NCBI RefSeq assembly: GCF_900475755.1
Contig: NZ_LS483411.1
Coordinates: 1,674,001 to 1,738,000, forward strand
Reading direction: 5' to 3'
DNA from: Haemophilus influenzae
Lineage (GTDB): Bacteria > Pseudomonadota > Gammaproteobacteria > Enterobacterales > Pasteurellaceae
Length of the DNA stretch: 64,000 nt
The notes under the pieces were generated by a model. That model did no database searches and had not been told where the DNA came from. It was given only the letters and a program-made list of their open reading frames with translations. Made by a program: the position numbers and the translations under genes. Positions 1 to 64,000 of this stretch are shown piece after piece; within the stretch, counting starts at the first letter, position 1, and each line of letters opens with the position of its first letter.

Positions 1-909
1 AATCAGAAAAATGCGGATTTTGTGGAACAAGTGGCTGACCGTATTGAAGAAATGCAACTGGAAGGCCGCAGCCTATGGCAAGATGCGAAACGCCGTTTTT
101 TCCGAAACAAAGCTGCTGTTGCCAGTCTGATTATTTTGGCGTTTATTATTATATTTATCACCGTAGCGCCTTGGTTCTTCCCATTTACCTATGAAGATAC
201 CGATTGGAATATGATGAGCGCCGCACCAACAATGGAAGGCTATCACTTCTTCGGTACCGACGCATCGGGTCGAGATTTATTGGTACGCACTGCTATCGGT
301 GGACGGATTTCATTATTGGTCGGTATTGCTGGTGCTTTCATTTCCGTGACTATCGGCACAATTTATGGAGCGATTTCTGGCTATGTAGGCGGTAAAACAG
401 ATATGCTGATGATGCGCTTTTTAGAGATTCTCAGCTCATTTCCATTTATGTTTTTCGTGATTTTGTTGGTGACCCTTTTTGGCCAAAACATTTTCTTAAT
501 TTTTATCGCTATCGGGGCCATTGCTTGGCTTGGTCTTGCACGTATTGTACGCGGACAAACCCTCAGCCTAAAAAATAAAGAATTCGTCGAAGCCGCCATC
601 GTTTGTGGCGTACCTCGTCGCCAAATCATTTTGAAACACATTATTCCAAATGTATTAGGCTTAGTGGCAGTTTATGCCTCGCTTGAAGTGCCTGGGCTCA
701 TTCTATTTGAATCATTCTTAAGCTTCTTAGGATTAGGAACTCAAGAACCGATGAGTAGCTGGGGTGCACTCTTAAGTGATGGTGCTGCACAAATGGAAGT
801 GTCGCCTTGGTTATTAATTTTCCCGGCATTTTTCCTTTGCCTTACCCTATTTTGTTTTAACTTTATCGGTGACGGGTTGCGTGATGCGCTCGATCCGAAA
901 GATAGATAG
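1..909 (+). CDS. oppC: Oligopeptide ABC transporter permease OppC (5' end outside window)
   Basis: Inner-membrane permease of the OppABCDF oligopeptide importer. The reading frame is open from base 1 and the protein matches OppC from about residue 1 of the visible part onward, so the true start lies just left of the window; an internal GTG at 22 is too far into the conserved part (EEMQLEGRSLWQDA) to be the start. The HYFFGTD-like GTDASGRDLLVR motif, several hydrophobic segments and the EAA loop (EFVEAAIVCGVPRRQIILKH) typical of binding-protein-dependent permeases are present, and the C-terminus ends in the family's GDGLRDALDPKDR. It is followed 9 bases later by oppD, so the genes are one operon. 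Confidence 0.95.
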   Translation, partial: NQKNADFVEQVADRIEEMQLEGRSLWQDAKRRFFRNKAAVASLIILAFIIIFITVAPWFFPFTYEDTDWNMMSAAPTMEGYHFFGTDASGRDLLVRTAIGGRISLLVGIAGAFISVTIGTIYGAISGYVGGKTDMLMMRFLEILSSFPFMFFVILLVTLFGQNIFLIFIAIGAIAWLGLARIVRGQTLSLKNKEFVEAAIVCGVPRRQIILKHIIPNVLGLVAVYASLEVPGLILFESFLSFLGLGTQEPMSSWGALLSDGAAQMEVSPWLLIFPAFFLCLTLFCFNFIGDGLRDALDPKDR

Positions 910-918
910 GAGCGAATA

Positions 919-1890
919 ATGAATCCTTTATTAGATGTAAAAAATCTCTACGTTCGCTTCAAAACACCAGATGGCGTCGTCACAGCAGTGAATGACTTAA
1001 ACTTCACGCTGAATGCAGGAAGCACGCTGGGCATCGTAGGCGAAAGTGGATCAGGCAAGTCACAAACAGCCTTTGCTTTAATGGGTTTATTGGCAGCCAA
1101 CGGTGAAGTGGAAGGCTCTGCCATTTTTGAAGGGAAAGAATTAGTTAATTTACCGAATGCTGAATTGAATAAAATCCGCGCCGAGCAAATTTCCATGATT
1201 TTCCAAGATCCAATGACGTCACTAAATCCTTACATGAAAATCGGTGAACAACTCATGGAAGTGCTGCAATTGCACAAGGGCTATGATAAACAAACTGCCT
1301 TTGCCGAATCCGTGAAAATGTTAGACGCAGTTAAAATGCCAGAAGCTAAAAAACGCATGGGCATGTATCCGCACGAGTTTTCTGGCGGTATGCGTCAACG
1401 GGTGATGATTGCGATGGCCTTATTATGCCGTCCCAAACTACTCATTGCAGATGAACCAACAACCGCTTTGGATGTGACCGTTCAAGCACAAATCATGACC
1501 TTGTTAAATGAGTTAAAACACGAATTTAATACTGCGATTATTATGATTACCCATGATCTTGGGGTAGTGGCTGGTATCTGCGATCAAGTTATGGTGATGT
1601 ATGCTGGACGAACCATGGAATACGGCACAGCGGAACAAATTTTCTATCATCCAACCCATCCCTATTCCATAGGCTTAATGGATGCGATTCCTCGCTTAGA
1701 CGGCAATGAAGAACACTTGGTAACCATTCCTGGCAATCCACCGAATTTATTGCATTTGCCAAAAGGTTGTCCATTCTCACCTCGTTGCCAATTTGCTACC
1801 GAACAATGCCAAATTGCGCCAAAACTGACTACATTTAATCACGGTCAATTACGTAATTGTTGGTTACCAGCGGAGAAATTTAACCTATGA
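919..1890 (+). CDS. oppD: Oligopeptide ABC transporter ATPase OppD
   Basis: Cytoplasmic ATPase that powers oligopeptide import with OppF. Walker A is GESGSGKS at residues 41-48, the signature is FSGGMRQRV, and Walker B is LLIADEPTTALD followed by the ITHDLG switch. The C-terminal oligopeptide-transporter extension with CPFSPRCQFATEQC cysteines is complete. Length 323 is normal for OppD. A GGAG ribosome site sits 7 bases before the ATG. Its stop overlaps the oppF start (ATGA at 1887-1890), implying translational coupling. Confidence 0.95.
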   Translation: MNPLLDVKNLYVRFKTPDGVVTAVNDLNFTLNAGSTLGIVGESGSGKSQTAFALMGLLAANGEVEGSAIFEGKELVNLPNAELNKIRAEQISMIFQDPMTSLNPYMKIGEQLMEVLQLHKGYDKQTAFAESVKMLDAVKMPEAKKRMGMYPHEFSGGMRQRVMIAMALLCRPKLLIADEPTTALDVTVQAQIMTLLNELKHEFNTAIIMITHDLGVVAGICDQVMVMYAGRTMEYGTAEQIFYHPTHPYSIGLMDAIPRLDGNEEHLVTIPGNPPNLLHLPKGCPFSPRCQFATEQCQIAPKLTTFNHGQLRNCWLPAEKFNL

Positions 1891-2885
1891 CAGTCTCAAA
1901 CAACAAAGAATTACTCCTTGAAGTCAATCACTTAGGCGTCAGTTTTAAAATTAAAAATGATAAATCCCTTTTCTTCGCCAAACCGCAAACCTTAAAAGCG
2001 GTGAAGGATGTGTCTTTTAAACTTTACGCAGGTGAAACTCTCGGCGTAGTAGGTGAATCTGGTTGTGGTAAATCCACACTTGCACGCACTATTATCGGTT
2101 TAGTCGAAGCGAGTGAAGGGGAAATCTTGTGGCTTGGTAAACATTTACGAAAACAATCAGCGAAACAATGGAAAGAAACGCGTAAAGATATTCAAATGAT
2201 TTTCCAAGACCCACTAGCCTCTCTCAATCCGCGAATGAATATTGGCGAAATCATTGCTGAGCCATTAAAGATCTACCAACCGCACTTAAGTGCCGCCGAA
2301 GTGAAAGAAAAAGTGCAAGCTATGATGTTGAAAGTTGGGCTTTTACCGAACTTGATTAACCGCTACCCACATGAATTTTCTGGTGGTCAATGTCAGCGTA
2401 TCGGTATTGCTCGTGCATTAATCATTGAGCCCAAAATGATCATTTGTGATGAGCCCGTTTCAGCGTTAGATGTGTCGATTCAGGCTCAAGTGGTGAATTT
2501 ATTGAAATCCCTGCAAAAAGAAATGGGGCTTTCCTTAATTTTTATCGCTCATGATTTAGCGGTGGTAAAACATATTTCTGACCGCGTATTAGTGATGTAT
2601 TTAGGCAATGCAATGGAATTAGGCAGCGATGTGGAAGTATATAACGATACCAAACATCCTTATACCAAAGCCTTAATGTCTGCTGTTCCGATCCCCGATC
2701 CAAAATTGGAACGCAATAAATCCATCGAATTACTTGAAGGTGATTTGCCTTCGCCAATTAATCCACCGTCTGGTTGCGTATTTCGTACTCGCTGTCTAAA
2801 GGCTGATGAGAATTGTGCGAAACAAAAACCACCTCTCACCAGCCAAAACAACAGCCATTTTGTGGCTTGCTTGAAAGTCTTATAA
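1887..2885 (+). CDS. oppF: Oligopeptide ABC transporter ATPase OppF
   Basis: Second ATPase subunit of the oligopeptide importer. Walker A GESGCGKS is at residues 56-63, the signature is FSGGQCQRIGIARAL, Walker B is MIICDEPVSALD, and the C-terminal peptide-transporter extension (SGCVFRTRC) is intact. 332 residues matches the family. It is the last gene of the operon, and a hairpin built from two uptake signals follows directly. Confidence 0.95.
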   Translation: MTVSNNKELLLEVNHLGVSFKIKNDKSLFFAKPQTLKAVKDVSFKLYAGETLGVVGESGCGKSTLARTIIGLVEASEGEILWLGKHLRKQSAKQWKETRKDIQMIFQDPLASLNPRMNIGEIIAEPLKIYQPHLSAAEVKEKVQAMMLKVGLLPNLINRYPHEFSGGQCQRIGIARALIIEPKMIICDEPVSALDVSIQAQVVNLLKSLQKEMGLSLIFIAHDLAVVKHISDRVLVMYLGNAMELGSDVEVYNDTKHPYTKALMSAVPIPDPKLERNKSIELLEGDLPSPINPPSGCVFRTRCLKADENCAKQKPPLTSQNNSHFVACLKVL

Positions 2886-2889
2886 AACA

Positions 2890-2920
2890 AAAAGTGCGGT
2901 TAAAATTCACCGCACTTTTT
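2890..2920. terminator. Uptake-signal hairpin between convergent oppF and virK-like gene
   Basis: Two inverted uptake signals (2892-2900 and 2909-2917) form a 9-base stem with an 8-base loop, flanked by A and T runs on both sides. It lies between two convergent genes and can act as a terminator in either direction. Confidence 0.8.
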
Positions 2921-2924
2921 ACTT

Positions 2925-3857
2925 TTACAATCCTAATTTTTCTTCAATTACTTTAGCCAAATCATCTAGCATCGCATAACGTTTACGATACATGGAACGT
3001 TTTTTACTTGGCACATCATCCAGATTTCTATCCATTTCTAAAGGCAATTCCCAGTAATCTTTTAATTCTCCGCCTGATTCGCCAAAAATCGCATCATAAT
3101 CCACCGTGTATTGTTTACTTTGAATGAAACGAGATTTATTTTGGTATTTTTGCGGAATGCCAAGCAATTTATCGTAGCCTAGAATTTTCGTCAGTGATTT
3201 CATGGTTTCAACCATTAAATAGGCTGGGCGCAAACCGTGGCAAGATTTAGTTAGTTGTTTTACCATTTCCTTTGAGCCTTCAAAATTTGGCCCTTGTACA
3301 ACAGCAATAAGCAACTCATCGCCCAATTTGGCAAAGGTAAGCAAATAGACTAATTCATTTCTTGGTTTATGCCATAGCTCCAATACCCAATATCCTTCCA
3401 TCGGTTGATGGGTTGTCATGCTTAATGTCATTTCAAAATCAGGAATGACTTCGCCAAAACTTAATGGTTTTTCCCATAATGGCGTAGAAAGTGCGGTAAG
3501 TTTTTCGGGTAAAAATAAAAGATTCTCGCAAATGGCATGAAAACGTTGTGATGCGTTAAAACGCTTATCCAGAAAACGACAAGCAACAGGATAACTATAA
3601 TCCAAGTGCGTATTAAAAATATCGACGAGAAAAGGATGTTGATTGATAAATTGTTCAAAGCGACGAATTGAACCACGATTTAAAAAGCTACGTAAGTTAT
3701 AACGCCAATGTTTTGGTGCATCAAAACGCCCTGGTCGATATGGATAAAGATCCTTAGATTGAGGCCATTGGTAAGTTGTTTTTGTTGTCATCTGGGTTGC
3801 CATTAATTGATTATAATTTCGGAGAGAATTTTGACATAATTTCAGGAAATTTTCCAT
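2925..3857 (-). CDS. VirK/YbjX family protein (DUF535)
   Basis: A 310-residue soluble protein without signal peptide or membrane segments. The core (YWVLELWHKP, VVQGPNFEGSKEMVKQLTK, HGLRPAYLMVETMKSL, then YDAIFGESGG) matches the VirK/YbjX family, also called DUF535, whose members affect virulence or antimicrobial peptide resistance in enteric bacteria; the biochemical role is unknown. The start is uncertain: the first ATG at 3857 has no clear ribosome site, and a second ATG in frame at 3803 would also keep the conserved region. It is divergent from engB, with only 38 bases between the start codons. Confidence 0.8.
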   Translation of the reverse strand: MENFLKLCQNSLRNYNQLMATQMTTKTTYQWPQSKDLYPYRPGRFDAPKHWRYNLRSFLNRGSIRRFEQFINQHPFLVDIFNTHLDYSYPVACRFLDKRFNASQRFHAICENLLFLPEKLTALSTPLWEKPLSFGEVIPDFEMTLSMTTHQPMEGYWVLELWHKPRNELVYLLTFAKLGDELLIAVVQGPNFEGSKEMVKQLTKSCHGLRPAYLMVETMKSLTKILGYDKLLGIPQKYQNKSRFIQSKQYTVDYDAIFGESGGELKDYWELPLEMDRNLDDVPSKKRSMYRKRYAMLDDLAKVIEEKLGL

Positions 3858-3895
3858 TTATGCTATTCTAAACACAATTTTTAAAAGGAATCCTT

Positions 3896-4513
3896 ATGTC
3901 TGAAATTAAACTTAATTACCACAAAACTCACTTTTTAACGAGCGCGCCGAATATTCGTTCCATTCCTGAAGATACGGGCATTGAAATTGCGTTTGCGGGT
4001 CGTTCAAATGCAGGAAAATCAACTGCACTTAATGCATTAACCAATCAAAAAAGCTTAGCTCGCACCTCAAAAACGCCAGGGCGTACTCAACTAATCAACT
4101 TATTTGAAGTGGAACCAAATTGTAAATTGGTGGATTTACCGGGCTATGGTTATGCTGCCGTGCCAGAGCAGATGAAAATTCAATGGCAAAAATCCTTAGG
4201 CGAATATTTACAAAAACGCGAATGTTTGGCAGGGTTAGTTGTGTTGATGGATATTCGCCATCCGCTTAAAGATCTTGACCAACAAATGATTGAATGGGCA
4301 GTTTCAGCTGATTTACCAGTTCTTTTATTACTTACTAAAGCCGATAAATTGAGCCAAAGCGCACGTAGTAAACAAGTAAAAATGGTGCGTGAAGCAATTC
4401 TTCCATTCCAAGGCGATATACAAGTTGAAGCCTTTTCTGCACAAAATAAAATTGGTATTGATAAACTTGCAGCGAAATTAGATTTTTGGTTTTCGCCACT
4501 TTTTGCGGAATAA
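3896..4513 (+). CDS. engB: Ribosome biogenesis GTPase EngB (YsxC/YihA)
   Basis: Essential small GTPase needed for assembly of the large ribosomal subunit. All G motifs are visible: G1 GRSNAGKS (35-42), the G2 region SKTPGRTQ (58-65), G3 DLPG (80-83), G4 TKAD and G5 SAQ near the C-terminus. 205 residues is the usual size. The start has a good ribosome site (AAGGAATCCTT before ATG). Followed by a terminator at 4543-4580. Confidence 0.95.
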
Positions 4514-4521
4514 AATATAAA

Positions 4522-4543
4522 TTTTGCGATCTAGATCGCAATA
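4522..4543. promoter_or_regulatory. CRP-S (Sxy-dependent competence) site for comM
   Basis: A perfect 18-base palindrome (TTGCGATCT then AGATCGCAA, 4524-4541) sits in the engB-comM gap. Its half site TTGCGATC, with C in place of T in the CRP core TGTGA, is the recognised form of the Haemophilus competence regulatory element bound by CRP only with Sxy. A possible -10 (TATAGT, 4581-4586) lies so that the palindrome centre is about 60 bases before the predicted start of transcription, a class I spacing. comM is an established member of this regulon. Confidence 0.88.
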
Positions 4544-4580
4544 AAAGCACGGAATGAATGATTTCATTATGTGCTTTTTT
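4543..4580 (+). terminator. Rho-independent terminator of engB
   Basis: AAAAGCAC and GTGCTTTTTTT pair around an inner ATGA/TCAT stem, ending in a run of T. It lies between the CRP-S site and the putative comM -10 region. Confidence 0.75.
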
Positions 4581-4627
4581 TATAGTGCCAAAACTATCTC
4601 CATTTTTACCGCACTTTAAGGATTATC

Positions 4628-6157
4628 ATGTCCCTTGCTATTGTTTACAGCCGTGCTTCTATGGGTGTGCAAGCACCGCTTGTCACTATTGAGGTGCATT
4701 TAAGTAACGGAAAACCCGGATTTACGCTTGTTGGTTTGCCCGAAAAAACCGTGAAAGAGGCACAAGATCGGGTGCGTAGTGCATTGATGAATGCACAATT
4801 TAAATACCCAGCCAAACGCATTACCGTGAATCTCGCACCAGCAGATTTACCGAAAGAAGGCGGACGATTTGATTTGCCTATTGCCATCGGAATTTTAGCC
4901 GCATCGGATCAGCTTGATGCGAGCCGCTTAAAGCAATTTGAATTTGTGGCAGAGCTTGCGCTTACTGGGCAATTGCGTGGCGTTCACGGCGTAATTCCCG
5001 CTATTCTTGCAGCACAAAAGTCAAAGCGAGAATTAATTATCGCAAAGCAAAATGCCAATGAAGCCTCGCTTGTTTCTGATCAAAATACTTATTTTGCACA
5101 AACACTTTTAGATGTGGTGCAATTTCTCAATGGTCAAGAAAAATTACCTCTCGCCACTGAAATTGTGAAAGAAAGTGCGGTAAATTTTTCGGGTAAAAAT
5201 ACATTAGATTTAACGGATATTATCGGACAACAACATGCCAAACGAGCATTGACCATTGCTGCAGCAGGGCAGCATAATTTACTCTTTCTTGGCCCTCCGG
5301 GCACAGGGAAAACGATGTTAGCTAGCCGATTAACAGGGCTTTTACCTGAAATGACAGATTTAGAAGCGATTGAAACAGCATCTGTAACGAGTTTAGTACA
5401 AAACGAGTTAAATTTTCATAATTGGAAACAACGTCCTTTTCGTGCCCCGCACCATAGTGCATCAATGCCTGCTTTAGTTGGTGGTGGGACGATCCCTAAA
5501 CCTGGTGAAATATCCTTAGCAACAAATGGCGTACTTTTTCTTGATGAACTTCCAGAGTTTGAACGAAAAGTATTGGATGCACTACGTCAGCCTTTGGAAA
5601 GTGGTGAGATTATTATTTCTCGTGCTAATGCAAAAATTCAATTCCCTGCTCGTTTTCAATTAGTCGCAGCGATGAATCCAAGCCCCACAGGTCATTATAC
5701 TGGAACACATAACCGCACTTCGCCGCAACAAATTATGCGTTATTTAAATCGACTTTCAGGGCCCTTTTTAGATCGCTTTGACTTGTCTATTGAAGTGCCT
5801 TTATTGCCACAAGGTAGCTTACAAAATACGGGCGATCGTGGCGAAACCAGCACACAAGTTCGTAAAAAAGTGTTAAAAGTGCGTGAGATTCAAATGGCAA
5901 GAGCGGGGAAAATTAACGCTTATTTGAACAGTAAAGAGATTGAGCGTGATTGCAAGTTAAACGATAAAGATGCCTTTTTCCTTGAAAAAGCACTGAATAA
6001 ACTTGGGCTTTCTGTTCGGGCTTATCATCGTATTTTGAAAGTATCTCGAACCATTGCCGATCTACAAGAAGAACAACAAATTTCTCAACCGCACTTGGCT
6101 GAGGCCTTGGGCTATCGAGCAATGGACCGTTTGTTGCAGAAATTGTCGAATATGTAA
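4628..6157 (+). CDS. comM: Competence protein ComM, MCM-like branch-migration helicase
   Basis: Cytoplasmic AAA+ ATPase that extends heteroduplex during integration of transforming DNA and protects incoming DNA. The N-terminus (about 1-170) is the Lon-protease-like ChlI domain, including ITVNLAPADLPKEG; the central ATPase (about 190-400) has Walker A GPPGTGKT near residue 221, Walker B LFLDELPEF, and the sensor motif AAMNPSP. The C-terminal domain ends in RAYHRILKVSRTIADL. 509 residues is full length. It is preceded by a CRP-S site, which predicts induction with competence. Three uptake signals lie inside the gene (5173, 5712, 6088). Confidence 0.95.
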   Translation: MSLAIVYSRASMGVQAPLVTIEVHLSNGKPGFTLVGLPEKTVKEAQDRVRSALMNAQFKYPAKRITVNLAPADLPKEGGRFDLPIAIGILAASDQLDASRLKQFEFVAELALTGQLRGVHGVIPAILAAQKSKRELIIAKQNANEASLVSDQNTYFAQTLLDVVQFLNGQEKLPLATEIVKESAVNFSGKNTLDLTDIIGQQHAKRALTIAAAGQHNLLFLGPPGTGKTMLASRLTGLLPEMTDLEAIETASVTSLVQNELNFHNWKQRPFRAPHHSASMPALVGGGTIPKPGEISLATNGVLFLDELPEFERKVLDALRQPLESGEIIISRANAKIQFPARFQLVAAMNPSPTGHYTGTHNRTSPQQIMRYLNRLSGPFLDRFDLSIEVPLLPQGSLQNTGDRGETSTQVRKKVLKVREIQMARAGKINAYLNSKEIERDCKLNDKDAFFLEKALNKLGLSVRAYHRILKVSRTIADLQEEQQISQPHLAEALGYRAMDRLLQKLSNM

Positions 6158-6159
6158 AA

Positions 6160-6183
6160 ACGCGTGGAAAGAATACCACGCGT
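6160..6183. terminator. Hairpin between convergent comM and deoC
   Basis: ACGCGTGG (6160-6167) and CCACGCGT (6176-6183) form an 8-base perfect stem with an 8-base loop just after the comM stop. A short A run precedes it, so on the minus strand it is followed by T residues and suits termination of deoC best. Confidence 0.6.
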
Positions 6184-6190
6184 GAAAGGA

Positions 6191-6862
6191 TTAGTAAGTG
6201 CTTTGGGTATCTTGCGTACCGCTAATAATTGCAATGCCCGCACTTGCACCAATACGAGTCGCACCTGCTTTAATCATTGCAAGTGCCGTTTTAGTATCAC
6301 GCACACCACCTGATGCTTTAACACCAATATTGCCGACCGTTTGTTTCATCAATGCAATATCTTCTACAGTCGCACCACCTTTATTGAAGCCTGTTGATGT
6401 TTTAACAAAAGCCACACCGATTTCTTTACAAATTTCACAGGCTTTCACTATTTCATCTTTAGTGAGCAAACAAGTTTCTAAAATCACTTTTAATGGCGTA
6501 CCATCACAAGCATTAAACACCGCTTGAATATCTTGTTTTACTGCATCCCATTTTTGCGATTTTATCCAACCTACATTAATCACCATATCAATTTCATCTG
6601 CCCCTGCTTTAATGGATTCTTGTGTTTCAAATGCTTTGACTGAGGTTAAATTCGCCCCCAAAGGGAAGCCAACTACGGTACAAATTTTTACATTTGAGCC
6701 AGCAAGTTTTTCTTTAGCGAGTGGAATATAACCAGAATTGATACATACAGAATAAAATCCATGTTCAATCGCTTCATTACAGAGTGTCAAAATATCTTGT
6801 TCATTTTTTTCTGCAGTTAGTGCAGTGTGATCGATATATTGAGCAAGTTGATTCGGTGTCAT
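6191..6862 (-). CDS. deoC: Deoxyribose-phosphate aldolase
   Basis: Splits 2-deoxyribose 5-phosphate into glyceraldehyde 3-phosphate and acetaldehyde in deoxynucleoside breakdown. The Schiff-base lysine K154 sits in VKTSTGF and the second catalytic lysine K182 in [10 protein letters not shown]92 in DEIDMV is also conserved. 223 residues is the usual short-form length. A strong GGAGG-type ribosome site (AAAGGAGGAAAATA) precedes the ATG. It stands alone here, without deoA, deoB or deoD. Confidence 0.95.
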
Positions 6863-6971
6863 TATTTTCCTCCTTTATTTATGTTTTACCTATTGTAGCA
6901 AAAATTCTTTATTTTTGACTGTTGTTTTATGCTCAATTACAATCATCTCAACAAGATAAGGAATAAATAAA

Positions 6972-7475
6972 ATGAAGATTAAAAAATTACTCAAGAATGG
7001 ATTATCCCTCTTTTTAACTTTTATTGTGATAACTAGCATACTGGATTTTGTTCGTCGCCCTGTAGTGCCAGAGGAAATAAATAAAATCACGTTACAAGAT
7101 CTTCAAGGGAATACGTTCTCTCTTGAAAGTCTTGATCAAAACAAACCCACATTACTTTATTTTTGGGGAACTTGGTGTGGCTATTGTCGTTATACTTCGC
7201 CAGCAATTAATTCTTTAGCGAAAGAAGGCTATCAAGTTGTATCCGTGGCGTTACGCTCAGGCAATGAGGTGGAAGTGATTGATTATTTAAGAAAAAATGA
7301 CTACCACTTCACTACAGTAAATGATCCGAAAGGCGAGCTTGCACAACAATGGCAAATTAATGTGACGCCCACAATTGTGCTGTTGAGTAAAGGCAAAATG
7401 GATCTTGTTACGACGGGTTTAACGAGTTATTGGGGGTTAAAAGTGCGGTTGTTTTTCGCAGAGTTTTTTGGCTAA
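6972..7475 (+). CDS. Membrane-anchored thioredoxin-like disulfide protein (TlpA/ScsD type)
   Basis: A single N-terminal membrane segment (about residues 8-25) anchors a periplasmic thioredoxin fold. The active site is WGTWCGYC (CGYC, 69-72), and the cis-proline loop is VTPTIVLL. This belongs to the TlpA/ResA/DsbE/ScsD group that moves electrons to periplasmic proteins; the CGYC pair differs from CcmG (WCPTC in this window at 29790-30335), so a role in haem attachment is not implied. 167 residues. It is divergent from deoC and precedes hldD by 52 bases, possibly sharing its transcript. Confidence 0.8.
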   Translation: MKIKKLLKNGLSLFLTFIVITSILDFVRRPVVPEEINKITLQDLQGNTFSLESLDQNKPTLLYFWGTWCGYCRYTSPAINSLAKEGYQVVSVALRSGNEVEVIDYLRKNDYHFTTVNDPKGELAQQWQINVTPTIVLLSKGKMDLVTTGLTSYWGLKVRLFFAEFFG

Positions 7476-7527
7476 GCGGTAGAAAATCTATTACAATACG
7501 CAAACTTATTTTAAAGAGGACAGAATT

Positions 7528-8454
7528 ATGATTATCGTAACAGGCGGCGCTGGTTTTATTGGCAGCAATATTGTCAAAACATTAAATGATTTAGGGCGTA
7601 AAGATATTTTAGTGGTAGATAACTTAAAAGATGGCACAAAATTTGCCAATTTAGTTGATTTAGATATTGCAGATTATTGTGATAAAGAAGATTTCATTGC
7701 TTCTATTATTGCAGGCGACGAATTTGGCGATATTGATGCAGTATTCCACGAGGGAGCATGTTCTGCGACTACGGAATGGGATGGCAAATACATTATGCAC
7801 AACAACTACGAATATTCTAAAGAGTTGTTGCATTATTGCCTTGACCGCGAAATCCCTTTCTTTTATGCCTCAAGCGCAGCAACTTATGGCGATACTAAAG
7901 TATTTCGTGAAGAACGTGAATTTGAAGGCCCGTTAAATGTTTATGGTTATTCTAAATTCTTGTTCGACCAATATGTACGTAATATTTTGCCAGAAGCAAA
8001 ATCGCCAGTATGTGGTTTCCGTTATTTCAATGTTTACGGGCCGCGTGAAAATCATAAAGATTCTATGGCGAGCGTGGCATTCCACTTGAATAACCAAATC
8101 TTAAAAGGCGAAAATCCAAAATTATTTGCAGGCAGCGAAAACTTCCGCCGTGATTTTGTTTATGTGGGCGATGTGGCTGCAGTGAATATTTGGTGCTGGC
8201 AAAATGGTATTTCAGGTATTTATAACCTTGGTACAGGAAATGCAGAAAGTTTCCGTGCAGTGGCTGATGCGGTAGTGAAATTCCACGGTAAAGGCGAGAT
8301 TGAAACCATTCCATTCCCAGAACATTTGAAATCTCGTTATCAAGAATATACTCAAGCAGATTTGACTAAACTTCGTTCAACAGGCTACGATAAACCATTC
8401 AAAACAGTTGCGGAAGGCGTAGCTGAATATATGGCGTGGTTGAATAGAAAATAA
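7528..8454 (+). CDS. hldD: ADP-L-glycero-D-manno-heptose 6-epimerase
   Basis: Makes the ADP-L,D-heptose used for the lipooligosaccharide inner core. It is a short-chain dehydrogenase: the Rossmann loop GGAGFIGSN is at residues 6-14 and the catalytic YxxxK is Y139/K143. NADP-binding and substrate residues such as [11 protein letters not shown] are present. Length 308 is normal. GAGG ribosome site 8 bases before the ATG. It works in the same pathway as rfaF at 19493. Confidence 0.95.
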
Positions 8455-8468
8455 ATTATTAATGTAGT

Positions 8469-8503
8469 AAATCCCCTATAGACTCTCGGTATAGGGGATT
8501 TTA
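8469..8503 (+). terminator. Rho-independent terminator of hldD
   Basis: AAATCCCCTATA and TATAGGGGATTTT form a strong stem over a 9-base loop with a T-rich tail. It ends at the 3' end of convergent xylB and can probably work in both directions. Confidence 0.85.
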
Positions 8504-8504
8504 T

Positions 8505-9986
8505 TTAGTATAATTGTGATAAATGTTTTAAATAACGCTCGTAAGCACTTTGATAATTTTTCACCTGTGATAAGTTAGGATAAGTTTTGGAGTTTTCATC
8601 TAAGTGAATGAAGGTGTCGCATAAAAATTCAAGTTCTCCTTCTCCATTTGCCCACATAGCTTGAATTGCTCCTCCTAATGCAGCAGCTTCTTCTTCCTGC
8701 AAACATACCACTTCGGTATTCATTACATCAGCAATCATTTGTCGCCAAAATAAGCTTTTCGCACCACCTCCAATTAGGCGAATTTGTGAGGTTTTGAGAC
8801 CAGCTTGACGAAATAAATCTAAACCATAGCGAAGCGTAAAAGTGGCACTTTCCATCATTGCTCGACAAAGATTTTCTCGTGTGAAATTACTTGAATCTAA
8901 TCCTAAAATGCTCGCTTTTGTATTGGGTAAAGGTGGAACTCTTTCACCATTAAAGAATGGTAAAATAGTGATGCCATTCGCGCCGATAGGTGCTTGTTGA
9001 GCAAGTTGATTTAATTCTTCAATATCAATATTTAGCAAATTCATTAGCTGTTTATTTGAGGAGGTTATATTCATCACACAAACTAGTGGTAACCAGCCAT
9101 TATTACTTGAACAAAAATTTGCGATCATTGGTGGTAAATTAAGTAATGGCTTTTGCGTATAAGCATACAAGGTACCAGAAGTACCGAGACTCATCGTAGC
9201 AATCCCTTCTCGAATATTTCCTGTACCAATTGCTCCCATCATATTATCGCCTCCACCTGTGGAGACGATGACATTATCATTAAAACCAAATAAAGTCGCA
9301 ATTTCAGGTTTAATCACACCGATTTTTTGTTCGGCAGAAAGTAATTTAGGTAACACTTCATCCATATTTAATTCTGGCGCAAGATATTTGAAGACTTCTC
9401 TTTTCCATTCTCTTTTCACAACATCGAAATAACCACTACCAGAAGCATCACCAAATTCAGTGCAGAATTTTCCTGTTAGCCAATAATTTAGATAATCGTG
9501 TGGCAGCATAATTTTGCGAATATTGGCAAATTTATCAGGATAATTTTGACGAAACCAACTCAGTTTTGAAGCCGTATAACCAGTTTGGCAAATGATACCT
9601 AATTTTTCAAATGCGGCCGTTTGTCCGCCTAATTTTTCGATCAGTATATCATTTTCCGTAGCGGTTTCTGTATCACACCAAAGCTTAGCCTTGTATAGAG
9701 GACGATCGTTTTTATCTAACATTACCAGTCCATGTTGTTGTCCTGAAATGCCTATTCCCTTCACTAAATTAGGTGAAAAGTGCGGTGAATTTTTTGCTTG
9801 TTTTAATGCAATTTGTAATGCTTGTTGTAATGCTTCAATCCACCAATTTGGTTGTTGTTCACGTCTTCCATTGGATTGTGTAATTAATTCATGTTTTGCG
9901 TAACCAGCTCCAATCACTTTTTTTTGGACAGAATCAAGCACTATCGCCTTTGTTCCTTGTGTGCCACAATCAATTCCTATATACAT
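8505..9986 (-). CDS. xylB: Xylulokinase
   Basis: Phosphorylates D-xylulose to xylulose 5-phosphate, the second step of xylose use. FGGY-family kinase with the N-terminal phosphate loop DCGTQGTK (residues 6-13), the GISGQQHG motif, and the C-terminal GGGAKSLFWRQ nucleotide loop. An 18-codon in-frame extension to 10040 exists, but the ATG at 9986 has a strong AGGAG ribosome site and starts exactly where the family does (MYIGIDCG), so it is chosen; 493 residues. Downstream of xylA with an uptake-signal hairpin between them. Confidence 0.95.
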   Translation of the reverse strand: MYIGIDCGTQGTKAIVLDSVQKKVIGAGYAKHELITQSNGRREQQPNWWIEALQQALQIALKQAKNSPHFSPNLVKGIGISGQQHGLVMLDKNDRPLYKAKLWCDTETATENDILIEKLGGQTAAFEKLGIICQTGYTASKLSWFRQNYPDKFANIRKIMLPHDYLNYWLTGKFCTEFGDASGSGYFDVVKREWKREVFKYLAPELNMDEVLPKLLSAEQKIGVIKPEIATLFGFNDNVIVSTGGGDNMMGAIGTGNIREGIATMSLGTSGTLYAYTQKPLLNLPPMIANFCSSNNGWLPLVCVMNITSSNKQLMNLLNIDIEELNQLAQQAPIGANGITILPFFNGERVPPLPNTKASILGLDSSNFTRENLCRAMMESATFTLRYGLDLFRQAGLKTSQIRLIGGGAKSLFWRQMIADVMNTEVVCLQEEEAAALGGAIQAMWANGEGELEFLCDTFIHLDENSKTYPNLSQVKNYQSAYERYLKHLSQLY

Positions 9987-10003
9987 AATGTCTCCTAAAA
10001 TAA

Positions 10004-10034
10004 AAAAGTGCGGTGAAATACAACCGCACTTTTG
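10004..10034. repeat. Inverted uptake-signal pair between xylA and xylB
   Basis: Uptake signals at 10006-10014 and 10023-10031 face each other and can form a 9-base stem in the xylA-xylB message. Because the genes share one direction, it may lower or stabilise part of the transcript rather than end it. Confidence 0.75.
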
Positions 10035-10042
10035 CTTCATTT

Positions 10043-11362
10043 TTAGCTATAAATAACTTGGTTTACCAAATTTTCCAAATATTCTTGCTGACCTGAAACT
10101 GGTTTTGGCGCTAAATCTTTTTGTTGGACTAGTTGTGCAAGTGTTTCAAGTGAAGTTTTGCCTTGCAAAATATGCTGGCCAAGTTCACTATTCCAACCTG
10201 CATAGCGTTCATTAACAATTTTTTGTAAGGTTTCCTCTTGTAACATTTTTGCTGCACGTTTTAAGGATAATGCCAATACATCAATTGCACCGATATGAGC
10301 GTAAAATAAATCATAAGGATCAATACTTTGTCGGCGAATTTTCGCATCAAAATTAAAACCTCCAGTAGTAAAACCACCATGTTTTAAAATTTCATACATA
10401 ACCAACGTGTTTTCTTCAACACTATTTGGGAATTGGTCGGTATCCCAGCCTAATTGTGGATCGCCACGATTAGCATCAATTGAGCCAAAAATATCTAATG
10501 CACAAGCTGTTGCAATTTCATGTTGAAAGGTATGACCAGCAAGCGTCGCGTGGTTAGCTTCAATATTAACTTTAATTTCTTTTTCTAAACCAAATTGTTT
10601 TAGGAAACCATACACTGTTGCCACATCATAATCATATTGATGTTTAGTTGGTTCTTGCGGTTTTGGCTCGATTAATAATGTACCTTTAAACCCAATTTTA
10701 TGCTTATGTTCTACCACCATTTGCATAAAACGACCAATTTGTTCACGTTCACGTTTCAAATCGGTATTCAATAAAGTTTCATATCCCTCACGTCCACCCC
10801 ATAATACGTAATTTTCTCCACCTAAACGTTGAGTAGCATTCATTGCATTAAACACTTGTGTTGCAGCCCAAGCAAAAACCTCAGGATTAGGATTGGTTGC
10901 TGCACCAGACATATAACGAGGATTAGTAAAACAATTTGCAGTTCCCCATAAGAGTTGTATACCCGTTTCTACTTGTTTGCGTTCTAAAATATCAACAATA
11001 TGATGAAAATTTTGTACATATTCCCGCACTGAATTACCTTCAGGTGCAATATCGACATCATGAAAACAATAATAAGGTACGCCTAACTTATTCAAAAACT
11101 CAAAAGCAATATCGGCTTTTTGTTCTGCACCAGCAAGCAAATTTAGATTTTTCTGCCAACTTCGTTCCAAAGAACCTAGCCCAAACATATCATTCCCATT
11201 CCAGCAAAAGGTATGCCAATAACACACAGCTAAGCGTAAATGTTCAGCCATAGTTTTACCTAAAATTACTTGATTAGCATCATAATGTTTAAAAGCAAAA
11301 GGATTTGTGGATTTTTCTCCCTCAAAGGAGATTTTTTCAATTTTATCGAAATAGGTTGTCAT
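10043..11362 (-). CDS. xylA: Xylose isomerase
   Basis: Converts D-xylose to D-xylulose in the cytoplasm. The catalytic pair H101/D104 is seen in [11 protein letters not shown], and the metal ligands are in [18 protein letters not shown] and GSIDANRGD. 439 residues is the length of the E. coli type (class II) enzyme. An AGAGGAAAA ribosome site precedes the ATG. Transcribed away from xylF from a shared control region with a CRP site. Confidence 0.96.
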
Positions 11363-11374
11363 AACATTTTCCTC

Positions 11375-11499
11375 TCTAGATGATGAAGTTTTTCGTATTT
11401 TTGTGAAAAACTAGCTTTTCATCAATTATGTTATTTAATTTTTCTATGTTGATTATTTACAACTGTGGAGTGGATCACAGTTGTGAAAAAACGTAATAA
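11375..11499. promoter_or_regulatory. Divergent xylA/xylF control region, copy 1 of a duplicated block
   Basis: Lies in the 233-base gap between xylA and xylF. It contains a GATGAA ... TTCATC inverted repeat (11382-11423) with inner GTTTTTC/GAAAAAC arms, a GATTATTTACAA segment, and a CRP site at 11461-11482. A diverged copy of the whole block occurs at 15363-15485. By analogy with the E. coli xyl locus, XylR is expected to bind here; the exact operator cannot be read from sequence alone. A TATAAT at 11513-11518 is a candidate -10 for xylF. Confidence 0.8.
11461..11482. promoter_or_regulatory. CRP-cAMP site of the xylA/xylF promoters
   Basis: AACTGTG and CACAGTT are perfectly inverted around an 8-base centre (GAGTGGAT), matching the TGTGA-N6-TCACA consensus at nine of ten core bases. 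It predicts catabolite control of xylose use. Confidence 0.88.
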
Positions 11500-11595
11500 T
11501 GGAGAAAGATTTTATAATTGAAAGCCTTTTTTAAAGTGTGAAAACTAACAACTGGAGCAATAACTAGTCCTTCACTTAACTATTGAGGTATCAAT

Positions 11596-12594
11596 ATGAA
11601 AATCAAATCAGCTTTACTTACCCTTGTTGGTGCATTAACTGTATTTAGTAGTTCTGCCCATTCCAAAGATCTTAAAATTGGTTTATCCATTGATGATTTA
11701 CGTTTAGAAAGATGGCAAAAAGATCGAGATATTTTCGTAAACAAAGCAGAATCAATGGGTGCAAAAGTATTTGTCCAATCTGCGAATGGTGATGATTCAG
11801 CACAAATTTCTCAAATCGAAAATATGATCAATAAAAATATTGATGTATTAGTAATTATTCCTCATAACGGTGAAGTATTAAGTAACGTTATTTCTGAAGC
11901 TAAAAAGGAAGGAATAAAAGTATTAGCGTATGACCGTTTAATCAATAATGCAGATTTAGATTTTTATGTTTCCTTTGATAATGAAAAAGTGGGTGAACTA
12001 CAAGCTAAAAGTATTGTGGCTGTAAAACCAGAAGGTAATTATTTTTTAATGGGGGGATCTCCTGTAGATAATAATGCAAAATTATTTAGAAAAGGGCAAA
12101 TGAAAGTATTAGATCCTTTAATTGCCAGTGGGAAAATTAAGGTTGTAGGAGATCAATGGGTTGATTCTTGGTTAGCTGAAAAAGCGTTACAAATTATGGA
12201 AAACGCATTAACAGCTAATAAAAATAATGTGGATGCTGTTGTTGCATCTAACGATGCTACTGCTGGAGGTGCGATTCAAGCCCTTAGCGCACAAGGCTTA
12301 TCTGGGAAAGTCACAATTTCTGGGCAAGATGCAGATTTAGCTGCAATTAAACGTATTGTCAATGGCTCGCAAACTATGACTGTTTATAAACCAATTACGA
12401 AACTTGCAGATAAAGCGGCAGAAATTGCGGTTGAATTAAGTAAGAATGAAAAAGTAGAAGCTAATGCAGAACTGAATAATGGCTTAAAAAATGTTCCTGC
12501 GTATTTACTTGATCCTATCGCTGTTGATAAACGTAATATTAATGAAACTGTAATTAAAGATGGTTTTCATACTAAGGAAAGTATTTATCACTAA
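11596..12594 (+). CDS. xylF: Periplasmic D-xylose-binding protein
   Basis: Solute-binding component of the XylFGH ABC importer. The signal peptide (about 1-23, cleaved after SSAHS) is followed by the LacI/ribose-type fold: [33 protein letters not shown], and [16 protein letters not shown]. 332 residues matches XylF. GAGG ribosome site before the ATG at 11596. First gene of the rightward xyl operon. A perfect hairpin separates it from xylG. Confidence 0.95.
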
Positions 12595-12602
12595 CTTTAA
12601 GA

Positions 12603-12622
12603 GGGAAGAGAAAACTCTTCCC
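12603..12622 (+). other. Hairpin between xylF and xylG
   Basis: GGGAAGAG, four A, then CTCTTCCC form a perfect 8-base stem right after the xylF stop, with no T tail. Such hairpins behind binding-protein genes commonly protect the upstream message and give higher XylF than XylGH levels; that role is inferred. Confidence 0.7.
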
Positions 12623-12644
12623 TTACCTCTTAGGGAGTTACGAT

Positions 12645-14156
12645 ATGGCATTGTTGGAAATGAAACATATCACAAAAAAATTTGGTGATGTGACCGCACT
12701 TCATAATATATCTATTGAATTAGAAGCAGGGGAAATTTTATCTTTATGTGGTGAAAATGGATCTGGAAAATCTACATTAATGAAAATACTTTGCGGTATT
12801 TATCCTTGTGGAGATTACAGCGGTGATATTTACTTTTCTGAAAGTGAACTAAAAGCAAGGAATATTAGAGATACTGAAGAAAAAGGCATTTCAATTATTC
12901 ATCAAGAACTTACTCTCGTAAAGAATATGTCTGTATTGGAGAATATTTTTTTGGGTAATGAAATAACTCATAAAGGTTTGACAGCAGATAATGAAATGTA
13001 CTTACGTTGCAAAAATTTATTACAGCAGGTGCAATTAGATGTTGATCCCAATACACGAGTAGGAGAATTAGGTTTAGGGCAACAGCAATTAGTTGAAATA
13101 GCTAAGGCCTTAAATAAACAAGTAAGACTTCTTGTCTTAGATGAACCAACGGCTTCACTTACCGAAAAAGAAACGGAAATTTTATTAAATCTTATTAAGG
13201 ATCTTAAAGCACACAATATCGCTTGTATCTATATTTCCCATAAACTCAATGAAGTTAAGGCGATATCTGACAAAATTTGCGTCATTCGTGATGGTGAACA
13301 TGTTGGAACGAAAGACGCTTCAACAATGACAGAAGATGACATTATCACCATGATGGTAGGTCGGGAAATTACCTCACTTTATCCACATGAACCTCATGAA
13401 ATCAAAGATGAAATTTTACGAGTAGAAAATCTTTCTGCTTGGCATCCAATCAATGCACATATTAAGCGTGTTGATAACGTAAGTTTTAGTCTTCATGAGG
13501 GGGAAATTTTAGGTGTTGCAGGTTTAGTTGGTTCAGGTCGTACAGACATGGTGCAATGCTTATTTGGGTCTTATGAAGGTAAGTTTGAAGGAAATATTTT
13601 TATCAATCAAAAACAAGTAAATATCAAAAATTGTGCCCAAGCGATTGAACATAAAATTGTGATGGTTCCTGAAGATCGGAAGAAACACGGCATTGTTTCT
13701 ATTATGGGAGTTGGCAAAAATATTACGCTTTCTTCTTTGAAATCTTATTGTTTCGGAAAAATGGTAGTTAATGAAGCAAAAGAAGAGCAGATAATTGGTT
13801 CAGCCATAAAACAACTAAAGGTGAAAACTTTTTCACCAGATTTGCCAATAGGACGACTTAGTGGCGGTAATCAACAGAAAGCGATCCTAGCAAAATGTTT
13901 ATTGTTAAATCCTAAAATACTGATTTTAGATGAACCAACAAGAGGAATTGATGTTGGTGCAAAATATGAAATTTATAAGTTAATTAACCAATTAGCCCAA
14001 GAAGGGATTGCGATTATTGTCATTTCATCAGAACTACCAGAAGTTTTAGGCATTAGTGATAGAGTTCTTGTTATGCACCAAGGTAAACTTAAAGCTAGTC
14101 TTATCAATACTGCTCTTACTCAAGAACAAGTTATGGAAACAGCACTTAAGGAGTAA
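12645..14156 (+). CDS. xylG: D-xylose ABC transporter ATPase
   Basis: Double-cassette sugar ATPase energising xylose import. The first nucleotide domain has Walker A GENGSGKS (about 36-43), signature [15 protein letters not shown] and Walker [12 protein letters not shown]; the second has the degenerate GLVGSGRTD loop, signature [13 protein letters not shown] and [13 protein letters not shown], as in RbsA/XylG. 503 residues. GGGAG ribosome site. The last uptake signal before a 6.8 kb gap is at 12693 inside this gene. Confidence 0.95.
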
Positions 14157-14159
14157 TCT

Positions 14160-15287
14160 ATGTTTAAGTTAAAATCCGTAAATTTACAAGTTTACATTAT
14201 GTTAATAGCTATTGCCGTCATTATGGCATTCTTTAGTGTTGCTACTGATGGCGCTTATTTAAGTGCAAGAAATATTTCTAACTTGTTACGCCAAACTTCA
14301 ATTACTGGCATTCTTGCAATTGGAATGGTTTTTGTCATTATTTCTGCTGAAATTGACTTATCTGTTGGTTCACTTATGGGCCTACTGGGCGGATTTGCAG
14401 CTATTGCCGATGTTTGGTGGGGCTTCCCATTACCTGTAACTATTATTGCAACAATTGCTCTTGGTTTAATTTTTGGTATTTGGAATGGTTGGTGGGTGGC
14501 TTATCGCAAAGTGCCATCCTTTATTGTTACACTTGCAGGTTATCTCGCATTCCGTGGAATTTTGATTGGTTTGACTAATGGCACAACTGTATCTCCTATT
14601 AGTGGATCTATGACAGTTATTGGACAAGGTTATTTATCAGATATTGCAGGGTTTATCTTAGGTGGTATTGTAGTTATTGGATTTGTTCTTTGGGGAAATT
14701 ATCAACGTAGAAGTCGCCAGCAGCTTCAGCTGGAAGTGTCTGCATTATCAAAAGATTTTACGAAATATGCTTTGTTTGCAGTAATTGTATTAGGAGCAAT
14801 TTATTTACTTAATGATTATCGTGGCATTCCATTTCCTGTTTTAGTACTGGCAGTTCTTGCAATCTTAGGGTTATTCCTCTCTCGTAAAACTTCATTCGGC
14901 CGCCACGTTTATGCGATTGGTGGCAATATTGATGCGGCAAAATTATCTGGTATCAATGTAGAGAAAACAAAACTGATTATCTTTGCAATGAATGGTGTGT
15001 TAGTTGCAATAGCAGGGTTGATTTTAAGTGCTCGTTTAGGTGCAGGCTCACCATCGGCAGGGCAAAATGCAGAACTAGATGCGATTGCAGCTTGTGTAAT
15101 TGGAGGGGCGAGCTTAGCGGGTGGTGTAGGAAGTGTGTTTGGGGTTGTTATTGGCGCACTTATCATCGCATCGCTTGATAATGGTATGAGTATGCTTGAT
15201 GTGCCAACTTTTTGGCAATATATTGTCAAAGGTGCCATTTTGTTACTTGCTGTATGGATAGATACTAGTAATAAGAAAAAGATGTAA
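14160..15287 (+). CDS. xylH: D-xylose ABC transporter permease
   Basis: Inner-membrane permease of the XylFGH importer, 375 residues with about ten hydrophobic segments. The RbsC-like [15 protein letters not shown] motif and the loop [14 protein letters not shown] are clear, as is the [14 protein letters not shown] segment. AAGGAG ribosome site overlaps the xylG end; spacing is 3 bases. A rho-independent terminator follows. Confidence 0.95.
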
Positions 15288-15298
15288 TTATTAATTTT

Positions 15299-15328
15299 AA
15301 ACCGTCATTTATAAAATGGCGGTTTTTT
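15299..15328 (+). terminator. Terminator of xylFGH
   Basis: AACCGTCATTT pairs with AAATGGCGGTT (one G-T pair), followed by six T. It separates xylFGH from the malY-like gene, so that gene needs its own promoter. Confidence 0.85.
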
Positions 15329-15362
15329 AATTTTATAGAAATGGTTACCTAACATACTGCTT

Positions 15363-15485
15363 TCTAGATGATGAAGTTTTTCATCTTTTTATGAAAAAAC
15401 AAGTTCTTATCCGTTACATTATTTAATTTTTTATAGTGATTATTTACAATTGTGGACTAGATCACAATTGTGAAAAAACGTAATA
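15363..15485 (+). promoter_or_regulatory. Second copy of the xyl control region, upstream of malY-nhaC
   Basis: Aligns with 11375-11499 over its whole length, with roughly four bases in five identical. Shared blocks include TCTAGATGATGAAGTTTTTC at the left, ATTATTTAATTTTT in the middle, GATTATTTACAA, and TGTGAAAAAACGTAATA at the right. It also keeps a full CRP site. It is placed 77-199 bases before the malY-like start, matching the place of copy 1 before xylF, so it is probably the promoter region of the malY-nhaC pair. Confidence 0.85.
15448..15469. promoter_or_regulatory. CRP-cAMP site upstream of malY-nhaC
   Basis: AATTGTG and CACAATT are perfectly inverted around GACTAGAT. Compared with the xylF copy, the one arm change (C to T) is balanced by the matching change in the other arm (G to A), so the dyad is kept. 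Confidence 0.85.
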
Positions 15486-15561
15486 GATAAAGTAGTTTTA
15501 GTAATTTTAATTCTTTTCTTCTTTGACTAAAGTAAATTTGCCTTATACATCAGGAGGAATA

Positions 15562-16734
15562 ATGAATAATCTTTATAATTTTGATGTGATTATTGATCGC
15601 CTAAATACATTTAGTGCTAAATGGAATGTAGATAATGATATTATTCCAATGTCTGTTGCGGATATGGATATTCCAGCACCTCAATTAATGATAGATGAAT
15701 TAGAAAAATTTAATCGTTTAGGAATTTATGGTTATACTGAATTACCAGCCGATTATTACGAGATAATCAGTGATTATATTTTCGAACAATATCATTATTC
15801 TGTTCTCTCTGAAAAAATTGTATTTTGCCCAAGAATAATCCAAGCTGTATCTATTTATATACGAGCATTTACAAAAGAAACTGATGGAATATGCATTCTT
15901 TCACCTTCATATAGTCCAATATTAAACACGATAAAATTAAATGAAAGAAAATTATATAAATGCCCTTTGGTTTATGAGAATAGAAAATATCATATTGATT
16001 TTAATTTATTAGAGGAATGTTTTGAACATTCTAAAGTATTTGTTTTAATTTCTCCTCATAATCCAACTGGAACGATTTGGAACAAAGAAGTCCTTATTAA
16101 AATTATAAACTTAGCTAAAAAACATAATGTATTTATCATTTCCGATGATGTCCACGCAGACTTTACGCTAACAAATGAATCCCACTATCTAATATCATCA
16201 TTAGATGAATGGGTAGCAAATCACTCAATGATTTGTTTATCCCCAGCAAAAACTTTTAATATTCCTGGATTGGAAATAGCTAACCTAATTATTGAGAATA
16301 AAGAAATTCGAGAAAAATTTATAAAAGAAATGATGGCATTAGGTATACATAATCCAAATTATTTCTCTATACCAGCTATTGTTTCGTTATATAAATATTG
16401 TACTGACTGGATAATCTATCTAAAAGAATACATAAAGAATAATAAGAAGATAGTAAAAAAATTTTTCAATGAGTATATTCCATTATTAGATATTACTGAA
16501 AGTGATGGAACTTATTTACTTTGGATAAACTATAAAAAGCTAAGTATAAATGAAAATGAATTAGCTTATTGGATTAATAATTTATCAAGAGTAAAAGTAT
16601 CTTTGGGTAGTGAATTTGGAAAAGAGGGAGACGGTTTCTTTCGTATGAATGTCGCTATGCCTAGAGAAAAATTATTAGAAGCATTGAATCGAATCAAAAA
16701 TGGGTTTTGTTTATTAAACAATAGGGAGATTTAA
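15562..16734 (+). CDS. MalY/PatB-family PLP-dependent C-S lyase (aminotransferase fold)
   Basis: Predicted pyridoxal-phosphate enzyme, probably a cystathionine beta-lyase or related carbon-sulfur lyase. It starts like MalY (FDVIIDRLNTFSAKW, then MSVADMDIPAP), has SPHNPTGTIW, the cofactor aspartate in ISDDVHADF, and the PLP lysine in SPAKTFNIPG. An upstream in-frame ATG at 15523 is rejected because the ATG at 15562 has an AGGAGG site 5 bases away; 390 residues. The gene is visibly more AT-rich than its neighbours. It is separated from nhaC by one base. Substrate is not provable from sequence. Confidence 0.82.
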   Translation: MNNLYNFDVIIDRLNTFSAKWNVDNDIIPMSVADMDIPAPQLMIDELEKFNRLGIYGYTELPADYYEIISDYIFEQYHYSVLSEKIVFCPRIIQAVSIYIRAFTKETDGICILSPSYSPILNTIKLNERKLYKCPLVYENRKYHIDFNLLEECFEHSKVFVLISPHNPTGTIWNKEVLIKIINLAKKHNVFIISDDVHADFTLTNESHYLISSLDEWVANHSMICLSPAKTFNIPGLEIANLIIENKEIREKFIKEMMALGIHNPNYFSIPAIVSLYKYCTDWIIYLKEYIKNNKKIVKKFFNEYIPLLDITESDGTYLLWINYKKLSINENELAYWINNLSRVKVSLGSEFGKEGDGFFRMNVAMPREKLLEALNRIKNGFCLLNNREI

Positions 16735-16735
16735 T

Positions 16736-18142
16736 ATGAAAACCACTCATCGCACAAGAATGCCAACAACATTAGAAGCTTTTTCACCAATCATTGTGAT
16801 GCTATTACTGTTAGGGCTTGGGTATGCTTTATTTGATTTGCCAGCAGAGCCATTAATGATTATTTCAACGGTATTTGCTGGTTTTTTAGTTATTAAATTA
16901 GGTCATTGCTATTTAGATATTTTAAACGCCATTTCAGAAAAAATAGCTAAAACAATGCCTGCGCTATTAATTTTAATTACTGTAGGATTATTAATTGGAA
17001 CTTGGATTAGTGGAGGAACAATTCCTATGATGATCTACTACGGATTAAAAGCGATATCACCAGAATATCTTTATGTGACAGCCTTATTCCTTACTGCTAT
17101 TGTTTCCATTTGTACTGGAACCTCTTGGGGGTCAGCAGGGACTGTTGGTGTGGCATTTATGGGAGTTGCGATTGGATTAGACGCCAATTTGGCTGCTACG
17201 GCAGGTGCTGTGGTCGCTGGTGCGTATTTTGGAGATAAATTATCGCCATTATCTGATACAACCAATATTGCATCCGCAGCTGCTGGCGTAGATTTATATG
17301 AGCATATCGCTCACTTACTTTATACAACATTACCATCCTTTATTCTTTCGGCTACTGTCTATGTGGTATATGGTTTAAACTACGATTTTTCTAATGTGGC
17401 GACTCCAGAAAAAGTAAATACAATGATTCATGAGTTAGAGCAAGTTTATCATTTTAACTTTCTATTACTTATTCCAGTCGCTATTGTATTATGGGGATCT
17501 ATTACTAAGAAACCGACTATTCCAGTGATGTTATTATCAGCATTTATCGCAATTATTAATGCTATCTTAATTCAAAAATTCTCTCTATCTGATGTGATTA
17601 ATAGCGCAGTTAATGGATTTGATACCTCAATGATTCACCATACTTCAGTTAGCTCTGATTTAAGTCGTTTGTTGAATCGTGGTGGAATGAACTCAATGAT
17701 GGGAACACTATTAATTTGTTTCTGTGCATTATCATTTGCAGGTGTATTACAATTGAGCGGTGCATTAACCGTGATTATTCAAAAATTACTCACCTTTGTT
17801 CATTCAACTCTTTCTTTGATTATTACAACGATTCTTTGCGGTTTAACAATGATTGGGGTTACTTGTAATGGGCAAATTTCTATTCTAATTCCAGGAGAAA
17901 TGCTTAAAGATGCGTATGTAGAAAAAGGATTACATCCAAAAAATCTAAGTCGAACAGCAGAAGATTCCGCAACAATTATTGAACCTATTTTGCCATGGAC
18001 TGCCGCAGGTGCATATATGGCAGGCACATTAGGTGTTGCAACATTGTCTTATTTACCTTGGGCAATTTTATGTTGGAGCGGTATTATCTTTGCTATCATT
18101 TATGGTGCAAGTGGAATAGGTATTGCGAAGCTAAAAAAATAA
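16736..18142 (+). CDS. nhaC: NhaC-family Na+/H+ antiporter or sodium-coupled exchanger
   Basis: Integral membrane protein of 468 residues with about 11-12 hydrophobic segments, matching the NhaC family: GTSWGSAGTVGVAF, GAYFGDKLSPLSDTTNIA and the late CNGQISILIPGEML segments are characteristic. The family includes Na+/H+ antiporters, malate/lactate exchangers and methionine transporters. Its tight linkage with a C-S lyase gene makes a sulfur amino acid or organic anion a possible substrate, but this is inference. AGGGAG ribosome site overlaps the end of the upstream gene. Confidence 0.85.
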   Translation: MKTTHRTRMPTTLEAFSPIIVMLLLLGLGYALFDLPAEPLMIISTVFAGFLVIKLGHCYLDILNAISEKIAKTMPALLILITVGLLIGTWISGGTIPMMIYYGLKAISPEYLYVTALFLTAIVSICTGTSWGSAGTVGVAFMGVAIGLDANLAATAGAVVAGAYFGDKLSPLSDTTNIASAAAGVDLYEHIAHLLYTTLPSFILSATVYVVYGLNYDFSNVATPEKVNTMIHELEQVYHFNFLLLIPVAIVLWGSITKKPTIPVMLLSAFIAIINAILIQKFSLSDVINSAVNGFDTSMIHHTSVSSDLSRLLNRGGMNSMMGTLLICFCALSFAGVLQLSGALTVIIQKLLTFVHSTLSLIITTILCGLTMIGVTCNGQISILIPGEMLKDAYVEKGLHPKNLSRTAEDSATIIEPILPWTAAGAYMAGTLGVATLSYLPWAILCWSGIIFAIIYGASGIGIAKLKK

Positions 18143-18163
18143 ATGTGGTATTGGATATAAAAA

Positions 18164-18188
18164 TGGCCAGTTATTCTGGCTATTTTTA
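18164..18188 (+). terminator. Short terminator after nhaC
   Basis: GCCAG, TTATT, CTGGC is followed by TATTTTTAT. The stem is only five base pairs (18166-18180), so it may be partial and let some transcript reach xylR. Confidence 0.5.
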
Positions 18189-18253
18189 TCTTGAAGCTAA
18201 ATATCTTTTCTATTATAACTTAAATAGCAATTTCCCATAGATAAGGATATAAA

Positions 18254-19417
18254 ATGACGGAACAATACTACAAAATTGCCCTCTTATTTAATGCAAACAA
18301 AGTATATGATCGGCAGGTGGTGGAGGGTATTGGACAATATATTCAGGCATCGCAATGTATGTGGGATATTTTTGTAGAAGATGAATTTATCTATCATACT
18401 GATACCATTAATCAACTTTCTATTGATGGCATTATTGCAGACTTTGATGATCCAAAAACTGTTGAATTATTGCAACACGCTCTTATTCCTACTATAGCAG
18501 TTGGTGGATCTTATAAACAGGCTGATTTTTATCCGCACTTTCCTTATGTAGCAACAGATAATATGATATTGGTTGAAATGGCTTTATCTCATTTACAGGA
18601 GAAAGGACTGTCACAGTTTGCATTTTATGGTTTGCAAGTAAATACTCATAAGCATTGGTCTATAGAACGAAGAGATGCTTTTGTAGAGTTGATGGAGAAA
18701 AATCATTACCCTATTTACCTATATGAGGGTGTGCAGGTTCATGCTCAAAATTGGTTGGAAGAGCAACAAAAGCTAATTGTCTGGTTAAAATCTCTTCCTT
18801 CTCATACTGGTATTATTGCTGTTACGGATGCGCGTGCTCGTCATTTATTGCAGGCTTGTGAGTACAGTAAAATTGCTGTACCTGAAGAGCTTTGTGTGGT
18901 TGGTATTGATAATGAAGAATTGATCCAATATTTATCGCGTGTGTCCCTTTCCTCCGTAGAACAAGGCACGAGAGAGATTGGTTATCAAGCTGCGAAATTA
19001 TTACACAAATTACTCAATGGTCAAAAAGTTTCACATACCCCTATTTTAATTCCACCGATTACCGTTCACTCTCGAAATTCTACAGATTATCGATCATTAA
19101 CAGATCCGCTTGTCATTCAAGCAATGCATTATATTCGTCATCGTGCCTGTCATCGAATTAAAGTAGAACAAGTTTTAGATCATCTTGAAACCTCACGTTC
19201 TAATCTTGAACAACGTTTTAAGAATGAAATGAATAAAACAATTCACCAAGTCATCCACGAAGAAAAAATTTCCCGAGCAAAGAATTTATTACAACAAACA
19301 GATATTTCTATTCAAGAAATTGCTGAGATTTGCGGCTATCCATCCATTCAATATTTTTATTCTGTTTTTAAGAAAGAATTTGAAATGACTCCTAAAGAGT
19401 TTCGACTAAATTGTTAA
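18254..19417 (+). CDS. xylR: Xylose operon regulator XylR
   Basis: Xylose-responsive activator of 387 residues. The N-terminal part (about 1-285) is a LacI/periplasmic-binding-like sensor (YKIALLFNANKVYDRQVVEGI, VVGIDNEELIQYLSRVSLSSVEQGTREIGYQAA); the C-terminal 100 residues are an AraC-type double helix-turn-helix (HRIKVEQVLDHLETSRSNLEQRFK ... is the first helix pair, ISIQEIAEICGYPSIQYFYSVFKKEF the second). It would bind xyl control regions at 11375 and, if functional, 15363. In E. coli it follows xylH directly; here malY-nhaC separates them. Confidence 0.93.
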   Translation: MTEQYYKIALLFNANKVYDRQVVEGIGQYIQASQCMWDIFVEDEFIYHTDTINQLSIDGIIADFDDPKTVELLQHALIPTIAVGGSYKQADFYPHFPYVATDNMILVEMALSHLQEKGLSQFAFYGLQVNTHKHWSIERRDAFVELMEKNHYPIYLYEGVQVHAQNWLEEQQKLIVWLKSLPSHTGIIAVTDARARHLLQACEYSKIAVPEELCVVGIDNEELIQYLSRVSLSSVEQGTREIGYQAAKLLHKLLNGQKVSHTPILIPPITVHSRNSTDYRSLTDPLVIQAMHYIRHRACHRIKVEQVLDHLETSRSNLEQRFKNEMNKTIHQVIHEEKISRAKNLLQQTDISIQEIAEICGYPSIQYFYSVFKKEFEMTPKEFRLNC

Positions 19418-19492
19418 AGGAGCATATTTTTATTCAACTCTGTGCCATAATAACAAGTATTTTTAACCGCACTTTTATCTGAAAGACAGAAA

Positions 19493-20533
19493 ATGAATAT
19501 TCTAATTATTGGCCCATCTTGGGTTGGCGATATGATGATGTCGCACAGTTTGTACCAGCAACTGAAAATTCAATATCCAAGCTGCAATATTGATGTGATG
19601 GCACCGAATTGGTGTAAGCCTTTGCTTGCGCGTATACCAGAGGTGCGTAAGGCGATTGAAATGCCACTAGGGCACGGGGCTTTTGAATTGGGAACTCGTT
19701 ATCGTTTAGGAAAGTCTTTGCGTGAGCAATATGACATGGCGATTGTTTTACCTAATTCATTGAAATCTGCGTTTGTTCCTTTCTTTGCAAAAATTGTTCA
19801 TCGTCGTGGTTGGAAAGGCGAAAGCCGTTATATTTTATTGAATGATTTACGAGCCAATAAAAAAGATTATCCAATGATGGTGCAGCGTTATATTGCATTG
19901 GCTTTTGAAAAAAATGCTGTACCAAAAGCTGATGATATTCCTGTCTTGAAGCCCTATTTGAAGGTTGAGCCAGCGCAACAAGCTGAAACCTTAAAAAAAT
20001 TTGAAAAACAAACCGCACTTTTAGGCGAACGTCCAATTATTGGTTTTTGTCCTGGTGCAGAATTTGGCCCAGCAAAACGTTGGCCGCATTATCATTATGC
20101 AAAATTAGCAGAAATGTTAATTACCCAAGGCTATGCGGTGGAACTATTTGGTTCTGCTAAAGATGAGCCAGTGGGCGAAGAAATTCGTCAAGCACTGCCA
20201 GAAGAATTACGTGAGTTTTGTGTTAATTTAGCAGGAAAAACCAACTTAAATGAAGCGGTGGATTTAATTGCAAATTGTACGGCGGTCGTGACCAATGACA
20301 GTGGTTTAATGCATATTGCGGCAGCAGTAAATCGTCCATTGATTGCACTTTATGGCCCAACGAGTCCGCAATACACGCCGCCGCTTTCGGATAAAGCAAC
20401 GATTATTCGTTTAATTGAAGGTGGATTGATTAAAGTCCGTAAAGGCGACAAAGAGGGCGGTTATCATCAAAGTTTGATTGATATTACGCCGGAAATGGCA
20501 TTAGAAAAACTGAACGAACTGTTAGCAAAATAA
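19493..20533 (+). CDS. rfaF: ADP-heptose:LOS heptosyltransferase II
   Basis: Adds the second heptose to the lipooligosaccharide inner core at the cytoplasmic face of the inner membrane. GT-B fold of family 9: N-terminal LIIGPSWVGDMMMSHSL and C-terminal GFCPGAEFGPAKRWPHYHYAKLAEML, with the ADP-heptose motif TNDSGLMHIAAAVNRPLIALYGPTSP. 346 residues. Uptake signals lie at 19466 (upstream) and 20012 (inside). It uses the product of HldD (7528). Confidence 0.93.
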   Translation: MNILIIGPSWVGDMMMSHSLYQQLKIQYPSCNIDVMAPNWCKPLLARIPEVRKAIEMPLGHGAFELGTRYRLGKSLREQYDMAIVLPNSLKSAFVPFFAKIVHRRGWKGESRYILLNDLRANKKDYPMMVQRYIALAFEKNAVPKADDIPVLKPYLKVEPAQQAETLKKFEKQTALLGERPIIGFCPGAEFGPAKRWPHYHYAKLAEMLITQGYAVELFGSAKDEPVGEEIRQALPEELREFCVNLAGKTNLNEAVDLIANCTAVVTNDSGLMHIAAAVNRPLIALYGPTSPQYTPPLSDKATIIRLIEGGLIKVRKGDKEGGYHQSLIDITPEMALEKLNELLAK

Positions 20534-20596
20534 TGAAAATTTGCTTAATGAAAATAAAACTTATAAAGATATTACTTATAAGATGACTTGTTTCAT

Positions 20597-20627
20597 AAAA
20601 AATGCTCGCACTTGGCGAGCATTTTCA
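20597..20627. terminator. Bidirectional terminator between rfaF and the MFS gene
   Basis: AAAATGCTCGC and GCGAGCATTTT form a long stem over a 5-base loop between convergent genes, with A and T runs on either side. Confidence 0.85.
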
Positions 20628-20641
20628 TCTTTTATATTTTC

Positions 20642-21865
20642 TTAGTCTAAGGCTTTACCTTTTAATTCAGGGATTAAGAAAATTGTCGCTAACATATCAA
20701 TTATGTAGATAATCGCAAGTAGGGCGATGGCAGTTTGGAAAGAGTAAGCAAGTACAACTGCGCCCACAACCACAGGTCCAAATCCCCCTACGGCACGACC
20801 AATATTGAAAAGTACGTTTTGTGCCGTTGCTCGAGCTTCTGTTGGGTAGGCTTCCGCCATCAATGCACCGTAACCGCCCAGCATTCCGTTCACAAACATA
20901 CCTAAAAATGCCCCAGCAAGAAGCATGATGTCAGGATCGGTAAGTTGTGAGTAAACCACGATACTTATCACTGCGCCTAATTGGAAAAGTAAGAAACTTG
21001 GTTTGCGTCCGATGCGGTCGGCAAGTTGTCCGAAAATCCAAATGCCAGCCATCATACCGCAGACGGTAACGGCTGTCCAAAGCCCAGATTTAGTTAAGCT
21101 AAATCCAAGTTGTTTTGATAAGAAATTAGGTAGCCAAATCATAATGCCGTAATAACCGAAGTTTTGTACGGAAGTAAGTACGACGATACCAAGGCTAATT
21201 TTGCTCGTGGCTTTATCTTTAATAAGAAGCTGGAATGAACGTAATTTATCAGTAAAACTGGATTGCGTTGAAAGTGCGGTTTGTTTTTGAGTAAAAATTT
21301 CAGGTTCGTGTAGATGAGAACGTAAGAACCAAGCGACAAATGCTGGGAAAATACCCACCAAGAACATTCCACGCCAGCCAATATGCGGGAGCAATAATGG
21401 TGTAAGTAATGCAGCACCTAACACACCAACTTGCCAACCTAATGCAACATAAGATGCTGCTTTCGCTCGGTGACGTGCAGGCCATGCTTCTGCTGCTAGA
21501 GCCATCCCAATTCCAAATTCACCGCCTAAGCCAATGCCAGCAATTGTGCGATAAATCAGTAAATCCCAGTAACCTTGTGCAATCGCACATAAACCAGTAA
21601 ATACCGCAAAAAGAAAAATGGTCCAAGTAAGTACCCGTACACGACCGTATTTATCGCTTAATGCACCAAATAAAATACCACCAAAAACTGCACCAATAAG
21701 CGTCCATGTCACGAGAGAGCCACCTTGGGCAGGTGTTAGATTTAAGTCTGCGGAAATTGCACTAAGCATGAAACCTAAAATGAGAAGATCGAAACCGTCC
21801 ATTGCATAGCCGACGGCGGAGCCAATTAAAGCTTTCCAGCCATAACTGTTTACTTTATTTGTCAT
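20642..21865 (-). CDS. Major facilitator superfamily transporter, metabolite:H+ symporter type
   Basis: A 407-residue permease with about 12 membrane segments. The MFS motif after segment 2 is GALSDKYGRVRVL and it repeats after segment 8 as GQLADRIGRKPSF; the segment 4-5 loop RTIAGIGLGGEFGIGMALAAEAWP resembles sugar, aromatic acid and sialate symporters of the metabolite:H+ and aromatic acid:H+ groups. The substrate cannot be told from sequence. GGA ribosome site. Stands alone, with a long untranscribed-looking region upstream that holds a transposase relic. Confidence 0.85.
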   Translation of the reverse strand: MTNKVNSYGWKALIGSAVGYAMDGFDLLILGFMLSAISADLNLTPAQGGSLVTWTLIGAVFGGILFGALSDKYGRVRVLTWTIFLFAVFTGLCAIAQGYWDLLIYRTIAGIGLGGEFGIGMALAAEAWPARHRAKAASYVALGWQVGVLGAALLTPLLLPHIGWRGMFLVGIFPAFVAWFLRSHLHEPEIFTQKQTALSTQSSFTDKLRSFQLLIKDKATSKISLGIVVLTSVQNFGYYGIMIWLPNFLSKQLGFSLTKSGLWTAVTVCGMMAGIWIFGQLADRIGRKPSFLLFQLGAVISIVVYSQLTDPDIMLLAGAFLGMFVNGMLGGYGALMAEAYPTEARATAQNVLFNIGRAVGGFGPVVVGAVVLAYSFQTAIALLAIIYIIDMLATIFLIPELKGKALD

Positions 21866-22166
21866 GATGTGTCCTTTTGTTACTCGCGGGTAACATTTAA
21901 AGTGAAAAGAAAGGTGATTAAAAATCGGTGGCTAGTTTACTGCATTAATAAAAAAATTCAATGAACAGAATACGAAAAGAAGAATAAAAAATTAATTTTG
22001 AATAAGAAGGAAAGGATAAGGGGATTAAATTAGGATGCTAGTGAGAAAGAACAACAATTTTAACGCTTATGCCTTGATTTTACTGGAGTTTAGTAGTGTT
22101 CGCTTATGTTTACTGAGATCAAAGATAGGGTGCAATGTAAATTAATTTGTGATTAATAACAACTAA

Positions 22167-22302
22167 TTACGCAAGTTTAATGCGTATTCCCAAAGAGCAT
22201 TGGGAGCTACATTTAAAGGAATGTGAATAGCGTTTTAACAACAGTGAAACAAAATCTCAAATTTCAATTTTAAAATAATTAGTTAAAGGGAATTTGGTCT
22301 AG
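22167..22302 (+). pseudogene. Relic of an IS1016-like (IS1595 family) transposase C-terminus
   Basis: The 480-base gap 21866-22345 has no intact gene. In it the + strand reads LRKFN (22167-22181), then after one extra base IPKEHWELHLKECE (22186-22227), a TAG where the family has TGG, then RFNNSETKSQISILK before a TAA. The string GIPKxHFxLYLKECEWRFN is the familiar end of IS1016/IS1595 transposases, recalled from the family, not searched. One frameshift and two nonsense codons mark it as dead. No terminal repeats or upstream domain could be recognised; the remainder of the gap shows nothing convincing. Confidence 0.65.
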
Positions 22303-22304
22303 GT

Positions 22305-22334
22305 AAAAGTGCGGTGAAAATTCACCGCACTTTG
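22305..22334. terminator. Uptake-signal hairpin after cysK
   Basis: Uptake signals at 22307-22315 and 22324-22332 form a 9-base stem with extra GAAAATTC pairing in the loop. It lies 14 bases beyond the cysK stop and very probably ends that transcript. Confidence 0.8.
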
Positions 22335-22345
22335 TTCTTTTTTGT

Positions 22346-23296
22346 TTATCCTTCAATCCCTTCAAAAAGTGCTGTGCTTAAATAGCGTTCAGAAGCTGAA
22401 GGCAAAATAACAACAATGAGTTTATCAGCAAATTCTGGTAATTTAGCTAAACGATCCGCAGCCGCGACAGCTGCACCAGATGAAATACCTGCAAGAATGC
22501 CTTCTTCCGCCATTAAGCGACGAGCTGTGGCAAGTGCGGTATCACTATCAACAGTTTCTACGCAATCAATAATAGATAAATCTAAATTTTTGGGAATGAA
22601 ACCCGCACCGATACCTTGAATTTTGTGTGGGCCTGGTTTTACTTCTTCACCCGCTAAAGTTTGACTAATGACTGGAGATTCCACTGGCTCAACGGCAACA
22701 GAAGTGATTTGTTTACCAAAATCTAATTTAATCGCACGAGAAATACCCGTAATCGTGCCGCCTGTTCCTACTCCAGCAACCACAACATCGACTTTACCAT
22801 CCGTATCTTTCCAAATTTCAGGGCCTGTTGTTTCTCGATGAATTTGTGGGTTAGCTGGATTTTCAAATTGTTTAAGCGTGACATAGCGGTTTGGATCAGA
22901 AGCAACAATTTCTTCCGCTTTCGCAATCGCACCTTTCATTCCTTTTGCGCCTTCAGTAAGCACTAAATTCACACCCAATCCACGCAATAAACGTTTTCTT
23001 TCAAGACTCATAGTTTCTGGCATGGTGAGCGTGATTTTATAACCTCTAGCGGCAGCAACATAAGCCAAAGCGATACCTGTGTTACCACTCGTTGCATCTA
23101 CAATTTCTTTTCCTTTCGTGAGCGTGCCATCTTTTTCTGCTTGCCACACCATATTCGCCCCAATACGGCATTTCACGCTGTAGCTTGGATTTCGCCCTTC
23201 AATTTTAACTACCACATTGCCGTTGTGACCAAAATGTTTTAAACGCACAAGCGGCGTATTTCCGATAGAATAAGAATTGTCTGCATAAACTGTCAT
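22346..23296 (-). CDS. cysK: O-acetylserine sulfhydrylase A (cysteine synthase)
   Basis: PLP enzyme that makes cysteine from O-acetylserine and sulfide. The PLP lysine K42 is in [11 protein letters not shown], the substrate loop TSGNTG is at about 69-74, and the phosphate loop is VGTGGT. 316 residues matches CysK. The C-terminus is in the family place for the serine acetyltransferase complex. GGGAAA ribosome site. Lies downstream of cysZ in the same direction with a 99-base gap carrying a plausible promoter (TATAAA around 23336). Confidence 0.95.
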
Positions 23297-23395
23297 AATA
23301 TTTCCCTTTTGTTGGACTTCGTTAATGTTGGTTTATTTATAGTACCGTATTTTTGATTAAAAAAATACTTATTTGATCTATTTTATAACCGCAAG

Positions 23396-24214
23396 CTATT
23401 TAACAATCCCTGTATTTTCTGAATGAACATCAAGCCCCGTTTGAGAGGAAAAAGGTCTATTCATATTAAAACGTAAGCCATTACGATAATTTTCTACCCA
23501 CATTAGCGTCGCTCCACATACTGCAACAGGCATAATTAATAAATTAATCACAGGCACAAACGTACAGCACGTAACTAATCCTCCAAAAGTTAAACTTTGA
23601 GTTCGTTGATTGCCAAGCGCATTCTTCATTACATCAAAAGAAACTTTATGATTATCAAAAGGATAATCACAATATTGAATTGCCATCATCCAGCAAGTGA
23701 ACAAGAAAGTAAGTACAGGCACGATGGTTTGCCCAACCAAAGGGATAAAACTCAGTAAAAACAAGGCGATAATTTTAGGCAGGCTATAACGTAATTTTTG
23801 CCACTCTCGAGCAAACATACGAGGCACATCTTTTATTACATCAGCAAGACCATCATCATTAATATTTTCCCCCGTCAGCATTTTTTCTACTTTTTCCGCC
23901 AATAAACCATTAAAAGGAGCAGCGATAAAGCCAGAAAGCGTGGTAAAAGTAAAATAAAAGAGCAATAAAATAGTTAAGATCGAAAATGCCAGTAAAATAA
24001 AACTGAGAAAACCAAGCCAATCAGGAATAAAATTCATTACCCAATCAATGGCACTGCTGATTTGGCTAATAAAAAGCCAAAATAAACCACAAAGCAAAAC
24101 GGTATTGAGTAAAATTGGAATAATAACAAACCGACGTAAACCTTTTTGTGTGATGAAATGCCAGCCCATCACAAAATAATGGAAACCCGATTTTAATTCA
24201 TTAAGATTCAACAT
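23396..24214 (-). CDS. cysZ: Sulfate transporter CysZ
   Basis: Inner-membrane protein that imports sulfate for cysteine synthesis. 272 residues with about four strongly hydrophobic stretches and the family segments [20 protein letters not shown] [10 protein letters not shown] and [18 protein letters not shown] ribosome site. It sits upstream of cysK on the same strand, which fits a sulfur assimilation pair. Divergent from zipA. Confidence 0.9.
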
Positions 24215-24367
24215 TTTTCTTTCCTTTCAATAAAAATATACTTAAAACAGACCGCACTTTTCCTTTAAAATTCCACACCTTGAAGTATTTTTTTCACCTA
24301 CTGAAATATGGTAGCATTAACACCGTTTATAGCACTCTTGCCGAACTATCGCACGTAAGGAATAAAA

Positions 24368-25354
24368 ATGGATTTAAATACAATTTTGATTATTATGGGT
24401 ATCGTGGTACTTGTCGCCTTAATCCTACACGGATTATGGTCAAATCGTCGTGAGAAATCAAAATATTTCGATAAAGCCAATAAATTTGACCGCACTTCTC
24501 CAACAGCTAAATCCCATACGCAAGAAGAAATGGTACAGCCAAACAATATTTCGCCAAATACCTATGTGGAAAATAGGCATACACCAATTACTCAACCAAC
24601 CACAGAAAAAGCACCATCAGAAGCTGAATTGATCGATTATCGCCAAAGTGATAAAAGTGTGGATGACATCAAAATTTCTATTCCTAACGCACAACCTATT
24701 TATGATATGGGCAATCATCGTTCAGAGACAACACAACCAACGCAGCCTCAATACGATATGCCGACCTCAAATAATGTCGCAAGTATGACCTTAGAACAAC
24801 TTGAAGCACAAAGCCAAAATGTTGATTTTAATGGCATTAATTCATCATCGCCAGAATTAAGAGTGCAGCTTGCAGAATTATCTCACGAAGAACGTCAAAT
24901 AGACTACAATGTTTCTTTTAATGAACCAAAAGCAGAAACGACAGCTCAGCCAAAACAAACAACTGGCTATATTCAACTTTATCTTATTCCAAAATCTAGC
25001 GAAGAATTTAATGGTGCTAAATTAGTGCAAGCTCTTGAAAACTTGGGTTTTATCTTGGGTAAAGATGAAATGTATCATCGCCATTTAGATTTAAGTGTGG
25101 CAAGTCCTGTGCTTTTTAGTGTGGCAAATTTAGAACAACCAGGCACATTCAATACTTATAACTTAGCAGAATTTAACACCATAGGAATTGTATTCTTTAT
25201 GCGATTGCCCTCTCCAGGTAATAATCTTGCTAATTTACGTATGATGATGCGTGCTGCCCATACATTAGCCGAAGATTTACAAGGTGTTGTGCTGACTGAA
25301 GAACAAGAAGTCTTTGATGCAAATGCAGAGCAAACCTATCTTGCTCGTGTGTAA
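24368..25354 (+). CDS. zipA: Cell division protein ZipA
   Basis: Essential division protein that tethers FtsZ to the inner membrane. One N-terminal membrane segment (about 5-23, [20 protein letters not shown]), a long low-complexity linker rich in Q, T and P (about 30-190), then the C-terminal FtsZ-binding domain (about 195-325, [20 protein letters not shown] ... [15 protein letters not shown]). 328 residues. GGA ribosome site. It is directly upstream of ligA, a pairing found in E. coli as well. Confidence 0.95.
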
Positions 25355-27475
<2,121 letters not shown>

Positions 27476-27478
27476 ATT

Positions 27479-27778
27479 TTATCTAAAATAGTGATAATTA
27501 TAATGATACCCAACGCTTGGCGTTACTGGAAGAACAGGCAATACACTTTTTGTTCTCGTTTTAACTTTATTGTCACTCTGGTTTAATTTTAAACTTGTAT
27601 CAATTTGTTGTGTTATTTTATCCTTTTGAGTTTGTGTAACAGTATTACCACTAATAACTCGAGCATTATATTCTTGTACAGTTTTCATATCGTAAATAGC
27701 TTGACTACTTTGCTCTGACTGAGATGAACATCCAACCAAACTTAACATAACAACACTAATAAAAACGGAATTTTTCAT
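27479..27778 (-). CDS. Small putative lipoprotein, unknown function
   Basis: A 99-residue protein with a lipoprotein signal: MKNSVF, a hydrophobic core, then LVGC with the lipobox cysteine at residue 17, followed by a serine/glutamine-rich stretch. The rest is polar with a proline-valine run (VLPVLPVTP) and a tyrosine/histidine-rich tail (YHYNYHYF). I do not recognise a family. Its stop is only 3 bases from the ligA stop, with no terminator visible between. It is 10 bases downstream of a broken secreted-protein gene and probably was its operon partner. Confidence 0.65.
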   Translation of the reverse strand: MKNSVFISVVMLSLVGCSSQSEQSSQAIYDMKTVQEYNARVISGNTVTQTQKDKITQQIDTSLKLNQSDNKVKTRTKSVLPVLPVTPSVGYHYNYHYFR

Positions 27779-27788
27779 TTAATATAAC

Positions 27789-28318
27789 CTATTTACAAAT
27801 TAAATCATTTAATACGGCGATGCCTTCTGAAATATGATTGATGGCAGTTTCCTTTAATTTTTTATTTTCTTGTGCCTGAATGCGCTTAGACAAATCTTTG
27901 TCTGTAATTGAATAAACAGGCACATAACTTAAATTTTGAAGATCTTTTTGGTTATAAATAGTTGCACCAGCCACACTGCCATAGAATTCGCCTCTATTGT
28001 CTAGAGAAAGATAATGGTAAGTTGAATTTGTGTAATCTACACCTCTTGTAATCTTAAATCCCTGACAAATTCCAGCTGGAGATTAATAAATACTTTCTGA
28101 TGAAGTCGTTTCATCTATTTTATAAGCTTTAAATTCAATACTTTGAGCTAGTTTTTGAGCATCATTATTTGAAACATCGGAATTAAATGCTTTTTTATCT
28201 TCAGAATCAATATAAGTGACTGCACTAGAATCATTTTCTGCAATCGAAAATTGTGAAGTAAATAAACTTCCAATAATGACGCAGAACAAAGAAAAAAAGT
28301 GCAATTTTTATTATTCAT
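27789..28318 (-). pseudogene. Broken secreted-protein gene (nonsense codon plus likely frameshift)
   Basis: Two open segments lie in one frame on the minus strand (28304-28083 and 28082-27789) and read as a single product except for a TAA at 28085-28083 between ESIY and SPAGICQG. The natural start appears to be the ATG at 28318, which has an AAGGA ribosome site, but it is out of frame by one base; one additional T in the run of seven T (28292-28298 on the plus strand as A) would join it to the signal peptide SLFCVIIGSLFTSQFSIA. Restored length is about 175 residues. No family recognised. A TTG at 28304 could start a short peptide but has no ribosome site. Confidence 0.72.
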
Positions 28319-28410
28319 TTCTCGTTCCTTTAGTACTTTATTAAATGCTAATCTGTTCGACTACGAATAATTTTTTCGCACTATATCAAAAAGTCTTATA
28401 ACGTACTAGG

Positions 28411-29328
28411 TTATTTTTCAGGAGTGATACTTTTTGATTTTTCTTCGTTTTGAGCTTCTAAAGCATCACGTGCGGCACGAATACTTTTTTCAATTAGTGG
28501 CACACGTTCATCATCTTTCGGCATTAAGCGTAGCATCATCGCCCAAGTCACTGCTGCCATTTTATAATCTTCCGTTTCAAAATAACGGAATGCGAGTAAA
28601 CTCAATGCTTCAATGTTAGTGTGATCTTGACGAATCACTTCCCTCAATAAATTGCCGCCTTTAAGTTTATCTGTTGCGTCTTCAGAAAACATCAATATGC
28701 GAGCATAGCCTAATTTATATTGCACATTATCTGGTTCCAGTTTGTTAGCTCTTTGATAGCTATCAAATGCTAAACGTGCATCACCTAAGTTCATCCCAAT
28801 TTGACCGAGCATCCACCATTTTTTTGCATCGTTTGCATTTTTCTGTAAATCTATACGAAGTGCGGTAGAAAATTGCTGCATTTCTGCATCAGAAAATGGA
28901 TTTTTATCTTCATCTTTCATTCGTTCAAAGAAATAGGGCAATTTCGCATAAGTTTGCTCTAACATCGATTCAACTTGCCAAGAACCCACCATAAAATAAG
29001 AAGAGCCCGCGATAATTCCTAACGCTAATAGACCAGAAGCAAACCAAATTTTTCCATAAGATTTGCCAGAATAATCCACATTCTCTTGGACTTTACTCGG
29101 CACATCATCAAGCAAAGTTTTCTGTAATTCTTGTTTGAGTTGCTCAACATTTTCAACTAAACCTTGGGAATTATCTTGCTCAATTTCTTCCAAGCGTGAG
29201 AAATATAACGCCTTATTTAAATCATCACGTTTTTGCCCATGTTTCGCTTTGAATTGACGTAATAAAGGATAAAAACAAATTAACGCCACAACTAAAGTGG
29301 TTAATATAAAAATTAATGCAAAATTCAT
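28411..29328 (-). CDS. ccmI: Cytochrome c maturation protein CcmI (TPR)
   Basis: Chaperone that presents apocytochrome c to the CcmF/CcmH haem ligation complex. Two membrane segments (about 3-20 and 95-117) bracket a short helical region with a leucine-rich heptad pattern, and the periplasmic part holds TPR-like helices (KWWMLGQIGMNLGDARLAFDSYQRANKLEPDN). 305 residues. In E. coli this part is fused to CcmH; here it is separate, as NrfG is from NrfF. It starts immediately after the ccmH stop. Confidence 0.88.
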   Translation of the reverse strand: MNFALIFILTTLVVALICFYPLLRQFKAKHGQKRDDLNKALYFSRLEEIEQDNSQGLVENVEQLKQELQKTLLDDVPSKVQENVDYSGKSYGKIWFASGLLALGIIAGSSYFMVGSWQVESMLEQTYAKLPYFFERMKDEDKNPFSDAEMQQFSTALRIDLQKNANDAKKWWMLGQIGMNLGDARLAFDSYQRANKLEPDNVQYKLGYARILMFSEDATDKLKGGNLLREVIRQDHTNIEALSLLAFRYFETEDYKMAAVTWAMMLRLMPKDDERVPLIEKSIRAARDALEAQNEEKSKSITPEK

Positions 29329-29790
29329 CTATTTATCCTTGTTTAATAATTCTGCCAAACGCGCATTATCTTCATCAGTTAAAACATCTTGGGATTTTAC
29401 CGCACTTTGAGCTTTTGGTTTACGTCTTAATAAAAATACCACGCCTAACAACACAAGCAATAATGGGGCAATCCATAGCACTAATGTACTCGCTGTCATA
29501 GGTGGATCGTAAGTTACAAAATTGCCATAGCGTTCCACCATATAATCCACTACATCATTTTTCGACTTGCCTTCTTGTAAAAGCTCAAATACTTTGCCAC
29601 GCATATCCACAGCGATAGTCGCATTGGAATCCGCAATATTGTTATTTTGACATTGAGGGCAACGCAAAGATTGTGTTAATTGATGGTAATCACTCTCTTG
29701 TTGTGGAGAACTAAAATTTAATGCGTCAATCGCTGAAAACGCCACTGAGTTAAACAAAAGAGCGGTCAAAAATAGCCATGTTTTTTTCAT
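29329..29790 (-). CDS. ccmH: Cytochrome c maturation thiol protein CcmH (short form)
   Basis: Keeps apocytochrome haem-binding cysteines reduced. Signal peptide (about 1-19), then the CcmH/NrfF/Ccl2 redox motif LRCPQCQNNNI near residue 43, and one C-terminal membrane segment (STLVLWIAPLLLVLLGVVFLL). 153 residues, so it lacks the TPR extension of E. coli CcmH. Start and dsbE stop share one base (TAATG). Confidence 0.9.
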   Translation of the reverse strand: MKKTWLFLTALLFNSVAFSAIDALNFSSPQQESDYHQLTQSLRCPQCQNNNIADSNATIAVDMRGKVFELLQEGKSKNDVVDYMVERYGNFVTYDPPMTASTLVLWIAPLLLVLLGVVFLLRRKPKAQSAVKSQDVLTDEDNARLAELLNKDK

Positions 29791-30335
29791 TATTGTTGCT
29801 CCGAAAGTTTGTCATAAATTGGTTTTAAAGTCTGAGTCCAAACTTTTTCGTTTACATCACCGGCATAACGATAATGAATCACGCCTTTACTATCTATAAT
29901 AAAAGTTTCAGGCGCACCATATACTCCTAAATCCAAACCGAAAGAACCTTTTTCATCTTTTAAAACAACTTGATAAGGATTGCCAAGATCTTTTAACCAC
30001 TTCATTGCTTTAGGTGATTCATCTTTATAATCTAAACCAATAATTCTCACACCCTCTTTAGCAAGTTTGTTTAAATATTGATGTTCTGCATAACAAGTCG
30101 GACACCAAGTCGCCCATACGTTAAGCAAAACTGGCTTACCTTGTTGAAACAATTCATTCGTATAAGCTTTATTTTCAAACAACTCCGTCAAATTTTTTGC
30201 TGGCACAGGCTTTCCAACCAAAGCTGACTCTAACGCTTTAATATCTTCGCCTTGTGCATTACGTTTTAATTGCACTAAAAAAGCAATTGTTATTGATAAA
30301 AAGAGAATAAGAGGAACGAGTAATTTTTTTTTCAT
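29790..30335 (-). CDS. dsbE: Periplasmic thioredoxin DsbE/CcmG
   Basis: Membrane-anchored thioredoxin that passes electrons to CcmH and apocytochrome c. N-terminal anchor (about 5-20), active site WATWCPTCYAEH, cis-proline in YGAPETFIID. 181 residues. The start ATG follows an A-rich leader without an obvious ribosome site; the uptake signal at 30341-30349 is directly upstream. A structured element (30361-30468) separates it from ccmF. Confidence 0.92.
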   Translation of the reverse strand: MKKKLLVPLILFLSITIAFLVQLKRNAQGEDIKALESALVGKPVPAKNLTELFENKAYTNELFQQGKPVLLNVWATWCPTCYAEHQYLNKLAKEGVRIIGLDYKDESPKAMKWLKDLGNPYQVVLKDEKGSFGLDLGVYGAPETFIIDSKGVIHYRYAGDVNEKVWTQTLKPIYDKLSEQQ

Positions 30336-30360
30336 TTTTTACCGCACTTTAAAATTGGTG

Positions 30361-30468
30361 CCTAGGGTAAGTATACCCTAGGCTAGTAAAAGTGTAGCCT
30401 CTTTGAGGCTAGTTGAAATTCCCCAAAGGGGAACCATTTCAATTAGCCATGGGTATACCTACCCATGG
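30361..30468. repeat. Multi-hairpin intergenic element, copy A (between ccmF and dsbE)
   Basis: Four dyads in 108 bases: CCTAGGGTA/TACCCTAGG (30361-30382), TAGCCT/AGGCTA (30395-30411), TTGAAAT/ATTTCAA enclosing CCCCAAAGGGG (30413-30442), and CCATGGGTA/TACCCATGG (30447-30468). The same order and spacing recur in copy B at 33164-33273. The element is inside the ccm operon, so it is transcribed. Possibly a member of the intergenic dyad class reported for H. influenzae; not confirmed. Confidence 0.88.
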
Positions 30469-30477
30469 CAGTATAAA

Positions 30478-32424
30478 TTATTTCTTCAACAACGCATTAA
30501 ACCGATAGCGTCGATCGAACATACACAACAATCCACCTAACGCCATAAATAAGCCGCCAATCCAAATCCAGCGAATAAATGGCTTGTAATATAAGCGTAA
30601 CGCCCAAGAATTGTCCTCAAGTTTTTCGCCTAGAGCCACATAAAGGTCACGAGTTAAACCACCAGCAATGGCGGCTTCCGTCATAGACATACGACTTACT
30701 GTGTAAAAACGTTTTTCTGCGAATAAACTTGCCTCTGGTTGCCCATCTTTAGAAATATCAATTTGAGCTTTTCCACCAATATAGTTTGGACCATTTTCAT
30801 CCGTCACACCGGCAAATTTAAAATCGTAACGACCAATTTGTGCGCTCTCGCCAACTTTCATTCTCACATCACGTTCTACGCTAAAGTTTTGGCTAAACGC
30901 AATCCCCCAAACAGTCATAGCTACGCCTAAGTGAGCTAACATCATTCCCCAGTGAGAACGAGATAGTTTTCGTACGCCCACAAAGAATGGTTCACGATGC
31001 GTCGCACGTTGTTGCAATTCATAAAGCGCAAGTAACGCGATAATCACAGTCATCATTGAACCAAGCACCGAACTCACGGTAATTTTATCTTGCAAGAAGT
31101 AAGGTAACGCAAAACCTGCAATCAGCATAATAAATACGCTGATAACAACAGGCGTACGAATTGCAGAAAATTGGTCTCTACGCCATTTCACTAAAGGTCC
31201 AATACCAAGCAATAATGCAAATGGTGTCATAATAATTAAGAACATTTGATCAAAAAATGGCGCACCAATAGAAATAGAACCTAAACCCAGTTGTTTGTGA
31301 ACGAGTGGTAACAACGTTCCTAAGAATACAACGCAAAGTGCGGTCATTAATAAGATATTATTTAATAACAACATACTTTCACGTGAATAGCGTTCTGCAT
31401 TATCGCGAGAACGAATTTGACTGCCTTTATACGCATAGAGCGCAAGCGAACCGCCAATCACCACAACGAGGTAAGCCAAAATATATAAACCACGAGTTGG
31501 ATCCGATGCAAATGCGTGAACTGAAACTAAGATACCCGAACGAACTAAGAACGTGCCGAGTAAACAAAGTGAAAAGGCTAAAATCGCCAGTAATACCGTC
31601 CAAGCTTTGAAAGAACCGCGTTTTTCTGTCACAGAAAGGGAGTGAATCAATGCAGTACCAGCAAGCCAAGGCATAAATGATGAATTTTCCACAGGATCCC
31701 AGAACCACCAGCCGCCCCAGCCAAGCTCATAATAAGCCCACCAAGAACCGAGTACGATACCTAAAGTTAAAAACACCCAAGCAGCAAGCGTCCAAGGACG
31801 TGACCAACGCGCCCAAGCTGAATCTAATTTTCCCGTCATTAAGGATGCAATCGCAAACGCAAATGCCACAGAAAAACCAACATAGCCCATATAAAGCAAT
31901 GGCGGATGGAAAATCAAGCCTACATCTTGCAACATTGGATTAAGCTCTTTTCCGTCCACTGGGAAATTAGGGAAAGTACGCGTAAAAGGGTTTGAAGTGA
32001 ATAAGACGAACAACACAAAACCGACGCTAATAATCCCCATAATACCAAGCACGCGAGCAACCGCTTCTTGGGGTAAATGTTTACTCAATAAAGCGACGGC
32101 AGATGACCAAACGGCAAGTAGCCAAATCCACAATAATAAAGATCCTTCATGAGAACCCCATACCGCAGATAAACGATAATAAATGGGTAAAGTAGTATTA
32201 GAATTATTTACAATATATTGCACGCTAAAATCATTGACTGCGAATAAATAAAATAGCGCAGCAAAAGCAATGCTTAGGCTTGCAAATAAACCATAAGTCA
32301 TTGGGCGAGCTAGTGCCATTAATTGTGCATTGCCCTTTTCAGCCCCCCACAAAGGGAAAATTGCCAACATAAGCGACACAGCTAAACTTAAAGCCAGCGC
32401 ATAATTTCCTAATTCAGCAATCAT
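30478..32424 (-). CDS. ccmF: Haem lyase subunit CcmF
   Basis: Large inner-membrane protein that attaches haem to apocytochrome c in the periplasm. 648 residues, about 14-15 hydrophobic segments, with the tryptophan-rich WWD motif in [19 protein letters not shown] and conserved histidines ([30 protein letters not shown]). Start overlaps the ccmE stop (ATGA). Only one CcmF/NrfE-type gene is seen here, so it may serve both ordinary and nitrite-reductase haems. Confidence 0.96.
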
Positions 32425-32942
32425 TTTGCGCCTTCTTTTTCTTGACGATCACGCGCACTTTCGCCTTTTAAGTCCGCTGCCTCAATTCCCATTGGTTTAT
32501 GTACTTTTTGCATTTTTTCGCCTAATTCTGGCGGCACATAATTTTCATCGTGTTTAGCCAATACTTCTGTCGCGCTTAAAACAGTTGGCTGAGTTAATAC
32601 ACCTTGAGCCACAATACCTTGCCCTTCACGGAAAAGATCTGGCAAAATGCCTTCATATTCAACCGTGATCGCAGGACCAATATCATTTAAATCAAACCGC
32701 ACTTTCAAGCTTTTTGGATCACGCTCTACAGAGCCTTCAACCACCATACCGCCAACACGAATACGCTGCCCCACTTCAGGTTTTTGATTCAGATTATTAT
32801 CCTTACCTTGAATCACTTCAGATGGCGTATAAAACAAGTCGATATTTTGGCGTAGCGCATATAACATTAACCCACTAGCAATAGCGATGCCTAATACAAC
32901 AAAAATGACTAATTTAAATCTGGATTTACGTCTTGGATTCAT
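32421..32942 (-). CDS. ccmE: Haem chaperone CcmE
   Basis: Periplasmic haem carrier that binds haem covalently. N-terminal anchor (about 10-28), an OB fold ([19 protein letters not shown]), and the haem-binding histidine in [13 protein letters not shown] near residue 128, followed by the conserved tyrosine. 173 residues. Overlaps ccmD and ccmF by 4 bases each. Confidence 0.95.
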
Positions 32943-33142
32943 AGTGTATTCCCCTTATTTGCTTGTTGTAAACGTTCTTCGCGTTGTTTCTCACGCAAGA
33001 CATTTTGTAATACTGTCTTGCGTTGCTTGACACTTTGAACAATTAAGGCAATAACTGCCACTAAACTTACTGCATAGGATAACCATACGTAAAAACCGTA
33101 GCCACCCATATTAAAAAAATCACTCCAAGTTTGGAAAAACAT
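32939..33142 (-). CDS. ccmD: Haem exporter small subunit CcmD
   Basis: Small membrane protein that releases holo-CcmE from CcmC. 67 residues with an N-terminal [19 protein letters not shown] segment typical of CcmD and a basic C-terminal helix. The frame opens at a GTG at 33163, but the ATG at 33142 has an AAGGA site and matches the family length, so it is used. A structured repeat (33164-33273) fills the gap to ccmC. Confidence 0.92.
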
Positions 33143-33163
33143 AAAATATTCCTTATTTCTCAC

Positions 33164-33273
33164 CCTAGGGTAGGTATACCCTAGGTTAGTAAAAGTACTA
33201 CCCTTTTAGGGTAGATTCAACTTTCCCCAAAGGGGAATCATTTTATATTAACCGTGGGTATACCTACCCACGG
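33164..33273. repeat. Multi-hairpin intergenic element, copy B (between ccmC and ccmD)
   Basis: Same architecture as copy A at 30361: CCTAGGGTA/TACCCTAGG (33164-33185), CTACCCT/AGGGTAG (33198-33214), TCCCCAAAGGGGA (33224-33236) and CCGTGGGTA/TACCCACGG (33252-33273). Where the two copies differ within a stem, both arms change together, so pairing is preserved. Confidence 0.88.
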
Positions 33274-33275
33274 AA

Positions 33276-34013
33276 TTAGATACCCTCCGCAAGTGCTTTA
33301 ACCCAAGGACGTTTCGCATCTTCTTTCAATAATTCCACGCGATAACGCACTAAAGTAAGCCAAATATACAAGGTTAAAAAACCGAATATACACAAAATTA
33401 ATGGAACCAACATTGGAATTGCAATGGATGGTTTTTCCAGTTTAGTGATACTCGCACCTTGATGTAACGTGTTCCACCATTCCACCGAAAAATGAATAAT
33501 CGGTAAAATCACGACCGTTGTAATGCATAAAATCCCCGCTGCTTTTGCCCCTACATTACGATCTGAAAAAGCAGAATAAAGCGCTAAGATACCAAGATAA
33601 AGAAAGAATAAAATTAATTCTGCAGTTAAGCGAGCATCCCACACCCACCAAGTACCCCACATTGGTTTCCCCCAAATTGCCCCCGTAACAAGCGATAAGA
33701 AAGTAAACAATGCACCAATTGGCGCCATTGCAATCATTGCGAGATGAGCTTGCTTAATTTGCCACACAAGGGCAACCACAGCTGCAATCGCCATTGAACC
33801 GTACACGCCCATTGACCAAATCGCTGTCGGCACATGCACATACATAATTCGGAAACTATTGCCCTGTTGGTAATCAGCTGGGGCGAATGCCAACCCCCAT
33901 ACAATGCCGATACCGAGTAAAATAAGCGTTAAAAATGCAAATAGCGGACTCAATTTACCGCAGATACGATATTGAGTTTCGGGTTTTGCATAAGGATGTA
34001 GCCACTTCCACAT
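33276..34013 (-). CDS. ccmC: Haem exporter CcmC
   Basis: Membrane protein that moves haem to CcmE. 245 residues with six hydrophobic segments, the WWD motif WGKPMWGTWWVWDARLT and conserved histidines in MYVHVPTAIWSMGVY and HFSVEWWNTLHQG. Next to ccmB with a 59-base gap that includes an uptake signal at 34046. Confidence 0.95.
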   Translation of the reverse strand: MWKWLHPYAKPETQYRICGKLSPLFAFLTLILLGIGIVWGLAFAPADYQQGNSFRIMYVHVPTAIWSMGVYGSMAIAAVVALVWQIKQAHLAMIAMAPIGALFTFLSLVTGAIWGKPMWGTWWVWDARLTAELILFFLYLGILALYSAFSDRNVGAKAAGILCITTVVILPIIHFSVEWWNTLHQGASITKLEKPSIAIPMLVPLILCIFGFLTLYIWLTLVRYRVELLKEDAKRPWVKALAEGI

Positions 34014-34072
34014 AAAAAGATCCTTAAAAATTAAAGAGAAAAATTACCGCACTTTTATACGATGAAATAAAA

Positions 34073-34738
34073 TTAATTATCTAAACTAATTCGCAGTGCC
34101 GCCGCGATGGCAAAAGGCGAAAGTGTTACTGCGCCAACCATCATTGCACCTAAAATCGCCAGTTGTCCCCCATAAGGCACATTTAATCCTGCTGCTTCTA
34201 ATATTGATGAAGCAAAAATTAAAACGGGAATAAATAACGGAACAACAAGCAAACTCAACAACACACCCCCTTTTCGCAACCCCACTGTTAAAGCCACGCC
34301 AATTGCGCCAATACAGCTCAATACAGGGGTGCCAAGCAACAATGTCAAAACTAATGCCCACCAAATATTCACTTCAAGAGAAAGTAACAAAGCTGCAATA
34401 GGCGATAATAAAATAAGCGGTAAACCTGTGAGCAACCAATGTGCAACCACTTTAGCCAAAGCTGTCATTGGTAAAGGCTGTGCAGTTAGCATTAATTGTT
34501 CGAGAGAACCATCAATAAAATCATCACGGAATAAACGTTCAAAAGAAAGCAATGCTGAAAGTAATGCGGCTACCCATGCGATACCCGGTGCGATACGGGA
34601 AAGTAATTTAGGATCTGGCCCAATAACCAACGGAAACAAGGTAATCACAAGCAAAAAGAACCACAGCGGATTTAAAATTTCCGCATTTTTACGCATCGCA
34701 ATTTGAAGTTCGCGTTTAATTATTTCTAGAAAAATCAT
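34073..34738 (-). CDS. ccmB: Haem exporter permease CcmB
   Basis: Permease of the CcmABCD ABC complex, needed to release holo-CcmE for haem ligation. 221 residues, six hydrophobic segments and the family regions FFLLVITLFPLVIGPDPKLL and FERLFRDDFIDGSLEQL. Begins 4 bases after the ccmA stop. Confidence 0.94.
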   Translation of the reverse strand: MIFLEIIKRELQIAMRKNAEILNPLWFFLLVITLFPLVIGPDPKLLSRIAPGIAWVAALLSALLSFERLFRDDFIDGSLEQLMLTAQPLPMTALAKVVAHWLLTGLPLILLSPIAALLLSLEVNIWWALVLTLLLGTPVLSCIGAIGVALTVGLRKGGVLLSLLVVPLFIPVLIFASSILEAAGLNVPYGGQLAILGAMMVGAVTLSPFAIAAALRISLDN

Positions 34739-34742
34739 TAAG

Positions 34743-35381
34743 TTATTCCGCTTTATAAGCTGCTAGATTCAATTTTTGCAGATGAGAACTTGGCACTTCT
34801 TGATGGCTGGTCAGTAACACAATACCACCTCGTTGAGCGTGCTTATCAAAAAGTGCGGTTAAAATTTCCACGCCTTTTTTATCAATCGCAGTAAAGGGTT
34901 CATCTAAAATCCATAAAGGAGCTTGAGAAAGCCATAAGCGACCTAAGGCGATACGTTTTTGTTGTCCTGCAGAAAGCTGTGCAGCCGGCAAATCTTCGCG
35001 ACCTAATAATCCTACTTTCTCAAGTAAATCCCATAAAATATCAGGATTTTGTTCCGCTTGGCTAATTCGTTGATAAAACTGCAAATTTTCCCACGCGGTT
35101 AATTCTGGTTTAACACCAGAAAGATGACCTAAATAAAGCAAATTCTGATGATATTGTTCACGTTGTTTGGAAATCGCTTCAGAATCCCACCGCACTTCGC
35201 CTTCCAAAGGTTGCGCTAAACCCGCAAGAATACGTAACAAACTGGTTTTACCTATGCCATTATGCCCTTCAATTTGCACAAAATCACCGCTATTAACATC
35301 GCAAGTCAAAGCACGAAAAAGTACGCGTTCACCACGTTGGCAGGATAAGTTTTGCAGAGATAACTTGTGTTGCTCAAACAT
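34743..35381 (-). CDS. ccmA: Haem exporter ATPase CcmA
   Basis: ATPase of the CcmAB complex. Walker [10 protein letters not shown] at about 39-47, signature [15 protein letters not shown] and Walker [13 protein letters not shown]. 212 residues. First gene of the nine-gene ccm operon, divergent from sodA. Uptake signals at 34851 and 35189 are inside the gene. Confidence 0.95.
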
Positions 35382-35533
35382 AATTACAGAGGGAAAATAG
35401 AAAGTGGCAGTATTCTAATATTTGATGAAATTTTCGCAACTCAAACGCATAACTCTTTAGAAGTAGATCGATAGGTTTATTGATTTAAAACAAAATTTAA
35501 TAAATTCACTGATTAAAAAAGCAAAAACATTTA

Positions 35534-35547
35534 ATGATCTAAATCAA
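35534..35547. promoter_or_regulatory. FNR-like site upstream of sodA
   Basis: ATGAT, four bases, ATCAA differs from the FNR consensus TTGAT-N4-ATCAA by one base. It lies about 90 bases before sodA and just upstream of a possible promoter (TTGCTA 35553-35558, GTTATA near 35576). It could mediate oxygen control; the same bases also fit an ArcA-type AT-rich pattern. Confidence 0.5.
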
Positions 35548-35629
35548 TTTTTTTGCTATTATTTGCTCAATTTTGGTTATAGACCAAAACCTCAACGAAA
35601 TCTGTTTTTAACAATGGAAGGAATACATT

Positions 35630-36277
35630 ATGTCTTACACTCTCCCTGAATTAGGCTATGACTACAATGCGTTAGAACCACATTTTGATGCGCAAACAAT
35701 GGAAATCCATCATAGTAAACACCACCAAGCTTACGTAAACAATGCAAATGCTGCATTAGAAGGTTTACCCGCTGAATTAGTAGAAATGTGTCCGGATCAT
35801 TTAATTTCTAACCTTGATAAAATTCCTGCAGAAAAACGTAGTGCATTACGTAATAATGCGGGTGGCCACACAAACCACAGTTTATTTTGGAAAAGTTTGA
35901 AAAAAGGCACTACTTTACAAGGCGCATTAAAAGATGCGATTGAACGCGATATCGGTTCTGTAGATGCATTTAAAGCAGAATTTGAAAAAGCAGCAGCAAC
36001 TCGTTTTGGTTCTGGCTGGGCATGGTTAGTATTAACCGCTGAAGGTAAATTAGCCGTAGTATCAACAGCAAACCAAGATAACCCATTAATGGGTAAAGAA
36101 GTGGCTGGTTGTGAGGGTTTCCCACTTTTAGGTTTAGATGTTTGGGAACACGCTTACTACTTAAAATTCCAAAACCGTCGTCCAGACTACATTAAAGAAT
36201 TCTGGAACGTGGTAAACTGGGATTTCGTTGCAGAACGTTTTGAACAAAAAACAGCACACAGCAATTGCGCAAAATAA
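35630..36277 (+). CDS. sodA: Superoxide dismutase (Mn type)
   Basis: Removes superoxide in the cytoplasm. Metal ligands are H27 in MEIHHSKHH, a histidine in [12 protein letters not shown], and the aspartate and histidine of [16 protein letters not shown]. Residues around GSGWAWLV and the [11 protein letters not shown] region suit the manganese form. 215 residues. GGAAGGAATAC leader before the ATG. Confidence 0.95.
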
Positions 36278-36285
36278 TAAACATA

Positions 36286-36314
36286 GAAAAGCCTAGCAAA
36301 AGCTAGGTTTTTCT
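36286..36314 (+). terminator. Terminator of sodA
   Basis: GAAAAGCCTAGC and GCTAGGTTTTTC pair around AAAA, with a T tail, 9 bases after the sodA stop. The remaining 370 bases to mlaF are AT-rich and hold no convincing gene; a TGCTATAAA (about 36582-36590) is a candidate extended -10 for the mla operon. Confidence 0.85.
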
Positions 36315-36682
36315 ACTTTCCTCTCTATAACTTTTCTCTTGCAATCTTTTTTATCAAATCTGTATCTTTTACAGGCTTATTATTTATAAGCATTTATCAA
36401 TGTTTATTTTCCATAAACAAAGTATTATTAAAATTCAATAAATAATGAAGAAATGTAAAGCTTCTTTAGTGAGGTCAAAAAGAATGTTACTATGACAAAA
36501 TTTTAAGTTATTAAAAATAGAATTTATCACTATTTTTTATAGCTATTTTTATGACCACATTAAAGTTAAGCCAAAGAAATGTGTTGCTATAAATAACAAA
36601 ACTTAATCTTTAAATTAAACAAATCTAACTTTTTAAGGTCATATAAAACTGATTGAACTTTTTATTTATAAACGAGATTTTA

Positions 36683-37477
36683 ATGAATCAAAATCTAATT
36701 GAAGTTAAGAATCTTACCTTTAAACGCGGTGATCGCGTGATTTACGATAACCTGAATTTGCAAGTAAAAAAGGGAAAAATCACTGCGATCATGGGACCGT
36801 CGGGGATTGGTAAAACCACCTTACTTAAATTGATCGGTGGGCAACTAATGCCAGAGCAAGGTGAAATTTTGTTTGATGGACAAGATATTTGTCGTCTATC
36901 TAATCGTGAACTGTACGAAGTACGCAAGCGGATGGGGATGTTATTCCAATCAGGTGCGCTTTTTACGGATATTTCTACTTTTGATAATGTCGCCTTTCCA
37001 ATTCGTGAACATACGCATTTGCCTGAAAGTTTAATTCGTCAAATCGTGTTGATGAAATTGGAGGCGGTTGGGTTGCGAGGTGCTGCCGCATTAATGCCTT
37101 CAGAACTTTCCGGTGGTATGGCTCGTCGAGCTGCATTAGCGCGTGCTATTGCGCTTGACCCTGATTTAATTATGTTTGATGAGCCATTTACGGGGCAAGA
37201 TCCGATTAGTATGGGCGTAATTTTAAGCCTGATTAAACGATTAAATGAAGCGTTAAATTTGACTTCTATCGTAGTGTCACACGATGTGGAGGAAGTATTG
37301 AGTATTGCTGATTATGCCTATATTATTGCAGACCAAAAAGTCATCGCAGAAGGAACATCTGAGCAGCTTTTACAAAGCCAAGATCCGCGCGTGGTGCAAT
37401 TCTTAAAAGGTGAATCTGATGGTCCTGTGCGCTTTAAGTACCCAGCGCAAGATTATGTGAAGGAATTGTTTGAATGA
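36683..37477 (+). CDS. mlaF: Phospholipid transport ATPase MlaF
   Basis: ATPase of the MlaFEDB complex that maintains outer-membrane lipid asymmetry. Walker [10 protein letters not shown], signature [14 protein letters not shown], Walker [14 protein letters not shown]. The open frame begins at 36653, but [16 protein letters not shown] at 36683 is the family start and has a GAG site; 264 residues. First gene of mlaFEDCB-ibaG-murA, with 4-base overlap to mlaE. Confidence 0.94.
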
Positions 37478-38259
37478 TCGTCAATTTTATTTCTGCTTTG
37501 GGAAAACAGGTGATTGATTTTTTCCGTGCATTGGGGCGAGCTGGCTTTATGTTATTTGGCGCATTGATCGGCAAGCCACAAATTCGTAAGCATTTTCCTT
37601 TGCTTGTGAAGCAAATGCATGTTTTAGGTGTCCAATCGTTACTCATTATTTTGTTGTCCGGTTTATTTATTGGAATGGTATTAGGACTACAAGGTTATGT
37701 CGTGTTAGTCGATTTTTCTGCTGAAACAAGTTTAGGCCAGTTGGTGGCACTTTCTCTTTTGCGAGAATTAGGCCCTGTTGTTACCGCACTTTTATTTGCT
37801 GGTCGAGCAGGTTCTGCATTGACGGCTGAAATAGGCTTAATGAAAGCCACTGAACAACTTTCTAGTCTTGAAATGATGGCTGTTGATCCTTTACGTCGAG
37901 TGATTGCACCTCGTTTTTGGGCAGGGGTTATTTCCATGCCAATTTTGTCAATCTTGTTTATCGCGATTGGTATTTGGGGCGGTTCCTTAGTTGGTGTGGA
38001 TTGGAAAGGTGTTGATTCAGGCAGCTTTTGGTCTGTTATGCAAAATTCCGTGAGTTGGAGCTATGATATTTTAAATGGCTTTATTAAAGCGGTTTTCTTT
38101 GCTGTAGCCGTAACTTGGATTGCGCTTTTTAATGGTTATGATTGTATGCCAACATCAGAAGGTATCAGTCAAGCTACAACACGAACAGTTGTGCACGCTT
38201 CACTTGTTGTTCTAGGATTAGATTTTATTTTGACTGCTATTATGTTTGGTGCAGGTTAA
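37474..38259 (+). CDS. mlaE: Phospholipid transport permease MlaE
   Basis: Inner-membrane permease of the Mla complex. 261 residues, with hydrophobic segments and the conserved MlaE regions LREFGP-like [35 protein letters not shown] (conserved ELGP ... AEIG) and [12 protein letters not shown]. Overlaps mlaF by ATGA. Confidence 0.94.
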
Positions 38260-38269
38260 GGATTTTTTT

Positions 38270-38770
38270 ATGAGACAAACAATTAAATATGAATTTTGGG
38301 TCGGATTATTTTTATTACTTGGTATTGGTGCCTTAGTTTTTTTAGGTTTACGCGTAGCTAATGTACAAGGTTTTGCTGAGACGAAATCTTATACCGTGAC
38401 GGCAATTTTTAATAATATTGGCGGACTTAAAGTGCGCGCACCACTAAAAATTGGAGGCGTAGTAATTGGACGTGTGAGTGCTATTACTCTTGATGAAAAA
38501 AGCTATTTACCGAAAGTAAGCATCGCGATTAATCAAGAATATAATGAAATCCCAGAAAACAGTTCTTTATCAATTAAAACATCAGGTTTATTAGGTGAGC
38601 AATATATTGCCTTGACAATAGGTTTTGATGATGGAGATACAGCAATGCTTAAAAATGGTAGCCAAATTCAAGACACTACATCAGCTATGGTATTGGAAGA
38701 TTTAATTGGGCAATTCTTATATGGAAGTAAAAAATCGGACGGCAATGAAAAATCAGAATCCGCAGAATAA
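38270..38770 (+). CDS. mlaD: Phospholipid-binding MCE protein MlaD
   Basis: Inner-membrane anchored hexamer-forming MCE protein that moves lipid between the permease and MlaC. One N-terminal membrane segment (about 8-27), then a single MCE domain (VTAIFNNIGGLKVRAPLKIGGVVIGRV). The ATG at 38270 has an AAGGA site and gives 166 residues; a frame opening at 38246 is rejected because it overlaps mlaE further and lacks a ribosome site. Confidence 0.93.
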   Translation: MRQTIKYEFWVGLFLLLGIGALVFLGLRVANVQGFAETKSYTVTAIFNNIGGLKVRAPLKIGGVVIGRVSAITLDEKSYLPKVSIAINQEYNEIPENSSLSIKTSGLLGEQYIALTIGFDDGDTAMLKNGSQIQDTTSAMVLEDLIGQFLYGSKKSDGNEKSESAE

Positions 38771-38802
38771 TAGGTTAAATTTTATAAATTAGGAGATTGA
38801 TA

Positions 38803-39447
38803 ATGAACCTTACTCAACTAAAAAAATGGTTTACTATTTTAACTTTCGTATTAACCGCACTTTTGGTTACACGAACAGCTATTGCAGAAACAAGTCCTTA
38901 TGTTTTAATGCAGCAAGCGGCAGATAAACTATTTTCTGATATACAAGCTAATCAAAGTAAAATTAAACAAGATCCAAATTATTTACGTACTATTGTTCGT
39001 AATGATTTATTGCCTTATGTAAACTTAGAATATGCAGGTTCTAAAGTATTAGGTTCATACTACAAATCAACCTCTGCAGAACAACGCAAAAAATTTTTCA
39101 AAACTTTTGGCGAATTGATTGAGCAAAAGTATGCACAAGCATTAACAAATTATTCTAATCAAAAAATTCAAATTGAATCAGAAAAAGAATTAGGCGATAA
39201 CAATTTTGTAAATATTCGCGTAAGTATTATTCAAACTAATGGCGTTGCTCCGATCCTATTAGATTTTAAATGGCGTAAAGGCAATAAAAGTGGGGAATGG
39301 AAAGCCTACGATATGGCAGCAGCAGGCGTAAGTATGCTGGAAGATACGATAAAAAATTGGGTTGGTATTTTAAACAAACAAGGTATTGATACATTAATCA
39401 CAAAGATGCAGCAATCTGCCTCACAACCTATAATTTTCAATCAATAA
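38803..39447 (+). CDS. mlaC: Periplasmic phospholipid shuttle MlaC
   Basis: Soluble periplasmic protein that ferries phospholipid between MlaA in the outer membrane and MlaD. Signal peptide about 1-28 (ending TAIA|ET), then the Tol-Tol-Ttg2-type helical domain (RNDLLPYVNLEYAGSKVLGSYYKS). Start at ATG 38803 with AGGAG before it, 214 residues. A USS is inside the signal-peptide coding part (38854). Confidence 0.93.
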   Translation: MNLTQLKKWFTILTFVLTALLVTRTAIAETSPYVLMQQAADKLFSDIQANQSKIKQDPNYLRTIVRNDLLPYVNLEYAGSKVLGSYYKSTSAEQRKKFFKTFGELIEQKYAQALTNYSNQKIQIESEKELGDNNFVNIRVSIIQTNGVAPILLDFKWRKGNKSGEWKAYDMAAAGVSMLEDTIKNWVGILNKQGIDTLITKMQQSASQPIIFNQ

Positions 39448-39457
39448 ATGAATAACT

Positions 39458-39775
39458 ATGCTAAATTGGGATTTGCAAAAAAATAATGATAAAATAACGC
39501 TCTTTTTGTTTGGGGAACTATCTCGCAGCACGTTGTTACCAATGTGGCAGCAACGTGGCGTTTTTTTGTCAGCCAGTACACTTGATAAAACTATTGTTGA
39601 ATGGAATTTGTCTGATCTTCAGCATATTGATTCTGCTGGTTTTGCAGCTCTTTGTGATTTTTTACGAGAGTGTCAAAAGCTTAATAAAACAGTGCGATTA
39701 GTTTATCCACCAAAACAATTATTAACCCTAGCAGATCTCTTTGGTTTATCTGATTGGATCGCAAATTTTACATAG
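39458..39775 (+). CDS. mlaB: STAS-domain protein MlaB
   Basis: Small cytoplasmic regulator of the MlaFE complex. 105 residues with the anti-sigma-factor-antagonist fold: WNLSDLQHIDSAGFAALCDFLREC carries the STAS serine in DSAG. Ten bases after mlaC. The ribosome site is weak, suggesting coupling to mlaC. Confidence 0.88.
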   Translation: MLNWDLQKNNDKITLFLFGELSRSTLLPMWQQRGVFLSASTLDKTIVEWNLSDLQHIDSAGFAALCDFLRECQKLNKTVRLVYPPKQLLTLADLFGLSDWIANFT

Positions 39776-39795
39776 CTTAACTAAACGGAAATCCG

Positions 39796-41329
<1,534 letters not shown>

Positions 41330-41392
41330 TTAAGTATAGTTACTCGTTATATTCTTTCTATTTACAGCTATAGTACTTCGTCAAATTTCTAT

Positions 41393-41420
41393 AAATGCCT
41401 TTCTTTATAAAGGCATTTTT
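41393..41420 (+). terminator. Terminator after murA
   Basis: AAATGCCTT and AAAGGCATTTTT form a stem with T tail about 65 bases past the murA stop. It closes the mla-ibaG-murA operon. Confidence 0.82.
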
Positions 41421-41604
41421 GCGTTAATTGTAAAAATATAAGTCATTACGTTGTATAGATGCAAAATAATTTTCAAAAAGTGCGGTTAATTATTTTCTAG
41501 TTTTTAGAACAAAAGTTTATAAACTATAAATAAATAGTATTTTTTTTTCATAAATTTGGTTTTTATAATCGCATCTATCCAAAACACAACATAAGGAATA
41601 AAAA

Positions 41605-42378
41605 ATGAAAAAATTACTTTTTACTACCGCACTTTTAACTGGAGTTATTGCTTTCTCAACTTTTTCTCAGGCAGGCGAAATTGCCGATCGTGTTGAAAAA
41701 ACTAAAACTTTATTAGTCGGAACAGAAGGGACTTATGCACCATTTACTTTCCATGATAAAAGTGGAAAATTAACAGGTTTTGATGTAGAGGTTATTCGTA
41801 AAGTTGCTGAAAAGCTCGGTTTGAAAGTGGAATTTAAAGAAACACAATGGGATGCAATGTATGCGGGGTTAAATGCAAAACGTTTTGATGTGATTGCAAA
41901 CCAAACTAGCCCAAGCACAGAGCGTTTAAAAAAATACAGTTTCACAACACCTTATAATTATTCTGGTGGAGTGATAGTAACAAAATCATCGGATAACAGT
42001 ATTAAATCATTTGAAGACTTGAAAGGTCGTAAATCTGCGCAATCTGCAACAAGTAACTGGGGTAAATATGCAAAAGCTGCTGGCGCACAGATTCTTGTAG
42101 TGGATGGTTTAGCACAGAGCTTAGAGCTTATTAAACAAGGCCGTGCAGACGCAACAATTAATGATAAATTGGCTGTATTAGATTATTTTAAACAACACCC
42201 AAATTCTAATTTAAAAATTGCTTATGATCGTGGGGATAAAACTCCGACTGCCTTTGCTTTTTTACAAGGTGAAGATGCATTGATTACAAAATTTAATCAA
42301 GTACTTGAAGCACTTCGCCAAGATGGTACATTAAAACAGATTTCAATTGAATGGTTTGGTTATGATATTACTCAATAA
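41605..42378 (+). CDS. tcyA: Cystine/amino-acid ABC transporter binding protein TcyA
   Basis: Periplasmic solute-binding protein of family 3. Signal peptide about 1-23 ending in SQA, then [35 protein letters not shown], the classic start of a polar amino-acid binding domain. Its close resemblance to FliY/TcyJ of E. coli and to the H. influenzae cystine-binding protein supports cystine. 257 residues. A USS occupies codons 8-11. Confidence 0.9.
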
Positions 42379-43078
42379 TTGGTTGGCGAGTCTTCCATTT
42401 ATGAGCGAAGAACGAGCTGATTATGTAATCAGCTCGTTTTGGCCTATGTTGGAAGCAGCAATTTTATACACATTGCCATTGGCAGTCATTTCCTTCTTCT
42501 GTGGTTTGCTTATTGCAGTGATTGTTGCTGTTATTCGTACTTTACCTAGCCCTAATTTACCCTTAAAATTGTTACAGGCTTTATGTCGAGTGTATATCTC
42601 TATAATTCGAGGTACACCGATGTTAGTACAAATTTTTATTATTTTTTATGGATTACCTGAAGTCGGTATTACTTTAGAGCCTTTTCCGACAGCGATTATT
42701 GCATTTTCTATTAATATAGGTGCTTATGCAGCAGAGACAGTTCGTGCTTCAATTATTGCTATACCTAAAGGGCAGTGGGAGGCCTCTTATGCGATAGGTA
42801 TGAATTATCGACAAGCATTTATTCGTACAATTATGCCACAGGCTTTACGTATTTCAGTACCATCGCTTTCTAATACTTTTATTAGTACAGTGAAAGACAC
42901 TTCATTAGCTTCTCTTGTTTTAGTGACAGAATTATTCCGTGTCGCACAGAATATTACAGCAGCAAACTATGAATTTATTTTGATTTATAGTGAAGCTGCT
43001 CTGATTTATTGGGTTTTCTGTTTTGTATTGTCTATTGGTCAAATGCGTTTAGAAAAACGCCTTTCTCGTCACTTGTAA
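42362..43078 (+). CDS. tcyB: Cystine/amino-acid ABC transporter permease TcyB
   Basis: Inner-membrane permease of the polar amino-acid type with 5 hydrophobic segments and the EAA loop ([24 protein letters not shown]). The frame opens at a TTG at 42347; the ATG at 42362 overlaps tcyA by 17 bases and is the likelier start, 238 residues. The long polar N-terminus after MILLNN is normal for the group. Confidence 0.9.
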
Positions 43079-43087
43079 GGATTGTCT

Positions 43088-43855
43088 ATGTTAAAAGTAA
43101 GTAATATTCAGAAAAACTTTAATGGCAATCACGTGTTAAAAGGCATTGATTTTGAAATTAATAAAGGTGAAGTGGTAGCAATTTTAGGTCCCTCTGGTTC
43201 TGGAAAAACCACCTTTTTACGTTGTTTAAACTTGCTTGAACGACCAGAGCAAGGCATTTTAGAATTTGATGATGGTAGCCTAAAAATTGATTTCAGCCAG
43301 AAAATCAGTAAAGTAGATGAATTGAAGTTACGCCGACGTTCGTCAATGGTATTTCAACAATATAATTTATTTCCTCATCGCTCCGCCCTTGAAAATATCA
43401 TGGAAGGAATGGTTGTCGTGCAAAAACAAGATAAGGCTCAAGCTCGTGAAAAAGCCCTTAGCTTGCTAGAAAAAGTAGGGCTTAAAAATAAAGTGGATTT
43501 ATTTCCATCTCAACTTTCTGGTGGGCAGCAACAGCGAGTTGGGATTGCTCGAGCCCTTGCGGTAAAACCTGATATTATTTTATTAGATGAACCAACATCG
43601 GCTTTAGATCCTGAATTAGTGGGCGAGGTGTTGCAAATTCTTAAAATACTCGCACAAGAAGGCTGGACAATGATTATTGTTACTCACGAAATGCAGTTTG
43701 CTAAAGATGTTGCAGATCGTGTGATTTTGATGGCAGATGGGTATATTGTGGAACAAAATAGCGCAGATAAATTCTTTGCTTATCCACAACAGGAACGAAC
43801 TAAGCAGTTTTTATTACAAGCCAACATACCGCTTGAGTTGGATTATTGTATTTAA
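43088..43855 (+). CDS. tcyC: Cystine/amino-acid ABC transporter ATPase TcyC
   Basis: ATPase of the amino-acid importer. Walker A GPSGSGKTT, signature LSGGQQQRVGIARA, Walker B IILLDEPTSALDPEL. Start chosen at ATG 43088 with AAGGA 7 bases before, 255 residues. Its stop is inside a USS (43855), with no clear terminator. Confidence 0.92.
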   Translation: MLKVSNIQKNFNGNHVLKGIDFEINKGEVVAILGPSGSGKTTFLRCLNLLERPEQGILEFDDGSLKIDFSQKISKVDELKLRRRSSMVFQQYNLFPHRSALENIMEGMVVVQKQDKAQAREKALSLLEKVGLKNKVDLFPSQLSGGQQQRVGIARALAVKPDIILLDEPTSALDPELVGEVLQILKILAQEGWTMIIVTHEMQFAKDVADRVILMADGYIVEQNSADKFFAYPQQERTKQFLLQANIPLELDYCI

Positions 43856-43921
43856 AGTGCGGTGAATTTTTAGAGAGTTTCTCAAAATTCATTCAATAAT
43901 GGATTGCTTGGAATTTGATAG

Positions 43922-43943
43922 AAATGTGATGAATTTCACAAGT
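43922..43943. promoter_or_regulatory. CRP-cAMP site upstream of pnuC
   Basis: TGTGA-TGAATT-TCACA is a perfect match to the CRP core (43925-43940), with AAA and AGT at the outer ends. Its centre is about 98 bases before the pnuC ATG, in a 175-base gap after tcyC. It predicts catabolite control of nicotinamide riboside uptake. Confidence 0.82.
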
Positions 43944-44030
43944 TTAGAATTAAATTGCTCTGAATCTTTACATTACAAAAACACAATGCAATAATGTTTA
44001 CATTAAAACTTAAGTCAATAGGAGTAAATA

Positions 44031-44711
44031 ATGACTTTGGCAGAACGTTTAAAACAAGAATTTGTTTCTGGTTGGAAACCTTTTGAGGTGGTTTGGCTTG
44101 TGCTTTTTATCATCGCGCAAATTTGGGCTTATGTACAAACACCTGATTCTTGGTTAGCAATGATTTCTGGCATTTCGGGTATTTTGTGTGTGGTATTGGT
44201 AAGTAAAGGCAAAATCAGTAATTATTTCTTTGGATTAATTTTTGCTTACACTTATTTTTATGTTGCTTGGGGATCGAATTTCTTAGGTGAAATGAACACC
44301 GTACTTTACGTATATTTACCATCTCAATTTATTGGTTACTTTATGTGGAAAGCCAACATGCAAAATAGCGATGGTGGAGAAAGTGTAATTGCAAAAGCTT
44401 TAACTGTTAAAGGTTGGATTACATTAATTGTTACAACTACAGTTGGAACTTTACTTTTTGTTCAGGCATTGCAAGCAGCTGGCGGTAGTTCAACTGGTTT
44501 AGATGGACTAACTACAATTATTACGGTTGCTGCACAGATTTTAATGATTTTGCGTTATCGTGAACAATGGCTGTTATGGATTGGATTAAATGTTCTTTCT
44601 ATTTTCCTTTGGGCAGAAACACCAGCCATCTACTTAATGTATTCAGCTTACTTACTTAACTCGTTATATGGTTATTATAACTGGACGAAATTAGTTAAGC
44701 GTACTAACTAA
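44031..44711 (+). CDS. pnuC: Nicotinamide riboside transporter PnuC
   Basis: Imports nicotinamide riboside; H. influenzae cannot make NAD from scratch, so this is central to its growth-factor V need. 226 residues with about seven hydrophobic segments and the PnuC patterns WLAMISGISGILCVVLVSKGKISNYFFGL and WLLWIGLNVLSIFLW. GGAG ribosome site. Preceded by a perfect CRP site and followed by a strong terminator. Confidence 0.94.
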   Translation: MTLAERLKQEFVSGWKPFEVVWLVLFIIAQIWAYVQTPDSWLAMISGISGILCVVLVSKGKISNYFFGLIFAYTYFYVAWGSNFLGEMNTVLYVYLPSQFIGYFMWKANMQNSDGGESVIAKALTVKGWITLIVTTTVGTLLFVQALQAAGGSSTGLDGLTTIITVAAQILMILRYREQWLLWIGLNVLSIFLWAETPAIYLMYSAYLLNSLYGYYNWTKLVKRTN

Positions 44712-44737
44712 AAATATAAAAACAGTAAATAGCTTAT

Positions 44738-44780
44738 AAAAAATCCCCGTTAAATGATGAATTTAACGGGGATTTTTTTA
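44738..44780. terminator. Bidirectional terminator between pnuC and pyrG
   Basis: AAATCCCCGTTAAAT (44741-44755) and its complement (44761-44775) form a 15-base stem with A and T runs on both sides, between convergent genes. Confidence 0.9.
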
Positions 44781-44857
44781 CTTCAAAAACATCAAGTTAT
44801 ATCATAACCAAATAAAAATATTTCATTTTTTTACCGCACTTATTGCAGAACCAAGAA

Positions 44858-47146
<2,289 letters not shown>

Positions 47147-48712
47147 ATGTTAGACGTTGTTGATCTTTCTCGCTTGCAGTTTGCTTTAACTGCGTTGTAT
47201 CACTTCATTTTCGTGCCGCTAACATTGGGTTTATCCTTTATTCTTGTAATTATGGAAACTATTTATGTGGCGACAGGTAAAGAAGTTTATAAAGATATGA
47301 CAAAATTTTGGGGAAAGTTATTTGGCATTAACTTTGCCCTTGGGGTGACCACCGGTATTATTATGGAATTCCAATTTGGTACTAACTGGTCTTATTATTC
47401 TCATTACGTCGGGGATATTTTTGGTGCGCCACTTGCTATTGAAGCGTTACTTGCTTTCTTCTTAGAATCAACTTTTGTGGGATTATTCTTCTTCGGTTGG
47501 GATCGTTTATCAAAAGGAAAACACTTATTAGCAACTTATTGTGTGGCTTTCGGTTCTAATTTATCTGCAATGTGGATTTTGGTCGCAAATGGCTGGATGC
47601 AAGCACCAACAGGTTCAGAATTTAATTTTGAAACTGTACGTATGGAAATGACTAACTTCTTAGATCTTTGGTTAAATCCTGTTGCGCAAAGTAAATTCTT
47701 ACACACTCTTTCCGCAGGTTATGTGACAGGCGCATTTTTTGTTTTAGCAATTAGCTCATATTTTTTACTAAAAGGTCGTGATTTTGAATTTGCAAAACGT
47801 TCTTTCTCTGTAGCAGCGACTTTTGGATTTATCGCCTCTATTGCAGTACTAATTCTAGGTGATGAATCTGGTTATGATATTGGTAAAGCACAGCCTGTAA
47901 AATTAGCCGCAATGGAAGCTGAATTTGAAACTCACGCAGCACCTGCCCCATTCCACCCTATTGCAATTCCAAATACGGCTGAAATGAAAAATGATTTTGC
48001 GATTGAAATTCCTTATCTTGGTGGTGTAATAGCAACTCGTTCAATTGATAAAGAAATTACAGGTCTAAAAGATCTTCAAGCATTAAATGAAACTCGTGTG
48101 CGTAGTGGTATCCGTGCTTATGAATTATTTACTCAACTACGGGCTGAGAAAAAAGCGAATGGTCAAGTTAATGAAGAAACCAAAGCACAATTTAATGAAG
48201 TTAAAAAAGATCTTGGTTTCGGTTTATTATTAAAACGCTATACAAACAATGTTGTTGATGCGACTGAAGAACAAATTAAACAAGCTGCTCGTGATACTAT
48301 TCCAAATGTAGGTCCTAACTTCTGGGCATTTCGTGCGATGCTTGCAGCTGGTGGTTTAATTGCTTTACTTACATTCGGTGCATTTGTTCAAAATTTACGT
48401 AATAAAGTAACTCAAATTCCATTATTGTTAAAAGTTCTTTTATGGGGCTTGCCATTACCTTGGATTGCCATTGAGTGCGGCTGGTTCTTAGCCGAATATG
48501 GTCGTCAGCCTTGGGCTATTTACGAGATCTTACCTGTTGGTGTATCTGCTTCTAATTTAAGCACAGGCGATTTATGGTTCTCTATTGGTTTAATTTGTGC
48601 GCTTTATCTTGCGTTCATTATTGTTGAGATGTATTTGATGTTTAAATATGCGCGTTTAGGTCCAAGTGCATTAAAAACCGGCAAATACTACTTTGAACAA
48701 TCAACTAAATAA
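47147..48712 (+). CDS. cydA: Cytochrome bd oxidase subunit I
   Basis: Quinol oxidase with high oxygen affinity; carries haems b558, b595 and d. 521 residues, with the haem histidine in [11 protein letters not shown] and the [17 protein letters not shown] segment. The long Q loop (about 250-340, [11 protein letters not shown] ... IGVIATRS) fits the long form of E. coli CydA. The frame opens at 47099, but the ATG at 47147 has a GGAG site and matches the family start, so it is chosen. First of cydABX. Confidence 0.94.
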
Positions 48713-48726
48713 GCAGGAGATAAATT

Positions 48727-49863
48727 ATGATTGATTATGAATTTCTACGTTTTATTTGGTGGGTGTTAGTTGTTGTATTATTGATTGGTTTCTCTGTAAC
48801 TGATGGATTTGATATGGGCGTGACCGCACTTTTACCAGTAATAGGTAAAAAAGAAGTGGAACGCCGCATTATGATCAACACTATTGCTCCCCATTGGGAT
48901 GGTAACCAAGTTTGGTTATTAACTGCAGGCGGTGCGGTATTTGCTGCGTGGCCAATTGTATATGCAGTATCCTTCTCTGGTTTCTACATTGCATTAGTAT
49001 TAGTCTTGGCAGCGTTATTCTTACGCCCATTGGGTTTTGAATATCGTGCAAAAATTGATAATCCAACTTGGCGTTCTGTTTGGGACTGGGGATTATTCGC
49101 AGGTGGTTTTGTACCAGCATTAGTATTTGGCGTGGCTTTTGGTAATTTATTACAAGGTGTTCCATTCCATTTTAACGAATTGACTCAAGTAACTTATACA
49201 GGTTCATTCTTTGAGCTATTAAATCCATTTGCATTATTATGTGGTGTTATTAGCTTATCAATGCTTGTGACTCATGGCGCAAACTGGTTGCAAATGAAAA
49301 CCACTGAAGTCTTACGTGATCGAGCTCGTTCAGTAAGTCAAATTGGTTCTATTGTGACTTTAATTGCATTCGTATTAGCTGGCGTATGGTTATATTCTAA
49401 AGATGGTTATGTAGTTACTAGCACTATCGATCATTTCGCTCCATCGTCTCCAATGAATAAAGAAGTTGCTGTAGAAACTGGTGCGTGGTTTAGAAATTTC
49501 AATGAAATGCCAATTCTTTGGATTTTCCCTGCGTTAGCTGTAGTTGCTGCATTATTAAATGCTGCATTTTCTAAAGCGAATCGTTGTGGTTTTGCATTTT
49601 TCTTCTCTGCATTAACAATGGCTGGTGTGATTATTACTGCAGCAGTATCAATGTTCCCATTTGTGATGCCTTCAAGTTCACATCCTGAACAAAGTTTATT
49701 AATGTGGGATTCAACTTCAAGTGAATTAACATTAACATTAATGCTGATTTTTGCAGTTGTTTTTGTGGTCATTGCCTTAGCTTATACTATTTGGTCTTAC
49801 TCAAAAATGTTTGGTCGTTTAGATGCTAATTTCATTGATAAAAATAAACACTCATTATACTAA
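48727..49863 (+). CDS. cydB: Cytochrome bd oxidase subunit II
   Basis: Structural partner of CydA. 378 residues, eight or nine hydrophobic segments, with SVTDGFDMGVTALLP and TIAPHWDGNQVWLLTAGGAVFAAWP, both diagnostic for CydB. AGGAG site 8 bases ahead. Followed 11 bases later by cydX. Confidence 0.95.
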   Translation: MIDYEFLRFIWWVLVVVLLIGFSVTDGFDMGVTALLPVIGKKEVERRIMINTIAPHWDGNQVWLLTAGGAVFAAWPIVYAVSFSGFYIALVLVLAALFLRPLGFEYRAKIDNPTWRSVWDWGLFAGGFVPALVFGVAFGNLLQGVPFHFNELTQVTYTGSFFELLNPFALLCGVISLSMLVTHGANWLQMKTTEVLRDRARSVSQIGSIVTLIAFVLAGVWLYSKDGYVVTSTIDHFAPSSPMNKEVAVETGAWFRNFNEMPILWIFPALAVVAALLNAAFSKANRCGFAFFFSALTMAGVIITAAVSMFPFVMPSSSHPEQSLLMWDSTSSELTLTLMLIFAVVFVVIALAYTIWSYSKMFGRLDANFIDKNKHSLY

Positions 49864-49874
49864 GGAGAAATAGA

Positions 49875-49973
49875 ATGTTATATGCGATTTGGGTAGTGGG
49901 TGTATTGTTTGCAATTTGGGCTAGTGCGAAATGCACCATCAATAAAGAAAAAAAAGGTAAATTTGAAGAATAA
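49875..49973 (+). CDS. cydX: Cytochrome bd small subunit CydX
   Basis: A 32-residue single-span membrane protein, too short for ordinary ORF lists. It reads MLYAIWVVGVLFAIWASAKC then a charged tail (TINKEKKGKFEE). AAGGAG site 6 bases before the ATG, and it is 11 bases after cydB, where CydX (needed for stable bd oxidase) always lies. It is a little shorter than the E. coli protein and has a cysteine at residue 20. Confidence 0.85.
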   Translation: MLYAIWVVGVLFAIWASAKCTINKEKKGKFEE

Positions 49974-50000
49974 ATTATTCAAGAATTTTACTAACTAAAT

Positions 50001-50027
50001 AAAAGGGTTCATTATGAACCCTTTTTA
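50001..50027 (+). terminator. Terminator of cydABX
   Basis: AAAAGGGTTCAT and ATGAACCCTTTTT pair over a single-base centre, with a T tail, 28 bases after the cydX stop. Confidence 0.88.
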
Positions 50028-50127
50028 ACTTCCCTATTCATCTTTTTCTCAACAACAATGGAAAATAATTTTACGAATTTCTATGCTAGAATATTTATCA
50101 AAATTTCCATTTTTTTAACCGCACTTT

Positions 50128-50580
50128 ATGACATTACAATTCAATACTATTGCTCTATTACTAGTTATACTTCTTATTCTTGGCGTATTAAGCAACAATA
50201 GCACAATTACCATCTCTGCCGCTGTATTACTTATTATGCAGCAAACTTTTTTATCTTCTCACATTCCTTTGCTCGAAAAATATGGCGTTAAAATTGGTAT
50301 CATTATTTTAACCATTGGGGTTTTAAGCCCCTTAGTTTCAGGGAAAATTCAGTTGCCTGATTTATCAGGTTTTCTTAGTTGGAAAATGGCTCTTTCTATT
50401 GCAGTTGGAGTGCTTGTGGCATGGCTTGCTGGCAAAGGTGTGCCTTTAATGGGCGAACAACCGATTTTAGTCACTGGCTTGCTTATCGGCACAATTATTG
50501 GTGTAGCATTTTTGGGTGGAATTCCTGTTGGTCCCCTTATTGCTGCAGGGATATTAGCTTTATTTTTAGGGAAAATTTAA
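50128..50580 (+). CDS. DUF441 (UPF0756/YeaL) membrane protein
   Basis: 150-residue inner-membrane protein with four or five hydrophobic segments, matching DUF441 ([21 protein letters not shown], then [11 protein letters not shown] and [18 protein letters not shown]). Function unknown. A USS lies just upstream at 50118. It abuts the next gene and hrpA, suggesting one transcript. Confidence 0.85.
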
Positions 50581-50970
50581 ATGAAAAACAAATGGTTATT
50601 TATCGCGGGATTAAGCGGTTTTTTATGTGTGACAATTGGTGCTTTTGCGGCACATGGATTAAGTAAAGTTTTAGAACCTAAAGAATTAGCGTGGGTTGAA
50701 ACTGGTGTGAAATATCAAATGTTCCACACCATTGCGATTTTAGCGATTGGCATTTTGCAATTATGCCGTGAAGCATTGGTTACAAACAAAATGGCTAATT
50801 TTGCTGCAGGGGCTTGGACGTACGGCATCCTTCTTTTTAGTGGCAGCCTTTATGTACTTACGCTTGGTGCAGGCAAGTTCCTAGTTTGGGTAACACCAAT
50901 TGGCGGAACGTTATTTTTAATTGGTTGGCTTTGCTTGGCTTACGGTGGTTTTAAAAGTAAATCAGTATGA
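50581..50970 (+). CDS. DUF423 (UPF0382/YgdD) membrane protein
   Basis: 129-residue membrane protein with about four segments. The starting pattern LSGFLCVTIGAFAAHGLSKVLEP and the LFSGSLYVLTLG stretch identify DUF423, of unknown role. It starts directly at the stop of the previous gene and its stop overlaps the hrpA start (ATGA). Confidence 0.86.
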   Translation: MKNKWLFIAGLSGFLCVTIGAFAAHGLSKVLEPKELAWVETGVKYQMFHTIAILAIGILQLCREALVTNKMANFAAGAWTYGILLFSGSLYVLTLGAGKFLVWVTPIGGTLFLIGWLCLAYGGFKSKSV

Positions 50971-53900
50971 AGAACAAATCAGTCAAACGTGAATTAAATC
51001 CGATACAACAATCTCTCTTTTCAAAACTCAACGATATTATGCTGGTGGATCAACGCCGTTTATCTGCCCGCATCCATGGCATCGGTAAGATTAAAAACCT
51101 AGAGGCACAACAAGCCGTTGCAGATGAAATCCAACAGCAAATTGAACAAGCAAGATTACGTGTAGAACAACGGAAAAGTGCGGTGCAAAATCCCATCATT
51201 TTTCCAGAAAGCCTACCTGTTAGCCAACGCAAAGCAGATATTCAAAAACTGCTTTCTGAACATCAGGTCATTGTGGTGGCAGGGGAAACTGGTTCAGGTA
51301 AAACCACTCAATTGCCGAAAATGTGTTTGGAATTAGGTTTCGGAAATTTGGGCATGATTGGTCATACTCAACCACGCCGTATTGCCGCTCGTTCGGTGGC
51401 GGCACGTATTGCGGAAGAACTGAAAACGGATCTTGGCGGTTTAGTTGGTTATAAGGTTCGTTTTAACAATCAAATTAGTGATGATACACAAATTAAATTG
51501 ATGACTGACGGGATCCTGTTAGCGGAAATTCAAAACGATCGTTTTCTCAATCAATATTCTTGTTTGATTATCGATGAAGCCCATGAACGTAGCCTAAACA
51601 ACGATTTTATTCTCGGTTATCTGAAACAGCTTTTACCACGTCGTCGTGATTTAAAACTTATCATCACGTCTGCGACCATTGATGTGGAACGTTTTTCCAA
51701 ACATTTCAATAATGCACCGATCATTGAAGTGTCAGGCAGAACCTATCCTGTGGAAGTGCGTTATCGTCCTATTGCAGAGAAAGATAATCAAGATCAGCTA
51801 CAAGGTATTCTCAATGCGGTGGATGAACTGCAAGCAGAAGGTCGAGGCGATATCTTGATCTTTATGAACGGAGAGCGTGAAATTCGTGATACCGCCGAAG
51901 CTTTACAAAAACAAAATCTAAAACACACGGAAATTCTACCGCTCTTTGCTCGATTGTCTGCGCAAGAACAAAATAAAATTTTCCATCCAAGCGGTTTAAA
52001 TCGCATTGTATTGGCGACCAACGTCGCAGAAACCTCATTGACCGTACCTGGCATTAAATATGTAATTGACCCAGGTACAGCGCGCATTTCCCGTTATAGC
52101 TATCGCACCAAAGTACAACGTTTACCGATTGAACCTATTTCACAGGCATCGGCTAATCAGCGTAAAGGTCGTTGTGGTCGTGTGAGTGAAGGGATTTGTA
52201 TCCGTTTATATTCGGAAGAAGATTTTAATTCTCGTCCGGAGTTTACCGATCCTGAAATTTTACGCACCAATTTAGCCTCCGTTATTTTGCAAATGACAGC
52301 ATTGGGTTTGGATGATATTGAAGCGTTCCCATTTGTTGATGCACCAGATAAACGCCATATTCAAGATGGGATAAAACTGTTGGAAGAATTAGGTGCGTTT
52401 GAAATGGTTCGCACCAAAAAAGCAGGCAAAAAACGTCAATTAACGGCTGCTGGTCGTCAATTATCGCAGCTCCCTGTTGATCCGCGCCTTGCCAAAATGC
52501 TCCTAAGTGCGGTCAATTTTGGCAGCGTTTATGAAATGATGATCATCGTTTCTGCGTTATCCATTCAAGATCCGCGTGAACGCCCACAAGAAACACAACA
52601 AGCTTCCGATGAAAAACATCGCCGTTTTGCCGATAAAAAATCAGATTTCTTGGCGTTTTTAAATCTTTGGCGTTATGTACAAGAACAACAAAAAGAATTG
52701 AGTAAAAACCAATTCCGTCGTCAATGCCAAAAGGATTTCTTAAATTATTTACGTATTCGCGAATGGCAGGATATTTATCATCAAATTCGCTTAACCGTGC
52801 GTGAAATGGGCTTACCGATTAATTCCGAAAAAGCAGAATATCAGCAAATTCATACCGCACTTTTAAGTGGCTTGCTTTCTCATATCGGCTTAAAAGAAGC
52901 AGAGAAACAACAATATCTCGGCGCCCGCAATGCGCATTTTGCGATTTTCCCTAATTCCGTGCTTTTCAAAAAACAACCGAAATGGGTAATGGCAGCAGAA
53001 TTAGTGGAAACTTCCAAACTTTGGGGGCGTATGGTGGCGGAAATTGAGCCAGAATGGATTGAGCCTCTCGCCGAGCATCTAATTAAAAAATCCTATTCTG
53101 AACCGTGTTGGTCGAAATCTCGTGGTGCCGTGATTGCAGATGAAAAAGTCACGCTTTACGGTGTGCCGATTGTGGCTGCACGACCAGTGAATTACGGTGC
53201 TATTGATCCAAGGGTAAGCCGTGAGATCTTTATTCAATCTGCCTTGGTGGAAGGGGATTGGAATACCAAACATAAATTCTTCAAAGAAAATCAACGACTC
53301 CTTCGAGAAGTAGAGGAATTGGAGCACAAAAGCCGCCGCGATATTTTGGTGGATGACCGCACGCTTTTTGAATTTTACGATCAGCGTATTGGTACGGAAG
53401 TGGTTTCCCAAAAACATTTTGATACCTGGTGGAAAAAGGCGCAGCAAAAAGATCCTGAATTGCTTAATTTTGAACGCTCATTCTTGATTAATGATGATGC
53501 GGAACAAGTGAGCAAGCTGGATTTTCCGAATTTTTGGCATCAAGGCAATTTGAAACTCAAACTGACGTATCAATTTGAACCAGGCACCGATGCAGATGGG
53601 GTGACCGTGCATATTCCATTGCCATTGCTTAACCAAGTGGAAATGACCGGCTTTGACTGGCAAATTCCAGGCTTGCGTGAAGAATTGGTGATTGCGTTGA
53701 TTAAATCTCTGCCGAAATCTTATCGCCGTAACTTCGTGCCTGCACCTAATTATGCCCAAGCTTTTTTAAGTCGAGCCGTGCCGTTGGAAAAACCACTATT
53801 GGATACGCTAATTTATGAATTGCGTCGTATGACAGGCGTTACCGTTGAGGCGGAACAGTGGAATTGGGAACAAATTCCAAGCCATTTAAAAATGACATTT

Positions 53901-54878
53901 CGCGTGGTAGATGAAAACGGCAAGAAAATCGCGGAATCCATGAATTTGGATGAGCTGAAATTCAACTTAAAAGATCGTGTACAAGAAAGCATTTCTGCTG
54001 TGGCAGATGATGGTATTGAGCAAAGCGGGCTGCATATTTGGAGCTTCGCCGAGCTGCCGCAATGTTATGAACAAAAACAGCGCGGTTTCAGTGTGAAAGC
54101 CTTTCCTGCCATCGTAGATGAAAAAGATGCCGTAGGTATCAAACTGTTTGAAACGGAATTTGAACAAGCGGTGGCAATGCAACAAGGTTTACGTCGCTTG
54201 TTATTGCTCAATGTGCCGTCACCGATTAAATATCTGCACGAAAAACTGCCGAATAAAGCCAAATTGGGTCTGTATTTTACCCCGTTCGGTCGTGTCTTAG
54301 ATTTGATTGATGACTGTATCGCTTGTGCCGTGGATAAACTGATTACCGATTTTGGCGGCTTTGTTTGGGATGAAGCTGGCTTTGAAAAATTGCGTGATTT
54401 TGTACGAGAAAACCTTAACCAAGTGACTGTGGATATTGCGCAGAAAGTGGAGCAGATTCTCACTCTCACTTACCAACTTAACCAACGCCTTAAAGGCAAA
54501 ATGGATTTCACGATGGCATTTGCATTATCCGACATCAAATCGCAACTTGCAGGTTTGGTGTATCAAGGTTTTGTGCAAAAGAGCAGTTATGATCGCCTAC
54601 CAGATTTACAACGTTATCTGCAAGCCGTTGATAAACGTATTGATAAGTTGGCTCAAGATGTAAACCGTGATCGTGCTGCGATGTTACGCGTAGAGCAAGT
54701 ACAACAGGCTTACCAACAATTACTGGCTAAACTGCCAAAATCTAAACCTATTTCCGATGAAGTAGCAGAAATTCGCTATATGATCGAGGAATTGCGCGTA
54801 AGTTTATTTGCACAACAATTAGGTACGAAATATCAAATATCAGATAAAAGAATAGCAAATATTATTAGTCAATACTAA
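50967..54878 (+). CDS. hrpA: ATP-dependent RNA helicase HrpA
   Basis: DEAH-box helicase of the family that acts on structured RNA and stalled ribosomes. Motif I GETGSGKTT (from residue 106), motif Ia TQPRRIAARS, motif II IDEAHERS, SAT (motif III), motif V VATNVAETSLTVPGIKYVID and motif VI QRKGRCGRV, then helicase-associated and OB-fold domains and the long DUF3418 C-terminal part. 1303 residues is full length. Several USS are inside (51176, 52505, 52854). Base composition appears slightly richer in G+C than neighbours, but I did not measure it. Confidence 0.95.
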   Translation: MKNKSVKRELNPIQQSLFSKLNDIMLVDQRRLSARIHGIGKIKNLEAQQAVADEIQQQIEQARLRVEQRKSAVQNPIIFPESLPVSQRKADIQKLLSEHQVIVVAGETGSGKTTQLPKMCLELGFGNLGMIGHTQPRRIAARSVAARIAEELKTDLGGLVGYKVRFNNQISDDTQIKLMTDGILLAEIQNDRFLNQYSCLIIDEAHERSLNNDFILGYLKQLLPRRRDLKLIITSATIDVERFSKHFNNAPIIEVSGRTYPVEVRYRPIAEKDNQDQLQGILNAVDELQAEGRGDILIFMNGEREIRDTAEALQKQNLKHTEILPLFARLSAQEQNKIFHPSGLNRIVLATNVAETSLTVPGIKYVIDPGTARISRYSYRTKVQRLPIEPISQASANQRKGRCGRVSEGICIRLYSEEDFNSRPEFTDPEILRTNLASVILQMTALGLDDIEAFPFVDAPDKRHIQDGIKLLEELGAFEMVRTKKAGKKRQLTAAGRQLSQLPVDPRLAKMLLSAVNFGSVYEMMIIVSALSIQDPRERPQETQQASDEKHRRFADKKSDFLAFLNLWRYVQEQQKELSKNQFRRQCQKDFLNYLRIREWQDIYHQIRLTVREMGLPINSEKAEYQQIHTALLSGLLSHIGLKEAEKQQYLGARNAHFAIFPNSVLFKKQPKWVMAAELVETSKLWGRMVAEIEPEWIEPLAEHLIKKSYSEPCWSKSRGAVIADEKVTLYGVPIVAARPVNYGAIDPRVSREIFIQSALVEGDWNTKHKFFKENQRLLREVEELEHKSRRDILVDDRTLFEFYDQRIGTEVVSQKHFDTWWKKAQQKDPELLNFERSFLINDDAEQVSKLDFPNFWHQGNLKLKLTYQFEPGTDADGVTVHIPLPLLNQVEMTGFDWQIPGLREELVIALIKSLPKSYRRNFVPAPNYAQAFLSRAVPLEKPLLDTLIYELRRMTGVTVEAEQWNWEQIPSHLKMTFRVVDENGKKIAESMNLDELKFNLKDRVQESISAVADDGIEQSGLHIWSFAELPQCYEQKQRGFSVKAFPAIVDEKDAVGIKLFETEFEQAVAMQQGLRRLLLLNVPSPIKYLHEKLPNKAKLGLYFTPFGRVLDLIDDCIACAVDKLITDFGGFVWDEAGFEKLRDFVRENLNQVTVDIAQKVEQILTLTYQLNQRLKGKMDFTMAFALSDIKSQLAGLVYQGFVQKSSYDRLPDLQRYLQAVDKRIDKLAQDVNRDRAAMLRVEQVQQAYQQLLAKLPKSKPISDEVAEIRYMIEELRVSLFAQQLGTKYQISDKRIANIISQY

Positions 54879-54895
54879 TGATAATAATACTCAAA

Positions 54896-54924
54896 ATTAA
54901 GGCGGTTTTATACCGCCTTAATTT
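54896..54924 (+). terminator. Terminator of hrpA
   Basis: AATTAAGGCGGT and ACCGCCTTAATT are perfect inverse repeats around TTTAT, just after the hrpA stop. Confidence 0.85.
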
Positions 54925-54971
54925 ATTCAAAACAACAATATACCTCTTTTTTGGTATTTTAAAAGATAAGC

Positions 54972-54985
54972 TTGATCAAGCTCAA
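54972..54985. promoter_or_regulatory. FNR-like site of the nrfABCD promoter
   Basis: TTGAT-CAAG-CTCAA matches the FNR consensus at nine of ten bases. Its centre lies about 38 bases before a probable transcription start, using a TAGAAA at 55004-55009 as -10, which is near the class II spacing for FNR activation. Known biology predicts that nitrite reductase is switched on without oxygen. Confidence 0.65.
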
Positions 54986-55131
54986 ACTTTAGCATTCTGC
55001 GAGTAGAAAAACTTTTTTCTTTTGGTATCTTACGCTTGAATGAAAATATATATCTACGTTTTGTGTGGATATTAATAATAATTCTCAACTTTCTACTTAA
55101 CCTTTTTATTACAACAAATGGAGTAATTATC

Positions 55132-56658
55132 GTGAACGCATTCAAAAAAAGCCTTATTGTGGCAGCGTCTTTCGCGAGTTTAAGCTTATTTAACTCAGCT
55201 ACTGCTGAGCTTGTATATAAGCCATTAGAACAACCTGTTGAACCCGCAAAACCTGATTTGAAAATTGAATCTGTAAATGAAAAATTTGCAGAAAAATATC
55301 CAAATCAATATAACAGCTGGCGTTCTACAGCAAACGGCGATGGCGAAAACATTATTTATGCTGATGAAGAAAATCCGCGCCTAATCGTACTTTGGGGTGG
55401 TTATGCATTTGCAAAAGAATATAACGCACCACGCGGTCACTTTTATGCGGTAACAGATGTGCGTAATATTTTACGTACAGGTGCGCCAAAAACTGCAAAT
55501 GATGGCCCTCAAGCTATGGCATGTTGGACATGTAAAGGTCCTGATGTTCCACGTTTAATCGCGGAATGGGGTGAGAAAGATTATTTCAATGCGAAATGGG
55601 CAAAGGGAGGGCCTGAAATCGTGAACTCAATTGGCTGTGCTGACTGTCACGACACAACCTCTAAAGATTTTGCTGAAGGCAAACCTGCATTACGTATTGC
55701 TCGTCCACACGTATTACGCGCCCTTGATGCTTTAGAAAAAGCCACTGCTGAAAAAGATAAAGCAGAAGGTCGCCCACACAACAATTTAAGCTTCAACACG
55801 GCGGCGCGTACTGAAAAACGTGCAGAAATTTGCGCAAACTGCCACGTTGAATACTATTTTGCAGGGGACATCAAGCAAGTAACTTTCCCTTGGGATAATG
55901 GTCAAACCGTAGATGATATTGAAAAATATTATGATGATATTGGTTTCACTGACTGGACTCACTCACTTTCTAAAGCACCAATGTTAAAAGCACAACACCC
56001 TGACTTTGAAATTTGGTCTTTAGGTATGCATGGTAAAAATGGGGTAACTTGTGTAGATTGCCATATGCCAAAAGTACAAGGTGCGGACGGTAAAGTTTAC
56101 ACCGATCACCAAATTCAAAATCCATTTGAGGCATTTGACAGCACTTGTGCAAATTGTCACGATCAAAGCAAAGAAAAATTACGCGATATTGTTACTTCAC
56201 GTAAAAAAGAAGTGAAAGATGTAATGGGTCGTTTAGAAGACCAAGTTGTCAAAGCTCACTTTGAAGCAAAAGAGGCTTGGGACGCAGGTGCAACTAAAGA
56301 AGAAATGGAAGCAGCATTAATGGATATTCGTCATGCTCAATGGCGTTGGGATTACACTGCTGCAAGCCATGGTGGTCATATGCATGCGCCTGAAGTAGTA
56401 CTTCGTGTATTAGCTTCTGGCTTAGATAAAGTAGCAGACGCACGTACTAAACTTGCTGTAATCTTAACTAAACGCGGTGTGAAAACTCCAGTTCAAATCC
56501 CAGATATTTCAACTGCTGATAAAGCGTGGAAAGTAATGGGTATTGATATTGAAAAAGAACGTAAAGCGAAAGAAGAATTCTTAAAAACTGTGGTACCACA
56601 ATGGGAACAACAAGCTAGAGAAAAAGGCTTATTAGTTGATCCACCAGCACAAAAATAA
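55132..56658 (+). CDS. nrfA: Cytochrome c nitrite reductase NrfA
   Basis: Periplasmic pentahaem enzyme reducing nitrite to ammonia. The start is GTG at 55132, with GGAG 9 bases ahead; the frame opens earlier at 55036 but the signal peptide ([19 protein letters not shown] ... ATA) begins here. 508 residues. The catalytic haem has the special CWTCK motif (lysine ligand) and the others are CADCH, CANCH, CVDCH and CANCH. First of nrfABCD. Confidence 0.96.
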
Positions 56659-56667
56659 ATGAAAAAT

Positions 56668-56705
56668 GCACCGCACTTTTTAGTGCAAACTGGAAAGTGC
56701 GGTGA
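56668..56705 (+). repeat. Inverted uptake-signal pair between nrfA and nrfB
   Basis: USS at 56670-56678 and 56695-56703 in opposite orientation form a 9-base stem with 16 bases between, in which TTTAGTGC can pair further. It lies inside the operon, so it may reduce nrfBCD relative to nrfA. Confidence 0.7.
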
Positions 56706-56734
56706 TTTTCAAGGTCAAATTTGAGGTAACCCAA

Positions 56735-57385
56735 ATGAATTTAACTTCTTTAATCAACAAATCTGCAAAAGCGTTAGCGTTAAGTGCGGCATTTGTAGCA
56801 TTGCCATTTTTGGCTTATGCCGATGATGCACAAAAACCTGCGGATCATGTTACTTATGAACCGCAATTAGATAACCAACGCGATCCTAATCAATATTGTG
56901 CTAAATGCCATAAATTCGACAAAATAGATAAAAACCAAACGCTAGAACAGTCTGGTGGCGAACTCCACTTTGGTAAATTTCACGGCGCACATTTAGATAA
57001 GAAAAATCCAAATAACGGTAAAGCAATTACTTGTGTAAGCTGTCACGGTAACATTTCTGAAAATCACCGTCGTGGTGCTAAAGATGTTATGCGTTTTGAA
57101 GGGGATATTTTCGGTAATAAAAAACCGATGTATTCAGTTCAAGAACAAAACCAAGTTTGTTTTGCTTGCCATCAACCTGACAAACTTCGTGAAAAATTAT
57201 GGGCTCATGATGTACACGCAATGAAATTGCCTTGCGCAAGTTGCCATACTCTTCATCCTAAAGAAGACGCAATGAAAGGTATTCAACCAAAACAACGCGT
57301 TAAACTTTGCGTAGATTGCCATGGCAAACAACAAAAACGTAAAGCTGAACAAGATAAACTAACCGAACAAAAGGATAAACAATGA
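56735..57385 (+). CDS. nrfB: Pentahaem electron carrier NrfB
   Basis: Periplasmic cytochrome that passes electrons to NrfA. Signal peptide about 1-29 (ending AYA|DD), five CXXCH motifs (CAKCH, CVSCH, CFACH, CASCH, CVDCH). The ATG at 56735 has a GAGG site; 216 residues. A frame opening at 56702 is rejected because it would add residues before the signal peptide. Confidence 0.94.
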   Translation: MNLTSLINKSAKALALSAAFVALPFLAYADDAQKPADHVTYEPQLDNQRDPNQYCAKCHKFDKIDKNQTLEQSGGELHFGKFHGAHLDKKNPNNGKAITCVSCHGNISENHRRGAKDVMRFEGDIFGNKKPMYSVQEQNQVCFACHQPDKLREKLWAHDVHAMKLPCASCHTLHPKEDAMKGIQPKQRVKLCVDCHGKQQKRKAEQDKLTEQKDKQ

Positions 57386-58059
57386 CAGTCTGCTCACGCC
57401 GAAACTTTGTTTCTGGCATGGGGGCAATGATCCTTATGACAGGGACATCTTTACCTGCTTTTGCAAAAGAAAACAAGGCAGATAAACCTAAACGTTACGC
57501 AATGATACATGATGAAAATGCGTGTATCGGCTGTACAGCCTGTATGGACGCCTGTCGTGATGTAAACCAAGTGCCAGAAGGCGTTTCTCGCTTAGAGATT
57601 CTACGTAGTGAACCTTATGGGGAATTTCCAAATCAAGAATACGAGTTCTTCCGTCAATCTTGCCAACATTGTACAAATGCACCTTGCGTAGCAGTTTGTC
57701 CAACTGGCGCATCTTTTATTGATAAAGAGACTGGCATTGTAGATGTACATAAAGATTTATGCGTAGGCTGCCAATACTGTATAGCAGTTTGCCCATATCG
57801 TGTACGTTTTATTCATCCAGTACATCGTACCGCAGATAAATGTAACTTCTGCCGAGATACAAATTTAGCCAATGGTAAACAACCGGCTTGTGTGGAAGCT
57901 TGCCCAACCAAAGCATTAACCTTTGGGGATATGAATGATCCAACAAGTGCAGTTTCACGTAAAGTGAAAGAAAAATCAGTTTATCGCACTAAAGTGGAAT
58001 TAGGTACACAACCAAACTTATATCACATTCCATTCCAACATGGGGAGCCTAGAAGATGA
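57382..58059 (+). CDS. nrfC: Iron-sulfur subunit NrfC
   Basis: Electron transfer subunit with four [4Fe-4S] clusters working with NrfD. Tat-like signal RRNFVSGMGAMILMTG at the start, then CIGCTACMDACRDVN, CQHCTNAPCVAVCPTGA, CVGCQYCIAVCPY and CNFCRD ... CVEACPTKAL. 225 residues. Overlaps nrfB by ATGA. Confidence 0.95.
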   Translation: MTVCSRRNFVSGMGAMILMTGTSLPAFAKENKADKPKRYAMIHDENACIGCTACMDACRDVNQVPEGVSRLEILRSEPYGEFPNQEYEFFRQSCQHCTNAPCVAVCPTGASFIDKETGIVDVHKDLCVGCQYCIAVCPYRVRFIHPVHRTADKCNFCRDTNLANGKQPACVEACPTKALTFGDMNDPTSAVSRKVKEKSVYRTKVELGTQPNLYHIPFQHGEPRR

Positions 58060-59021
58060 CGTTAGATTATCCAGTTCCATTTCATACGCCTAATCTAGTG
58101 TGGGATTATACCATTGCGATCTACTTGTTTTTATTGGGGATCTCATCTGGTGCAGTACAGTTAGCAATTGCCTATAAACGCAGTAATAAACTAGAAAATC
58201 TAAGCCAAAACTGGATTATTCGATCTGGGGTAATTTTAGGATCTGTGCCAACATTAATTGGTTTAACGCTATTAATTTTCCACTTGACTCGACCTTGGAC
58301 ATTCTGGAAATTGATGTTTAACTATCAATTCAACTCCGTAATGTCGATGGGGGTCATGCTATTCCAAATCTATATGTTATTTTTAGTAATTTGGGGTGTA
58401 GTGATTTTCAAAAAAGAAATCGAAGCATTAATTAATCGCTTTATACCAAAACTGCAATTTGTGATGAAACTCATCGGTATTGCAGAACGTATTGCAAGTC
58501 CAGTCGAAGTTATTCTTTTCATATTGGCTGCAGTGCTTGGTGCATACACAGGGTTCTTACTTTCTGCATTGATTAGCTATCCAATGTTGAATAACCCAGT
58601 ATTACCCGCATTATTCTTAGCCTCTGGCACATCATCTGGTATTGCTGCAACCTTCTTAATTATCTTAATTGCAGGAAAACTAAAAGGTGATTCTCACGAA
58701 TCGCACTTCATCCACAAATTTGAAGTGCCAATTATGGTGACAGAACTTGGTTTGCTTGTGTGTTTCTTCGTTGGCTTACATTTTGGTGGCGGACAAAAAA
58801 CAGTTGCCTTACATAATGCCTTATCTGGTTTTTGGGGAGCGATATTCTGGGTTGGAGTATTGATTATCGGTATCTTGATCCCATTAATCGCCAATATGTT
58901 TGTTAATGACCGTTTAAAATACAATCGTAACTTTATTATCTTGGTGTCAATTTTTGACTTAATTGGGGTATTCTGTTTACGTTTCTTTGTTTTATATGCG
59001 GGACAACTCACTGTAGCCTAA
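58056..59021 (+). CDS. nrfD: Membrane quinol-oxidising subunit NrfD
   Basis: Inner-membrane protein of the NrfD/PsrC family that oxidises menaquinol and feeds NrfC. 321 residues with about eight hydrophobic segments, beginning LVWDYTIAIYLFLLGISSGAVQLAI. Overlaps nrfC by ATGA. Last gene of nrfABCD; no nrfEFG follows. Confidence 0.94.
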   Translation: MTLDYPVPFHTPNLVWDYTIAIYLFLLGISSGAVQLAIAYKRSNKLENLSQNWIIRSGVILGSVPTLIGLTLLIFHLTRPWTFWKLMFNYQFNSVMSMGVMLFQIYMLFLVIWGVVIFKKEIEALINRFIPKLQFVMKLIGIAERIASPVEVILFILAAVLGAYTGFLLSALISYPMLNNPVLPALFLASGTSSGIAATFLIILIAGKLKGDSHESHFIHKFEVPIMVTELGLLVCFFVGLHFGGGQKTVALHNALSGFWGAIFWVGVLIIGILIPLIANMFVNDRLKYNRNFIILVSIFDLIGVFCLRFFVLYAGQLTVA

Positions 59022-59041
59022 ACTGACTTTTTATAAAAATT

Positions 59042-59098
59042 AATCTGCATTCTAAAAGTTTGATTAACTTTCTCACTTATTAGAGTGCAGATTTTTAT
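59042..59098 (+). terminator. Probable terminator of nrfABCD
   Basis: AATCTGCATTCTAA pairs with TTAGAGTGCAGATT (one mismatch) across a long 20-base loop, followed by TTTTAT. Confidence 0.6.
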
Positions 59099-59174
59099 AT
59101 CTAAATAATCCAACTATGAAGACTAAACAGAATTTACGAAAACTTTCATTCCTGCCGTAATGCTTTATTTAAAT

Positions 59175-59212
59175 TAAAAAGACTAAACTCAATGAATTAA
59201 AAGTTTAGTCCT
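59175..59212 (-). terminator. Terminator of pyrH
   Basis: GACTAAACT (59181-59189) and AGTTTAGTC (59202-59210) form a stem; on the minus strand five T follow. It lies about 50 bases past the pyrH stop. Confidence 0.75.
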
Positions 59213-59258
59213 TAATTTAATTATGTATTTTCTTTAATATTATTCTTTTCAACATTCA

Positions 59259-59972
59259 CTAACAAATAGTGGTACCTTCTTCAGTACCTGTCACTACTTG
59301 ACGTAATGCCCCAGGTTTACCCATATTGAACACTCTAATCGGCATGCCATGATCGCGAGCTAAAGTAAACGCCGATAAGTCCATCACTTTTAATTCTTTA
59401 TCGATCACTTCTGCATAAGTTAAATTTTTATAAAGTTTTGCATCAGGATTTTTCGCTGGATCACAATCATACACACCATCAACTTTAGTCGCTTTCAACA
59501 CAACATCAGCTTCAATTTCAATACCACGCAAACAAGCGGTAGAATCAGTGGTAAAGAATGGATTTCCCGTTCCCGCAGAGAAAATGACTATGCGTTTTTC
59601 GCGTAACATTTTGATTGCTTCAGACCAGTTATAAGTATCGCAAATACCATTTAATTGGAAAGCGGACATTAATTTTGCGTTCACATCAGCACGGAATAAA
59701 GAATCACGCATTGCCAAACCATTCATCACCGTAGCAAGCATTCCCATATGATCGCCCACCACGCGATTCATTCCCGCTTTTGCTAGTTTTGCACCACGGA
59801 ATAAGTTGCCGCCACCAAGAACGACGCCAACTTCCACACCCATCTCCACTAATTCTTTAATTTCAACAGCCATACGATCGAGAATCGCAGGATCTATACC
59901 AAAACCATCTTCTCCTTGTAATGCTTCACCGCTTAATTTCAATAAAATACGTTTATAAATTGGTTGGCTCAT
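59259..59972 (-). CDS. pyrH: UMP kinase
   Basis: Hexameric bacterial kinase making UDP for nucleotides and wall precursors. The start [14 protein letters not shown] and [13 protein letters not shown] phosphate loops, and the [31 protein letters not shown] segment, are diagnostic. 237 residues. AAGGAAAAA ribosome site. Divergent from the phosphoethanolamine transferase. Confidence 0.96.
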
Positions 59973-60100
59973 TGTTTTTTCCTTCTGGCTTAAAAAAATT
60001 GGCTTATTCTATAAAATAACCGCTCAAGAGTGAAGAAGTTAAATATGGAAATTCTGAGTGAAAGGTGGATAATAGCGATATTTTCTTTTCAGGGAAGACA

Positions 60101-61663
60101 ATGATGAACACGAAAAAAACAAGCCAAATTTTGCCCGCACTTTTTGCGGTGATTTGTGCCGCATTCGCGGGTTATTTTATTTTAATCGGTTCTGGGATGT
60201 TTACAGAACCAACTGTAGATCTTATTCTGCTTGCGACAATAACTATTCTCTTATTAAGCAGCAGTAAAAAATCCTTCTATTTTATTTTGCTACCTCTTAC
60301 GTTACTGCATGCTTTTTATACACCTACGGGGCTAAATTTTGGTCCTCCAAGCTATCAATATATCGCCTCGCTTTTCGCGACAGATATATTGGAAACGAAG
60401 GAATTTCTATTGCAAATTCCAGTGAGTAGTTACTTAATTGCTTTCGCCATTCCTATTTTGATTTTTCTTCAGTACAAAAGTGCGGTGAAATTTGGCATAA
60501 AATTTTATCGTAATAAAACATTTATTGCCTTGGCGACATTGCTTTTTGCTTACAACATGCCGCTTGCTGAACCGATTAAAGAAACGGTAAGTTCCACATT
60601 AAAAATTGTAGATGAAGTACAAAAACTAAAACAAATCTCTCAATCTGATAACTGGGGAAAATCAACATTAGAAAATTCACGCTATGATGATTATGTAATT
60701 GTACTCGGAGAAAGTGCGCGGAAAGATTACCACCATGCCTACGGTTATCCAATAGAAAACACCCCCTTTATGTCTAACGCTAAAGGCACGTTGATTGATG
60801 GTTTTCGTTCAGCAGGAACAAATACCGTCGCCTCACTTCGTTTAATGCTAACCTTTCCAGACAAAGAAAAATGGGAACCCAATTACAGTTTGAGTTTAGT
60901 AGATCTCATCAAATCTGCAGGCGTGAAAACTTATTGGCTTTCTAATCAAGGTATGCTCGGTAAATTCGATACGCCCGTTTCATCCCTCGCTTCAAAATCT
61001 GATGAAACCTTTTTCTTGAAAAAAGGCGGAAGCTTTAATTCGACTAACTTTAGTGACTTTGATTTATTACCCAAATTCGCCCAAGTATTAGAAAATTCTG
61101 TTCAAGGAAAACGTTTTATTGTGTTGCATATTTATGGTTCACACCCAATGGCTTGCGATCGTATCGAAGATTATCCAAAAATCTTTGATGATAAAGATCT
61201 TAATCCGAGATATGGTTATTTAAATTGCTATGTTTCATCTATTAAGAAAACTGACGAATTTTTAAAACGTGTATATGATCAGCTTGAAGAAAACGTGAAG
61301 AAAAATCACCGCACTTTTTCAATGATTTATTTCTCAGATCACGGTTTGTGCCACCAACAAGATGAAAAAAACAATATACTTTTGTTCAATCAAAACTGTT
61401 TCAGCCGAGAGCACCATAATATTCCGCTATTCAAAATTTCATCAGATGATATGGAACGCAAAGAATATAAGGTGTTTAAATCAGGTTTAAATTTCTTAGA
61501 AGGGATTGCAAATTGGATAGGAATTCAAAATCCTCAATTAACGCAAACAGAAGATTTATTTTCTAACGAATCGGATAAAAATGACTTTGGATTGCAAAAA
61601 CGAATTGATGAAAAATATCGTAAAGATGACGATCCTGCCATTGATATTCGTCCTAAACACTAG
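60101..61663 (+). CDS. Phosphoethanolamine transferase (sulfatase fold), LOS/lipid A type
   Basis: Inner-membrane enzyme that moves phosphoethanolamine from phosphatidylethanolamine to lipooligosaccharide or lipid A. Five N-terminal membrane segments (about 1-160), then a periplasmic alkaline-phosphatase-like domain with [19 protein letters not shown], the nucleophile threonine in [12 protein letters not shown] and [15 protein letters not shown] metal site. An AGGGA site precedes ATG 60101 (520 residues); a frame opening at 60065 has none. Which sugar or lipid position is modified cannot be told; EptA/CptA/OpgE relatives differ in target. Confidence 0.85.
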
Positions 61664-61748
61664 GCTATATTGAGTACATTTTATTTTTAGCTATAAATAT
61701 CGTATAATCCGACAGATTTTATTTGTTTATTTTTTGTAAGGTATCAAC

Positions 61749-62195
61749 GTGTCAGAACAACAACCAAGAGTGATCGAATCAAAAGAAATTATGACTTTAT
61801 TGCCACATCGCTACCCATTTTTGTTAGTGGATCGCGTATTGGATTTTAAAGAAGGCGAATGGTTAAAAGCGATTAAAAATATCAGCGTCAATGAACCTTG
61901 TTTCACAGGTCACTTCCCGGGCGAACCTATTTTACCGGGCGTTTTAATTTTAGAAGCTTTGGCACAAGCAATGGGCATTTTAGCCTTTAAAACTCACGAA
62001 TTCAAAGGCGGTGAATTATTCTATTTCGCAGGTATTGATGAAGCGCGCTTTAAACGCCCGGTGTTACCTGGAGATCAAATGGAATTAAACGTTCAAGTGA
62101 TTAAAGAACGCCGTGGTATCACTTCATTTACTGGCGTTGCCACCGTAAACGGCGAAATCGCTTGTGAAGCAAAACTAATGTGCGCTCGTCGTTAA
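61749..62195 (+). CDS. fabZ: 3-hydroxyacyl-ACP dehydratase FabZ
   Basis: Dehydrates hydroxyacyl-ACP in fatty acid synthesis. Hot-dog fold with the catalytic His in [11 protein letters not shown] and the Glu in [11 protein letters not shown]; substrate end [14 protein letters not shown]. The start is GTG at 61749, with AAGG 7 bases before. 148 residues. First gene of fabZ-lpxA-lpxB, linking fatty acid and lipid A synthesis. Confidence 0.95.
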
Positions 62196-62208
62196 TTAAG
62201 GGGTAAAT

Positions 62209-62997
62209 ATGATCCACCCAAGTGCAAAAATTCATCCAACTGCCCTCGTTGAAGAAGGTGCGGTAATTGGCGAAGATGTTTTTATTGGACCTTTCTGTAT
62301 TATTGAAGGCAGTGTTGAAATTAAAGCTCGCACTGTATTGAAATCTCACGTTGTGGTACGTGGAGATACCGTGATTGGCGAAGATAACGAAATTTATCAA
62401 TTCACTAGTATTGGCGAAGTAAACCAAGATTTGAAATATAAAGGCGAAGCTACAAAAACCATTATTGGTAATAGCAACCGAATTCGTGAACACGTGACAA
62501 TTCATCGTGGCACGATTCAAGGCTGTGGCGTAACCTCTATTGGCAATAACAATTTATTAATGGTTAATGTTCACGTTGCACACGATTGCCAAATTAAAAA
62601 TAACTGTATTCTGGCAAACAATGCAACGCTTGCAGGTCACGTAGAATTAGATGATTTCGTGATTGTTGGCGGTATGTCAGCGATTCATCAATTTGTGATT
62701 GTTGGTGCACACGTTATGTTAGGCGGTGGTTCTATGGTAAGCCAAGATGTACCGCCTTATGTTATGGCGCAAGGCAACCACGCCCGTCCATTTGGCGTAA
62801 ACTTAGAGGGTTTGAAACGTCGTGGTTTTGATAAACCAACCATGCACACAATCCGTAACATTTATAAAATGCTCTATCGTGGCGGTAAAACACTTGAAGA
62901 AGTGTTACCAGAAATTGAGCAAATTGCGGAAACCGATTCAGCGATCAGTTTTTTTGTTGAATTTTTCAAACGTTCAACTCGCGGAATTATTCGTTAA
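62209..62997 (+). CDS. lpxA: UDP-N-acetylglucosamine acyltransferase LpxA
   Basis: First committed step of lipid A synthesis. Left-handed beta helix of hexapeptide repeats ([33 protein letters not shown] ... is the opening; many [IVL]G repeats follow), with the catalytic histidine in [14 protein letters not shown]. 262 residues. GGGG site. Confidence 0.96.
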
Positions 62998-63014
62998 TAA
63001 AACTTCTTCATTTT

Positions 63015-63050
63015 CAACCGCACTTTGCACACCAAAGTGCGGTTATTTTT
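63015..63050 (+). repeat. Inverted uptake-signal pair between lpxA and lpxB
   Basis: USS at 63017-63025 and 63035-63043 form a 9-base stem, then TTATTTTTT. It has the shape of a terminator but lies between two genes that must both be expressed, and it is only 14 bases before the lpxB start codon. Confidence 0.75.
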
Positions 63051-63063
63051 TAGGATAAATTTG

Positions 63064-64000
63064 ATGAACAAAACAAATCCAACCATTGCTCTTGTTGCAG
63101 GAGAAGTATCTGGTGATATTCTCGGTGCTGGTTTAATTCGCCAGCTCAAAGCACATTATCCTAATGCGCGCTTTATTGGTATTGCAGGCACAAGAATGTT
63201 GGCTGAAGGCTGTAAAACGCTCGTCGATATGGAAGAGCTTTCAGTCATGGGATTGGCTGAAATATTAAAACATCTTCCTCGTTTGCTGAAAATTCGTAAA
63301 AATGTCATTCAAACTATGTTGCAAGAAAAACCTGATGTTTACATCGGCATTGATGCGCCTGATTTTAATTTGGATGTAGAACTCAAGCTCAAAGCTAACG
63401 GAATTAAAACCATTCATTACGTGAGCCCCTCTGTATGGGCATGGCGTCAAAATCGTATCCATAAAATTGCCAAAGCGACCCATCAAGTTCTTGCCTTTTT
63501 GCCTTTTGAGAAAGCCTTTTACGATAAATTTAATGTCCCTTGCCGTTTTATTGGACACACAATGGCAGATGCTATTCCGCTCAAACCAAACCGTGCCGAA
63601 GCCTGCCAAATGCTACAGATTGATCCCGCACAACGCTATTTAGCTATCCTAGTTGGAAGTCGTGGTTCAGAAGTGGAATTTCTGGCTGAGCCTTTCTTGA
63701 AAACCGCTTTATTATTAAAAGAACAATTCCCAGATTTGCAATTGCTCGTTCCTTTGGTAAACGAAAAACGACGAATTCAATTTGAATCCATTAAAGCTAA
63801 AATTGCGCCAAATCTAGACCTGCATTTAATTGACGGCAATGCACGACAAGCAATGATCGCCGCTGATGCAACACTGCTTGCTTCAGGAACAGCAGCGCTT
63901 GAAGCAATGCTTTGTAAATCCCCAATGGTGGTAGGCTATCGAATGAAACCACTGACCTATTTCTTAGCAAAACGTTTAGTGAAAACTGATTATATTTCTT
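63064..64000 (+). CDS. lpxB: Lipid A disaccharide synthase LpxB (3' end outside window)
   Basis: Joins UDP-diacylglucosamine and lipid X. The ATG at 63064 opens [29 protein letters not shown], and the body ([78 protein letters not shown]) is clearly LpxB. About 312 of roughly 390 residues lie in the window; the gene runs off the right edge. Follows lpxA after a USS hairpin. Confidence 0.95.

Follow-up and report, generated by a model that had tools for sequence, protein, structure and literature searches.

Why should genes for a C–S lyase and a sodium exchanger, as the initial annotation described them, lie within a xylose locus and directly downstream of what appears to be a second xyl control region? 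In the window examined here, a 64,000 bp stretch of Haemophilus influenzae DNA, the genes that we take to be xylB and xylA (8505..11362, minus strand) were recognized from their ORFs and conserved order, with relatives of xylA named by NCBIfam. They are separated by the xylA-xylF intergenic control region (copy 1; 11363..11595, no strand assigned; ORFs, sequence and alignment) from xylFGH (11596..15287, plus strand), in which xylF exceeds the cut-offs of TIGR02634 and PRK10355, and xylG and xylH are named from place and conserved order. The second control region (copy 2; 15350..15517, plus strand), located by alignment and whole-genome search, precedes a malY-like gene for a PatB family PLP lyase (15562..16734, plus strand; TIGR04350, 350.4 bits, cut-off 340), whose ATG has AGGAGG upstream at 15552-15557, and an nhaC-like transporter gene (16736..18142, plus strand; TIGR00931, 748.7 bits, cut-off 370). 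Beyond these is xylR (18254..19417, plus strand; Pfam PBP1_XylR and HTH_AraC), the regulator gene that a XylR/CRP-controlled promoter calls for. The nhaC-xylR gap includes a hairpin (18157..18190, plus strand; fold of 18155-18200, -17 kcal/mol, z -5.27) that the plus-strand terminator scan did not list.

The initial annotation held that the block between xylA and xylF recurs upstream of malY with roughly 80% identity. Pairwise alignment of 11375-11499 with 15363-15485 bears this out (83.2% identity, 104/125 columns) and reveals that the repeat is longer than was recognized, extending over 11362-11530 and 15350-15517 with 78.8% identity (134/170). We also picked up the two copies independently of that annotation. 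Their local alignment score is 105, against 24 for the best of 1098 control stretches of the window. When copy 2 was used to query the whole genome, it returned itself (E 1.2e-90) and copy 1 (E 1.9e-33), and no third good copy was found genome-wide, the next match having E 0.006 over 41 bases. Identity in the core (47/53) does not differ significantly from that in the left part (68/87; p 0.17), and this comparison within a single pair was dropped as a test of selection.

Comparison of the two copies revealed which elements have been retained. Copy 1 includes a XylR-type box facing xylA, TCAATTATGTTATTT (11422..11436, minus strand; family consensus TCAATTAYGTTATTT), a CRP-type dyad (11461..11482, no strand assigned; motif only) and an outward XylR-type box, GAAAAAACGTAAT (11485..11497, plus strand), placed by family and pairwise alignment. 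In copy 2, the outward box is intact (GAAAAAACGTAAT at 15472..15484, plus strand; box comparison and alignment), has no mismatch to AAAAAACGTAAT and faces malY. Adjoining it is a CRP-type dyad, AATTGTGGACTAGATCACAATT (15448..15469, no strand assigned; motif only), that reads TGTGG-N6-TCACA with the general CRP consensus as yardstick, and a probable, weaker second XylR half-site follows at 15494..15507 (plus strand), in the position of the conserved ATtT.atAATTg. The xylA-facing box has decayed (15410..15424, minus strand; 3 mismatches) and there is no xylA beyond it, so copy 2, which appears to have lost this box and kept the CRP site and outward box, would act one way and not divergently.

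The xylA-xylF region of Escherichia coli is built similarly, with a left box made up of the same 15 letters as the xylA-facing box of copy 1, a matching right box, AAAAATCGTAAT, whose second repeat ends TGTAATTG, and a CRP-type site between them. However, the right box in E. coli is far from the CRP-type site, while in Pasteurellaceae the two are adjacent and form a compact unit. PMC7567609 reports two XylR sites each for the E. coli xylA and xylF promoters, and the Pasteurellaceae-type boxes probably correspond to these. No second promoter unit was seen in the xylF-xylB part of the E. coli locus.

The initial annotation treated the duplicated promoter as singular, which it is not. We examined 140 Pasteurellaceae genomes and mapped the loci of all 77 that carry xylA. 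A profile made from xylA-side regions (76 regions, 64 distinct; E<=2e-3, outward strand, 1.24 Mb) detected one CRP/XylR-type promoter unit in the xylA-side intergenic region of every one of them (77/77) and a further unit in 30/77 (30 units in 30 genomes). The further units lie before xylF (11), malY (7), an MFS sugar transporter gene (6), a GPH transporter gene (5) and a GH43-like gene (1; 33% identity), and thus all 30 head an uptake or hydrolase module, though one of those associated with xylF is 850 nt away, in the broken-up locus of G022. Matches on the reverse strand at E<=2e-3 numbered four, all on sites already found, and the best E values were 3.1 in reversed and 3.3 in shuffled loci. 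A search of an open-access literature collection, by titles and abstract openings, found neither a duplicated xyl promoter nor malY-nhaC under XylR.

The two boxes have fared differently in the further units. Mismatches in the xylA-facing box rise from 0.78 in xylA-side units to 4.43 in further units (background 6.65), whereas those in the outward box are 0.47 and 0.50 (background 5.52), a retention that is partly built in, as the outward box belongs to the profile that found the units. For this reason we also made a profile-free count. A promoter unit is present at 28/32 internal module starts, and 26/32 have a box with no more than one mismatch no further than 260 nt away, compared with 113/5000 random windows (true units included) and 3/86 other gene starts. 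The four internal modules where the unit is missing, malY in G071, G072 and G139 and the MFS gene in G036, begin 26–103 nt behind the preceding gene. Wherever malY adjoins xylA a unit precedes it (16/16 genomes), and in Histophilus somni (G120, L196), where malY-nhaC-xylR is detached from xylBA-xylFGH, the unit ahead of malY is weak (E 0.002).

As the outward box is kept and the xylA-facing box mostly lost in further units, the most likely role of copy 2 is that of a promoter working in one direction. The claim that it drives malY-nhaC, as a prediction, thus stands largely as first made, given the units found before modules, the retained box and the place of malY-nhaC in the xyl locus. Alternatively, copy 2 might be a dead relic, in which case malY-nhaC would be transcribed by read-through out of xylFGH or under some unrelated promoter. 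Copy 2 has indeed partly decayed, in its left box and, in G111 and G119, in the outward box; its likeness to copy 1 has been partly refreshed by gene conversion (see below); and malY manages behind xylH with no unit of its own in G071, G072 and G139. However, a predicted intrinsic terminator in the xylH-copy 2 gap (15299..15325, plus strand; fold -12.8 kcal/mol, z -4.45) would separate copy 2 and malY-nhaC from xylFGH, the loss is asymmetric, affecting only the box that faces xylA, and the unit is present in all 16 xylA-adjacent cases and, weakly, in the detached H. somni locus. We therefore consider a relic very unlikely. In our reading, which we hold with considerable confidence, copy 2 is a one-way XylR/CRP-type promoter serving malY-nhaC, set in a modular slot whose repeats recombine; the motifs suggest that XylR and CRP bind it and that xylose would induce the pair.

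One argument offered for this promoter has to be given up. The dyad letters, AACTGTG/CACAGTT in copy 1 and AATTGTG/CACAATT in copy 2, are exactly as the initial annotation quoted them, and it took them for paired changes preserved by selection. Both copies were found in six Haemophilus-group loci (G000, G007, G009, G111, G114 and G119), this genome included. Copy 1 has AACTGTG/CACAGTT in all six. The copy 2 form seen here occurs in this genome alone; in four of the five others (G007, G111, G114 and G119) the copy 2 dyad is unpaired, AATTGTG/CACAGTT, and in G009 it has the copy 1 form, which rules out the paired changes as evidence of selection. As outgroup-like loci already have AATTGTG/CACAATT, as does the single-promoter relative G113, and the copy 2 dyads are mostly unpaired, it is more likely that copy 2 here kept the older form than that it gained compensating changes. 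Separately, the copy 2 outward boxes of G111 (L151) and G119 (L150) share a C-to-A change.

The stretch between xylA and xylR appears to be a modular slot in which nearly every module brings its own xyl promoter unit. It holds xylFGH, malY-nhaC, an MFS sugar transporter gene or a GPH transporter gene with one for a GH43 protein, singly or combined. In 80 loci, a total that takes in three detached pieces from G120 and G022, the arrangements were xylF alone (39), malY then xylF (9), malY alone (7, including one detached and one broken locus), xylF then malY with (6) or without (3) a unit, xylF then MFS (6), xylF then GPH (5), MFS alone (2), malY then MFS (1), GPH alone (1) and no module (1). In multi-operon sugar regulons several transport modules likewise share one regulator's site. 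Unlike those, the Pasteurellaceae modules are in one locus and in interchangeable order, and their duplicated units are homologous joints; the repeated unit marks interchangeable xylose modules. In G018 (L027:13228-16638), a second unit within the xyl locus is followed by a GPH transporter gene and one for a GH43 xylosidase. The xyl genes of G022 (L193, L217 and L218) are scattered, with a stop in xylA, fragments of malY and nhaC, and xylF elsewhere.

A diverged remnant of the 5' coding end of xylA (about the first 35 nt; 15309..15346, minus strand) lies at the left edge of copy 2 and overlaps the tail of the predicted terminator. It scores 19, against 14.5 for the best match anywhere else in the 64 kb (127,761 windows, both strands). 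Retention of this scrap suggests that copy 2 descends from a boundary where malY was directly divergent from xylA.

Copies 1 and 2 form direct repeats around xylFGH that recombine, by gene conversion, and can delete the genes between them. In H. influenzae HI-5290 (G009, L041), copy 1 letters make up much of the left part of copy 2, some of them private to that strain's own copy 1, and this pattern marks the part as a product of gene conversion. H. quentini (G003, L042) and G004 have no xylFGH and a single control region. This region is chimeric, copy-1-like through the outward box and copy-2-like beyond it, as recombination between the copies predicts. G004 groups with G009 in malY-nhaC (99.6) and xylR (96), and malY-nhaC rejects a clade of G003 and G004 (p-AU 1.07e-5). 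The simplest story would be two separate deletions of xylFGH between the repeats, in G003 and in G004. Since xylBA does not reject the clade (p-AU 0.188), one loss followed by recombination could also account for them.

Conversely, the single region of G003 and G004 might be ancestral, with xylFGH inserted later together with a second control region. That model also predicts chimeric single regions, and it fits both the xylA scrap in copy 2, with malY formerly adjoining xylA, and the xylA-malY order that is common in other Pasteurellaceae genera. However, G004 shares copy 1 private letters and its flanks with the two-copy G009, the likeness being 99.2–99.9% in xylBA, malY-nhaC and xylR, and loss is therefore the shorter story, at least in G004. 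We judge an ancestral single region unlikely. Loss by recombination between the repeats would be a simple route for removing genes from the slot.

The malY-like protein shares TIGR04350 with the PatB/MalY C–S lyases (cystalysin, PatB and MalY structures) and its solved relatives include cysteine-S-conjugate beta-lyases; unlike the known lyases, its gene is tied genomically to xylose genes. The nhaC-like protein belongs by its TIGR00931 match to the NhaC antiporter family, whose name predicts sodium/proton exchange for it. Its next NCBIfam match, below cut-off, is ArcD, and a structure search returned no solved relative. Some NhaC-type proteins are amino-acid transporters. Unlike in the NhaC family at large, nhaC adjoins malY in every Pasteurellaceae locus with both flanks seen. 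The families named in the initial annotation therefore hold, but the distribution of the pair suggests xylose acquisition and not a generic lyase and sodium exchanger.

Of the 140 Pasteurellaceae genomes, 77 have xylA, 68 have xylF, and in 26 we found this locus's NhaC (at least 68% identity; two of the 26 partial or split). All 26 with this NhaC carry xylA, compared with 51 of the 114 others (p 1.9e-8, with no correction for kinship), and NhaC was found in 0/63 genomes that lack xylA. Nine xylA-bearing genomes have no xylF. In five (G003, G004, G102, G130 and G131), the xyl locus has no uptake-like module besides malY-nhaC, and no XylE-like MFS transporter was found genome-wide; the others have MFS (G034 and G100), malY-nhaC with MFS (G036) or GPH-GH43 (G015). 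The pair is commoner in genomes without xylF (6/9) than in those with it (20/68; p 0.054). Outside the family, malY-nhaC adjoins xylA or xylB in some Actinomycetota and Bacillota. One or both genes were near the pair in 9/25 Actinomycetaceae loci, within the stretch fetched, and also in Scopulibacillus, Anaerococcus, Helcobacillus and Zophobihabitans, and NCBIfam confirmed the xylose isomerase in two non-Pasteurellaceae loci (L065 and L084). A C–S lyase and an NhaC-type carrier are thus tied to xylose use in three phyla.

The same survey also bears on the rival view that the pair, which would encode an ordinary lyase acting on sulfur amino acids and an ordinary Na+/H+ antiporter, entered the locus as a passenger and came under xylose control only incidentally. 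The best family names, PatB C–S lyase and NhaC, say as much, and in many Paenibacillus and Actinomyces loci, with no xylA nearby, the pair is found with a YheO-like regulator. Among Actinomycetaceae, class I xylA is present in 18/25 genomes with NhaC and 56/175 without (p 2.3e-4). The remaining 7/25 lack it, although in one of these a class II xylA adjoins the pair, and malY-nhaC can therefore work without class I xylA. Against this explanation stand the 26/26 association in Pasteurellaceae, the linkage in nine Actinomycetaceae loci and four further genera, and a tree of NhaC (105 rows) on which xyl linkage needs 9 changes, 7 of them forced by well-supported branches. Its chance of being right falls a little short of even.

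The distribution suggests instead that malY-nhaC is a candidate xylose-acquisition module. A carrier and a beta-lyase occupy a slot that otherwise holds a carrier and a xylosidase, which suggests that the pair frees xylose from a conjugate with an amino acid; on this view, malY-nhaC and the GPH-GH43 module would be counterparts, with malY-nhaC as the amino-acid version. By analogy, the NhaC-type carrier might import amino-acid-linked xylose, such as the O-xylosyl-serine of proteoglycan linkers. The MalY-type PLP lyase might then beta-eliminate this conjugate to xylose, pyruvate and ammonia, supplying XylA and XylB. We offer this route tentatively, as a speculation with the balance against it. 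Bacterial use of xylosyl-serine did not appear in the open-access collection by titles and abstract openings. If true, the route would explain why mucosal bacteria that lack XylFGH nevertheless benefit from xylAB, and it suggests for familiar protein families of these bacteria a new class of substrates that can be tested.

Three loci outside Pasteurellaceae (L055, L068 and L077; Paenibacillus and Actinomyces) have malY-nhaC directly adjoining the gene for the YheO-like PAS/HTH_22 regulator. In the genus of the window, the whole xyl locus is either present or absent at the rfaD-rfaF site. It is absent from 5/10 genomes (L270, L271, L272, L275 and L276, in G008, G002, G005, G006 and G001, respectively), where the rfaD-rfaF gap is 88 bp. 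Two small ORFs in the xylR-xylH gap at L028:3755-4497 resemble a PIN-type toxin-antitoxin pair.
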